Positions 1 through 44,341 of a stretch of DNA of 44,341 nt are shown in pieces. The notes below the pieces were generated by a model. It was not told where the DNA came from. It made no database searches and saw only the letters and a list, made by a program, of their open reading frames with translations. The DNA is taken from positions 1 through 44,341 of the forward strand of contig JAIQFZ010000023.1 of assembly GCA_020073015.1 (NCBI GenBank), given 5' to 3'. The position numbers and the translations under genes are program-made. The DNA comes from Terriglobia bacterium. Its GTDB lineage: Bacteria; Acidobacteriota; Terriglobia; Terriglobales; Acidobacteriaceae. Numbering within the stretch: position 1 is the stretch's first letter; every line of letters starts with the position of its first letter.

Positions 1-9
1 CAATTTGGA

Positions 10-630
10 ATGAAGAACAACGACTCCTGGGGCCTGACTCCTGCTGAACTTCGCAAGCTGCGTTCGCTGAAAGATCCGCACGGCATTCAGCGGTTGCTGG
101 ATGCTATGCCGTATCACCTGGAGGATTCGGCCTGGTCTCCGCGGCGGGTTTTGCGGGAGAACACTTCGCATTGTTATGAGGGGGCGCTGTTTGCGGCGGC
201 GGCTTTGCGGGCGAATGGGTATCCTCCGCTGCTTGTGGATCTGGAGGCGGAGCATGATACCGACCACGTGATTGCGGTGTATCGCGTGGACGGGCATTGG
301 GGGGCGGTGGCGAAGTCGAATTACACGGGATGCCGGTATCGGGAGCCGGTGCACCGGTCGCTGCGCGAGCTGGCTTTGAGTTACTTCGAGGTGTACTTCA
401 ATCTGCGCGGGGAGCGGACGTTGCGGACGTTTTCCCGGCCCGTGCACATGAAGCGGTTTGATCACTTGGATTGGATGACGACCGATAAGCCGGTATGGTT
501 TGTGGCGGAGTATCTGCTGACGATTTCGCATACTCCGTTGATTTCCCGGGCGCAGGCTGGGCGGCTGCATCGGTTGGATGGGCGGTCGTTTCGGGCGGGG
601 TGTCTGGAGCGGGCGGACAAAAAACACTAA
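10..630 (+). CDS. Transglutaminase-like cysteine protein, hypothetical
   Basis: A 206-residue protein of unknown role. The central part looks like a compact transglutaminase/papain-like core. Cys55 lies in SHCYEGALFAAAALR at the start of a helix, His86 in TDHVIAVYR, and Asn104 in KSNYTG, giving the order Cys-His-Asn expected of that fold. There is no signal peptide or membrane segment, so it is probably cytoplasmic. Only nine bases lie before the ATG, so a longer reading frame upstream cannot be excluded, although the N-terminus reads naturally. It is followed by a CACAGAGG-type repeat and then an unrelated secreted protein. The fold call is inference from motif order; substrate and reaction cannot be named. 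Confidence 0.7.
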   Translation: MKNNDSWGLTPAELRKLRSLKDPHGIQRLLDAMPYHLEDSAWSPRRVLRENTSHCYEGALFAAAALRANGYPPLLVDLEAEHDTDHVIAVYRVDGHWGAVAKSNYTGCRYREPVHRSLRELALSYFEVYFNLRGERTLRTFSRPVHMKRFDHLDWMTTDKPVWFVAEYLLTISHTPLISRAQAGRLHRLDGRSFRAGCLERADKKH

Positions 631-660
631 CCACAGAGGGCACAGAGGGGCACAGGGGAA
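629..660. repeat. CACAGAGG-type intergenic repeat
   Basis: Three near-tandem copies of a CACAGAGGG unit sit immediately after the stop of the preceding gene. They resemble one arm of the inverted repeat at 18831-18906 (same purine-rich CACRRAGG character). No partner arm is visible nearby, so this may be a half element. Confidence 0.5.
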
Positions 661-686
661 CCCTGGATTTGCTTGGTACATTTGGC

Positions 687-1628
687 ATGCGTTGCTTCGC
701 TTTCATCTTCGCGGTTGTTCTGCTGGCGGGCTGCGTTCTTGCTCAGAATCCGGTTTTGACTTCAAGTTCACCTCCAACTCCAACATCAGAAGTGCCTGTT
801 TCGCGGCCCGTGGAACTGACGCCGGATGCCTCCGGCGCGGTTCCTCCCGAGCAGATACGCGTACTTCTGCAGCGGGCGGAGGCCAACGATCTGGAAAACA
901 ACAAGCGGCTGCGGGATTACACCTACCTCGAGCGCGAGGAACAGCACAAGCTGGACGGACACGGCCAGGTCAAGAAGGTCGAGTCTACGACTTTGGAGAT
1001 TCTGCAGATCTACGGGGAGCAAGTGGAGCGGCGGATCGAGAAAGACGACAAGCCACTGCCCGGGCCAGAGGTGAAGAAGGAAGAAGAGAAGTTTCAGAAG
1101 ATTATCGACAAACGCAAGAACGAATCCGAGGACGACCGCCGCAAGCGTCTGGAGAAGGAAGAGAAGGCCCGGGAGGAAGACCGCAAGTTCGTGCTCGAGG
1201 TGGCGGACGCTTTCAACTTTCGGCTCGTTGGCTCGGAAGTTGTGGACGGCTTCGACACGTGGGTCCTGGACGCGGAACCACGTCCGGGCTACGAGCCCAA
1301 GCAGCGGGCATCCAAGCTGCTGACCAAGTTCAAAGGCCGCCTGTGGATCGACAGGCGCGAGGCGCAACTGGTGAAGCTCGACATGACGGCGATCGATACA
1401 CTCTCCTTCGGGTTCATTGTGGCCCGGATCCACAAGGGGACGCACGTTGTCCTGGAACAGGGCAAGATCAACGATGAGGTCTGGCTACCGAAGCACCTGG
1501 CAGTTCATGTCGACGCCCGGGTAGCGCTGTTCAAGAACGTCGATGAAGACATCGAGGTGACGTACCGGGATTACAAGAAGTTTCGGACGGATACGAAGAT
1601 TACGGTGGTGGGGGAGAGTCGCGAGTAG
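687..1628 (+). CDS. Secreted LolA-like outer-membrane-associated protein, hypothetical
   Basis: A 313-residue exported protein. The ATG at 687 is chosen over upstream in-frame starts because it begins a typical signal sequence (MRCFAFIFAVVLLAGCVLAQ) with a possible lipobox LAGC, so it may be a lipoprotein. A strongly charged Lys/Glu-rich helical region (about residues 120-170) is followed by a beta-rich C-terminal half with patterns such as GFDTWVLDAEP, KFKGRLWIDRREAQLVKLD and EVWLPKHLAVHVDAR. These are reminiscent of LolA/LolB-like lipoprotein carrier folds common in acidobacterial hypothetical proteins. The gene stands alone and converges on the saccharopine-dehydrogenase-like gene. Fold assignment is moderate; function is unknown. 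Confidence 0.7.
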   Translation: MRCFAFIFAVVLLAGCVLAQNPVLTSSSPPTPTSEVPVSRPVELTPDASGAVPPEQIRVLLQRAEANDLENNKRLRDYTYLEREEQHKLDGHGQVKKVESTTLEILQIYGEQVERRIEKDDKPLPGPEVKKEEEKFQKIIDKRKNESEDDRRKRLEKEEKAREEDRKFVLEVADAFNFRLVGSEVVDGFDTWVLDAEPRPGYEPKQRASKLLTKFKGRLWIDRREAQLVKLDMTAIDTLSFGFIVARIHKGTHVVLEQGKINDEVWLPKHLAVHVDARVALFKNVDEDIEVTYRDYKKFRTDTKITVVGESRE

Positions 1629-1670
1629 CAAGTTGAGAGTCGCGAGTCGCTAGTCGCTAGTCGCTAGTCT
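1614..1670. repeat. Short tandem CGCTAGT / GTCGCGAGT repeats
   Basis: Overlapping the end of the preceding gene are degenerate repeats of GTCGCGAGT followed by three copies of CGCTAGT. A related set (AGCAACCAGC, AACTAGCAACC) lies at about 1801-1828 beside the end of the convergent gene. The spacer between two convergent genes is thus framed by simple repeats. Confidence 0.6.
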
Positions 1671-1802
1671 TACCTTCAGTCGGCTGGCAACGATGCGACT
1701 GGAGCGCCTTCATCCGAACGCCAGACTTACCTCAGCGAAGCCGAACGTCAAAAGAAAGGACTTATCGCAGCGTTGAAGCACTGCGCCACCCGTTTCAAAT
1801 AG
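1668..1802 (+). pseudogene. Possible gene remnant (C-terminal tail only)
   Basis: Between the repeats lies an open stretch of 44 codons without a start codon, ending in TAG at 1800-1802. Its peptide has coding character (TYLSEAERQKKGLIAALKHC near its end). It has no ribosome binding site, and a stop at 1665 precedes it. It could be the tail of a decayed gene or chance. Confidence 0.25.
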
Positions 1803-1834
1803 CAACCAGCAACTAGCAACCAGCGACTGCCTTC

Positions 1835-3025
1835 CTACTCCATCCTGTACTCAATCTTGATTCCCCGGCGCTCGACTTCTTCGAGGAAGGCTTCGGCGGG
1901 GACGTCTCGTTCCTGCAAGACTGCGCCGCGCTTGCTGACTGCGCCCATACACATCATCTGCAGGACGATGGAGGCGGGGAAGGCAGTGGTCCGCATCATG
2001 GCGCTCATGTCGCTTTTGGGATCGTAGTGGTCGACCATGGTGAAGGTGGCCACCCGGCCTTTGAGTTTTCCTCCGAGCAGGCCGCGGACGCCGGGGGCTT
2101 TGACGGACTCGTGGGCTTCGAGGCGCATGATGCAGACGTCCGGGCCCTTGCCGGCGAATTTTCCTTCAAACACTTTTGACATGAGGGCGCGGGGCGCGAC
2201 CTCCACCTTGCCGACCCGCATTTTCTCGTTCGAAAACAGGCCCAGTTCGTTCAATTCGCAGAGCAGATCGTAGTGGCCGGGATAGCGCAGGGTTTTCTCG
2301 AAGCACTCGCCGACTCTTCCTTCGAACGTCTCCGGCAAGGTGGAGGTTCCGCCGGAGGTCTGGAAAGCCACCAGCGGCGCGAAGCCGTCCATGTGAAATT
2401 CTTCGGGCTCGGTGAGCGGCTCGATGGTGGTCAGCTTGCCCCGGCGAAGGATGCGGGCTGGTTCCACGTATTCGTTGATGAGTCCTTCGACCGAGAATAC
2501 GAGTTGATAGTGGAACGGAGGCATCGGTCGTTCGGGGAGTCCTCCGACGTAGAGCTTGAGTGCGTCGGCCCGTCCGTCCAAGCGTCGAACTAGTTCTCCG
2601 CCGAGGATGGAAGCCATGCCGGGAGAAAGGCCGCAATCGGGAGCGATGCCAATGCCGCGTTTCTCGGCCTGCTTGGCGAGCGCCAGTTGCTGGCGGACCA
2701 CGGTGTTGTTGCCGCCGAGGTCGGCGAAATGGCATCCGGCGCTGATGGCGGCTCTTGCCAAGCCGAGGTTCAGACGGTAGGGAACGGCCGAAAGCGCGCC
2801 ATCGTGGCCTTTCATGAGGCGAGCGGCTTCTTTTTCTTTCGAGGCGTCGAGAGCGACGGCGCGGACTTTCTTGTCACCGGTGATGCGGTTGACGCGCGCA
2901 GCGACGTCTTTGGCGCGCTTAATGTCGCTGTCGGCGAGAGTGACGGAGTCGACGTGGCCCTGGCGGGCCATATCGTAAGCGGCGGCTGAACCCATCATGC
3001 CGGAACCAATAACGAGTAGTTTCAT
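1835..3025 (-). CDS. Saccharopine dehydrogenase family oxidoreductase
   Basis: A 396-residue NAD(P)-dependent enzyme of the saccharopine dehydrogenase/lysine 6-dehydrogenase superfamily. The Rossmann motif GSGMMG is at residues 7-12, followed by an acidic residue at the end of the second strand (LADSD). The central block (SAVPYRLNLGLARAAISAG, HFADLGGNN, GIAPDCGLSPGMASIL) is typical of the family. The length fits single-domain bacterial members. The substrate could be saccharopine, lysine or another amino-acid-derived imine; the sequence does not decide. It lies downstream of the TlpA/rhodanese pair on the same strand but is separated from it by 131 bases carrying a hairpin repeat, so it may have its own promoter. 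Confidence 0.85.
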   Translation of the reverse strand: MKLLVIGSGMMGSAAAYDMARQGHVDSVTLADSDIKRAKDVAARVNRITGDKKVRAVALDASKEKEAARLMKGHDGALSAVPYRLNLGLARAAISAGCHFADLGGNNTVVRQQLALAKQAEKRGIGIAPDCGLSPGMASILGGELVRRLDGRADALKLYVGGLPERPMPPFHYQLVFSVEGLINEYVEPARILRRGKLTTIEPLTEPEEFHMDGFAPLVAFQTSGGTSTLPETFEGRVGECFEKTLRYPGHYDLLCELNELGLFSNEKMRVGKVEVAPRALMSKVFEGKFAGKGPDVCIMRLEAHESVKAPGVRGLLGGKLKGRVATFTMVDHYDPKSDMSAMMRTTAFPASIVLQMMCMGAVSKRGAVLQERDVPAEAFLEEVERRGIKIEYRME

Positions 3026-3121
3026 GCGTGCTCCTGGCTTCGATCAGACAAATCAGACTACAGGAACGTGACCGAACGAGAAGTGACGGGGCTCACGCAG
3101 GGCGGGTGATCGAGCACGTCT

Positions 3122-3149
3122 GCCGGGCGAAGGCGCCCGGCGCTCCACA
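3122..3149. repeat. Dispersed hairpin repeat (GCTCCACA type)
   Basis: An 8-bp perfect stem, GCCGGGCG with AAGG loop and CGCCCGGC, is followed by GCTCCACA. The architecture (G+C hairpin plus a [G/T]CT[C/A]CA-like tail) is shared by elements near 4867, 17996, 18914, 34942 and 37378. Confidence 0.65.
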
Positions 3150-3156
3150 AAACTTG

Positions 3157-3669
3157 CTACGACGGCGGCTGGGCGAGCAATTTCTGGATTTCGGTTTCGA
3201 TCACGGAGGGGTCGGTGGCGCCGACATGACGCACCGTGATGCGGCCATTGCGGTCGATCACGAAGGTGATCGGGAGGCCGAGGATTCCGCCGTATTGATC
3301 GGCGAGCTTGGGATTACCGATCGCCACAGGGTAGTTCATTTTGAATTGTTGCTGAAACTGGCGGACGGGCGGCTCGTCGTCGTCCATGGAAACGCCGAGG
3401 ACTTGCAGTCCTTGCGACGCGTACTTGTTCTGCATCTCGATGAAGTGGGGGATCTCCTGCTTGCAGGGATCGCACCAGGTGGCCCAGAAATCGAGGATGA
3501 CGACTTTGCCGCGGTAGTCCGACAGGCTGACGGTGCGGCCGGAGAGATCGGTGAGCGAAAAGGCGGGAGCCGGCCGCAATCCGGTGGTGCGCGGTTTGGC
3601 CGAGTGTTGCCACAGGGTCCAGCCGAGGAGGAGGAGTCCGGCTGCGAGGATGAGTAACAGCTTCTTCAC
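3157..3669 (-). CDS. TlpA/ResA-type thiol-disulfide oxidoreductase
   Basis: A 170-residue membrane-anchored or exported thioredoxin-fold protein. Residues 1-20 form a hydrophobic signal anchor. The active site WCDPC has Cys66 and Cys69, and the strand LPITFVIDRNG carries the cis-proline region. The pattern matches AhpC/TSA-redoxin proteins of the TlpA/ResA family, which reduce disulfides outside the cytoplasm (cytochrome c maturation or thiol repair). It starts 6 bases after the rhodanese gene, so the two are almost certainly one transcript, suggesting a joint role in periplasmic thiol or sulfane-sulfur chemistry. The exact partner is unknown. Confidence 0.88.
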   Translation of the reverse strand: MKKLLLILAAGLLLLGWTLWQHSAKPRTTGLRPAPAFSLTDLSGRTVSLSDYRGKVVILDFWATWCDPCKQEIPHFIEMQNKYASQGLQVLGVSMDDDEPPVRQFQQQFKMNYPVAIGNPKLADQYGGILGLPITFVIDRNGRITVRHVGATDPSVIETEIQKLLAQPPS

Positions 3670-3675
3670 GATGGG

Positions 3676-4137
3676 TTAATCGCCCTTGGCTACGGAATAT
3701 CCCTTGTCGACCCAGTCGGCGCCGAAGTTATTGGCGAGGAAGAGAACCTTCACGTTCGTGAAGCCCAATTGCTGGAGCGCGTCGTAGGCGGGATTCACAT
3801 TCGGACAATGGCTCCACGGACAGCATCCGCAATAGAGCACGATGGAAGTATTCTTCGGCAGGGTGCCCACCCGCCCGCGCAGGTTTTGAATTCCCTGCGG
3901 AGTGCTTCCGGCGCCCAGATATTCGGACCCGGGAATGTGCGCCTGCACATAGAGCATGTGGGAGCCGACCTGAAACAGAAGAGGTTTGCCGGTCTTCGCC
4001 GTGAGGAGTCGCACGAGTTCGTCGGGCGAGATGGTCTTCATGCTGGCGTTGTCCGCGGCGCAAGCGAGTGGCACCTGGCCGAGTCCGAAGAGGAGAACAA
4101 GAATGACGAGCGGGCGGGAGCAGGAGGGAAGTCGCAT
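3676..4137 (-). CDS. Exported rhodanese-like protein with Cys-rich active-site loop
   Basis: A 153-residue protein with an N-terminal signal peptide (cleavage near ACAADNA, about residue 28) and a single rhodanese domain. The segment TSIVLYC is followed by GCCPWSHC, so Cys103 sits at the rhodanese catalytic position, with Cys105, Cys106 and Cys111 immediately after it. Classic single-domain rhodaneses have one cysteine in this loop, so the extra three are unusual and could bind metal or form disulfides. It is followed directly by the TlpA-like gene, which could reduce it. The family call is firm; the sulfur acceptor or metal role is inference. Confidence 0.82.
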   Translation of the reverse strand: MRLPSCSRPLVILVLLFGLGQVPLACAADNASMKTISPDELVRLLTAKTGKPLLFQVGSHMLYVQAHIPGSEYLGAGSTPQGIQNLRGRVGTLPKNTSIVLYCGCCPWSHCPNVNPAYDALQQLGFTNVKVLFLANNFGADWVDKGYSVAKGD

Positions 4138-4621
4138 GTTGTGTGGATCCGTCTTTCATTATCTGCGCGGGCTTGGGGAATCAGCAAATAGAGCCGAGCA
4201 GCGCAAGAGGAACGGCTGAATGATCGAGGCGAGCTGAGCGGATTCGCTGCTGCATTTTCAGTGAGATGCGCGTCCGTTCAAGTACCTCCGTACCGTCTCT
4301 AGTACCTTAGTTACTCCAACCTGGGTGACTGCTGCCTCATTCGCGTTAAAAATACTGCTAATAGTGGTATAGAAACATCCGTCTACTATATGCAGAGTCC
4401 TACTGCAACTCGGAGTTTTCCGAATTCCAGAAAACACCCATAAAACCCTGCAAAACCCGGAGATTCACGTTGACAGGCCCGTAGTTCCGGTTGAGATATG
4501 CTCAGCACACCAAAACTCACTCGAACGCAATTGAATCGAGGACTTGGTTCTCCCAATTTCCTCAGCGATGCCGGGAAGGATGGCTGGCTGAGAACAAACT
4601 CTGTGGAAGGGGAAAGCGCTT
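4138..4621. other. Divergent intergenic region, 484 bases
   Basis: No gene is evident between the divergent rhodanese and HTH genes. The middle (about 4340-4480) is clearly richer in A+T than the flanks and probably contains promoters. A TTAAAA (4346) / TATAGA (4368) pair with 16-base spacing and a TTGACA at 4470-4475 without a good -10 at 17 bases are visible. None is strong enough to name with confidence. No hairpin, tRNA or riboswitch was recognised. Confidence 0.4.
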
Positions 4622-4858
4622 ATGGCCGACTCGCGTGAAGTGATGAACATTCGCCAGGCGTCGCAATACCTGGGAGTGAGTCCGGACACGCTGTACAAGT
4701 ACGTGAACGAGCAGAGTATTCCCGCGTTCAAGCTGGGCAATCGCTGGCGCTTCAAGAAATCGAAGCTTGACCAGTGGATGGAAGAAAAGTCGATGGAGCA
4801 GGAACCGCGGGGGAAGAAACGAGTACGGGCGGCCACGAAGGCCGCTGGACAACCGTAG
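4622..4858 (+). CDS. MerR/excisionase-type helix-turn-helix protein
   Basis: A 78-residue DNA-binding protein. Residues 8-55 (MNIRQASQYLGVSPDTLYKY ... IPAFKLGNRWRFKKSKLDQW) are the winged helix-turn-helix domain found in excisionase-like (HTH_17) proteins. The tail is short and basic. The ATG is preceded by AAGGGGAAA. It lies 73 bases upstream of pilM in the same direction, with a G+C hairpin between, so it could be the first gene of the pilus transcript. Members of this family bind DNA as small regulators or phage excisionases; no phage genes are nearby, so a regulatory role is more likely. Its target is unknown. Confidence 0.85.
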   Translation: MADSREVMNIRQASQYLGVSPDTLYKYVNEQSIPAFKLGNRWRFKKSKLDQWMEEKSMEQEPRGKKRVRAATKAAGQP

Positions 4859-4866
4859 ACGGTTTT

Positions 4867-4888
4867 GCCGGCAGGGCGCCGGCGCTAC
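4867..4888. repeat. Dispersed hairpin repeat upstream of pilM
   Basis: GCCGGC, a short loop and GCCGGC are followed by GCTACGA, matching the hairpin-plus-tail layout of the dispersed elements elsewhere in the window. It lies between the HTH gene and pilM and could act as an mRNA processing or stability site. Confidence 0.5.
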
Positions 4889-4931
4889 GAAAAACTGCCG
4901 GCGGGATGCTGGCGAAACAGAAGGCGGGCAC

Positions 4932-5987
4932 ATGTTTGGATTCGGAGCGAAGACGATTGTTGGTCTGGATGTGGGTTCCTCGAGCATCAAGGCAGTCGAG
5001 CTCAAAAAGACGCGCGCCGGAATTGAAGTGGCGCATCTGGGGCTGGAGCCCATCGCACCCGATATCGTGGTCGACTCGATGATCGTCGATTCGGGCACGG
5101 TTTCAAGCGCCATTGCGAAGCTGTTTACCGAGACGGAGATCAAATCGAAAGCGGTGGCGACGGCGGTCAGCGGACACTCCGTGATCGTGAAGAAGATTTC
5201 GCTGCCCTCGATGAGCGACCAGGAACTGGCCGAGACGATCCAGAAGGAAGCCGCGCAGCACATTCCCTTCGATCTGGCCGATGTGAACCTGGACTACCAG
5301 ATCCTCTCGGACGACGCGACCAGCCCGCAGATGGACGTGCTGCTGGTGGCCGTCAAGAAGGACAAGATTTTGAACTACACCAACGTACTCTCGATGGCGG
5401 GGAAGACACCCGCTATTGTGGATATCGATGCGCTGGCTTTGCAGAACTGCTACGAGTACAACTACGAGCCCGCACCGGGACAAGTGGTCGCCCTGCTCAA
5501 CTTGGGCGCCAGCGTGATGAACATCAACATCGTCAAGGGCACGACCCCGCTGTTCCCGCGCGATGTTTCGGTGGGTGGACACCAGTACACCGACTCGTTG
5601 CAGAAGGAACTGGATCTGAGCTTTGATGACGCCGAGTCGCTGAAGCTGGGGCACAAAGTGGGCACGGTGCACGACGACGCGAAGACACCGATCCTGCAGC
5701 AGGTCACCGAAATCATCGTGCTGGAAATTCAGAAGACGTTTGACTTCTTCCGTGCCAGCGCGGCGGGCGAGCACATCGAGAAGATTTACCTGGCTGGGGG
5801 GTCCGCCAAGGTTCCGGGTCTGGTGGAAGCGTTGCGGCAGGAGTTCTCGATGCCGGTCGAGTTGTTCAATCCCTTCCAGAAAGTGCTGGCGCCGATGGAA
5901 GGGTCGGCGGCCCAACTGGTGGAACAGAATGCCGGCCAGTTGGCAGTGGCCGTGGGTTTGGCCCTGAGGAGCTTTGAAAAGCTATGA
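4932..5987 (+). CDS. pilM: Type IV pilus assembly protein PilM
   Basis: A 351-residue actin-like ATPase of the inner-membrane alignment complex of type IV pili, acting on the cytoplasmic face. The start at 4932 (MFGFGAKTIVGLDVGSSSIK) is preceded by AAGGCGGG and begins with the family's conserved N-terminus; the reading frame is open further upstream but unlike PilM. The phosphate-1 motif GLDVGSSSIKAVEL is at about residues 11-24, and a second nucleotide motif, IYLAGGSAKVPGL, is near residue 285. The PilN-binding groove is expected in this fold. The stop overlaps pilN by four bases (ATGA), indicating translational coupling in the pilMNOPQ operon. Confidence 0.95.
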   Translation: MFGFGAKTIVGLDVGSSSIKAVELKKTRAGIEVAHLGLEPIAPDIVVDSMIVDSGTVSSAIAKLFTETEIKSKAVATAVSGHSVIVKKISLPSMSDQELAETIQKEAAQHIPFDLADVNLDYQILSDDATSPQMDVLLVAVKKDKILNYTNVLSMAGKTPAIVDIDALALQNCYEYNYEPAPGQVVALLNLGASVMNINIVKGTTPLFPRDVSVGGHQYTDSLQKELDLSFDDAESLKLGHKVGTVHDDAKTPILQQVTEIIVLEIQKTFDFFRASAAGEHIEKIYLAGGSAKVPGLVEALRQEFSMPVELFNPFQKVLAPMEGSAAQLVEQNAGQLAVAVGLALRSFEKL

Positions 5988-6574
5988 TCCGAATCAACCT
6001 GTTGGGGTCTCCGAAACCGAAGGGCGGCAAGAAGAGTGTTGCCGTCAGTATGCCGACCATGGACATGGGCAGCCCCGGTTCGCCGCTGCTGCAAGTGGTG
6101 GCCGTGCTGGCGATCGTGGGCGCGATCAACGGCGTCTACTGGTACCGGCTCGATCATGAAAGGACGGCGATTGAGTCACAGATGCGACTGGCGGAGCAGA
6201 AGAACCGCGAGCTGGCCGACATCAAGGTGCGTTACCTGGAGCGCCAGAGACAGGCCGATGCCTACAAGCGGCGGGTGGATGTGATCGACCAGCTGCGTTC
6301 CAACCAGACCGGCCCGGTCAACCTGCTGGCCATGATTGGCGAGACGGTCAACAACACCGAGGCGATCTGGCTGAACAGTCTGCAGGACCAGGGCAACAAT
6401 GTCGCGATCGACGGCATGGCCCTGAGCAGCGATGCGGTAGCCAACCTGATTTCCAACCTGCAGAAGACGGGTTATTTCCGCAACATCGAGATCAAAGAGA
6501 CGTCGCAGGACGAAACCGTAAAAGACATGCAGGCGTTTCAGTTCACGCTGACCTGCGAAAAGGCGAAGTCGTAA
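5984..6574 (+). CDS. pilN: Type IV pilus assembly protein PilN
   Basis: A 196-residue bitopic inner-membrane protein. The N-terminus MIRINLLGSP carries the INLL motif that docks PilN onto PilM. One membrane segment is at about residues 34-54 (PLLQVVAVLAIVGAINGVYW). A periplasmic coiled coil follows (about 58-100), then a small alpha/beta domain that dimerises with PilO. The cytoplasmic segment before the membrane is longer than in many proteobacterial PilN proteins. The start overlaps pilM, and pilO follows after 13 bases. Together PilM, N, O and P connect the pilus motor to the secretin. Confidence 0.93.
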   Translation: MIRINLLGSPKPKGGKKSVAVSMPTMDMGSPGSPLLQVVAVLAIVGAINGVYWYRLDHERTAIESQMRLAEQKNRELADIKVRYLERQRQADAYKRRVDVIDQLRSNQTGPVNLLAMIGETVNNTEAIWLNSLQDQGNNVAIDGMALSSDAVANLISNLQKTGYFRNIEIKETSQDETVKDMQAFQFTLTCEKAKS

Positions 6575-6587
6575 AGGCGGAGCGGAT

Positions 6588-7211
6588 ATGGGCGAACTTT
6601 CGGGATTCAAGCTGTTGGGGATTCTGGTGCTGGCGGGAGCAGTCGCGACCGGCGGCCTCTACTACACCGTGTTCAAGTCGCAGCGGGAAGCCAACGCGGC
6701 AGCGCAAGTCAAGTTGCAGGCGAAGGTCCGCGAGAACGCGGAGCTGGAAGCGTACCGGCCCAAGCTGGCTGATATCGAGCGTCAGCTCGCCAGCCTGAAG
6801 CAGCAGCTCGAGATCGAGCGGAAGATTGTGCCGGATGAGAAGGAAGTGGACAACTTCATGCGCATGGTGAGCGCGGAAGCGCGCAAGGCGGGCGTGGAAG
6901 TGCGGCGCTACACTTCGCGTCCGTACGCCAACAAAGACTTCTACACCGAAGTTCCGTTCGAGGTGGAGTTCGACGGTCCGTTCTATTCCATGCTGGGGTT
7001 CTTCGATCGGGTGGGCAAATTGGAACGCATTGTGAATGTTTCCAATCTGCTGGTGGCTTCCAGCCGGAAGCCAGGCGATGCGCACCCGAAGCACGTCTAC
7101 CAGTACGCCCCCAACGAGAGCGTGGTGGCGACCTGCGTGACGACCACGTACTTCAGCCATGACTTGGAACCGGCCGGGGCCGGCAAGCCGGGAACGCCGG
7201 CGAAGCGATAG
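6588..7211 (+). CDS. pilO: Type IV pilus assembly protein PilO
   Basis: A 207-residue inner-membrane protein with one membrane segment at about residues 7-28, a coiled coil at about 30-90 (LEAYRPKLADIERQLASLK region), and a C-terminal periplasmic ferredoxin-like domain. The PilO signature of a beta strand in FEVEFDGPFYSMLGFFDRVG precedes ERIVNVSNL. PilO pairs with PilN. The tail beyond the domain (after TYFSHDLEP) is short, Gly/Pro/Ala-rich and likely disordered. It is in tight operon order between pilN and the pilP-like gene. Confidence 0.93.
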   Translation: MGELSGFKLLGILVLAGAVATGGLYYTVFKSQREANAAAQVKLQAKVRENAELEAYRPKLADIERQLASLKQQLEIERKIVPDEKEVDNFMRMVSAEARKAGVEVRRYTSRPYANKDFYTEVPFEVEFDGPFYSMLGFFDRVGKLERIVNVSNLLVASSRKPGDAHPKHVYQYAPNESVVATCVTTTYFSHDLEPAGAGKPGTPAKR

Positions 7212-7225
7212 GGGGATAGGGGGAA

Positions 7226-8005
7226 ATGATGAAGCGGGCGATGACGATTCTGGTTTGCGGGCTGGCTGCGGGTCTGGCTTGGGCGCAGAATCCACAGATT
7301 ATCCAGAACACGAAGGCCCTGATGGACGGCGTGCGCAACAACGCCACGGCGGCATCGAATGAGGCTCTGGGCATCAAGGTTCCCGCTGCGCACGCGGCGA
7401 AGGTCACGCCGGCTGCGGCGAAGCCGAGTGCAATTCCAGCGCAGGCCAAGGCTGTTCCGAAAGCGACCGCGGCTAAGCCCGTGCCGGTTGCGGCCAAGAG
7501 TACGGCCAGTGTGAAAACGGCTTCGGCCACCGCGAACAAGCAACCTGCGGCTAAGAAAGCGGCCATGCCAGTGGCGCAACCTGTGGCCACGGTTGCCAAG
7601 ACAAGTCCGTCGGCCAGCCAGCCCGCTGCCAACAGCAGCGCGGCCGAGCCGGCCAAGAGTGGGGACAAGCCAAGCGGAAAGTGGAGCATGACCGGAAAGC
7701 GCGATCCGTTTGTGAGTCCGGTGGTGTCACAGGGCTCCGGTTCGGGCTGCAGCACGGGCAAGAAGTGCCTGGAAATCGGCGCGATCAATCTTCGCGGAGT
7801 GGTTCGCTCGGAGAACGGTTTCATCGCGGTGGTGACGAACAGTCTGAACAAGGCGTATTTCCTGCGGGAGAACGACCCGGTGTTCGACGGTTACGTGGTT
7901 AAGATCACGGGTGATTCGATCGTGTTCCAGGAAACGCTGCAGGACCGGCTGGGCAAGACGTTCACGCGCGAAGTGGTGAAGAAGATTACGACTCCGGCAG
8001 TGTAG
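7226..8005 (+). CDS. pilP: PilP-like type IV pilus periplasmic linker protein
   Basis: A 259-residue exported protein. It has a signal peptide at about residues 1-21 (cleavage after AWA) and a long Ala/Lys/Pro-rich low-complexity linker at about 50-145. The C-terminal beta domain starts at GKRDPFVSP, which is the PilP hallmark, and continues with LEIGAINLRGVVRSENG, KAYFLRENDPVFDGYVVKI. PilP joins PilN/PilO to the N0 domain of PilQ. Two cysteines (GCSTGKKC) before the first strand may form a disulfide. No obvious lipobox is present, unlike many PilP lipoproteins. It is preceded by GGGGGATAGGGGGAAATG, very like the pilQ leader. The symbol rests on order and domain pattern. Confidence 0.85.
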   Translation: MMKRAMTILVCGLAAGLAWAQNPQIIQNTKALMDGVRNNATAASNEALGIKVPAAHAAKVTPAAAKPSAIPAQAKAVPKATAAKPVPVAAKSTASVKTASATANKQPAAKKAAMPVAQPVATVAKTSPSASQPAANSSAAEPAKSGDKPSGKWSMTGKRDPFVSPVVSQGSGSGCSTGKKCLEIGAINLRGVVRSENGFIAVVTNSLNKAYFLRENDPVFDGYVVKITGDSIVFQETLQDRLGKTFTREVVKKITTPAV

Positions 8006-8073
8006 GCCGGAGGGAAGAGCGAGTTCGACGAAACACATGGAGGCGAAACGGCCTCACATGGGGGGATAGGGAA

Positions 8074-10116
8074 ATGCGAAAGCAACTGTTGGGTCTGATT
8101 GTTGCGCTGCTGGCGTTCGTGCTGATCGCAGCGGCGGCTGACATGCCGAGCAAAGGGATGGCCACGACGGCCGCTTTGCAGCGGCTCGAGGTCACGCGCG
8201 GCCAGGACGGCCTGCGTGTCGAGTTCAAAGCCAAGGGCGTAGTGGCGCCCAAAGTGACGACGCTCGACTCGCCCGCGCGCATCGTCGTTGACCTTCCCAA
8301 CACCGTGATGGCCACGGGGCAGAGTCACATCAGTGTTGGCAGCGATGGCGTGAAAGGCATACGCGTGGGCATGAACGGCCAAGTACCGCCCAGCACGCGC
8401 GTCGTCGTCGACCTGGAAGCGGCCCGGCAGCACGAGCTGGTGACTGGCCAGGACGGGAGCTTCACTCTGAAGATTCAGGATGCGGTGGTGGCCAAGCGCC
8501 CGGCCGCATCGACGGCGAAGCCGGCTGCGCCGAAACTGGTGGCCGCGTCGGCTCCAGTGGCGGCGGCGGAGAAATCAGAGGCGCCCGCGGCGAGCGTTGC
8601 GTTCGTCGAGCCGAAGTTTACGGTGAAGAGCGACCCGGCGAACCAGCCGGTCGAGCCTGCCGTGCGGGCACAGGAAGCAGCGGGCCGGTTTGCCGATAAG
8701 ACTGCAGCCGAACTGGTGGCGGTCAACACGCATGCCGCCATGAAGCAGGACGCAGCCAGCGGCAGTGCGCCGGCCATCCAGCCAGCCGTGAATCTGGCCG
8801 CCGAGCAGAAGCAGCAGATGGCGCAGCCTCCGGCGGCGAGCGGGTCCAAGTACACGGGTGAGCCGATCTCGGTCAACCTGAAGGATGTTGATCTGAAGGA
8901 TTTCTTCCGGCTCATCCACGAGATCAGCGGGCTGAACGTTGTTCTCGATCCCAACGTCAAGGGCAACCTCACCATCGTGCTCGACGACGTGCCGTGGGAT
9001 CAGGCGCTGGACATCGTTCTGAAGAACAACGATCTGTCGCGGCAGCTGGAGGGGAACATCCTGCGGATCGCGACCGTCGAAACGCTGAAGAAGGAAGCCG
9101 AGAACCGGCGTGCACAGATTGACGCCGAAGCGCTGGCGGTGGACAAAGTCACCATCACGCGCTTCCTCAGCTACGCGCACTCGAAAGACGTGGTGCCGAC
9201 GCTCAAGAAGTTCATCAGCCAACGGGGCGACCTGGTGGCCGATGACCGCACCAATTCGCTGATCATCTCGGATATTCCGGCGTCTCTGCCGCAGATCGAC
9301 CGCATCATCCAGCAGATGGACCGCAAAACGCAAGAAGTCGAAATTGAAGCGCGTGTGGTAGCTGCTACCCGCGCCTTCGCCCGCGACATCGGTACCCAGC
9401 TTGGATTTGGTTGGGGCAACGGACCCTCGGCTGTAGGCGGCGTACAAGGTGTTGGAACCACGCCCACCATCGTCGGGCCGGGGCTCGTCCCGAATCCGAT
9501 GTATATCGTTACGGGCGGCGGCACATCGGGAACCCAGATTCCTCTGTTCTCGAACCTGGGCGCCACCGGACCCACCAGCGGTCTGCAGTTCGTAAATGCC
9601 ACCAACAACATGCGCATCGACTTCCTGCTGACGATGGCCGAGTCGCGCGGGTTGCTCAAAGTACTTTCCCGTCCGCGCGTGGTCACGCAGAACAACATCC
9701 AGGCGGTTGTGAAGCAGGGCGTACGGGTGCCCGTTACAACCCAGGCGCAATTGGGCGGCCCGCCCACGGTTACCTACGTGGACGCGTTCCTGCGCTTGAC
9801 GGTGACTCCGCAGATCACGTCGGAAGGGACTATCTTCCTGAATGTGGATGTGGAGAACACGCTGCCCGATTTCGGCAACGAAGTGCAGGGCAACCCGACA
9901 CTGATTACGCAGCAAGCCACTACCCAGGTCCTCGTGACCGATGGCGGCACGGTGGTGATTGGCGGCGTGATCCAGACGCAGAACTCGCTCAGCATCGCGC
10001 AGGTTCCGCTGCTCGGAGACATTCCGTACCTCGGCAACCTGTTCAAACACCGGACGGTGAAGACCTCGGATCAGGAGCTGATCTTCTTCATCACGCCGCG
10101 CATCATTCAGACCTAA
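8074..10116 (+). CDS. pilQ: Type IV pilus secretin PilQ
   Basis: A 680-residue outer-membrane secretin that forms the pilus exit pore. Order: signal peptide (about 1-23, cleavage near IAAAAD), one AMIN domain (about 30-135, peptidoglycan-binding type), an Ala-rich linker (about 140-265), the STN/N0 domain (about 270-340, VDLKDFFRLIHEISGLNVV), a secretin N1 domain (about 365-435), and the secretin pore domain with VPVTTQAQLG and the C-terminal LLGDIPYLGNLFKHR signature. A Gly-rich segment at about 445-500 lies in the pore domain. It is the last gene of the pilMNOPQ operon, with a strong terminator after it. Confidence 0.96.
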   Translation: MRKQLLGLIVALLAFVLIAAAADMPSKGMATTAALQRLEVTRGQDGLRVEFKAKGVVAPKVTTLDSPARIVVDLPNTVMATGQSHISVGSDGVKGIRVGMNGQVPPSTRVVVDLEAARQHELVTGQDGSFTLKIQDAVVAKRPAASTAKPAAPKLVAASAPVAAAEKSEAPAASVAFVEPKFTVKSDPANQPVEPAVRAQEAAGRFADKTAAELVAVNTHAAMKQDAASGSAPAIQPAVNLAAEQKQQMAQPPAASGSKYTGEPISVNLKDVDLKDFFRLIHEISGLNVVLDPNVKGNLTIVLDDVPWDQALDIVLKNNDLSRQLEGNILRIATVETLKKEAENRRAQIDAEALAVDKVTITRFLSYAHSKDVVPTLKKFISQRGDLVADDRTNSLIISDIPASLPQIDRIIQQMDRKTQEVEIEARVVAATRAFARDIGTQLGFGWGNGPSAVGGVQGVGTTPTIVGPGLVPNPMYIVTGGGTSGTQIPLFSNLGATGPTSGLQFVNATNNMRIDFLLTMAESRGLLKVLSRPRVVTQNNIQAVVKQGVRVPVTTQAQLGGPPTVTYVDAFLRLTVTPQITSEGTIFLNVDVENTLPDFGNEVQGNPTLITQQATTQVLVTDGGTVVIGGVIQTQNSLSIAQVPLLGDIPYLGNLFKHRTVKTSDQELIFFITPRIIQT

Positions 10117-10138
10117 CCGGACGTCGAACCAGTCACGA

Positions 10139-10185
10139 CCGCCGGTTTCTCGAAGAACCTGTCGAGAAAACCGGCGGTTTTGTTT
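10139..10185 (+). terminator. Rho-independent terminator after pilQ
   Basis: The arms CCGCCGGTTTCTCGA (10139-10153) and TCGAGAAAACCGGCGG (10162-10177) pair with one bulged A and an 8-base loop, followed by TTTTGTTT. The position 22 bases after the pilQ stop fits the end of the pilus operon. Confidence 0.9.
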
Positions 10186-10186
10186 A

Positions 10187-10253
10187 GGTTCTCAGTTCCC
10201 AGTTCTCAGTGAGATCTGCTGTTGCGGAACTGAGAACCGAGAACCGAGAGCTG
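10187..10253. repeat. Inverted repeat of CTCAGTTC/GAACTGAG type
   Basis: GGTTCTCAGTT (10187-10197) is matched by AACTGAGAACC (10228-10238), with further degenerate copies (CCAGTTCTCAGT, GAGAACCGAGAG) on each side. It separates the pilQ terminator from the aminopeptidase start and is unrelated in sequence to the G+C hairpin family. Confidence 0.6.
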
Positions 10254-10274
10254 GTTCTTGCTACACTCCTGCGC

Positions 10275-11366
10275 ATGGACCACTCCGGCCGCTCGCGGCG
10301 GCTTCAGGAAGCGCTTCCTGAGAACAATCTCGATCTTCTCCTGGTCACTCATCTTCCCAACGTCCGCTACCTGTGCGGTTTTACCGGCAGTGCGGGCGCA
10401 TTGCTGGTCAGCGACCGGGGAGCAACGTTCTTTACCGATGGGCGGTACATGGCGCAGGCTCGGGCGGAGGTTTCCGGCGCCCGGATCCTAATTGCCCGTA
10501 AAGCGCCGTTCCTGGCTGCCGCCGAGAGTTTGGCGGGATCGAGAACGGGCCGGGTGGGCAAGCAGGTACTGGGCGTTGAAGGCGAATCCATGCCGGCTGC
10601 GGTGCGCGATCGGATGGCTGCGCTGCTCAGGCCCAAGTTCAAGCTTCGCTCCGCGCCGCCGTTGGTCGAGCGCGCGCGCATGGTGAAGGATGCGGACGAG
10701 ATCGGTTGCATTCGGCGAGCCGTCGAAGTGGGCGCAGGACTGTTCAGGATGGCGCGAAAGAAGATTCGTCCTGGCACCAAGGAGGTCGAGGTTGCTGGAA
10801 CCATGGAATACGCGGCCCGGTGCGCGGGAGCCGAGGGAATGTCGTTTTCCACGATCATCGCCTCCGGCCAGCGCTCGGCGGTGGTCCATGGACGCGCGTC
10901 AAACGCGATGATTCCAGACCGCGGGTTCGTGGTCTGCGACTTCGGTGTTATACTCGCTGGCTATTGTTCGGACCGCACGCGGACTGTGCATGTTGGACGT
11001 CCTGCGCGCGCTGCCCGCCAGATGTATGAGGCGGTGCTGGACGCTCAGCAGGCGGCGATCGCTGCAGTTCGTCCGGGTGTGACGGCTGGCGAGGTCGATG
11101 GCGCGGCGCGGCGCGTGCTTCGTAAGTGGAAGTTGGCACGTTACTTTACCCATTCGACCGGGCATGGTTTAGGATTGGAGATACACGAAGCGCCGCGGTT
11201 GGCTGCAGCGCAAAGGCAAAGGCTGGAACCGGGCATGGTGATCACGATTGAGCCCGGCGCATACATTCCCGGGAAGTGGGGAGTGCGAATCGAAGATGTA
11301 GTGGTCGTCACTCCCTCCGGCTGCGAAGTGCTGGCGCCCCGGGACAAGGAACTGATTGTTATCTAG
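10275..11366 (+). CDS. M24 family Xaa-Pro aminopeptidase
   Basis: A 363-residue cytoplasmic metallopeptidase that removes N-terminal residues before proline. The N-terminal creatinase domain (about 8-130) precedes the pita-bread catalytic domain. The five metal ligands are all visible: Asp222 (CDFGV), Asp233 (SDRTRT), His297 (STGHGLG), Glu326 (IEPGAY) and Glu340 (VRIEDVV), with His205 (VVHGR) as the usual substrate-site histidine. The ATG at 10275 starts at the family N-terminus; an upstream in-frame ATG would add 22 residues derived from the intergenic repeat. It precedes accB-accC, a neighbourhood also seen in many bacteria, where efp usually lies between. Confidence 0.92.
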   Translation: MDHSGRSRRLQEALPENNLDLLLVTHLPNVRYLCGFTGSAGALLVSDRGATFFTDGRYMAQARAEVSGARILIARKAPFLAAAESLAGSRTGRVGKQVLGVEGESMPAAVRDRMAALLRPKFKLRSAPPLVERARMVKDADEIGCIRRAVEVGAGLFRMARKKIRPGTKEVEVAGTMEYAARCAGAEGMSFSTIIASGQRSAVVHGRASNAMIPDRGFVVCDFGVILAGYCSDRTRTVHVGRPARAARQMYEAVLDAQQAAIAAVRPGVTAGEVDGAARRVLRKWKLARYFTHSTGHGLGLEIHEAPRLAAAQRQRLEPGMVITIEPGAYIPGKWGVRIEDVVVVTPSGCEVLAPRDKELIVI

Positions 11367-11471
11367 CGAATCAAGTCTGGTACATTACCGTTTTTCCAAG
11401 CCGGGGCTGATAGAGTTGCCGGTGCCGCTGCCCAGACAGCGGGATCTTGAAAGCGGAACCCACCGCATACG

Positions 11472-11966
11472 ATGAATCAAAAAGAGCTGAAGGAACTCAT
11501 CGAGTTCATCATAGAAAAAGGCATTGCCGAGTTCGAACTGGAACGCGGCGATGTCAAGGTGAAGATCAAGCGTGCCTCGGAGGCACCGCCGTCGGCATTG
11601 CCGGATTCCAGGTATTTCGCGGTTCATCCGGCCCCGGTTGCCGCGGCTGCCCACATTCCCGCTTCTGTGCCTGCCAAGGTAGAGATCTCCGCGGCTGCTG
11701 TACCCGTCCCAGAGCCGGAAGAAGATCTGCACATCGTGCGCTCGCCGATCGTGGGCACGTTCTACGAGGCACCCTCGCCCGGCGCTCCTCCTTTCGTCAA
11801 GGTGGGCGATCCGGTGGAGATTGGCCAGGTTCTGTGCATCGTCGAAGCCATGAAGCTGATGAATGAAATCGAATGCGACGTCGCCGGAGAGGTCGTGAAG
11901 AAGTTCGTCGCCAACGGCCAGCCGATCGAGTACGGACAGGAATTGTTTGCCCTCCGGACGAAATAA
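11472..11966 (+). CDS. accB: Biotin carboxyl carrier protein of acetyl-CoA carboxylase
   Basis: A 164-residue BCCP subunit. A short N-terminal segment interacts with biotin carboxylase (KELKELIEFIIEKGIAEFELE). A Pro/Ala-rich linker (about 38-85) and the C-terminal biotinyl domain follow. The biotin-accepting Lys128 lies in EAMKLMNEI. The domain shuttles carboxybiotin between AccC and the carboxyltransferase in malonyl-CoA formation for fatty acid synthesis. accC follows after 82 bases. The length is typical. The carboxyltransferase genes accA/accD are not in this window. Confidence 0.97.
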   Translation: MNQKELKELIEFIIEKGIAEFELERGDVKVKIKRASEAPPSALPDSRYFAVHPAPVAAAAHIPASVPAKVEISAAAVPVPEPEEDLHIVRSPIVGTFYEAPSPGAPPFVKVGDPVEIGQVLCIVEAMKLMNEIECDVAGEVVKKFVANGQPIEYGQELFALRTK

Positions 11967-12048
11967 GAGGGTGAAGCCGCCCATCAAGCTCCGGCGATCC
12001 AGCCTCCTGCGTAGGTATAACGTGGAGCCTCAAGGCCTCAGATAGCCA

Positions 12049-13407
12049 ATGTTCAAGAAGATTTTGGTAGCCAACCGCGGTGAGATCGCTCTGCGCGTGA
12101 TTTGCGCGTGCAAGGAACTCGGAATCCGCGCGGTGGCGATCTACAGCGAAGCGGACCGCAATTCGCTCCATGTGCGCTTTGCGGATGAAGCCATTTGTAT
12201 TGGCCCGCCGCAGCTGGCGCAGAGCTATCTGAATATTCCGGCGGTGATCAGCGCGGCCGAAATCGCCAACGTGGACGCTATCCATCCCGGCTACGGCCTG
12301 CTTTCGGAGAACGCGAACTTCGCCGAAGTCTGCGCGGCGTGCCACATCAAGTTCATCGGACCGACGCCGGAGGTAATCCGGCTGATGGGCGAAAAGGAAA
12401 AGGCGCGGGCCGCGATGAAGCAGCATGGGGTGCCGATCCTTCCCGGCTCCGACGGCGTGATCGCCTCCGATGGCGAGGCCCTGGAGTGGGCGCGGCAGGT
12501 GGGATTCCCGGTGATCATCAAGGCCTCGGCGGGTGGGGGCGGGCGCGGCATGCGCATTGTGCGCAACGAAGAGGATTTGCCGGGGCTCTACCGCCAGGCG
12601 CAGTCGGAGGCCTCAGCCGCCTTCGGCAATGGCGATCTTTACATGGAGAAATATGTCGAGCGCCCCCGGCACATCGAATTCCAGGTGCTGGCCGACGAAC
12701 ACGGCAACGTCGTTAGTTTGGGCGAGCGCGAGTGCTCGATCCAGCGCCGACATCAGAAGCTGATCGAGGAATCGCCATCCGTGCGGGTCTCGCCGGAGCT
12801 GCGCCAGGAAATTGGCGGCATTCTCAGCAAAACTCTCAGCGCAGTCGGGTACCACAACGCTGGCACCATTGAGTTCTTGATGGATCAGGACAGCCGTCTC
12901 CACTTCATCGAGATGAACACGCGCATCCAGGTGGAGCATCCGGTCACCGAGATGGTCACCGATGTGGACCTGGTCAAAAGTCAGATCATGATCGCCGCAG
13001 GAGCGAAGATGGCGGACGTGCTGCAGGGCCCCATCGTGCATCGCGGACACGCCATCGAGTGCCGCATCAATGCCGAGCACCCGGAAAAGTTCACGCCCTC
13101 GGCGGGCAAGATTACGACGTTTCATCCGCCGGGGGGAACGGGGGTGCGCGTCGATACCGCCGCGTACGCCGAAGGCACCATTCCGCCTTATTACGATTCC
13201 CTAATTGCGAAGCTGGTGGCGCGCGGCAAGGATCGCAATGAGGCCATTTCGCGCATGGGACGCGCGCTGGAGATGTTCATCGTGGAGGGCATCTACACCA
13301 CGATTCCACTGCATCGCCGGATTCTCGCCGACGCTGAATTTCGCGCGGGGAACATTGATACCGGGTTCATCGAGAGATTTCTGGCGAAGAAAGAAGCTGT
13401 AGGATGA
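12049..13407 (+). CDS. accC: Biotin carboxylase subunit of acetyl-CoA carboxylase
   Basis: A 452-residue ATP-grasp enzyme that carboxylates biotin on AccB using ATP and bicarbonate. The N-terminal signature [18 protein letters not shown] opens the preATP-grasp domain. The Gly-rich lid is [14 protein letters not shown] (about 161-174). The [20 protein letters not shown] and [14 protein letters not shown] blocks carry the metal and bicarbonate residues, and the C-terminal domain ends the protein. Length and motifs are complete. It is cotranscribed with accB. A shorter downstream gene (13493) begins 85 bases later and is unrelated. Confidence 0.97.
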
Positions 13408-13492
13408 GTCGGTCTCAGTTAGCGCGTTTAATCCCTCTAGATTAGATGCGACATACGATGTCAAGATTGCAGGAGTAAGCCCGCCGGATACC

Positions 13493-13948
13493 ATGGCAAA
13501 CTATAACAAGAAGCAAATGGGCGACGCATGCGAAATGCTGGTCGCGGCTGAGCTAACGCTTGCTGGCGTACCAGCCCTTAAAGTGCCCGACAACTGGCCC
13601 GATTATGACCTCATTGCGCAACCTCCAGGTAAAGACCCGCAACGCATTTCGGTGAAATCGCGGACTTTCAAACGCGGCGCGGCGTTTGTTGAATACAGCG
13701 TGACCCAGGCATTTGACTGGCTCGCGATCGTCATCTTGCCGGCAGGCACCGAAAATCGCCGTAGGTTGTTTGTGATTCCGCGTGCCATCGCTGATAAGGA
13801 GGCACGGCGGACTAAGTTCGGCACTAAGATCGCGAATGTTCGGTACTGGCGCATTGACAAAGTGGAAGAAACATTTAAGCGCTTCGAACAGAACTTTTCA
13901 TTACGCAGCGACGATGAGATCGGTAAAAACCGCAATCCATACGTTTGA
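13493..13948 (+). CDS. Hypothetical protein, possible PD-(D/E)XK nuclease fold
   Basis: A 151-residue protein, not recognised by family name. The order Glu14 (GDACEMLVAAEL), Asp39 (DYDLIA) and S53-V-K55 (ISVKSRTF), with predicted helix-strand-strand spacing, resembles the PD-(D/E)XK nuclease core found in DUF4365-like and resolvase-like proteins. The middle acidic residue of the usual (D/E)XK is Ser53, so activity is uncertain. The rest (AIVILPAG, RRLFVIPRAIADK) fits the continuing beta sheet. Base composition is visibly less G+C-rich than accC and thiE around it, suggesting later acquisition. The start is supported by codon position; a Shine-Dalgarno is not obvious. Confidence 0.65.
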   Translation: MANYNKKQMGDACEMLVAAELTLAGVPALKVPDNWPDYDLIAQPPGKDPQRISVKSRTFKRGAAFVEYSVTQAFDWLAIVILPAGTENRRRLFVIPRAIADKEARRTKFGTKIANVRYWRIDKVEETFKRFEQNFSLRSDDEIGKNRNPYV

Positions 13949-13997
13949 GGCCGCAGCAAACTGAGACGCGGCGAGCCGAGTCTCTACAGTTGAGGCT

Positions 13998-14612
13998 ATG
14001 TTGCAACTTCCGCGACTCTACCCGATTCTCGACGCCGCTTGCTTCCCGGATGTGGCGGGAATGTTAGCTGCCGCCGAAGTACTCGCCGCGGCCGGTTGCA
14101 CTCTGCTGCAGTACCGCAACAAGTCTGGCAACGCCCGGCAAATGCTCGACGAGGCTCGTGAACTCAGAGCGCGGTTGGGGGAGGGAATCAAGCTCATCAT
14201 GAACGACCGCGCCGACCTTTGCCTGGCGGCTGGCTTCGATGGGGTGCATGTGGGGCAGGATGATTTGTCGGCTGAATCGGCCCGACGCATCATTGGGCCA
14301 GATCGCTGGCTGGGGGTGTCCACTCACAACCCGGAGCAGCTTGCCTTGGCAGATCAGACGTCAGCGGACTATGTTGCCATCGGGCCCGTCTTTGTCACGT
14401 CCAGCAAAGCGAATCCGGACCCTGTGGTTGGGCTTGAAGGTGTGCGTCGAGCGAGGGAACTGACGCGCAAACCGCTGGTTGCGATTGGCGGGATTACGCG
14501 GGCGAATGCGCGGTCGGTGATCGAGGCGGGGGCGGATGCGCTGGCGGTGATATCCGACTTGTTACGGGATCCCTGCAAATCAGCAGAAGAATTTTTCAGG
14601 CTTCTGCGGTAA
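13998..14612 (+). CDS. thiE: Thiamine phosphate synthase
   Basis: A 204-residue TIM-barrel enzyme joining HMP-diphosphate and thiazole phosphate to thiamine phosphate. Family blocks are present in order: LYPILD, LLQYRNK (diphosphate-binding), IMNDRADLCLAAGFDGVHVGQDDL, GVSTHN, ADYVAIGPVFVTSSKAN, PLVAIGGI and AGADALAVISDLL. The length is normal. thiG lies far away at 37.4 kb on the other strand, so the thiamine genes are scattered. The 49-base upstream spacer is too short to hold a TPP riboswitch. It may be read through from accBC or have its own promoter. Confidence 0.94.
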   Translation: MLQLPRLYPILDAACFPDVAGMLAAAEVLAAAGCTLLQYRNKSGNARQMLDEARELRARLGEGIKLIMNDRADLCLAAGFDGVHVGQDDLSAESARRIIGPDRWLGVSTHNPEQLALADQTSADYVAIGPVFVTSSKANPDPVVGLEGVRRARELTRKPLVAIGGITRANARSVIEAGADALAVISDLLRDPCKSAEEFFRLLR

Positions 14613-14648
14613 AGTCATTGGCTTGCGGCGCTACACGAACTAGTTTTG

Positions 14649-14786
14649 CGTAGGGACAGCCGCCCTCGGCGGTCCGGTTCGCAGAGCCGCAGTTTCAGAA
14701 AAACGTTGTCGAGCTCCGCTCGACTGGACAGCCGAGGGCGGCTGCCCCTACGTGTGGTTGTCCCTACGTGTGGTTGTCCCTACGTG
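14649..14786. repeat. Composite inverted and tandem repeat before permease gene
   Basis: Outer arms of 22 bases at 14649-14670 and 14731-14752 are complementary with one mismatch (core AGCCGCCCTCGGC / GCCGAGGGCGGCT). Inside lies a second hairpin, GTCGAGC-TCC-GCTCGAC (14708-14724). The right arm runs into a 16-base tandem repeat (TACGTGTGGTTGTCCC at 14749 and 14765, plus a partial third copy at 14781-14786). The tandem copies abut the Shine-Dalgarno of the permease gene. Confidence 0.8.
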
Positions 14787-14788
14787 CT

Positions 14789-14794
14789 AAGGAG
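14789..14794 (+). promoter_or_regulatory. Ribosome binding site deciding a TTG start
   Basis: AAGGAG ends five bases before the TTG at 14800 and supports that codon as the start of the permease; no in-frame ATG lies near it. Confidence 0.75.
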
Positions 14795-14799
14795 ATTCG

Positions 14800-16350
14800 T
14801 TGGGTACTGACGTTCGACCTCCAGCTCAAGCTTCCAGCGCCAACGATTGGGCGATCCACACCCACCAAGACCAAGAACTCGTCAAAGGTCTCGGACTGAC
14901 CAGCGCCACCATGCTGGTCATGGGCTCGATGATCGGCTCGGGAATCTTCATCGTGTCCGCCGAGATTTCGCGCGAGGTGCAGTCGCCGGCGCTGCTTGTT
15001 GGCGCGTGGCTGATTACCGGATTCTTAACCATCGTTGGCGCACTCAGCTACGGCGAACTGGCCGCCATGATGCCCCGTGCGGGTGGCCAGTATGTGTACC
15101 TGCGCGAGTCGCTGGGGCCGCTCTGGGGCTTCCTCTACGGGTGGACGCTGTTTCTTGTGATTCAGACCGGCACCATCGCCGCCGTGGGCGTTGCGTGCGG
15201 AAAATTCCTGGGGATTTTCTGGCCGGCGATTTCGTCGAGCAACTGGATTCTGCATTTCTGGAAAGTGCCGAAGTTCGCGATCGGCCCCATGACCCTGGGC
15301 GGCATGGATGTCGGTCTGAATACGCAGAACCTGGTGGCCATTCTGGTCGTGGTTGCGCTTTCCATCATCAACATCTTTGGGGTGAAGACCGGAGCGTTGA
15401 TCCAGAACATTTTCACAACCGCGAAGGTTTCTGCCCTTCTGGGACTGGTGATCTTTGGAATTCTGCTCGGTCGGAATGCCCAGGCACTGGCCGCAAATTT
15501 CGGCGCAAGCTTCTGGAACCATTCGGGGCTTGGTGCTCTGCATGACGTTGGCGGTGGGGTGCTGGTCTCGACCCTCACGGTGCTGGCGATCGCGCAGGTG
15601 GGCTCGCTGTTCTCGGCGGACGCCTGGAACAATGTGACGTTTACCGCGGGTGAGGTGAAGAATCCGAACCGCAATCTTCCGTTGTCGCTGGCGCTGGGAA
15701 CGGGCGTGGTGATCGCGCTCTACATCGGGTGCAATTTTATTTACTTGAGCGCGCTTCCTTTGTCGGGCAGTGCCACCGGTTCTACGTTGCTGGAGCGCGG
15801 TATTCAATATGCCAGCGAAGACCGCGTCGGCACGGCGGTCATGACGCAGATGTTTGGTTCGATCGGCGGCGCACTGATGGCCGTGGCCATCATGATCTCC
15901 GGCTTTGGCTGCTGTAACGGTTTGATTCTTGCTGGGGCCCGCGTTTATTACGCCATGGCCAAAGACGGCCTGTTCTTCCGGAATGTTGCCCGCTTGCATC
16001 CTGGGTACAAAACTCCTGCGGTCTCATTGATGGTGCAGATGGTGTGGACCTGCGTGCTGTGTGTGTCGGGCAGCTACGGCCAGCTACTGGACTATATTAT
16101 TTTTGCGGTGCTGGTGTTCTACATTCTCACCATCTTCGGACTGTTCGTTCTGCGTCGCACCCATCCCGAGGCCGAGCGGCCGTACAAGGCGGTTGGTTAC
16201 CCGATTCTGCCCGCGATTTACATCGTCATGGCTTTGTTTATCGATGTCGTGCTGTTACGCTACAAGCCGCAGTACACGTGGCCGGGATTGTTCATCGTGC
16301 TGCTCGGGATCCCGGTGTACTACCTTCGTCAACGAGGATTCCGGGTCTGA
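14800..16350 (+). CDS. APC superfamily amino acid permease
   Basis: A 516-residue inner-membrane transporter starting at TTG, with a good AAGGAG. A soluble N-terminus of about 33 residues precedes roughly 12 membrane helices. The first helix has the APC motif MIGSGIFIVSAEI, where the backbone binds substrate amino and carboxyl groups, and the loop GELAAMMPRAGGQYVYLRE is the conserved helix 2-3 motif. It resembles LAT/AdiC-like amino acid/polyamine/organocation permeases. Substrate cannot be deduced. It is followed by a second, different APC permease after 76 bases, so the two may be cotranscribed. Confidence 0.9.
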   Translation: MGTDVRPPAQASSANDWAIHTHQDQELVKGLGLTSATMLVMGSMIGSGIFIVSAEISREVQSPALLVGAWLITGFLTIVGALSYGELAAMMPRAGGQYVYLRESLGPLWGFLYGWTLFLVIQTGTIAAVGVACGKFLGIFWPAISSSNWILHFWKVPKFAIGPMTLGGMDVGLNTQNLVAILVVVALSIINIFGVKTGALIQNIFTTAKVSALLGLVIFGILLGRNAQALAANFGASFWNHSGLGALHDVGGGVLVSTLTVLAIAQVGSLFSADAWNNVTFTAGEVKNPNRNLPLSLALGTGVVIALYIGCNFIYLSALPLSGSATGSTLLERGIQYASEDRVGTAVMTQMFGSIGGALMAVAIMISGFGCCNGLILAGARVYYAMAKDGLFFRNVARLHPGYKTPAVSLMVQMVWTCVLCVSGSYGQLLDYIIFAVLVFYILTIFGLFVLRRTHPEAERPYKAVGYPILPAIYIVMALFIDVVLLRYKPQYTWPGLFIVLLGIPVYYLRQRGFRV

Positions 16351-16426
16351 ATTTTCGGAATGACGAAAACCGGTCTTGTACGCGAAGGCATTTGTGCACT
16401 GAACCCATAAGACTGAGGAGAACCAG

Positions 16427-17977
16427 ATGGCAGATTTGCTGGCCAAGAAACCGTTGAATCTGATCTTGGAGGAATCGCAGGAAACCGGAGAGCACAGCCT
16501 GAAGCGGGCGCTCGGCCCGGGGAATCTTATATCTTTGGGAATTGGGGCCATCATCGGCACGGGCATTTTCGTGCTCACCGGCGCGGCGGCCGCCCAATAC
16601 GCGGGGCCTGCCATTGTTTTTTCCTTCATGCTCGCCGCACTCGGGTGCGTTTTCGCGGGGCTCTGCTATGCGGAATTCGCCTCGATGATCCCGGTCGCTG
16701 GTTCCGCGTACACCTACGGCTACGCGACGCTGGGCGAAATCTTTGCCTGGATTATCGGCTGGGATCTCATCCTAGAGTATGCTTTCGGAGCGGCCACGGT
16801 CGCTTCCGGATGGAGCGGATACGTCCTCAGCTTCCTGCAAGATTTCGGCATCCATATTCCCCCTGCATTGGCCGGAACACCAGGGGCGCAATTCGTGCAG
16901 TACAACGGACGATGGGAGGCGCTGGGGCGCATCTCGAAGACCTTAGCCGCCCACAACGTGGATCCATCGAGCCTTCCGCACGCCACTGGCGTTTTCAACT
17001 TGGTGGCATTTTTTGGCATCGCACTGATGACCACCATTCTGGTCATCGGTATCAAAGAGTCCGCCAATCTGAATTCCTTTATCGTTGTGATCAAGGTCAC
17101 GGTGCTTCTGATTTTCCTCGGCATCGGAGCCCATTACATCCTGCGCCATGCTTCTTTGGCTTCGGCCAACTGGACTCCCTTCATCCCCCCGAATGAGGGA
17201 GAGTTTGGCAAGTATGGAATATCGGGCATCGTGCGTGCGGCCGGAGTCATCTTCTTCGCGTACATCGGATTTGATGCGGTTTCTACCGCTGCGCAGGAAG
17301 CGAAGAATCCGAAGCGAGACATGCCTATTGGCATCCTGGGCTCGCTGGTGATCTGCACAATCCTCTATATCTTGGTAGCTGGAGTGCTCACTGGCCTGGT
17401 GAAGTACAACACCTTGAATGTTCCGGATCCGATCGCCGTGGGCATTGATCAAGCGGGCGTTCGCTGGGGCAGCTTCCTGGTGAAGTTGGGCGCGATCTGC
17501 GGGTTGACCAGCACCATGGTGGTCATGCTTCTAGGACAGTCACGCGTTTTCTTCTCGATGTCGCGCGACGGCCTCTTGCCGAAATGGTTCAGCCAGATTC
17601 ATACCCGGTTTCGTACACCTTACATTTCTTCAATTTTTGTCGGAATCTTCGTCGCGATTTTCGCCTCCGTGATTCCCATCGCCATTTTGGGGGAACTGGT
17701 GAGCATTGGTACGCTACTGGCGTTTGTGATCGTTTGCGCCGGGGTGTGGATGATCCGCCGCACCAATCCAGAGATGCCGCGGCCATTTAAGGCTCCGATG
17801 GTGCCTTTTGTACCAATCATGGGGATTGTCATCTCGCTGCTCATGATGGTTGGTTTACCCGGTGACACTTGGCTCCGGTTGATCGTCTGGCTGGTGATCG
17901 GAATGGTGATTTATTTCGGCTACGGACGCCATCACAGTCGTGTGCAGGTAGCGTTGGAGGGTCGCAAGACAGAGTAA
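16427..17977 (+). CDS. APC superfamily amino acid permease, cationic transporter-like
   Basis: A 516-residue inner-membrane permease of the CAT/YfnA branch. The cytoplasmic start (LKRALGPGNLISLGIGAIIG) is followed by TGIFVLTGAAAAQYAGPAI (helix 1) and CYAEFASMIPVAGSAYTYGY (helix 2-3). ELIGW-type sequence appears here as EIFAWIIGWDLILEYAFG. Helix 8 carries FFAYIGFDAVSTAAQEAKNP, highly typical of this branch. About 12 helices are expected. GAGGAGAACC precedes the ATG. It has the same length as the upstream permease but clearly a different subfamily, so the pair is not a recent duplication. Confidence 0.92.
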   Translation: MADLLAKKPLNLILEESQETGEHSLKRALGPGNLISLGIGAIIGTGIFVLTGAAAAQYAGPAIVFSFMLAALGCVFAGLCYAEFASMIPVAGSAYTYGYATLGEIFAWIIGWDLILEYAFGAATVASGWSGYVLSFLQDFGIHIPPALAGTPGAQFVQYNGRWEALGRISKTLAAHNVDPSSLPHATGVFNLVAFFGIALMTTILVIGIKESANLNSFIVVIKVTVLLIFLGIGAHYILRHASLASANWTPFIPPNEGEFGKYGISGIVRAAGVIFFAYIGFDAVSTAAQEAKNPKRDMPIGILGSLVICTILYILVAGVLTGLVKYNTLNVPDPIAVGIDQAGVRWGSFLVKLGAICGLTSTMVVMLLGQSRVFFSMSRDGLLPKWFSQIHTRFRTPYISSIFVGIFVAIFASVIPIAILGELVSIGTLLAFVIVCAGVWMIRRTNPEMPRPFKAPMVPFVPIMGIVISLLMMVGLPGDTWLRLIVWLVIGMVIYFGYGRHHSRVQVALEGRKTE

Positions 17978-17995
17978 GACAGGCTTCTTCGTCGA

Positions 17996-18025
17996 GACGG
18001 GCGGGGGGCGCCCGTCGCTCCATCA
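17996..18025. repeat. Dispersed hairpin repeat (GCTCCATCA type)
   Basis: GACGGGCG (17996-18003), five G residues, and CGCCCGTC (18009-18016), followed by GCTCCATCA. It lies between convergent genes and could also serve as a factor-dependent or weak terminator, though it lacks a T tract. Confidence 0.65.
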
Positions 18026-18029
18026 CCGG

Positions 18030-18809
18030 CTACTGCTCTTGCGTTTTCCGGACAATCGCCGTGACCAGTCGGCGTGGGGAGAAGCGCACCGACTGTGCCA
18101 ACAGCCAATTCTTGAATCCTGAAATCACCACGGGTTTTCCTGCTATCAGCGCGCGATAACCGTCTTCGGCTACGGTGCGCGCGTCCATCGAACCGAACTT
18201 CAGCAGGTTCATGCCGGTGGCTTTCGCGCGCTTGTGGAACTCGGTCGTGGTTGCGCCTGGACACAGGCAGGTTACGGTCACACCCGATCCGTGGAGTTCG
18301 TTCGCCAAGGCCTCTGACAAATACAGGACATACGCTTTTGTCGCAAAGTACACGGCCATTAGCGGCCCCGGCTGAAACGCCGCAGTGGACGCCAGATTCA
18401 GGATCCGTCCGTTTTTTCGTTCGATCATTCCGGGTAGATACAGACGAGTCAGGTGTGTGAGCGTGGTGACGTTGAGCTGGATCTGGCGGAGACATTCTTC
18501 GAGATCGCTCTCGACGAACAGGCCATATTGGCCGAATCCCGCATTATTCACGAGCACATCGACAACCACATCAGCGCGCGTGGTCTGATCGAGCACGTAC
18601 GCGGAAGCGCCCGGCTCGGTCAGGTCGACGGCAAGAATCAATGAGCGCGTGCCATGTGCCTTTTCGAGTTCGGAGGCGAGTTGGCGGAGTTTATCGGCAC
18701 TGCGCGCAACCAGGACGAGATTGTGATTCTCGCGCGCGAAGATGCGGGCCAGTTCCAGTCCGATGCCGGAAGATGCGCCGGTGATGAGAGCGGTTTTGCG
18801 TTCGGCCAT
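18030..18809 (-). CDS. Short-chain dehydrogenase/reductase
   Basis: A 259-residue cytoplasmic NADP(H)-type SDR oxidoreductase. The cofactor motif TGASSGIG is at residues 10-17, with Arg36 (VARSADKL) suggesting NADPH. NNAG is at 88-91, and the catalytic set is Asn113, Ser141, Tyr154 and Lys158 (YFATK). It most resembles the DltE/YqjQ-like classical SDR group with substrate unknown. The C-terminal tail (about 225-259) is longer and basic. It converges on the permease gene and is followed upstream by an intergenic inverted repeat. Confidence 0.9.
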   Translation of the reverse strand: MAERKTALITGASSGIGLELARIFARENHNLVLVARSADKLRQLASELEKAHGTRSLILAVDLTEPGASAYVLDQTTRADVVVDVLVNNAGFGQYGLFVESDLEECLRQIQLNVTTLTHLTRLYLPGMIERKNGRILNLASTAAFQPGPLMAVYFATKAYVLYLSEALANELHGSGVTVTCLCPGATTTEFHKRAKATGMNLLKFGSMDARTVAEDGYRALIAGKPVVISGFKNWLLAQSVRFSPRRLVTAIVRKTQEQ

Positions 18810-18830
18810 TGTGGTTCCTGTGGGGAGATT

Positions 18831-18906
18831 TTCTTAGTGTCCCTTTGTGTCCTTTGTGGTTTGTGCTTTTTGATAACCACCAAGGACACGAAGGAGCACG
18901 AAGGAA
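18831..18906. repeat. Imperfect inverted repeat, TTTGTGTCC family
   Basis: The left arm at 18831-18861 (with CCTTTGTGTCCTTTGTGGTT) and the right arm at 18875-18906 (with AACCACCAAGGACACGAAGG) pair over about 30 bases with a 13-base loop. Such arms are familiar from intergenic regions of Acidobacteriota and related environmental phyla and give spurious short reading frames. It lies between two minus-strand genes. Confidence 0.8.
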
Positions 18907-18913
18907 AAACAAA

Positions 18914-18940
18914 GGCGGGTCCGAAGACCCGCCTCTACAC
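18914..18940. repeat. Dispersed hairpin repeat (TCTACA type)
   Basis: GGCGGGTC (18914-18921), CGAA, GACCCGCC (18926-18933), then TCTACAC. The GNRA-like CGAA loop closes a perfect 8-bp stem. It lies just beyond the 3' end of the LacD-like gene and directly adjoins the larger inverted repeat. Confidence 0.7.
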
Positions 18941-18955
18941 TTGAAAGCGGAATGG

Positions 18956-19957
18956 CTAGACCATCACCGGTTCCACTTCGTAAATCGAGTGCCACGATGT
19001 GGCAGCCTTCAGTTTGCCGTTGACGTTGTTGATATTCTTCACGCCTTCGGTTTCCAGCCACTTGCGGAAGGCGGCGGCACCCTGCTTAGCGTAAATCGGG
19101 ATTCCTTCCTTCCAGGTGGCACGTCCACAGAGCACGCCGTTGAACTTCACGCCGGACTCTCCGGCCAGTTCGAGCGTCTCGCTGAATTCCGCGTTGCTGA
19201 CCCCGGCCGAGAGATAGATGAACGGCTTGGTCGCGACGCTGGCAGCCTTGTGGAACAGGTCGATGGCTTCTTTCTTGTTGTATGCCTTCTCGCCGCCGAA
19301 CGACTTCGTGCCCTCAACGAACTTCATGTTCACGGGCACTTCGACTTTGAGCACGTCGACGCCGTAACGCGGCTTGCTGAACTCGCGCATACTCTCGGTG
19401 ACGATGTGGGGTTTCTTCTTCGCGTACTCGAGACCCTTCTCGTCCGCACCTTCTTCGTAGCCGACAAACTCGAGGAAGTACGGAATATCGTTGGCACGGC
19501 ATTCGTCGCCGATGCGCTCGACCCAGGCATGCTTCTTTTCGTTGACGTCCTTGGGATCGTAGGGTGTGTAGTAGAGCAAAATCTTGACGCAGTCCGCGCC
19601 CGCTTCTTTCAGGCGGCGTGCCGACCACAGGTCGAGCAGGTCGGGCAGGCGTCCGGGACCGGTCTTGTCATAGCCGGTCTTCTCATAGGCCAACAGCAGG
19701 CCGGCGTTCTTGGCGCGGCGCTTGGAAGCGGGCAGACCCCACTCAGGATCGAGGAGGATGGCGCTGGCGTGTGGAGTCAGTACCTCGGTTACCAGCGACT
19801 TGAATTCTTCCATCATTTCGTCGGAGACGGCTGAGCCCTTCTCCTTCGCGAGAGACTTCTGCAGCGAGCCGCGCTGATCCATAGCAGCGGCGGCGATGAC
19901 GCCGTGATCGTTCGAGACAGCTTTGAGCCCCTTGAGTTTGCCAGGGGTGAGTTTCAT
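18956..19957 (-). CDS. lacD: LacD-like tagatose-1,6-bisphosphate aldolase
   Basis: A 333-residue class I aldolase. It cleaves tagatose 1,6-bisphosphate (and often other ketose bisphosphates) to DHAP and glyceraldehyde 3-phosphate. The N-terminus MKLTPGKLKGLKAVS and the block AAAMDQRGSLQKSL are characteristic. Lys204 in DVLKVEVPVN aligns with the Schiff-base lysine of LacD, and the phosphate end is PFIYLSAGVS. The start at 19957 is chosen because GGAGG lies six bases before it; the frame is open further upstream. No other tagatose pathway genes are nearby, so it may serve as a general sugar-bisphosphate aldolase. Confidence 0.88.
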   Translation of the reverse strand: MKLTPGKLKGLKAVSNDHGVIAAAAMDQRGSLQKSLAKEKGSAVSDEMMEEFKSLVTEVLTPHASAILLDPEWGLPASKRRAKNAGLLLAYEKTGYDKTGPGRLPDLLDLWSARRLKEAGADCVKILLYYTPYDPKDVNEKKHAWVERIGDECRANDIPYFLEFVGYEEGADEKGLEYAKKKPHIVTESMREFSKPRYGVDVLKVEVPVNMKFVEGTKSFGGEKAYNKKEAIDLFHKAASVATKPFIYLSAGVSNAEFSETLELAGESGVKFNGVLCGRATWKEGIPIYAKQGAAAFRKWLETEGVKNINNVNGKLKAATSWHSIYEVEPVMV

Positions 19958-20082
19958 AATTCCTCCAGAAAATTTCAGATGAGTGCAGCGTAAGGTCAAT
20001 TCTAAACCAAAAGCGGGCTCAGGGCTTTCGGCGCGGGGCTCTCCGAGGGTCCTGGGGCGCAAGGAAGAAATCGATCTCGAAA

Positions 20083-22449
20083 TTATCGCTTGGGGAACTG
20101 GTAGCGCAAGCCGATGCGGGCGAGAACGGGAGGGCCCAGGCTTGGGACCGGTGGAGGCGCGGGCGGAGGGACTGGTACGGGGGTTAGAGCCGTGTAATAG
20201 CGCTGGTTGAATACATTTTCGGAGGCAGCGAAGACTTCCAGGCCATGACCGAGCGAGCGGCCGAGGTACAGGTCAACGGTGAAGAACCGTTTCAGCAAAA
20301 AGGTGTTCAGGTCGTCATCGAATTGCTGGCCGACGAAGGTTCCTTGCACGGTGGCGGTGATGATCTTGGGATGGACGTAGCGGGCCTGCAGCGTGAACTG
20401 CTGGTGCGGAACCTCGGGAACCCAATTGCCTACGAGCGACGGGTTCAACACAATCACGGAGGGATCCGGTGTGTAGCTGGATACCACGGCGTGCGCGAAC
20501 TGGTAGCCTCCGGCAAGCTGAAGCGTATTACTGATCCGGAATTCGCCGTCCAGATTCAAGCCGGTCGAGAGCGTCCGGGCGACGTTTTCTTTCTTGCGCA
20601 GGATCGGCGGGGGCGTTTGGCTGAGCGTGACGTTCACGATGGCGTCGGTAATGTCGTTCCAGAAAAAAGTTGTTCTTAGATTCAGGCGGTCGGAGAGCAA
20701 GCTTTGCCGGACTCCCGCTTCCACTCCCGTCAATCGTTCCGCATGCAAGGTGGGGTTGCCGTTCGTTACGGCGTTGCCTTGACGAAAACTGCGATAGAGT
20801 TCGTTCAGTGTTGGCGCGCGGAAGGCGCGATAACCCGAAGCAGTCAGTGAAGTGCTATGTCCGACCCGGTAGAGCAGCGATGCGCGCGGGTTGAGAGCAT
20901 CGGCACTGCGATCGGCGTATGGGAATACGGTGGGGACGTTCGAGCGGATCTGAATGAGGCGGGCGCTGAAATCACTCCAGTGATCGTAGCCGAGCGATAG
21001 ATTCGCAATCAGCCGTGGTGTGATCTGGAGAATGTCTTCTCCAAAAAGCCGTGTTGTGCGCTCTCTTCCGCCGCTCAAGTTTGTACCGACGGTGACAACG
21101 TCATTACTGGAACCATGCACTTCCCGCATCTCAAAGCCTGCGACGAGCGTCTGGACCCGGCCGACGGGGCGCGACCATTGGGCGCTGCCACCCAGAGCTT
21201 GTGACGGGACGTACTGGTCGTCGGTCAGGGTTTCGGAATTGCGGTCCGATGTAACCGCGGAAAAAGTCTGGTGGTACGACTCGAAGAGTCCGAAGAGGCG
21301 GGCTGAGATTGCTCCCACACTTGCCGTTTCGTAGTTCCAGCCGGTGGCGAAGTCGCCCAATTGCGTGGTGTTCTTCTGGATCACGGTGCCGTTGTGCCGG
21401 CCTTCATCGAAGTAGGAGCCGCGCGCAAAGAAACGGCTGAAGTTGCCAAACCGCCGGCCGAGTTCGACCGTGGTTAGTTCGTGGCGGGAATTGGCGGGCG
21501 AATCGACTGCACCGCGCTGGGACTCCGGCACCGGAATATAACCATTCGTGCGGAAGAGATCCGTGGATGCCGAACCTTGCCACGGCCCCAGGCGAGTTGC
21601 GGCGAAGAGCGATAACTCGGGCGTGTTTTCGCTGCCCCAGGATCCTTCGGCGGAGATCGCGGTTTGTTCGGGCTGGCGGGTCCGGAACTGAATCACTCCA
21701 CCCATGGCCGTCGAACCGTAGAGGCTGGCGTCGGCACCTCCGCGAACCACCTCCACGTCGCTGATGGATTCGCGGACAACGCGGTCCCAGTAAACCCATC
21801 CGCCGAAGGGATCGTTGAGCGGGATGTCATCCACCAGGACGAGGGCGCGGCTGGTGCCACTGGCGCCGACCCCACGCATGGAGACTCCTTGCGTGCTGGG
21901 ATTCGCGGTGCGGCTGCTGGAACGGCGAAAGAGCGTGAAACCCGGAACCTTACGCAGCACGTCATCGAGCGCGACCGCCGGGGTCGTGGCCAGATCATCG
22001 TGGGAGATGGTTACGCTGTCGGCCGGAGAGTCCTCCAGTGCGGTGTTAATCCGGGTGGCGGTGACGAGAACGTGCTGGCTGGCGTAATCCGAATCAAATT
22101 GCGGATGCAGGACGAGCTTGAGGTGCGTTTCGTGATTCCAGGGGCGCTGAAGAGGAAGAAATCCGGGCGCTCTGGCGGAAATGGTTCCGGACGCGGCGTC
22201 GATGTGGAGTTGGAATTGTCCGGCCGAATTCGTTTGAGCTGCAGTGTGGTAGTTCCCGCTGGTGAATTCCACGCGAGCGCCTTCGATCACGGCACCGGAA
22301 GGATCTTCTACGACACCCGTCACCGTTGAGGGCGCGGCTTGCGCGTGCGCGGACAGCGCCGCGAGCACAAGACAAGTGGCCGCAACGAGGCAGCGGAGTC
22401 TGGCGCGCAGACTCCACCAGCGGACTGAGCAAATGGGAATCATCGGCAT
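20083..22449 (-). CDS. TonB-dependent outer-membrane receptor
   Basis: About 788 residues if started at 22449. Order: signal peptide ending near AHAQA; carboxypeptidase-regulatory-like beta-sandwich (VTGVVEDPSGAVIEGARVEF ...); plug domain (VSITHDDLATTPAVALDDVL ... VDDIPLNDPFGGWVYW, VEVVRGGADASLYGSTAMGG); then a 22-strand barrel with ASGYRAFRAPTLNELYR and a short aromatic-ended C-terminus. It imports an unknown large nutrient (siderophore, vitamin or glycan) using TonB energy. A GTG at 22524 overlapping the rph stop would add 25 residues before the signal peptide; the ATG at 22449 gives a better signal sequence. The barrel is short of some long acidobacterial Oar-like receptors. Confidence 0.88.
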   Translation of the reverse strand: MPMIPICSVRWWSLRARLRCLVAATCLVLAALSAHAQAAPSTVTGVVEDPSGAVIEGARVEFTSGNYHTAAQTNSAGQFQLHIDAASGTISARAPGFLPLQRPWNHETHLKLVLHPQFDSDYASQHVLVTATRINTALEDSPADSVTISHDDLATTPAVALDDVLRKVPGFTLFRRSSSRTANPSTQGVSMRGVGASGTSRALVLVDDIPLNDPFGGWVYWDRVVRESISDVEVVRGGADASLYGSTAMGGVIQFRTRQPEQTAISAEGSWGSENTPELSLFAATRLGPWQGSASTDLFRTNGYIPVPESQRGAVDSPANSRHELTTVELGRRFGNFSRFFARGSYFDEGRHNGTVIQKNTTQLGDFATGWNYETASVGAISARLFGLFESYHQTFSAVTSDRNSETLTDDQYVPSQALGGSAQWSRPVGRVQTLVAGFEMREVHGSSNDVVTVGTNLSGGRERTTRLFGEDILQITPRLIANLSLGYDHWSDFSARLIQIRSNVPTVFPYADRSADALNPRASLLYRVGHSTSLTASGYRAFRAPTLNELYRSFRQGNAVTNGNPTLHAERLTGVEAGVRQSLLSDRLNLRTTFFWNDITDAIVNVTLSQTPPPILRKKENVARTLSTGLNLDGEFRISNTLQLAGGYQFAHAVVSSYTPDPSVIVLNPSLVGNWVPEVPHQQFTLQARYVHPKIITATVQGTFVGQQFDDDLNTFLLKRFFTVDLYLGRSLGHGLEVFAASENVFNQRYYTALTPVPVPPPAPPPVPSLGPPVLARIGLRYQFPKR

Positions 22450-22520
22450 GGGGCGGGCAAGAATATCCGCCCTGCACTTTGAGGGTACCAAGCGGAGTGG
22501 CGCGACTGTTATGACCGAAG

Positions 22521-23258
22521 TCACTGCCGCAGAGCGAGTGTTCCCAGTAAGGACTGCTGCTTCGCGACCAGCGAATGGATTCCCTGGCGGGCCAGGGAGA
22601 TCATTTTTGCGAGTTGCGCGTCGTCGAAGACCTGGTGCTCGGCGGTGGCTTGCAGTTCCACGATCTTGTTGCCGGCGGTCATGACGAAATTCATGTCGAC
22701 GTCGGCGCGTGAGTCTTCTTCGTAGTTCAGGTCGAGAAGGATTTCGCCATCGACAATGCCGATGCTGATGGCAGCGACATAATCCTTGATCGGCACGGTG
22801 GTGAGGGTTCCGGCGTCAATGAGGCGCTGCAGGGCCAGGCCTAGGGCGACGAACGCCCCGGTGATGGACGCCGTGCGGGTGCCGCCGTCGGCTTGAATCA
22901 CGTCGCAGTCAATCCAGATGGTGCGCTCGCCCAACCGGGTGAGGTCGGCGACGGCGCGCAGGGAGCGGCCGATCAGGCGCTGGATTTCCTGCGTGCGTCC
23001 GCTCGGGCGGCCCTTGGAGGATTCGCGCGCGGTGCGGGTCAGGGTGGAGCGGGGAAGCATGCCGTATTCGCTGGAGATCCATCCTTTGCCGGAGTTGCGC
23101 ATGAAGGCGGGTACGGCTTCTTCAACGGACGCCGTGCAGATGACGCGGGTATTGCCCACTTCGATCAGCGCTGAGCCTTCGGCGGTAGAAATGAAGTCGG
23201 GAATGATGTTGACGGGCCGAATCTGGTCAGGAGTGCGATTGTCGCTGCGAAAGATCAT
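22521..23258 (-). CDS. rph: Ribonuclease PH
   Basis: A 245-residue phosphorolytic 3'-5' exoribonuclease that trims tRNA 3' ends, active as a hexamer. The family opening [13 protein letters not shown], the block [36 protein letters not shown] (Arg residues that contact phosphate), [19 protein letters not shown] and the acidic catalytic region [17 protein letters not shown] are all intact. The length is standard. Its stop overlaps a potential GTG start of the TonB receptor, but a biological link is doubtful. Upstream on the minus strand lies a large inverted repeat and then the GerMN/amidase pair. Confidence 0.96.
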
Positions 23259-23280
23259 TGGGGAGGATTCTAAATCATAT

Positions 23281-23372
23281 TAGGCTCTGGGCCTTAGGCG
23301 TTGGGCCCTAGGTTTTGAATCGGAAGGTTGGAAGCTTCGACCTAGAGCCCAAAGCCCAGCGCCCAAAGCCTA
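23281..23372. repeat. Imperfect inverted repeat between rph and GerMN gene
   Basis: Arms of about 32 bases at 23281-23312 and 23341-23372 are rich in GGGC and AGGC/GCCT steps and pair imperfectly around a 28-base spacer. It fills most of the 117-base gap between the GerMN stop and rph start and may attenuate readthrough. Confidence 0.65.
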
Positions 23373-23375
23373 TTC

Positions 23376-23954
23376 TCAATGCGTTGCCTGCGCGATTGTA
23401 CTGGCATCGAAGAAATCGGTTAGATCGGCGTGGCCTGCCAGCGTTTCGCGTTCGTTCCCTTCGACCAGAATCCGGACGCGAGTAACTCCGGGAACATTCA
23501 CCGCCAGCGTTTCGACCAGCGAGTTGACGGTGAGTTGTTCGTCAAGGACGCCGGAACGGTGCTGGTCGGCGAACGCGGTGTTGAGGTCAATCACGGCAGC
23601 GCCGGGAGCGACCAGGTAGATGCTGCGAATGTCGGCGGCGGGAGCGAGAGGATGGCCAGCGTCCGGTTGCTGGTAGATGCGTAAGAGCGCGCGCAGCAAC
23701 TCTTCGGCCCGCTGCTGGCGTCCGCCAGGGAGAGGGATTTGCGCGGACTGGGCGCGGAGCGTGCCGGCGGCATCATCGGCAATGTAGAGAGTCACGGTTT
23801 CGGTTGGACCCGAAGGCGGGGGAGCGACCGGTTGCAAGTCGGCGGCAGACTGAAGCGTGCCAGCCTGGCGGCGCATGCGGCGAACGTAAGTGCCCATCGC
23901 TACGACCACCACCAGCATCGCGGCAACGGCAATGACCAGACTGCGGGGGATCAC
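23376..23954 (-). CDS. GerMN-domain membrane-anchored protein
   Basis: A 192-residue protein with one N-terminal membrane anchor (about residues 5-24) and a Pro-rich linker. The extracytoplasmic GerMN domain (about 52-175) shows VTLYIADDAAG, a helix with EELLRALLR, SIYLVAPGAAVIDLNTAF and LVETLAVNVPGVTRVRILVEGN. GerMN domains were first seen in the spore protein GerM but are widespread in non-sporulating bacteria in cell-wall contexts. The ATG overlaps the stop of the upstream amidase by four bases (ATGA), indicating coupling with a peptidoglycan hydrolase. A role in positioning or regulating the amidase is inference. Confidence 0.85.
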   Translation of the reverse strand: MIPRSLVIAVAAMLVVVVAMGTYVRRMRRQAGTLQSAADLQPVAPPPSGPTETVTLYIADDAAGTLRAQSAQIPLPGGRQQRAEELLRALLRIYQQPDAGHPLAPAADIRSIYLVAPGAAVIDLNTAFADQHRSGVLDEQLTVNSLVETLAVNVPGVTRVRILVEGNERETLAGHADLTDFFDASTIAQATH

Positions 23955-25396
23955 GGTTGCACCCCCATCCGGTCGCGGAAGGGGGCGACCGCGTCGGCAA
24001 TGGCGGCAGCCGCCTGCTGCTGATAGTTGGCGGAGGGCAGATCGGAAATCCCGTTTGGGCCGGGGGCGAGTTCCACGGCGAGGGCCGGCATCAGCACATT
24101 GTTCAGGGGACGCAGAGACGCGGATGATCCGCGCGCGGGGAGCTGTCGCTTCTGCATCTCGCTCACAACCGCCGCGGCCACCGTGCGGCTGACTGGCAAA
24201 GCCCGTGCTTGCGCCCCGTTCCAGGCATGAAACGTTCCATTACTTCGGCCTTCGACGGGCAGCAGGGCGGTGTACACGCGGGCGCCAGTCCCCTGGGAAG
24301 CGGCGTGCAAGCTGATGTAGATGCCGGCGCGAGCGGCATTGGCGGCTCCGGCGCGCTGATCCAGGGTGAGGTTGAGATCAGCGTCGCGCAGCAGAACGAC
24401 CGAGAAGCCGCGTTGCTCCAGTTCGTGACGAAGCAGGCGCGCGAATCCCAGGGTGACGTCTTTTTCCGCAAGTGTTGCGGTCAAGGCGGAGCCGCGCTCA
24501 TCGCCGCCGTGGGCAGGATCGACGACCGCAAGAACACGGTGGCTGGTGTCCCCGGACGATGCAGCCGTGATCTGGCCCGCAGGCGGTGGCCCGGTTGGGT
24601 TCTGCGGGACGGGCCCCCCTGGGAATGTTGGCGGCGACGGCGCCGTACCGACCGCCGCAGACGGTTGCACGGCCGCTACCGTAATCGTTCGTCCACCGTT
24701 GCTGAAGGTGGCCATCAGCGCAGCGTTGGCGGAAACGTCCAATTCAGCAGCGCCGTTGCTCTCGGAATATCCGACTTGCGTGATGACCTTGTTGTCGAAG
24801 GAAATTGACTGGCCGCCGGGCGGCACCACCGGATCGCGCCGGAACAGCATGCGCAGCTTGCCAGGCTCGGTGGAGATGGTCGGATTCACCGGGGCAGTGA
24901 AATTGAGCACCAGGCGTGGAGGTGCGCCGGGATCCAACAGGATGCTGGACTGTATGGCGACATCGCCAATGAACAGGCGGCGGGCGCTCTCGCGAAAATT
25001 AACGGGCGCTCCCAGGAAGCGAGGCAACAACGTGCTCAGCGAACTTACAGGAACGAGGCCGCGCGAGTTGTCAAAAAGGAAGGGAAGCGGGAGATCGTAG
25101 TCGCGCCCCCCAATTCGCGCGCGCGCCCTTCCGGGAACGAATTCGCTGTCGATGGCGTTGTAGCGGAGTTTCCAGCGTGAGCCGCTTTTTTCGGCGGACA
25201 CACGGCCCAGCGGCTCGAGAAGTTCCAACAACCCAACGTACTCATGGCCCGCGCGGTCGATCACGGGCAGCGCGTACGTTGCCACCGAAGAGTAGACCGA
25301 CACTCGCTTTTCGTCGGCGGAGGTTGCGGCGGAGAGGAGGGTCAGGGCGAGCAGGAAGACAAGGGCTGGTCGCGAGAGTGCTGCTAAAACCCGCAT
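23951..25396 (-). CDS. N-acetylmuramoyl-L-alanine amidase (AmiC/Amidase_3 type)
   Basis: A 481-residue exported zinc amidase that cuts the amide bond between MurNAc and L-Ala in peptidoglycan. A signal peptide spans about residues 1-27. Residues 35-150 resemble a copper-amine-oxidase-N-like/wall-associated beta domain, 150-243 an AMIN-like beta domain, and 250-280 a Pro/Gly linker. The catalytic domain (about 287-478) has zinc ligands His296 (DPAHGG), Glu311 (LAEKDV) and His364 (SLHA) and catalytic Glu442 (AVELAPG). It is coupled to the GerMN gene. It likely acts in the periplasm in septal or wall turnover. Confidence 0.92.
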   Translation of the reverse strand: MRVLAALSRPALVFLLALTLLSAATSADEKRVSVYSSVATYALPVIDRAGHEYVGLLELLEPLGRVSAEKSGSRWKLRYNAIDSEFVPGRARARIGGRDYDLPLPFLFDNSRGLVPVSSLSTLLPRFLGAPVNFRESARRLFIGDVAIQSSILLDPGAPPRLVLNFTAPVNPTISTEPGKLRMLFRRDPVVPPGGQSISFDNKVITQVGYSESNGAAELDVSANAALMATFSNGGRTITVAAVQPSAAVGTAPSPPTFPGGPVPQNPTGPPPAGQITAASSGDTSHRVLAVVDPAHGGDERGSALTATLAEKDVTLGFARLLRHELEQRGFSVVLLRDADLNLTLDQRAGAANAARAGIYISLHAASQGTGARVYTALLPVEGRSNGTFHAWNGAQARALPVSRTVAAAVVSEMQKRQLPARGSSASLRPLNNVLMPALAVELAPGPNGISDLPSANYQQQAAAAIADAVAPFRDRMGVQP

Positions 25397-25480
25397 GGGT
25401 GGCGCCTTCCAGCGGCCGGGCTGAGGGGTGTGCCGGAGAGCGTCAGCCGCCCCTCCGCGGCTGGACTCGCGAGACCGGTT

Positions 25481-26776
25481 CTAATCCAGCGCATAGATGG
25501 TGAGTCCGCTGAGAAGCTTGGGATAGAAGTCGGTCGATTTTTGGGGCAGCACCTCGCCCGCAAACGCGATGTCGCGCACCTGTTCCATGCGTACCGGATT
25601 CATCAAGAGCGCTATTTGTGCCTGGCCACTGCGGACCTGCGCCAGTCCGTCCTCGGTCTCGCGGCAATAGGAAACGTTCTGCTGGTCGCGGACGGCGTCT
25701 TCGGAGATTTTCAACACGCCCTCCAGCAGACATTTGTGCAGTTGGACGACGTCGAGCGCCTGCTGCCTCAGGGAGAAGCCGGCGAACCGGTTGGTCCCTT
25801 TTTCCTTGGGTGTATGCATCAGGAAGGCCCGGCCAGCGGCAACGGCGAGCAGGGCGGTTCCGGAGCGCCCTGCCTCCTGCAGGATGGACGTAACCCGCAC
25901 CGCATCAATGCCGGCATCGACTTCTTCTACGTTGAAGAATTTGCAGGCGTCGGTCTGGAATTGCACCGCGGAAAAGGACGGCAACCCGAAGACGATGCGA
26001 TGGGTCGGCAGGATCAGCAGGCCGGGCCGGTTCATGTCGACGAAGGTCATCATGACGGAGTCGTACGGTGCGGGCGCTGGGTTGGCAGCAGCGGCGCGGC
26101 GTTCGTTGCGGTAGGCCAGGGCGGTTTCATAGCGATGGTGGCCGTCGGCGATGATCAACTTCTGCCCTTGCATGTATTCCTGCACTTGCTGGATTACCGT
26201 GGGGTCGGAAACCCTCCAGACGCGATGCAGCACCGAGTACTCATCAGTAACCTCGATGTCGGGGGCGTTCGGCGATTCGAGCAGGGTATCGACTTCACCG
26301 GACCCGCTGTAGAGCATGAAGATCTGCCCAAAGTGGGCGCGGGTGGCGCGCAGCAGGTCCAGGCGGTCGGCCTTGGGCTTGGCTAGGGTCTGCTCGTGCC
26401 GGAAGACGACGCCGGCGGAATACTCCTCGATCCGGCCCAAGCCGATGAAGCCCCGCCGTTCTGCGTGGGCGCCGGTGCCGGGAACTGTAAAGGTCTGGGA
26501 ATAGCTGTAGAGGGAAGGATCGCGGTCGGGGCACAAAACCCCAGTCTGGCGCCAGCTTTGGAAGGACGCCGCGGCGCGGGTGTAGACGTTTTCACCCTTC
26601 CCGTCTCCTGGCAGGTGCTTGCCGAGGATGATCCGGACCAGGTTGTAAGGGCTGGCCTCATAGTAACGTTCCTGCAGCTCGGGGCTGATCTTGTCGTAAG
26701 GCTGGGTTACAACCCGTGAGGCTGCAACCCGTTCGGGGGCATAGCGTAAGGCGCGAAAGGGAGAAATCGTGGCCAT
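25481..26776 (-). CDS. DUF1015 family protein
   Basis: A 431-residue cytoplasmic protein of the widespread DUF1015 family, whose function is not established. Signatures include FRALRYAP near the start, VVTQPYDKISPELQERYYEASPYN, RRGFIGLGRIEEYSAGVVFRHEQTL, KADRLDLLRATRAHFGQIFMLY, and the distinctive IADGHHRYETALAYRNE. The C-terminal half has MNPVRMEQVRDIA and LPQKSTDFYPKLLSGL. The ATG at 26776 matches the family N-terminus; a frame-open extension of 19 residues is not needed. It is divergent from the first VWFA gene. Confidence 0.92.
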   Translation of the reverse strand: MATISPFRALRYAPERVAASRVVTQPYDKISPELQERYYEASPYNLVRIILGKHLPGDGKGENVYTRAAASFQSWRQTGVLCPDRDPSLYSYSQTFTVPGTGAHAERRGFIGLGRIEEYSAGVVFRHEQTLAKPKADRLDLLRATRAHFGQIFMLYSGSGEVDTLLESPNAPDIEVTDEYSVLHRVWRVSDPTVIQQVQEYMQGQKLIIADGHHRYETALAYRNERRAAAANPAPAPYDSVMMTFVDMNRPGLLILPTHRIVFGLPSFSAVQFQTDACKFFNVEEVDAGIDAVRVTSILQEAGRSGTALLAVAAGRAFLMHTPKEKGTNRFAGFSLRQQALDVVQLHKCLLEGVLKISEDAVRDQQNVSYCRETEDGLAQVRSGQAQIALLMNPVRMEQVRDIAFAGEVLPQKSTDFYPKLLSGLTIYALD

Positions 26777-26900
26777 GGGTAACGCAGAATTGTAGCAGGC
26801 ACCCCCTTCTTCCAGAGCCAAAGGAAAAAACATGCACAGGGCGGAAGGCCTTCTATGCTGTCAAAGGAATGTCAAATGTTGTGGCGGCACCTGAAAAAGC

Positions 26901-26929
26901 TGGAAACAGATATTGGGGAGTGCTAGTAT
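26901..26929 (+). promoter_or_regulatory. Candidate sigma-70 promoter for VWFA genes
   Basis: TGGAAA (26901-26906) and TAGTAT (26924-26929), separated by 17 bases, each match the consensus at four of six positions. A start about 26936 would leave a leader of roughly 90 bases before the ATG at 27028. Confidence 0.3.
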
Positions 26930-27027
26930 CCGGCTTAGGAAGGGGTTTTTCTATGGCCCGCCGCTGGGGATGCGGGTCAACTCGCTCCCAAACGCCAGTT
27001 CGCGGCTGTGCATTGTTTGTAGGGCCT

Positions 27028-28041
27028 ATGTTGTATAGCAAACGGTTCTCCGCGCGGTTTGTCTCGGTTGTTCTTCTGCTGGTCGCTGCCTGTGTCGCCG
27101 CTCCGGTTTCTGCCCAAAACTTAAACGAAGAGGTCCACGTTCAGCCGCGTGTGCAGCCTCCCGCTCCCAAAGGGCCGGAGATCGATCCCGCACTTAAGAC
27201 TCATACCAAGCCTTACAAGGTTGATGTGGAGATGGTGCTGGTGCCGGTTACGATCACCGATCCCATGAACCGGTTGGTAACCGGCCTCGATCGGGACAAC
27301 TTCAGCCTGTTCGAAGGCAAAAACGTGCAGGACATCAAGACGTTCTCCAGCGAAGATGCCCCGGTGTCTTTGGGCGTTGTTTTTGACATGAGCGCCAGCA
27401 TGGGGAGCAAGATCGAACGCGCCCGGGAGGCGGTGGTCGAGTTCTTCAAAACGGCGAATCCGCAGGATGAGTTCTTCATGATCACCTTCGCCGACAAGCC
27501 CGAGGAGATGTCCGACTTCACCAGTTCGGTCGAAGACATCCAGGGGAAACTCGTCTACACGATTCCGAAAGGGCGCACGGCGCTGTTGGATGCCATCTAT
27601 CTGGGCGTGAGCAAAATGCGCCAGGCCAAGTATCCGAAGAAGGCGCTGCTGATTATTTCTGATGGCGGCGACAACCACAGCCGCTATACCGAGGGCGAGA
27701 TCCGGTCGACGGTGAAAGAAGCGGACGTGCTGATCTATGCGATTGGCATCTACGATCACTACTTTCCCACCGAGGAAGAGCGGTTGGGGCCGACGCTGCT
27801 CAGCGACATCACCGAACTGACCGGTGGGCGTGCGTTTACCATCGATAATCCGAATGACCTCGCCGACGTTTCCACAAAAATTGGCATCGAACTGCGCAAC
27901 CAATATGTGCTGGGGTACCGTCCAAAGAATCCAGTGCGCGATGGCAAATGGCGTAAGATAAAAGTGAAGCTCATTCCGCCAAAAGGACTGCCGCCGCTCC
28001 GGGTTTATGCGAAGACGGGCTACTATGCGCCGACGGAATAA
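27028..28041 (+). CDS. VWFA-related Acidobacterial domain protein 1
   Basis: A 337-residue exported protein. The ATG at 27028 opens a clear signal peptide (cleavage near PVSAQ, residue 30); the frame is open upstream through repeat-like sequence. A beta domain (about 62-110, VPVTITDPMNRLVTGLDRDNFSLFE) is followed by a von Willebrand A domain with MIDAS motif D120-M-S-A-S124, a later Thr (GRTALLDAIYLG) and Asp (ISDGGDN). The C-terminal ELRNQYVLGYRP and YAKTGYYAP are hallmarks of the TIGR03436-type family abundant in Acidobacteriota. It probably binds metal and a protein ligand outside the cytoplasm; the partner is unknown. It overlaps the next gene, a paralogue. Confidence 0.92.
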   Translation: MLYSKRFSARFVSVVLLLVAACVAAPVSAQNLNEEVHVQPRVQPPAPKGPEIDPALKTHTKPYKVDVEMVLVPVTITDPMNRLVTGLDRDNFSLFEGKNVQDIKTFSSEDAPVSLGVVFDMSASMGSKIERAREAVVEFFKTANPQDEFFMITFADKPEEMSDFTSSVEDIQGKLVYTIPKGRTALLDAIYLGVSKMRQAKYPKKALLIISDGGDNHSRYTEGEIRSTVKEADVLIYAIGIYDHYFPTEEERLGPTLLSDITELTGGRAFTIDNPNDLADVSTKIGIELRNQYVLGYRPKNPVRDGKWRKIKVKLIPPKGLPPLRVYAKTGYYAPTE

Positions 28042-29134
28042 TTTTCCTCTGCTGGTTGTTCTCCTCTTCACAATCTCGTTTCTGACCGCCGCGCAAACCG
28101 GAGCAGGATCGGCCGCAAGCCAGGCGCCGCCCGCAAACGCTCCCAGTGCAGCCGCGAGTTCCGCCACCGCGTCGAAACCGCAGTCGCTTCCGGCACAGCC
28201 GCAGGACAGCACCAAGCCTCCGGTGAGCCCGTCGGGACAGGCGGAACCTTCAAGCGCCCCGCAGAGCCCGGATACCTCCGACAGTGGCGTGTTCGTCTTC
28301 CGCAAGCAGGTTGAGGAAGTGGTGCTGCACGCCACCGTGGTCGACGATAAACAGCGCATCGTCACCAATCTGGAGAAAGCCGCGTTTACGGTGTACGAAG
28401 ATGGACGGCCGCAGACGATTACTTCCTTTCGCCACGAAGACATTCCAGTCGCGATGGGGATTGTGGTCGATAACTCGGGTTCGATGCGCGAAAAGCGGCA
28501 GAAAGTGAACGCCGCGGCTCTGAACCTGGTGCGCTCCTCCAACCCCAGCGACGAAGTCTTCATCGTCAACTTTAACGACGAGTACTACCTGGACCAGGAT
28601 TTCACGTCGAATATCAACAAGCTGAAAGAGGGGCTGGAGAAGATTGATGCGCGCGGCGGTACGGCGCTTTACGATGCCGTGGTTGCTTCCGCCGATCACC
28701 TGAAGGGCGCCAAGCTCGACAAGAAAGTGATCTTTGTGGTGACCGACGGTGAGGACAATGCCAGCACCGAATCGCTGGAACAGGCCGTGCGGCGGCTGCA
28801 GGCCGAGAACGGGCCGACGGTGTACGCGATCGGCATTCTGGGAGAGGAGGAGCATCCCAAGCGAGCCAAGCGTGCCCTGCAGGTTATGTCGGAGAGGACC
28901 GGTGGTCTTGCCTTCTTCCCCAAGACTCTCGATGACGTGGACGCCATCAGCCGAACGGTCGCGCATGACATCCGAAGCCAGTACACGATTGGATATAAGC
29001 CCGCGACACCGAAGAATCAGGGCGGCTATCGCCAGGTGAAAGTGGACGCCCGTTCCCACAACTACGGAAAACTCACGGTCCGCACCAAGAGCGGCTATTA
29101 CGCCGGCCCCGAACCCGCTTCGGGAGCGCAGTAA
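28025..29134 (+). CDS. VWFA-related Acidobacterial domain protein 2
   Basis: A 369-residue exported paralogue of the preceding gene, starting 17 bases inside it. An ATG 18 bases earlier is also in frame; MRRRNNFPLLVVLLFTISFL gives a compact signal peptide. An Ala/Ser/Pro/Gln-rich linker (about 25-85) is absent from paralogue 1. The MIDAS is D149-N-S-G-S153, with GGTALYDAVV and VTDGEDN following, and the C-terminus has DIRSQYTIGYKP and VRTKSGYYAGPE. The overlap implies translational coupling and perhaps equal expression of the two proteins. Confidence 0.92.
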   Translation: MRRRNNFPLLVVLLFTISFLTAAQTGAGSAASQAPPANAPSAAASSATASKPQSLPAQPQDSTKPPVSPSGQAEPSSAPQSPDTSDSGVFVFRKQVEEVVLHATVVDDKQRIVTNLEKAAFTVYEDGRPQTITSFRHEDIPVAMGIVVDNSGSMREKRQKVNAAALNLVRSSNPSDEVFIVNFNDEYYLDQDFTSNINKLKEGLEKIDARGGTALYDAVVASADHLKGAKLDKKVIFVVTDGEDNASTESLEQAVRRLQAENGPTVYAIGILGEEEHPKRAKRALQVMSERTGGLAFFPKTLDDVDAISRTVAHDIRSQYTIGYKPATPKNQGGYRQVKVDARSHNYGKLTVRTKSGYYAGPEPASGAQ

Positions 29135-29154
29135 GCGCACGTCACGTTGCATTT

Positions 29155-29742
29155 ATGAAATATCCGTTCTCGGCGATTCGCGAAGAACAAGTTCCGCGTT
29201 GCCGGGTTGCGCTCCTGCAGCACGTCCTCGATACCTACGCCAGCGAGACAAATAAAGTGATTTCCGTGTGGGCGAGCTTTGCGGACTCCGATCTTGGCTA
29301 TCGCCCGCATCCGAGCTCCAGTTCGGCCGCCGACATCATGAAGCACCAACTGCTGTCGGAGCGGCGATTCTTTGCGGAATTCCTGGGTCTGCCGGAAGCC
29401 GCAGCGGAACAAGTCTTGCCGAAGAGTCTTTCGGTCGAGCACTTCAGCCAGCGGATGCTGGAGCTTGCTTTGCCGCGTCTTGGATTCATGGCGGAGCGCA
29501 ACGAGGAGTGGTGGCGGACGGTTGTCCCTTTCTTTGATACCCGCCGGGAACGAATCTGGATCTTCTGGCGGCGCGTTTTGCATACCGCTCATCACCGGAC
29601 ACAGTTGACGGTCTATCTGCGTTTGCTGGGAAAGCCGGTGCCGGCCACGTACGGGCCGACGGCCGATGTGAGTTGGCAAGGCGCCGATCCCACTACGACG
29701 GTGGAGGCGGCGGGCCGCTCTGGCAAAACCAGTCGCGATTGA
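29155..29742 (+). CDS. DinB-like four-helix-bundle protein
   Basis: A 195-residue protein of the DinB/YfiT superfamily. The expected metal-binding histidines are His64 (IMKHQLLSE) and the pair region LHTAHHRTQL (His143, His146 and His147), within helices HVLDTYAS ..., ERRFFAEFL and QLTVYLRLLG. Family members are metal-dependent thiol transferases or stress proteins; the thiol substrate here is unknown. It follows VWFA2 by 20 bases and precedes the cysteine synthase by 31 bases, so it may be cotranscribed with sulfur metabolism genes. Confidence 0.85.
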   Translation: MKYPFSAIREEQVPRCRVALLQHVLDTYASETNKVISVWASFADSDLGYRPHPSSSSAADIMKHQLLSERRFFAEFLGLPEAAAEQVLPKSLSVEHFSQRMLELALPRLGFMAERNEEWWRTVVPFFDTRRERIWIFWRRVLHTAHHRTQLTVYLRLLGKPVPATYGPTADVSWQGADPTTTVEAAGRSGKTSRD

Positions 29743-29773
29743 CGCTGGCGCCTGGCGTTCCTTACTCTGTAGA

Positions 29774-30724
29774 GTGGCCACGACGAGATCAAGCTCCCGC
29801 CTGCGCGTTAGCGACGACATTACTCAACTGGTTGGCGAGACCCCGATGCTGCAACTGAAGAAGCTGGCGCCGCCGGGATCCGCTGACATTTTCGCGAAGC
29901 TAGAGTTTCTCAATCCCGGGGGCAGTGTGAAAGACCGCGCGGCCATTGGGCTGATCGCGCGCGCCGAAAAGCAGGGGAAGCTCCGCCGCGGCGGAACAAT
30001 TATAGAGGCGACGGCGGGGAACACCGGTATCGGGCTGGCGCTCATCGGGGTGAATCGCGGATACAAAGTTCGTCTCTTCGTGCCGGAGAAGTTTTCGGAA
30101 GAAAAAGTCGTGATCATGCGGGCCCTCGGCGCCGAGGTGACTCGCACCCCGGAGGCCGAGGGCATGCAAGGCGCGATCCAGCACGCAAAGGATCTGCTGG
30201 CTTCCGACCCTTCTGCCTTCTTGGCAGCCCAGTTTGACAACCCCGCCAACACCGACTACCACTACGAGACCACTGCCCGCGAGATCTTTGAGCAAATGGA
30301 TGGGCGCGTCGACGCCATCACGGTCGGCTGCGGCACGGCGGGAACCTTTACCGGAATTGCCCGTTTTCTGAAAGAGCGGCTGGCGAAAGTGCACGCCGTG
30401 GCGGTCGAGACCCAAGGTTCGATCCTGGGTGGAGGGAAGCCCGGTCCGCACAAGGTGGAGGGCATCGGCAACAGCTTTATTCCTGGAAACTTCGACCGCT
30501 CTGTTTGCGATGAAGTGATGATGGTGACCGATGATCAGGCCTTCGGCATGGTAAAAGAACTGGCGGCGCGCGAAGGCGTACTGGGGGGCTCCAGCGCGGG
30601 AGCCAACGTGTTTGCTGCGGTCGAGATCGCCAAACGTCTGGGAGCAGGGAAGCGCGTAGCGACGCTGATTCCGGATTCCGCGGAACGGTATTTGTCGAAG
30701 AAGATTTTTGAGGGTGGCATTTAG
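29774..30724 (+). CDS. PLP-dependent cysteine synthase / cystathionine beta-synthase
   Basis: A 316-residue fold-type II PLP enzyme. PLP is held by Lys53 (GGSVKDRAA); the substrate loop is TAGNTGIG, the phosphate cup CGTAGTFTGI, and the C-terminal GGSSAGAN contacts the pyridine ring. The start is GTG at 29774, near the usual N-terminus (SDDITQLVGETPM). No CBS domains are present. It could make cysteine from O-acetylserine and sulfide or cystathionine from serine and homocysteine; the next gene, a cystathionine gamma-synthase/lyase, favours a transsulfuration partnership. The choice cannot be settled from motifs alone. Confidence 0.88.
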   Translation: MATTRSSSRLRVSDDITQLVGETPMLQLKKLAPPGSADIFAKLEFLNPGGSVKDRAAIGLIARAEKQGKLRRGGTIIEATAGNTGIGLALIGVNRGYKVRLFVPEKFSEEKVVIMRALGAEVTRTPEAEGMQGAIQHAKDLLASDPSAFLAAQFDNPANTDYHYETTAREIFEQMDGRVDAITVGCGTAGTFTGIARFLKERLAKVHAVAVETQGSILGGGKPGPHKVEGIGNSFIPGNFDRSVCDEVMMVTDDQAFGMVKELAAREGVLGGSSAGANVFAAVEIAKRLGAGKRVATLIPDSAERYLSKKIFEGGI

Positions 30725-30762
30725 GGCGTACCCCGCAAAGTTTGTGGCATAAGTTTCACACT

Positions 30763-30790
30763 GTCATCCTGAGCGAAGCGAAGGACCTAT
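30763..30790 (+). repeat. TCATCCTGAGCGAAGCGAAGG repeat
   Basis: This sequence (TCATCCTGAGCGAAGCGA then AGGACCT) recurs in intergenic DNA of many environmental bacteria including Acidobacteriota. It gives the spurious peptide VILSEAKDL. It occupies part of the 196-base gap between the two PLP-enzyme genes. Confidence 0.75.
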
Positions 30791-30909
30791 GTACTAGATT
30801 TCGCGATGCACGCGTAAGTTGCGCGTTCATGATGACAACCCAGAGTTGTGCAGTTGGGAATATTGTTTCAACAGATGGAGCAATGACAACTGATCCTTGC
30901 TGCCCACCC

Positions 30910-30914
30910 AGGAG
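30910..30914 (+). promoter_or_regulatory. Ribosome binding site deciding a TTG start
   Basis: AGGAG lies six bases before TTG at 30921. The alternative TTG at 30897 has no such site and would add eight residues not expected in the family. Confidence 0.7.
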
Positions 30915-30920
30915 AACTCG

Positions 30921-32075
30921 TTGACGAGGAACCATCCCGGCTTTTCTACCCGCGCCATCCACACCGGCCAGGAGCCTGACCCCGCCACCGGCGCGGTCAC
31001 CGTTCCGATTTACGCGACCTCGACCTATGTGCAGGAGGAGATCGGCAAGCACAAGGGCTACGAGTACGCGCGCGTCTCGAACCCGACGCGCGACCGGCTT
31101 GAGACCAACTTGGCTGCACTGGAAGGCGGCATCGGTTCGCGCGTGTTCGGGAGCGGCATGGCGGCGATCAACGCCATCGCTACGATGCTCAAGGCGGGCG
31201 ACCACCTTGTTGCCGGACACAATCTCTACGGCGGCACGCCGCGGCTCTTCAATCAGGTGTGGGCGAACTTCGGGCTGACCTTTACCTATATCGATACCTC
31301 TGACGTAACCAACGTCGAGCGCGCGCTCCAGAGAAATACGCGGATGGTGTACCTGGAAACGCCAACCAACCCACTCATGGAACTCTGCGACATTCGCGCC
31401 ATCAGCGACCTGGCGCACCAGCATGGAATCGAAGTTGTCGTTGACAACACTTTTATGTCGCCCTACTTTCAGCGTCCGATTGAACTCGGCGCCGACATGG
31501 TTATCCACTCGACCACAAAATTTCTCAACGGACACAGCGACGGACTCGGCGGAGTCGTGGTCTGCACGAAACCTGAGCAATCCGAGAAACTCGCCTTCCT
31601 GCAAAAAGCTGCGGGGGCCATCTTGTCGCCCTTTGAGTGCTGGCTGATTCTGCGCGGGGTGAAAACTCTGGCGGTGCGCATGTTGCAGCACGACTGCAAC
31701 GGCCGCAAGGTCGCTGACTATCTCGCGAAACACAAGAAGGTGCAGAAGGTGTTCTATCCCGGCTTGGCGAGTCATCCGCAGCATGAGTTGGCCAAACGCC
31801 AGATGTCTGGCTTCGGAGCCATGATCGCGTTCGAGACCGGCTCGCTAGAGAACGCCAACAAGATGCTGCGCAAGGTGCGGGTGTGCTCACTGGGCGAATC
31901 GCTCGGCGGAGTGGAAACACTCATCTCGCATCCTGCGACTATGACGCACGCGGCCGTGGGCGAAGAAGGCCGGCGCAAGATCGGCATCACCGACGGCATG
32001 GTGCGTATCTCGGTCGGCATCGAGGACGTGGAAGACATCCTCGCCGATCTAGACCAGGCGCTGGCGGCGATCTAA
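30921..32075 (+). CDS. Cystathionine gamma-synthase/gamma-lyase (Cys/Met metabolism PLP enzyme)
   Basis: A 384-residue fold-type I PLP enzyme. The N-terminal GFSTRAIHTGQEPDPATGAV and YATSTYVQE, YARVSNPTRDRLE, FGSGMAAINAI, VYLETPTNP and VVDNTFMSP blocks are complete. Lys200 (HSTTKFLNGHSD) binds PLP, and SLGESLGGVETLISHPATMTH closes the active site. It interconverts cystathionine with homocysteine or cysteine. Synthase and lyase cannot be told apart reliably by eye. The TTG start at 30921 follows AGGAG. The stop overlaps the convergent outer-membrane protein gene by four bases. Confidence 0.92.
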   Translation: MTRNHPGFSTRAIHTGQEPDPATGAVTVPIYATSTYVQEEIGKHKGYEYARVSNPTRDRLETNLAALEGGIGSRVFGSGMAAINAIATMLKAGDHLVAGHNLYGGTPRLFNQVWANFGLTFTYIDTSDVTNVERALQRNTRMVYLETPTNPLMELCDIRAISDLAHQHGIEVVVDNTFMSPYFQRPIELGADMVIHSTTKFLNGHSDGLGGVVVCTKPEQSEKLAFLQKAAGAILSPFECWLILRGVKTLAVRMLQHDCNGRKVADYLAKHKKVQKVFYPGLASHPQHELAKRQMSGFGAMIAFETGSLENANKMLRKVRVCSLGESLGGVETLISHPATMTHAAVGEEGRRKIGITDGMVRISVGIEDVEDILADLDQALAAI

Positions 32076-32908
32076 GGCGAGGCGCCGCTCGACCGGTGCC
32101 GCCGCCATCCCGGATACGAGTTGCCAATCGAGTACGTGAACCCGGCGAAGACATGCCGGTGCGGCCCGCCGGAACTGAGCCCGCCTTCAAAGCCGCCGTC
32201 CATCACAAGTCGCGGAGTGATCGTGTAAGTGAGTGCCCAGAGGGAAGAGACGAAACTGGCTGTCGTTTGGTCGAGCTGCGTGTCCCCGTAGAATTCGCCT
32301 GTGAACCCCAGCCCGCCGCGAATCGTGTGGGAAAACGCCAGATTGAGCTGATCATTCTGATCGAAGCCCGCCGCGCTCTGGCGGCCGATCCAGAAATGCG
32401 TAGCGTTGAAATCGAAATGAACACCCGCGATGTCCTTACTTGCCAGGAAACCGAAGGAGTGATCCACGCGGCCCGTTCCCAGACTGTCTTCGGTGCTGGC
32501 GGAAGGGATTTTTGCGGCGTAGCTGAAGGCGAGCGTCGGCCATCGTTTCGTTTGCCTATAGAGTCGAACCTGCGGCCCGATCCAATTGTCGCCGAATCCA
32601 CGATGCGTCGCCCCGCCGCCAGTCTGCGAAAGGAGCGAGGTCATGGTCCAGCGCAGCTCGACGTCGCAGAGCAACCCGAATTTCAGGAGGCCGCCAAGGG
32701 AGGTCTGGCGAACACCTTCTTCGGGCCACGTACGATCCCAACCATACTCAAGTTCCAGCACGCCGTACTGAGTGATGTCGGCAGGATTGGCAACGGTAGG
32801 CCGGTTTGGATTGGCGACGATGGAATCGGCATAGCAGCCCGTTTGTTTGCCCATCCACTGAGCCCAGGCCGGAGTACTCGCGATCAGAGAAACCACGAGC
32901 AGCGCCAT
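32072..32908 (-). CDS. Putative outer-membrane beta-barrel (transporter-like) protein
   Basis: A 278-residue protein. The ATG at 32908 opens a signal peptide (LLVVSLIASTPAWAQ); a longer frame to 32986 would add 26 residues and is less likely. The rest is alternating polar/aromatic strands typical of a beta barrel: GVLELEYGWDRTW, SLGGLLKFGLLCDVELRW, PQVRLYRQTKRWPTLAFSYAAK, HFDFNATHFWIG and a final strand HVFAGFTYSIG. It resembles the MetA-pathway-of-phenol-degradation-like/transporter barrels of Acidobacteriota. The substrate is unknown. It lies alone on this strand, divergent from the methyltransferase gene. Confidence 0.7.
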   Translation of the reverse strand: MALLVVSLIASTPAWAQWMGKQTGCYADSIVANPNRPTVANPADITQYGVLELEYGWDRTWPEEGVRQTSLGGLLKFGLLCDVELRWTMTSLLSQTGGGATHRGFGDNWIGPQVRLYRQTKRWPTLAFSYAAKIPSASTEDSLGTGRVDHSFGFLASKDIAGVHFDFNATHFWIGRQSAAGFDQNDQLNLAFSHTIRGGLGFTGEFYGDTQLDQTTASFVSSLWALTYTITPRLVMDGGFEGGLSSGGPHRHVFAGFTYSIGNSYPGWRRHRSSGASP

Positions 32909-33041
32909 GCGTGGTCGCCATGAGGCGGTACGACGGTTCCTGATTGTCTCGGGCGCGCGTGTTGGAGATGGCTGGGGCGACGGCACATCAACGATTATCC
33001 TTTAAGATGAGTTTTCTGGAAGTAGATGCGCTGGAACTGGG

Positions 33042-33842
33042 ATGACCCCTCCGCAAACATCTCGCGAGTGGAACGCCGGGGAATACCATCGTCTCTCGGC
33101 GCCGCAGTTTCAGTGGGGGCAACGCGTTCTCAGCGAACTGCACCTGCGGGGAGATGAGTGTGTTCTGGATGCCGGCTGCGGTACCGGGAAGCTCACTCGG
33201 CTTCTTCTGCAGAATCTGCCATACGGCCGCGTGGTAGGCCTGGATCTGTCCCGGAACATGGTGCGGCTTGCGCACGACAGTTTGAAGGCGGAATTTGCTG
33301 GCCGCGTTCAGTTCGTTGCCGCCGATCTCGTGGCCCTCCCATTCCGCGAATGTTTTGACGGGATCTTCAGTACGGCCTCGTTTCATTGGGTGCTCGACCA
33401 CGATGCGCTCTTTCGCAACCTGTTTGCATCGCTCAAGGGCGGCGGCTGGCTGCATGCACAATGCGGCGGCGGACCCAACCTCGCGCGATTGCGGGAACGC
33501 GTGCGCTCGCTTTCACGGACGCTTGCGTTCGCGCACTGGCTGGCGGGCTTTTCCGAACCGTGGTTCTTTTCCGATGCCCAGGGGGCCGCTTCACGCCTGC
33601 GAGCTGCAGGATTCGAGGGCTGCGAAGCGGGCCTGGAGCCCGCATCCTTCGCGGTATCCACCAGTCAGGAGTTCCAGGATTACCTCCGCACATTCGTACT
33701 TCACCGCCACCTTGAACTCCTGCCAGAGGAGGAGTTACGTAATAGCTTCGTGTGCCAGCTTGCGGATACCTCTGCTCAAGACGATCCGCCCTGGACGCTG
33801 GACTACTGGCGATTGAACTTGCGGGCGCGCAAGCCGGAATGA
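33042..33842 (+). CDS. SAM-dependent class I methyltransferase
   Basis: A 266-residue cytoplasmic enzyme with the Rossmann-like SAM fold. Motif I is VLDAGCGTGKL (41-51), the acidic residue after strand 2 is in VVGLDLSRNMVRLA, and motif II/III includes VQFVAADLVALPF and FDGIFSTASFHWVLD, as in type-11/BioC-like and trans-aconitate-type methyltransferases. The C-terminal cap (about 170-266) resembles BioC/Tam. No biotin genes are nearby, so a precise substrate is not assigned. Confidence 0.88.
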   Translation: MTPPQTSREWNAGEYHRLSAPQFQWGQRVLSELHLRGDECVLDAGCGTGKLTRLLLQNLPYGRVVGLDLSRNMVRLAHDSLKAEFAGRVQFVAADLVALPFRECFDGIFSTASFHWVLDHDALFRNLFASLKGGGWLHAQCGGGPNLARLRERVRSLSRTLAFAHWLAGFSEPWFFSDAQGAASRLRAAGFEGCEAGLEPASFAVSTSQEFQDYLRTFVLHRHLELLPEEELRNSFVCQLADTSAQDDPPWTLDYWRLNLRARKPE

Positions 33843-33992
33843 CCTATTCCGGCGAGGCGGCATTCAGGTTACTCCAGTAATCCCCTCTTTGTCGTACCGC
33901 CCTTCCTGTCAATGTCAAAAGGTCCGCGAAACTTTCCCGATGCGCCTGGGTTCAAGCCAATGTAGGCAGTAAGCCTCAGGAGAGAGAAAGTT

Positions 33993-34478
33993 ATGCGACG
34001 CAGCGTTCTCAGTATTGGGCTGATGTTACTGGCAGGGACAATGGCGTTCGGTCAGAGTGCAACGACCTCTTCCACCGACCTCGGGCAGGATCGGAAAGAT
34101 CTCCACAAAGACAAGCGAGATTTGCGACAGGATCGTCGGGATCGCAACCAGGATCGGCGCGATATAAATAAGGATCGAGCAGACCGGAATGCCGACCAGC
34201 GCGACATCAACCACGATCGCCGTGACCTGAACAAAGACCGCGCTGATCTGGCCCGTGACAGGAAGAACGGCAACACCGCCGATGCCAGAAAAGATCGGGC
34301 TGACATCCGCCATGACAAGCGGGATATCAATCACGACCGCGCCGACCGCAGCCGGGATCAGCGCGACATCAACCATGACCGGCGCGACTTGCATGCCGAC
34401 AATCGCGACATCCAGCACGACAAGAAGGATATCAGGCACGACCGCAGGGATATCCACCACGACAAGGTGGGCAAGTAA
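33993..34478 (+). CDS. Exported Asp/Arg heptad-repeat protein
   Basis: A 161-residue protein. It has a signal peptide (residues 1-20, GTMAFG then Q) and a short Ser/Thr segment (22-28). Eighteen heptads of the form D-[LIRA]-x-x-D-[RKQN]-[RKA] follow: nine at 29-91, the spacer NGNTA at 92-96, and nine at 97-159, ending GK. Asp occurs at positions 1 and 5 of every heptad; basic residues fill positions 6-7, and the second block is rich in His at position 4. No cysteine or aromatic residue is present after the signal. Net charge is nearly balanced, and each heptad fits two helical turns, suggesting a salt-bridged single helix or rod. AGGAGAGAG precedes the ATG. I do not know a function; metal, desiccation or wall binding are only possibilities. 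Confidence 0.85.
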   Translation: MRRSVLSIGLMLLAGTMAFGQSATTSSTDLGQDRKDLHKDKRDLRQDRRDRNQDRRDINKDRADRNADQRDINHDRRDLNKDRADLARDRKNGNTADARKDRADIRHDKRDINHDRADRSRDQRDINHDRRDLHADNRDIQHDKKDIRHDRRDIHHDKVGK

Positions 34479-34496
34479 CACTCACCCACTGAAGCG

Positions 34497-34526
34497 AAGG
34501 CGGCGAGTGACCCTTGCCGCCTTTTT
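34497..34526 (+). terminator. Rho-independent terminator after heptad-repeat gene
   Basis: AAGGCGGC (34497-34504), an 11-base loop, GCCGCC (34516-34521) and TTTTT. It ends 48 bases after the stop and just before the convergent cutA. Confidence 0.85.
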
Positions 34527-34542
34527 CAGGCGGAGTGAATGC

Positions 34543-34860
34543 CTATCGTACAGACTCTCCAATCCACTCGAGATAGGCGGCGCTGCCATCCTCGATTCCA
34601 ATCGCGATGCACTCCGGAGTCTCGTACGAATGAAGTTCATGGAGAGCGTCCCGTAAACGCGCGAACATGCCGGCCGTGGTCTTGATCACGAGTAGGCACT
34701 CGGCTGCGGTCTCCACTTTGCCCTGCCAGCGGTAGACCGACTCGATTTGCGGAACGATGTTGACGCAAGCGGCCAGCCGCCGCTCGATCAAGGCGTGGGC
34801 AATCTTTCGTGCTTCTTCCAGCGACCCGCAGGTAGTGAGAACAATTCTCTTGTCAGTCAT
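34543..34860 (-). CDS. cutA: CutA divalent-cation tolerance protein
   Basis: A 105-residue trimeric cytoplasmic protein of the CutA1 family. It shows VLTTCGSLEEARKIAHALIERRLAACVN near the start, the central IESVYRWQGKVE, ECLLVIKTT, and the C-terminal HSYETPECIAI (with the conserved YxxPE) and YLEWI. CutA has been linked to copper tolerance and signalling, but its molecular role is unsettled. It converges on the heptad-repeat gene across a terminator. Length and motifs are complete. Confidence 0.95.
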   Translation of the reverse strand: MTDKRIVLTTCGSLEEARKIAHALIERRLAACVNIVPQIESVYRWQGKVETAAECLLVIKTTAGMFARLRDALHELHSYETPECIAIGIEDGSAAYLEWIGESVR

Positions 34861-34941
34861 ATAGAATCTGGCGTTAGGCTAGGGCCTCAGACGCTAGGAT
34901 TTTACATGTACGCTTGAGCGCCGATTTCACTTTTGACGCGG

Positions 34942-34970
34942 GGGCGGACAAGAGTGTCCGCCCTACACCC
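34942..34970. repeat. Dispersed hairpin repeat (TACACCC type)
   Basis: GGGCGGACA (34942-34950), AGAG loop, TGTCCGCCC (34955-34963) and TACACCC. The 9-bp stem lies 25 bases before the phosphomutase ATG and so is in its 5' leader or promoter region. Confidence 0.7.
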
Positions 34971-34994
34971 CCATAGCCTAATTCGAGGTACGCA

Positions 34995-36398
34995 ATGACT
35001 ACCCAGATCAGGTTTGGTACTTCCGGATGGCGCGCCGTCATGGCGGAAGAATTCACGTTTGCCAATGTCCAGCGGGCCGTTCATGGCATCGCCCGCTACG
35101 TGGTCTCGCAGAAGTCCGATGGCGCCAAGGTCATCGTCGGACGCGACCCGCGCTTTCTGGGAGAAACCTTCTGCTCGATGGCCGCCGACATTCTGGCTGG
35201 TTATGGCATCACGCCGCTCGTGATCGCCGAGGCTGCGCCTACGCCGACGATTTCCTATGCCGTGATTCAGTCGAAGGCCGACGGCGCGATCAACTTCACG
35301 GCCTCGCATAATCCGCCGGAGTACAACGGCATCAAGTTTTCAACGCCCGACGGCGCGCCCTCTCTCCCGGAAGTCACCCAGGCCGTGGAGGCCGAGATCG
35401 CCGCGTTCGATGCGAATCCCCAGCCACCACGCGGCAACAAGGCCGAAGCGCAGCCGATCGACCCGCGCCGCATGTATCTCTCTCGCCTGCGAGAAATTGT
35501 GGATCTCGAAGTCATCGCGAAAGCTGGTGTGAAAGTCGCCTTCGATCCTATGTGGGGCGCCGCGCGAGGCTATTCGGACGCGCTGCTTCGGGAGGCAGGA
35601 GTGACGGTTGCCACCGTCCATGATTACCGCGATGTCCTCTTCGGAGGTCATGCCCCGGAGCCGGACGATCATCTGCTCGAAGATCTGCGGCACAAGATGC
35701 GCGAGACCGGCGCGTCCATCGGCATTGCCACCGACGGCGACGCCGACCGGTTCGGGATTGTCGACGCGGATGGGACGTTCCTCCAGCCGAACTACATCAT
35801 CGCCCTGCTTTTTGATTATCTGGTGGAGAGCCGCGGCTGGAAAAATGGCGTTGGCAAATCGGTCGCCACCACGAATCTGATCAATGCCCTGGCGGAGAAA
35901 CACAAGATCGAACTGCACGAGACACCGGTGGGCTTCAAATACATCGGGGAACTCATCAAGCAGGACAAGATCGTGATCGGCGGCGAAGAAAGCGCGGGTC
36001 TGTCCATCCGCAAGCATGTGCCCGAAAAAGACGGGGTGCTGGCCGGTTTGTTGTGCTGCGAGATGGTCGCTCGCCGGGGAGCGTCACTGAGGAAGCAACT
36101 GGCCGATATATTTGCCAAAGTTGGTTCCTACTATCCGTTACGCGAGAACTTTCGCTTGACGCTTGAAGTGAAAGAGAAGTTTACTAAGAAGTTACGTAGC
36201 GATCCGGCCGAGTTTCATGGCAGTAAAGTTGCGAGCGTGGTAAGGACCGACGGACTCAAACTGGTTCTCGGCGACGGATCGTGGGTGTGCTACCGACTCT
36301 CCGGCACGGAGCCGGTGGTGCGCGTGTACTCGGAAGCGCGCAGCAAGCAAGAACTTGCGAAGTTGAGCGCAGCAGCGAAAGCATGGATCTTCGATTAG
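34995..36398 (+). CDS. Phosphoglucomutase/phosphomannomutase family protein
   Basis: A 467-residue alpha-D-phosphohexomutase moving phosphate between C6 and C1 of hexoses. The opening is IRFGTSGWRAV. The phosphoserine is Ser104 in TASHNP, the Mg-binding loop DGDADRFG has Asp247, Asp249 and Asp251, the sugar loop is GEESAGLSI (about 335), and the phosphate loop in domain 4 reads RLSGTEPVVRVY. Specificity for glucose, mannose or glucosamine cannot be set. The FtsB-like gene starts inside its last 16 bases. Confidence 0.93.
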   Translation: MTTQIRFGTSGWRAVMAEEFTFANVQRAVHGIARYVVSQKSDGAKVIVGRDPRFLGETFCSMAADILAGYGITPLVIAEAAPTPTISYAVIQSKADGAINFTASHNPPEYNGIKFSTPDGAPSLPEVTQAVEAEIAAFDANPQPPRGNKAEAQPIDPRRMYLSRLREIVDLEVIAKAGVKVAFDPMWGAARGYSDALLREAGVTVATVHDYRDVLFGGHAPEPDDHLLEDLRHKMRETGASIGIATDGDADRFGIVDADGTFLQPNYIIALLFDYLVESRGWKNGVGKSVATTNLINALAEKHKIELHETPVGFKYIGELIKQDKIVIGGEESAGLSIRKHVPEKDGVLAGLLCCEMVARRGASLRKQLADIFAKVGSYYPLRENFRLTLEVKEKFTKKLRSDPAEFHGSKVASVVRTDGLKLVLGDGSWVCYRLSGTEPVVRVYSEARSKQELAKLSAAAKAWIFD

Positions 36399-36853
36399 GC
36401 CCAACCACGAGAGTGCGCATCCTGCCGCGACCGGAGGACAGCCTGCGCGTGGTCATGGAGCAGGCCCCGCGGGCAGAGGCGCTGGCGGCCCGTTGTGTGG
36501 AACGTACCCGCCCGGTGTGGTCCTGGGTTGTTCTGGAGTGGAGACGGCTGGGGACGGTGGCGTCCGTCGCGCTGATTCTGGGATTGATGCTGCACGCCAT
36601 GTTCGGCGCCAATGGCATGGTCGCTTACCGGCAGAAGCGCGCTGAGATGCAGTCACTCAAGACTGACGTCGAGCGCCTGCAAAAACAAAACGAGGAAAGC
36701 GCGGTCAGGATCAAAGCGCTGAAGTCAGACCCGAAGGCCATCGAAAAAGAAGCTCGGGAACAGTTTGGATACGCGCGCCCGGGCGAAGTCGTGTATGTTG
36801 CCCCAGCCCCGCCGCCTAAACCGCCCACGGGGCGCGCCAAGAAAGAGCAGTAG
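36383..36853 (+). CDS. FtsB/DivIC-like septum formation initiator
   Basis: A 156-residue bitopic membrane protein. The N-terminal cytoplasmic part (1-57) is unusually long and basic. One membrane helix lies at about 58-77, then a coiled coil (82-112, MQSLKTDVERLQKQNEE), followed by the family end PKAIEKEAREQFGYARPGEVVYV and a Pro/Lys-rich tail. FtsB/DivIC bridge FtsL and FtsQ at the division septum. The ATG at 36383 overlaps the phosphomutase stop; ATG at 36455 would shorten the cytoplasmic tail by 24 residues and cannot be excluded. Confidence 0.82.
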   Translation: MDLRLGPTTRVRILPRPEDSLRVVMEQAPRAEALAARCVERTRPVWSWVVLEWRRLGTVASVALILGLMLHAMFGANGMVAYRQKRAEMQSLKTDVERLQKQNEESAVRIKALKSDPKAIEKEAREQFGYARPGEVVYVAPAPPPKPPTGRAKKEQ

Positions 36854-36985
36854 ACTTCGCGGCACTCTGCGCAGCCCTAACGACTCCAGAGAGTGGCTTC
36901 CCCTGCGTGCAACCCCCCGGGTCCTGTGGTAGAGTTCAGGAAGATTCCAGCACCAGTGGGGAACTCATTGAAGAAGGAGGATGAC

Positions 36986-37309
36986 ATGCGGAACTTTCTG
37001 TGTACGATTTTTGCTCTCACTTTGCTGTTTGTGGTGGCAACAGCGTCATTTGCCAGCGACGCTCAAACCGTGAATGGATGGGTCAGCGACTCCAAGTGCG
37101 GAGTCAAGGGGGCCAATGCGGGCGCTGCCGAATGCACCAAGAAATGCATCGCTGCCGGAGCCAGCGTGGTTGTCGTTACCGATGGCGATCAGAAGATATT
37201 GACAGTCGATAACCCGGACGCACTCAAGGGACATGAAGGCCACCACATCGCGGTGACCGGACATGTTGCTGGCGAGAAGATTCACGTGGACAGCGTGAAG
37301 ATGCTGTAG
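36986..37309 (+). CDS. Small secreted Cys-containing protein (DUF5818-like)
   Basis: A 107-residue exported protein. The ATG at 36986 has AAGGAGG five bases before it and starts a signal peptide (cleavage near ASFAS, residue 23). The mature part has Cys38 (SDSKCG), Cys50 and Cys54 (AECTKKC), strands ASVVVVTDGDQKILTV, and a closing HHIAVTGHVAGEKIHVDSVKML. This matches small OB-like secreted proteins frequent in Acidobacteriota (DUF5818-type by resemblance). Three cysteines could bind metal or form one disulfide. Function unknown. Confidence 0.8.
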   Translation: MRNFLCTIFALTLLFVVATASFASDAQTVNGWVSDSKCGVKGANAGAAECTKKCIAAGASVVVVTDGDQKILTVDNPDALKGHEGHHIAVTGHVAGEKIHVDSVKML

Positions 37310-37340
37310 AGGAAAGAGCCAGAATTAGCAGATAGAAAGC

Positions 37341-37394
37341 GGGCGGCCTGGAGGCCGCCCATGTTTCTTGTAGAGAGACGGGCGTCTCGCCCGT
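37341..37394. repeat. Two adjacent G+C hairpins after the small secreted gene
   Basis: GGGCGGCCT (37341-37349) and AGGCCGCCC (37352-37360) form a perfect stem. ACGGGCG (37378-37384) and CGCCCGT (37388-37394) form a second, preceded by TGTAGAGAG, the reverse of the tail seen in other copies. They lie between convergent genes and may work as a bidirectional transcription block, though T tracts are weak. Confidence 0.65.
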
Positions 37395-37408
37395 TCGTGT
37401 ACGGGTTC

Positions 37409-38182
37409 CTACCGGACCACGCCTTCCAGCGGCGAACTGGCCGTCGCGTAGAGTTTTTTCGGCATGCGTCCTGCCAGGTATGCCTGACGTCCAGCGATCA
37501 CCGCGTGCTTCATCGCTTCCGCCATCAGCACCGGTTCTTGTGCTCCGGCGATGCCGGTGTTCATCAGCACCCCGTCGTAGCCGAGTTCCATGGCGAGGGT
37601 CGCGTCGGAAGCCGTGCCCACTCCCGCATCCACGATCAGCGGCACTCCGGTAATCATCTCGCGGAGGATGCGCAGGTTGGCCGCGTTCTGAATTCCCAGC
37701 CCGCTGCCGATCGGTGCGCCCAGCGGCATGACGGCCGAGGCTCCGGCATCCAGCAGCCGCTTGGCGAACACGATGTCGTCCGAGGTGTACGCCAGCACGG
37801 TGAATCCTTCTTTCACCAGAACACGCGTGGCTTCAAGCGTGGCCTGCACATCGGGGAAAAGTGTCGCTTGGTCGCCGATCACTTCCAGCTTGATCCAGTC
37901 GGAGAGCCCGACCTCGCGCGCCAGGCGGGCCGTGCGGATGGCGTCGTCGGCGGTGTAGCAGCCGGCGGTGTTGGGCAGCAGGAAATATTTATTCGGATCG
38001 ATGTAATCGAGCAGCGATTCCTTGCTGCGGTCCAGGTTCACGCGACGCACGGCCACGGTCACCATGTCAGCGCCGCTGGCCTCGAGGGCGCGGGCAGTTT
38101 CCTGAAAAGATTTGTACTTGCCGGTTCCGACGATCAGCCGGGAGCAGAATTGTTTGCCTGCGATAAGGAACGAATCCGTCAT
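37409..38182 (-). CDS. thiG: Thiazole synthase
   Basis: A 257-residue TIM-barrel enzyme that builds the thiamine thiazole from DXP, dehydroglycine and sulfur from ThiS thiocarboxylate. The family blocks [53 protein letters not shown] with Lys98 (imine-forming), [34 protein letters not shown] and [12 protein letters not shown] are intact. The ATG at 38182 is chosen by family length; upstream sequence is hairpin-rich. No thiS lies within the window, so it must be elsewhere. Confidence 0.96.
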
Positions 38183-38202
38183 GAGCCTATTGTACGGCTC
38201 TC

Positions 38203-38225
38203 CGGCGGATGTTAACCATCCGCCG
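38203..38225 (-). promoter_or_regulatory. Perfect hairpin in thiG leader
   Basis: CGGCGGATG and CATCCGCCG pair over nine bases around a TTAAC loop (read on the plus strand), 21-43 bases before the thiG start. It lacks a T tract, so it is not a simple terminator, and it does not contain TPP-riboswitch core sequences. It could mask or stabilise the 5' end of the mRNA. Confidence 0.5.
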
Positions 38226-38395
38226 CGCGGCGATGGCGGGCATGCGATAGCCCGGCGGGCGGACCAGAGGCTAGCAAGCTGTCTCAAAGGAATCAGGCAA
38301 TCTCATGAAGGTTGCTCGGGTAGTTAGTGCAAGGGTTGGTTTAGGTCAACCAGGCATGCCCTTACCCTACCCTGGACCTTGACGGGGATTTTCGC

Positions 38396-38424
38396 TAGAA
38401 ACATGGAGTGCGCTACGTTACAAT
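38396..38424 (+). promoter_or_regulatory. Candidate sigma-70 promoter for crp/fnr-like gene
   Basis: TAGAAA (38396-38401) and TACAAT (38419-38424) are separated by 17 bases, matching consensus at four and five positions. An A+T-rich stretch follows. The predicted leader is about 37 bases. Confidence 0.45.
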
Positions 38425-38467
38425 AATAAATAAAGATTGAGTCCGTGAGGGCTTCCTGGAGCTTCCT

Positions 38468-39154
38468 ATGCCATCGCTTCGAATGTTGCCGACACGACAG
38501 CGTCGCGCCCGAACCGAGCTTTTTGACCCCAAAACCTTCTTGGCGAGTGCTGGCATCGGCAGGACTGTTAACAGCTGTCGCCCAAAGGGCGCCATTTTTT
38601 CGCAGGGAGAGCGTGCGGACGCTGTGTTCTACATCCAAGAGGGGCGGGTAAGGCTCAGCGTGCTCTCCAAGCATGGCAAGGAAGCAACCATCGGACTGCT
38701 CGGCCCGGGCGACTTCCTGGGCGAAGGGTGTCTCGCCTCGACCCAGCCCATCCGCTTGGCAACCGCTACGGCCATTACGGACTGCTCGATCCTGAAGATT
38801 ACCAAGAAAGAGATGATGCGCACTCTCCACGAGCAACACCAGTTATCCGACCTGTTTGTTGCGTACCTGATTGAACGGCACAACCACACGCAGGCGGATC
38901 TGGTCGATCAGTTGTTCAATTCGAGTGAAAAGCGGCTGGCACGGGCGCTCTTAATACTGTCCCGCTTCGGAAAAGACGACAAGCCCGAAACCGTGATCCC
39001 GCAAATCAGTCAGGAGACTCTGGCGGAAATGGTGGGCACCACCCGCTCCCGCGTGAATTTCTTCATGAACAAATTCAGAAAGCTCGGCTTCATCAAGTAC
39101 AACGGTGGATTGCAGGTGAACAGTTCCCTGCTGGGTGTCGTCCTGCACGAGTAA
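38468..39154 (+). CDS. Crp/Fnr family transcriptional regulator
   Basis: A 228-residue regulator. A basic N-terminus of about 20 residues precedes the cyclic-nucleotide-like sensor domain (about 28-140: KGAIFSQGERADAVFYIQEGRVRLSV, GLLGPGDFLGEGCL), the dimer helix (about 145-175) and a winged HTH (ISQETLAEMVGTTRSRVNFFMNKFRKLGFI, about 178-212). No N-terminal four-cysteine cluster is present, so it is not an oxygen sensor of the FNR type. The residues expected for cAMP binding are not clearly conserved, so the ligand is unknown. It stands alone with its own promoter. Confidence 0.92.
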   Translation: MPSLRMLPTRQRRARTELFDPKTFLASAGIGRTVNSCRPKGAIFSQGERADAVFYIQEGRVRLSVLSKHGKEATIGLLGPGDFLGEGCLASTQPIRLATATAITDCSILKITKKEMMRTLHEQHQLSDLFVAYLIERHNHTQADLVDQLFNSSEKRLARALLILSRFGKDDKPETVIPQISQETLAEMVGTTRSRVNFFMNKFRKLGFIKYNGGLQVNSSLLGVVLHE

Positions 39155-39218
39155 CTCCCGTTTCTCAACCTGAAGCGCACCCCAACCACAACCGCAGCAA
39201 CTCAGGAAATTTTCCGCC

Positions 39219-39410
39219 CTAATCTAATCCCGAGCCTGACGACATTTTCGTCGCGACCAGCACTTCCAATAAAGTGGCGTTGTTGCGAACGCTGGCTGAG
39301 ATGGCGAGCAGACCCTCTGTGACGACGGGATACTGGTCCGCCAGCGAGTCGAGGCGGGTGCTCACGCCGTGAAGATTCTTAACTTCGAGCAGAATTGTAG
39401 ATGCAGTCAT
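39219..39410 (-). CDS. Small conserved-looking hypothetical protein
   Basis: A 63-residue protein without signal or membrane segment, predicted largely helical (TRLDSLADQYPVVTEGLLAI, RNNATLLEVLVATKM). Its composition and codon positions look coding, and there is no competing frame. The ATG at 39410 is preferred over the TTG six bases earlier. No domain was recognised. It follows the Crp-like gene convergently. Confidence 0.55.
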   Translation of the reverse strand: MTASTILLEVKNLHGVSTRLDSLADQYPVVTEGLLAISASVRNNATLLEVLVATKMSSGSGLD

Positions 39411-39535
39411 AGGCAACCCGATTTCCTGAAAGCCTAAGGAGGAAAAACTTCAGGTGGGCTGACTTAGTTCAGAGAACCTGACCGAGGAGAAGGTGGTGAC
39501 CGCCTCACCCTAAGTATATCAGCTGCTTCTGGAAT

Positions 39536-39651
39536 CCTGCCCCGGCAGGGGCGAACCAGCTTAGCCCCGCGCTTCAGCGCGGGGTAGGGTGGAAAGACGG
39601 ATCAGTCCCGGAGGGACGGCCCAGTTTTGAAACAGACTCTTCAGCGCGGGG
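39536..39651. repeat. Cluster of short hairpins (GCGCGGGG / GTCCCGGAGGGAC)
   Basis: CCTGCC/GGCAGG (39536-39549), CCCCGCGC-TTCA-GCGCGGGG (39565-39584), GTCCC-GGA-GGGAC (39605-39617), and a further TCAGCGCGGGG at 39641-39651. They occupy most of the 291-base spacer between two minus-strand genes. No gene is visible in the spacer. Confidence 0.7.
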
Positions 39652-39707
39652 AATTGTTAGCGACTTGCGCCCATTACGGCAGTCAAGAGCGACATGAGTT
39701 CTATCCC

Positions 39708-40121
39708 CTATTCCTTTGGCGCCAGAACATAGGCATAGACGAGCAACGCCACGCCGATCAGCAACGGAATCAATCCCACCAGGTAGGCCGCGGGTTCGTC
39801 GTGCACGATCGCCTTCAGGAACACCATGACGCCAATGCCGACCGCCAGCGTAATCAGACCGCCGAGCCTCTGCCCGTCGCGGCGGCGTAGCATGAAGTTA
39901 TGTTCTTGTTCATGAAGCATGTCCATGGCGGCCTTGGCGCCGTCCCCGGACGTTTCCGCGATTTTTTTCAGCGTCTCACTGGTGTAGTACGCTTCGCGTT
40001 CCTTGCGGCGAGCGTCTGCCCACGCGGCAACCGCCAGGAAAGAGAACAGGGCGATACTGCCTACGATCGGCACCAGCATGGCCGCGACCGGTACGATAGT
40101 TCCATCTCCATCGAACGCCAT
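39708..40121 (-). CDS. DUF6249-like membrane protein
   Basis: A 137-residue inner-membrane protein with three hydrophobic segments (about 11-34, 84-102 and 112-132). A charged amphipathic loop (ARRKEREAYYTSETLKKIAETSGDG ... EQEHNFMLRRRDGQRLGGLI) lies between the first and second. This arrangement matches small membrane proteins often encoded beside ECF sigma factors. AAGGAG lies before the ATG. It is divergent from the sigma/anti-sigma pair by 158 bases, suggesting shared control. Its biochemical role is unknown. Confidence 0.75.
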   Translation of the reverse strand: MAFDGDGTIVPVAAMLVPIVGSIALFSFLAVAAWADARRKEREAYYTSETLKKIAETSGDGAKAAMDMLHEQEHNFMLRRRDGQRLGGLITLAVGIGVMVFLKAIVHDEPAAYLVGLIPLLIGVALLVYAYVLAPKE

Positions 40122-40279
40122 GGTCAGCTCCTTGAAGGCTTTCTGCCTTCGTCTGGTAAGACCGCTCCGGTCCTTTTACGGTTGCATAATTTGTGTGTAT
40201 TGCCAGACCGGATCTGGACGAAAATAGTGCAACCGGCCAGAGACTGGCTCAGTCCTACTAACGGGAGGGTGCTCCACGC

Positions 40280-40843
40280 GTGAGTGCCAGCGACGATCAA
40301 GCCGACGTTGCGAAAGTCCTGGCGGGAGAGGTTGTCGCGTACGAGGGGATTGTTCGCCGCTGGCAGGGTCCCTTGATCAACCTGGCGTACCGTTTTTGCC
40401 GCGATCGCGGCCGGGCCGAAGAGTTGGCACAAGAAGCCTTTCTTCGCGCCTACCGCGCGCTCGGCCAGTGGCGTCAGGACGCGGCCTTTTCCACCTGGCT
40501 GTTTGCGCTGGCCACGAACCTCTATCGCTCGGAAGTACGCCGCATCCCGGCCCGAACGGTTCCGCTCGAAGAGGTCGAAGAGCCGCGCGATCCGCGTGCC
40601 GCCGATGGCGGTTTGGAGGACGACGACCGCGACCGCGCTGTGCGCCGCGCCGTATTCGCGTTGCCTCCGAAGTATCGCGAGGCGCTGATCCTTTTTTATT
40701 TTCACGACCTGGATGTTCCCACCGCCGCGCAAAGCCTAGGCCTGCCGGAAGGCACGGTCAAGGCGCGCTTGTTTCGGGGGCGGGAACTGCTGCGCGGCAA
40801 ACTGCCCCAGCTCTTGGCCGTACCGCGCTTGAAGGAGGCCTGA
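40280..40843 (+). CDS. ECF-type RNA polymerase sigma factor
   Basis: A 187-residue sigma-70 family factor of the extracytoplasmic function group. It starts at GTG, with GGGAGGG upstream. Region 2 (about 25-95) includes INLAYRFCRDRGRAEELAQEAFLRAYRAL and FSTWLFALATNLYRSE. A short acidic linker follows, then region 4 (about 125-180) with LPPKYREALILFYFHDLDV and EGTVKARLFRGRELL. The stop overlaps the next gene by one base (TGATG), coupling it to a membrane anti-sigma-like protein. Target promoters cannot be predicted. Confidence 0.94.
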   Translation: MSASDDQADVAKVLAGEVVAYEGIVRRWQGPLINLAYRFCRDRGRAEELAQEAFLRAYRALGQWRQDAAFSTWLFALATNLYRSEVRRIPARTVPLEEVEEPRDPRAADGGLEDDDRDRAVRRAVFALPPKYREALILFYFHDLDVPTAAQSLGLPEGTVKARLFRGRELLRGKLPQLLAVPRLKEA

Positions 40844-41223
40844 TGAGTCACGACGAGATCGATCGTATTCTGTCGCACGACGAAGAACTGCTTCCCTCGT
40901 CGGGCTTCGCCGCCTCGGTCATGGATGCCGTTCGCCGCGAGGCCGCCGTCCCCCCGCCGATTCCATTCCCGTGGAAGCGGGCCCTGCCCGGACTGGCCGT
41001 GGCGGGTCTCACCCTCGTGCTGGTCGTTTTGGTTTTTGCTGCAGAGGCCACCCAGTTGGGAAGGGAAGCTCCGAGCGCGCAGGTATCGGTATGGTGGATG
41101 TCCAGGTTGACTCCGATCATGATGGCAACCACGACTCCCACGGCGGGTTGGACGCTTTTGGCGCTTGCCTTAACCCTTGCCTCGGTGATCTTCCCTTTGC
41201 GCCTCGCAGGCCGGAGAACCTAA
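40843..41223 (+). CDS. Putative membrane-bound anti-sigma factor
   Basis: A 126-residue protein beginning in the TGATG overlap after the sigma gene. Residues 1-42 are soluble (SHDEIDRILSHDEELLPSSGFAASVMDAVRREA) and could bind the sigma factor. Membrane segments lie at about 49-69 and 101-120. No zinc HxxxCxxC motif of the ZAS type is visible, so it is not a canonical ZAS anti-sigma. Role is inferred from coupling and topology. Confidence 0.72.
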   Translation: MSHDEIDRILSHDEELLPSSGFAASVMDAVRREAAVPPPIPFPWKRALPGLAVAGLTLVLVVLVFAAEATQLGREAPSAQVSVWWMSRLTPIMMATTTPTAGWTLLALALTLASVIFPLRLAGRRT

Positions 41224-41265
41224 GGCCGGGGGCCGCGGAACGAGTTCTTACGACCTGACCCGTGG

Positions 41266-41520
41266 CTATACAAATAACGGGTGCGGAGTAAAAGACGCTG
41301 GCAATTCCAGTTCCGCTCTCAGCAGGTCTTTGGCCTTATAGGTATATTCGTGGCCGCAATCGTCGCAGCGTACGTTGAGGCCGCCATTCAGAGCGGGAGG
41401 AGGCTGAAATGCGTCCGTTTCAACCAGAGGGATCTTGTGTTCAAAAAACAGATTTTCGCGCTTGTGGAATTTGTGGTTTTTGCAGAGTACAACCCAGAAA
41501 TATTGGCTGTCGAAGCTCAT
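41266..41520 (-). CDS. Small putative zinc-ribbon protein
   Basis: An 84-residue protein. Cys13-x-x-His16 with His19, and Cys52-D-D-Cys55 in VRCDDCGHEYTYKAKDLLR, form a likely split zinc site, with the second half typical of a zinc ribbon. It has no signal or membrane segment. Found in Acidobacteriota-like contexts as a hypothetical; no function assigned. The 151 bases upstream before fadD hold nothing recognisable. Confidence 0.65.
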   Translation of the reverse strand: MSFDSQYFWVVLCKNHKFHKRENLFFEHKIPLVETDAFQPPPALNGGLNVRCDDCGHEYTYKAKDLLRAELELPASFTPHPLFV

Positions 41521-41671
41521 TCAATCCTCCCGGTTCCCCACGAGCCTAGGAGAGGCTATGTGCCTATTCTGGCTAACATTCGCTGCAGGCGTTGTCAAGA
41601 AAATGTAAAAAGATCAGCACTTCTGGGCACGAAGAACATGACACGAATGTGCCATTGCGAGGGGAAAGGCC

Positions 41672-43471
41672 TTATGCTGAACCGGCTTCTGCCTTGGCGT
41701 ACATCTCGTCAATCAGCGTGCGGTAGCGCTCTTCAATCCCGCGCCGCCGCACCTTGAACGTATGCGTAAGCGTTCCGTCGGCGGCCGAGAATTCGTCGGG
41801 CACAAGCAGCACTCGCTTGAGTTTCTCAAAGCGGGCAAGGTTGCTGTTCACTTCCCCGATGATGCCTTCATACAGCGCCTGCACCTTGGGGTTCGCGACC
41901 AGTTCCGCTCGTGACCCAAACACCACCTTGTTCGCGCGGGCCCAGTCTTCCAGAACGGGGAAATGCGGCGAGATCAGCACGGCCGGAAACTTGCGCCGGT
42001 CGCCGAGCACCACCGCAACCCCGATCAGCGGATTCAGCTTCAAGGAATTCTCGATCGGTTGCGGCGCGATAAACTTTCCGCCCGAAGTCTTGATCAGGTC
42101 TTTCTTACGATCGGTGATCGAAAGAAATCCGTCGCTGTCCAGATCTCCGATATCTCCGGTCTTGAACCAGCCATCGACAAACGCGGTTTGCGTTTCTTCC
42201 GGACGATTCCAATAGCCCTTGAAAACCGAGGGTCCGCGCACCAGCACTTCGCCGTCCTCGGCAATGCGGACTTCGACGTTTGCGAGTGGCTTGCCCACTG
42301 TGCCAAGCTTGTGAGCCCGGGGATGATTGACCGCGATGACCGGCGACGTTTCGGTCAGCCCATAGCCTTCGTGGATGGCAATGCCAATGTCGGCGTACCA
42401 CTCCGCCAGTTCTTTGCCGAGCGGAGCGCCTCCGGAAATGAACTCCTCCGCCTTGCCACCCATGCCTGCCCGCACCTTTGAAAAAATCAGCCGGTTCGCG
42501 ATTTTCCATGCGAGCGCCCCGGGCTGGACCCGTGCCAGAATCTCGGTCCGGTGCGCGCGCCCTACCGAGAGTGCCCAGCGATAGATTGCATTCTTCGGAA
42601 ATCCCGCAGCCTTTACGATCACCTGCTGCCGGATCTTCTCGTACACGCGCGGCACACCGACAAAGATGTCCGGCCCGACCTCCCCCAGGGCCTGCGGCAA
42701 GTGCGTGAGGTTGGGGCAATACGCCAGTGTCACACCCCGGTACATCAACGCAAAATCCACGTGCCGGGCGGTCACATGAGAAAGCGGAAGGAAGGAAACG
42801 CTGACCTCTTGCTTGTTTCCCAGGCCAAAGCCATCGAGGGAGCAAGCAATATTGGACGCCAGATTGCCGTGCGTCAGCATGGCTCCCTTCGGGGTTCCTG
42901 TGGTTCCGGATGTGTAGATGATCGTGGCCAAGTCGTCAGGCTGGATGGATCGCGCACGGGCATCGAATTCGGGATCGAAATCCGCCGGTCCCTGCAGCAT
43001 CAGCCGTTGCATGTGCACCGCGTGGGCGGTTTCGACTCCATCCATCACCACGATCTGCTCGACCGGCGTTTGGCTCTGAACCGCCAGCACCTTTTCCAGT
43101 TGATTCTGGGTGGACAGAACGATCACGCGCGCTCCGGAGTCGTTCAGGATGAACGCAGTCTGCTCCGCCGTCTGGGTGGAATAAATTGGAACTGTGACCG
43201 CGCCCAGGGAAAGGGCCGCGAAATCGGCAATCGTCCATTCTGGCCGGTTCTCGCTGAGGATGGCGACACGCTCGCCTTTGCGAACTCCCCACAACTCGAA
43301 GGCACGGGCCACACCCACAACGTCGCGGTAGAGTTCGGTAGATGAGATCGGCACCCAGCCCAAAGCCTGCTTTTGCAGCATGACGCGATCGCGGCGGCTC
43401 TGGCAGACCGCCAGCAGAATGTCATTAAGAGTTTGAAGGCTCATCCGATCCTTCGGGGTCCCGCTAGCCAT
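41672..43471 (-). CDS. Long-chain fatty acid-CoA ligase (FadD15/FAA1-like)
   Basis: A 599-residue ANL-superfamily enzyme that forms acyl-AMP then acyl-CoA. Motifs: phosphate loop YTSGTTGTPKGAMLTHGN (about 188), SGGAPLGKEL then EGYGLTETSPVIAVN (about 370), FKTGDIGDLDSDGFLSITDRKKDLIK (about 436-462) and GKFIAPQPIENSLK with the catalytic-lysine region. The long insert and C-terminus match the FadD15/AMP-binding long-chain group rather than short-chain ligases. It is cytoplasmic, possibly membrane-associated, and divergent from the peroxiredoxin gene. Confidence 0.93.
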   Translation of the reverse strand: MASGTPKDRMSLQTLNDILLAVCQSRRDRVMLQKQALGWVPISSTELYRDVVGVARAFELWGVRKGERVAILSENRPEWTIADFAALSLGAVTVPIYSTQTAEQTAFILNDSGARVIVLSTQNQLEKVLAVQSQTPVEQIVVMDGVETAHAVHMQRLMLQGPADFDPEFDARARSIQPDDLATIIYTSGTTGTPKGAMLTHGNLASNIACSLDGFGLGNKQEVSVSFLPLSHVTARHVDFALMYRGVTLAYCPNLTHLPQALGEVGPDIFVGVPRVYEKIRQQVIVKAAGFPKNAIYRWALSVGRAHRTEILARVQPGALAWKIANRLIFSKVRAGMGGKAEEFISGGAPLGKELAEWYADIGIAIHEGYGLTETSPVIAVNHPRAHKLGTVGKPLANVEVRIAEDGEVLVRGPSVFKGYWNRPEETQTAFVDGWFKTGDIGDLDSDGFLSITDRKKDLIKTSGGKFIAPQPIENSLKLNPLIGVAVVLGDRRKFPAVLISPHFPVLEDWARANKVVFGSRAELVANPKVQALYEGIIGEVNSNLARFEKLKRVLLVPDEFSAADGTLTHTFKVRRRGIEERYRTLIDEMYAKAEAGSA

Positions 43472-43508
43472 TGTACAAACTCTCTGTCAAGAAGCCAGTG
43501 AGCTGGCG

Positions 43509-43538
43509 TTGACCACGCTCACCCGACGCGTGTACGCT
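43509..43538 (+). promoter_or_regulatory. Candidate promoter for peroxiredoxin gene
   Basis: TTGACC (43509-43514) matches the -35 consensus at five positions; TACGCT (43533-43538), 18 bases later, is a weak -10. It lies in the 96-base divergent spacer with fadD. Confidence 0.3.
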
Positions 43539-43567
43539 TAGCCAATCTCACAAGTGGGGTGGTCCAC

Positions 43568-44134
43568 ATGATGCAGAAGATTTTTTTTGCGAGGGCGCTT
43601 GCGGTCGGTTTGCTGGCTGCGGCACTGTGCCCGCAACTGAATGCGCAAGCGAAGACGCCTGAGCCCCCGAAACTGAAGATTGGCGACACGGCTCCCGATT
43701 TCAAACTGAAGTACTTCGACGGCACCGCCCTCAAAGACATTTCGCTCAGCCAGTATCGAGGCCAGAAGAATGTGGTTGTGGCCTTCTACATTTTTGCTTT
43801 TACCGGCGGTTGAACGGCGCAGATGAAGGCCTTCCAGCAGAACCTGCAAAAGCTGGAAGCGGCCGACACCCAGGTCCTGGGTGTGAGCATGGACAGCCCC
43901 TTCGCCAACAAAGCCTTCGCCGACCAGATCGGCGTTACCTTCCCGTTGTTAAGCGATTGGGGCGGCGAGATCACGCGCCAGTACGGCGTCTACGTGGATC
44001 AATACAAAGCCCCACGGCGAATCAACTTCCTGATTGGCAAAGACGGGAAAATTCTCGAGGAGCAACTCGACCGCGATGCCATCGATCCCACGAAGATCGT
44101 GGACGCCTGCGAACGCAAGAAGCTAAGTCGCTGA
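43568..44134 (+). CDS. Exported peroxiredoxin-like protein with selenocysteine at in-frame TGA
   Basis: Read through TGA at 43811-43813, this gives 188 residues of one continuous redoxin domain. A signal peptide spans about 1-28 (LNAQA end). GDTAPDFKLKYFDG opens the domain, and VVVAFYIFAFTGG leads to residue 82, encoded by TGA, then TAQMKAFQQN, VLGVSMDSPFANKAFADQIGVTFPLLSDW and the closing NFLIGKDGKILEEQ. Residue 82 falls exactly at the peroxidatic position of the T-x-x-C motif, and no other Cys is near it; Cys181 at the C-terminus is a possible resolving residue. The upstream 81 codons and downstream 106 codons share one frame. GTG at 43559 and ATG at 43571 are alternative starts. The likely product is a periplasmic selenocysteine peroxide reductase. 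A sequencing error at TGC/TGT is the main alternative. Confidence 0.82.
43828..43864 (+). promoter_or_regulatory. Candidate bacterial SECIS hairpin
   Basis: GGCCTTCCAG (43828-43837) pairs with CTGGAA (43853-43858) and, past a GC bulge, GGCC (43861-43864). An alternative register gives a seven-pair CTTCCAG/CTGGAAG stem. The 15-base loop begins 24 bases after the TGA, within the range described for bacterial SECIS elements. The commonly required G in the first loop positions is not obvious, so this is tentative. Confidence 0.4.
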
Positions 44135-44263
44135 ACCCACCCTGTGAAGAATCGCGGAGCAGCGCACGGGCTCGAGATTCCACTGCCGAATCTTCGTGTG
44201 CCGAAATGAGTGTGTACGAATCGCCCAGTTTGACCCTGCTCCACCACGCTGTTATCATTTTTA

Positions 44264-44340
<77 letters not shown>

Positions 44341-44341
44341 A

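Follow-up and report, generated by a model that had tools for sequence, protein, structure and literature searches.

How does a bacterium translate a peroxiredoxin gene whose catalytic codon is UGA, and where in the mRNA would the signal for this lie? The question is raised by a gene in a 44,341-nucleotide stretch of DNA from a Terriglobia bacterium (assembly GCA_020073015.1, contig JAIQFZ010000023.1), the whole of which was analysed and is called the window below. It had been predicted from this stretch that a single in-frame TGA (43811-43813) interrupts an otherwise continuous redoxin frame (43568-44134), and both the position of the TGA and the frame proved correct. The premise that bacterial peroxiredoxin selenoproteins with selenocysteine (Sec) at the peroxidatic site are already known also agreed with the literature, as 12 such peroxiredoxins appear in a table of PMC1794560 and more are listed in PMC1088965 and PMC5029168 (available excerpts of all three). 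Our answer, a prediction from sequence, is that the window gene is a genuine selenoprotein gene and that its recoding element probably belongs to a new, remote class of bacterial SECIS.

Gene and predicted protein

The features of the gene are collected in Table 1. The TGA fell on the T-x-x-C peroxidatic column (T-G-G-TGA), and read-through joined both of its sides into one intact redoxin with a single AhpC-TSA domain (residues 38-162), as the original prediction held. The marks of the peroxiredoxin family were all found, namely a thioredoxin-like AhpC/TSA domain, T-x-x-C/U and the conserved Arg; in an alignment of 35 proteins, T79, column 82 and R151 were invariant and the column of Cys181 was nearly so. 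When the UGA was modelled as Cys, the AlphaFold model of the window protein had a mean pLDDT of 86.9, with low values at residues 1-4 and 6-22, and its best Foldseek matches were AhpE structures (PDB 5id2, 4x0x and 1xxu; 33-34% identity, with TM-scores of about 0.72 for the query and 0.86 for the target). Of the 58 close orthologs, 57 had a Cys in their C-terminal part, and in 42 of them it stood at the exact offset of Cys181 from Sec. AhpE is a one-Cys peroxiredoxin with Cys at the active site and is not known to have an exported N-terminus, whereas the window protein combines Sec with a conserved Cys near its C-terminus.

TABLE 1. Features of the selenoperoxiredoxin gene and its neighbours, in positions of the window.
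Feature	Position	Strand	Basis
Selenoperoxiredoxin gene (predicted), 188 residues, one internal UGA (Sec82), UGA stop at end	43568..44134	+	Frame, Pfam, orthologs
Probable N-terminal signal peptide, about residues 1-27	43568..43648	+	Eye and hydropathy only
AhpC/TSA (peroxiredoxin) domain	43679..44053	+	Pfam PF00578, 121 bits; AlphaFold; Foldseek best match AhpE
Sec82 UGA codon, peroxidatic position (T79-G-G-U82)	43811..43813	+	TGA in 58/58 close orthologs
H1, spacer hairpin UUCCAG/CUGGAA, 15-nt loop	43832..43858	+	Pairing, frozen stem codons, spacer z -1.86
H2, proposed SECIS hairpin ACACCCAG-GUC-CUGGGUGU, loop 60 nt past UGA	43866..43884	+	Pairing, codon freeze, shuffles
Cys181 codon, candidate resolving cysteine	44108..44110	+	C-terminal Cys conserved in orthologs
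Upstream neighbour, divergent AMP-binding enzyme gene	41672..43471	-	
Downstream neighbour, tRNA-Met, outside the selenoprotein system	44264..44340	+	

The N-terminal signal peptide that had been proposed is probable, with a hydrophobic 12-residue stretch before the core in 57 of 58 orthologs by a lenient count, in which the upstream frame of each ortholog was extended back to the previous stop, and the window protein is probably exported. It resembles the T-x-x-U Sec peroxiredoxins (the Eubacterium acidaminophilum enzyme and its kin; PF00578 TxxU entry in the available excerpt of PMC13188914) in the AhpC/TSA domain and the peroxidatic Sec, but differs in its probable signal peptide, in its proposed remote SECIS and in falling below the curated threshold of NCBIfam peroxi_PrxU NF040737 (79 bits against a cut-off of 270). 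Gene context, consisting of the AMP-binding enzyme gene, the tRNA and two further ORFs without a Pfam match, gave no hint of function.

Selenocysteine column and decoding machinery

Orthologs at E<1e-50 were found in 58 of 200 related genomes, the window's own genome counted, and each carried exactly one in-frame TGA. Over 99 homologous places, these being the stretches fetched up to that stage of the analysis, the codon at the column was TGA in 89, TGC in 6, TGT in 3 and CGC in 1; that is, 98 of the 99 held Cys or Sec. The search for sel genes was equally positive, with tRNA-Sec, selA, selB and selD all present in the genome. The tRNA-Sec scored 71 bits and was called tRNA-SeC with anticodon tca by ARAGORN, and a second match above the Rfam tRNA-Sec cut-off (47.3 bits) was a tRNA-Ser. 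SelA was split by a contig end, with profile positions 62-366 on C136 and positions 1-60 separately on C189 (58 bits); SelB scored 374 bits with families SelB-wing_2 and SelB-wing_3, and selD had its own in-frame TGA. Of 14 control genomes, 5 were above the cut-off for tRNA-Sec and 2 each for SelA, SelB and SelD. A SelA match was obtained in 57 of the 58 ortholog genomes, the exception being G095, which is 68% complete, and also in 106 of the other 142 relatives, some of these matches being weak. The SelA frame on C136 (L009:3-1310) continues into an ACPS (4'-phosphopantetheinyl transferase) domain (SelA 378.8 bits, ACPS 54.3 bits) and is possibly a selA-acpS fusion.

The conserved TGA and the Sec machinery support the proposal that the host decodes UGA as Sec. 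The contrary reading, that the product is not a selenoprotein and the codon is a plain stop, marks a pseudogene or has been reassigned to another residue, has nothing in its favour besides the stop codon itself, and we consider it extremely improbable, given a frame and UGA conserved in 58/58 orthologs, Sec machinery in the genome, and a UGA that serves as a stop within the same gene, because the gene's own terminator (44132-44134) is also TGA. Chance, sequencing error or a pseudogene was ruled out for practical purposes by the concordance of all 58 orthologs.

Two hairpins downstream of the UGA

Two hairpins lie in the coding region after the UGA (Table 1): H1, whose stem starts 18 nt past the UGA, and H2, separated from H1 by 7 nt in the window. 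Across the 58 orthologs, H2 took the form ACACCCAG-GUN-CUGGGUGU, with a loop beginning after 60 nt (57 in L059 and L068), and paired cells amounted to 98.0% for H1 and 98.7% for H2 (alignment A1).

Synonymous codon entropy was compared for each codon between 56 orthologs and 2000 draws from the family's own codon usage; L059 and L068, in which the interval from H1 to H2 lacks one codon, were left out of this set and of the 120-sequence pairing set described below. The H2 stem codons +18 (GAC, 55/55), +19 (ACC, 55/56), +20 (CAG, 52/56), +22 (CTG, 48/54) and +23 (GGT, 55/56) lay below all 2000 simulations, as did the H1 stem codons +7, +8, +14 and +15. The H1 loop codons +10 and +11 were not below all draws, and the H2 loop codon +21 was mildly low (39/2000 as low). 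Further codons below all 2000 draws were -21, -18, -17, -10, -3, -1, +1, +9, +17, +24, +25, +28, +31, +33, +47, +55, +64 and +73, among which only +24 lies partly within a stem and +9 lies in the H1 loop. Because many non-stem codons were also low, a single low codon is uninformative, and the information lies in the cluster of stem codons with freer loops. Codon bias alone was rejected as the cause of the stem-codon conservation against the family-usage draws. Codons -3 (ACC) and -1 (GGT), just before the UGA (window 43802-43810), were strongly biased in the orthologs.

Covariation of H1 and H2 was weak in the orthologs alone, where two pairs had a two-sided change, a count equalled or exceeded in 141 of 500 shuffles, and RNAalifold gave a covariation term of only -0.73; the number of changed cells (8) and the covariation score were reached by 0/500 shuffles. 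At the innermost H2 pair, CAG..CUG was replaced by CAA..UUG in four sequences, a two-sided synonymous exchange. In 120 UGA sequences, 13 of which were found by the H2 pattern, 817 of 840 cells were paired once the innermost H2 pair was set aside and the other seven counted, 99 of them with a change on both sides, and neither figure was matched in 1000 shuffles, a result that is not a probability because the shuffles leave relatedness in place. The H2 core CCA..UGG was present in 119 of these sequences and the RGU tip in 120/120, with the innermost pair unpaired in 31 and the pair +56/+68 unpaired in 16.

A second family of UGA peroxiredoxins

The window's own genome holds a second UGA peroxiredoxin (L203, contig C228). 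Its tblastn identity is 30%, and no signal peptide is obvious in it; its H2 matches that of the window gene in the tip and in the 60-nt distance but stands behind a different, longer spacer hairpin. Group 2, the second Sec-peroxiredoxin family, comprised 72 places gathered by protein similarity. Its H2 core CCA..UGG was present in 51/51 UGA members and in 0/21 Cys/Ser members (9 TGC, 4 TGT and 8 Ser). In the tree, the Cys members L228, L229, L230, L241 and the G049 gene (L108/L246) were interspersed among UGA members, so common descent of the Cys genes does not suffice to explain the absence of H2; the Ser rows fell mostly into one cluster and weigh less. Of the Ser-column paralogs (L201, L272, L273, L275-L280), 7 of the 8 in the tree formed this cluster, L201 being outside the tree, and they are perhaps non-peroxidase descendants of a Sec enzyme.

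RNA structure was measured against shuffles of synonymous codons, for which the pooled codon usage of the first homolog set served throughout, for group 2 and the other classes as well; the CGC row was left out of these z-scores, of the hairpin-rule counts and of the tree. The mean z of the H2 region was -2.07 in the 58 orthologs and -2.12 in the 51 group-2 Sec genes, against -0.17 in the 21 group-2 non-Sec genes, +0.35 in 31 more distant UGA genes and +0.30 in 9 distant Cys genes. In the same order, the spacer gave -1.86, -1.89, -0.06, -1.24 and -0.59, and the canonical-distance zone -1.26, -1.27, +0.22, -1.51 and -0.30. This zone is structured in the orthologs and group-2 Sec genes because H1 lies there, so H1 may share in SelB recognition. 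RNAalifold over group 2 recovered H2 only, and the spacer hairpin of that group rests on single-sequence folds and shuffles.

Spacers were structured (mean z -2.66) also in 13 peroxiredoxin genes from families of the same phylum outside the window's class, which were picked by eye and then re-filtered, the automatic peroxiredoxin flag being too loose (20/30 places). Because these loci were found with the H2 pattern, their agreement in H2 is circular; the spacer result is not.

Comparison with elements at canonical distance

In the bSECIS consensus model, 16-37 nt separate the UGA from the apical loop, which is small (3-9 nt) and has a G[G|U] motif (available excerpt of PMC13188914); elements outside this model are also mentioned in PMC12013277 and PMC9312934 (available excerpts). 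Like a canonical bSECIS, H2 is a coding-region hairpin 3' of the UGA with a small apical loop, and its tip (GUC, or GGUCC) agrees with the published loop rule. In contrast, its loop lies 60 nt past the UGA, outside the range of that excerpt, and behind a structured spacer. Standard gene finding with the 16-37 nt rule would overlook 60-nt elements and annotate such genes as truncated.

The closest UGA relatives outside the window's clade are Sec peroxiredoxins with a canonical SECIS (L085, L087, L089, L103 and others, from other families of the class and order), which share T-x-x-U at 35-52% identity. In 16 of 31 rows, by hand count, a GGCGUAUCAGGCUGAUAUCGCC-like hairpin presents its 3-nt loop 23 nt past the UGA, and these relatives as a set, unlike the window's clade, had no structure excess at the place of H2. 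Under a strict contiguous-stem rule, a canonical-distance hairpin was found in only 7 of the 58 orthologs against 21 of the 31 more distant UGA rows, two of which (L109 and L110) fall in group 2 by the tree. A 'far' hairpin rule (45-70 nt) was satisfied by 57/58 orthologs, 6/31 distant UGA rows and 4/9 Cys rows; this rule is unspecific in itself, and H2 is specific only in its constant position and sequence.

The SelD gene of the same genome offered a control, with a possible 7-bp hairpin bearing a GGU loop 20 nt past its UGA. Such a hairpin could be drawn by eye in most of 25 UGA SelD genes, but in several of them the lowest-energy fold was a different one, and because the own genome's SelD is among these the control is suggestive only. 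A PrxQ/BCP-like UGA gene of the own genome (L202, contig C222; ADTPGU) had a hairpin at 17 nt by hand count and is a candidate further selenoprotein. A weak peroxiredoxin match with one TGA inside was also seen at G000:C69:183303-183629.

Proposed mechanism and alternatives

We have proposed a model which, taken as a whole, we regard as likely. An AhpE-like peroxiredoxin, probably exported, would attack peroxide through selenocysteine 82, its peroxidase activity being predicted from the sequence features above, and the resulting selenenic acid would probably be resolved by Cys181 or by an external thiol. SelB with Sec-tRNA would bind H2 through its GGU-type apical loop 60 nt downstream, so that the UGA at 43811 would be read as Sec, and H1 would fold the spacer RNA, shortening the effective path and placing H2 like a canonical SECIS. 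We infer the roles of H2 as SelB site and of H1 as distance shortener from comparisons among homologs. A crude effective spacing, taken as the nucleotides outside spacer helices plus the H2 arm, fell within 16-37 nt in 52/58 orthologs, 43/51 group-2 Sec genes, 8/13 genes of other classes and 7/21 non-Sec genes. Spacer folds were weaker in the non-Sec genes, with a mean of -11.0 kcal/mol against -15.5, -18.5 and -24.4 kcal/mol in orthologs, group-2 Sec genes and other classes, respectively.

Two other assignments of the SECIS have to be weighed against this model. H1 might itself be an atypical SECIS at canonical distance with a large loop, leaving H2 as an accessory pause or stabilising hairpin. 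Its stem does start 18 nt past the UGA, its stem codons and the loop codon +9 are constrained, and the canonical-distance zone is structured in Sec genes and unstructured in group-2 non-Sec genes. We nevertheless hold this to be quite unlikely, as the spacer hairpin varies in place and sequence between subfamilies with no conserved G seen at its tip, its loop in the window, at 15 nt, exceeds the permitted 3-9 nt (PMC13188914, available excerpt), and the fixed part is H2, with its RGU tip in all 120 UGA sequences, 13 of them found via the H2 pattern. The two hairpins might also be read together by SelB or the ribosome as one stacked, composite SECIS, a view consistent with their closeness (a gap of 7 nt in the window, and often a smaller one when other members are folded singly) and with the lack of structure in both regions of Cys/Ser genes. 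Against it, the sequence of H1 is not kept between groups. In the best-studied case, moreover, SelB recognises a single apical hairpin, and we judge the composite unlikely.

Returning to H2 as the element bound by SelB, we lean, with some reserve, toward a wider class of remote SECIS in Acidobacteriota, built of two hairpins: a variable spacer hairpin and a near-invariant CCA-RGUNN-UGG hairpin 60 nt out (57 in two orthologs), having arisen or become fixed in at least two peroxiredoxin lineages, served by the same SelB as the elements at about 20 nt, with decoding set by distance in the folded RNA rather than by the number of nucleotides. In the literature covered, which was largely open-access, we found neither a bacterial SECIS some 60 nt away nor a structured spacer described. 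Should SelB bind H2, elements at about 20 and at 60 nt would both be in use in one cell, and the measuring of distance by SelB to the decoding site, together with the role of the structured spacer, would become directly testable. The results further suggest that peroxide defence relying on selenium, some of it exported, is common among soil acidobacteria.

Distribution and evolution

A scan of named genomes with the window protein gave 58 loci, 57 in Acidobacteriota/Terriglobia MAGs and one in Kosmotogaceae, which has TGT at the column; these named relatives support the earlier inference that the host is an acidobacterium. For another acidobacterium, Occallatibacter riparius, three selenoprotein genes are given as known (available excerpt of PMC12013277). 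In a phylum scan of 396 genomes, the pattern TGA-N55-CCCAGGTNNTGG occurred 67 times in 56 genomes; by a simple rule, 38 places in 32 genomes were peroxiredoxin-like, 9 of them already in our sets, and 29 were others. Because these 29 are near the 24 of the reversed-pattern control (manual count), there was no clear sign of H2 at exactly 60-nt spacing outside peroxiredoxins. A search of the own genome for the H2 hairpin, allowing up to 2 mismatches, gave 10 hits, among them the gene itself scored once per strand, whereas the control gave 3.

The tree covered 166 proteins, without L217, which is the group-2 gene of the own genome, and without L246, a duplicate; its bootstrap values were unsettled. 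In it, the window's clade was one group (support 92/98), remote from group 2. It sits among mostly canonical-element Sec peroxiredoxins, although the forks that place it are weak (83/73 and 87/85). This placement suggests that the window's clade descends from a canonical ancestor and hence that H2 arose in parallel, though gene conversion or an ancient common state may instead account for it. Two genes of family f7, L060 and L069 (genomes G184 and G189), fall in the window's clade next to f1 rows, a position for which lateral transfer of the selenoprotein gene together with its SECIS is possible. In genomes of family f5, two UGA peroxiredoxin genes lie close together on the same strand (L081, L084, L085, L089, L092, L100, L101 and L112).
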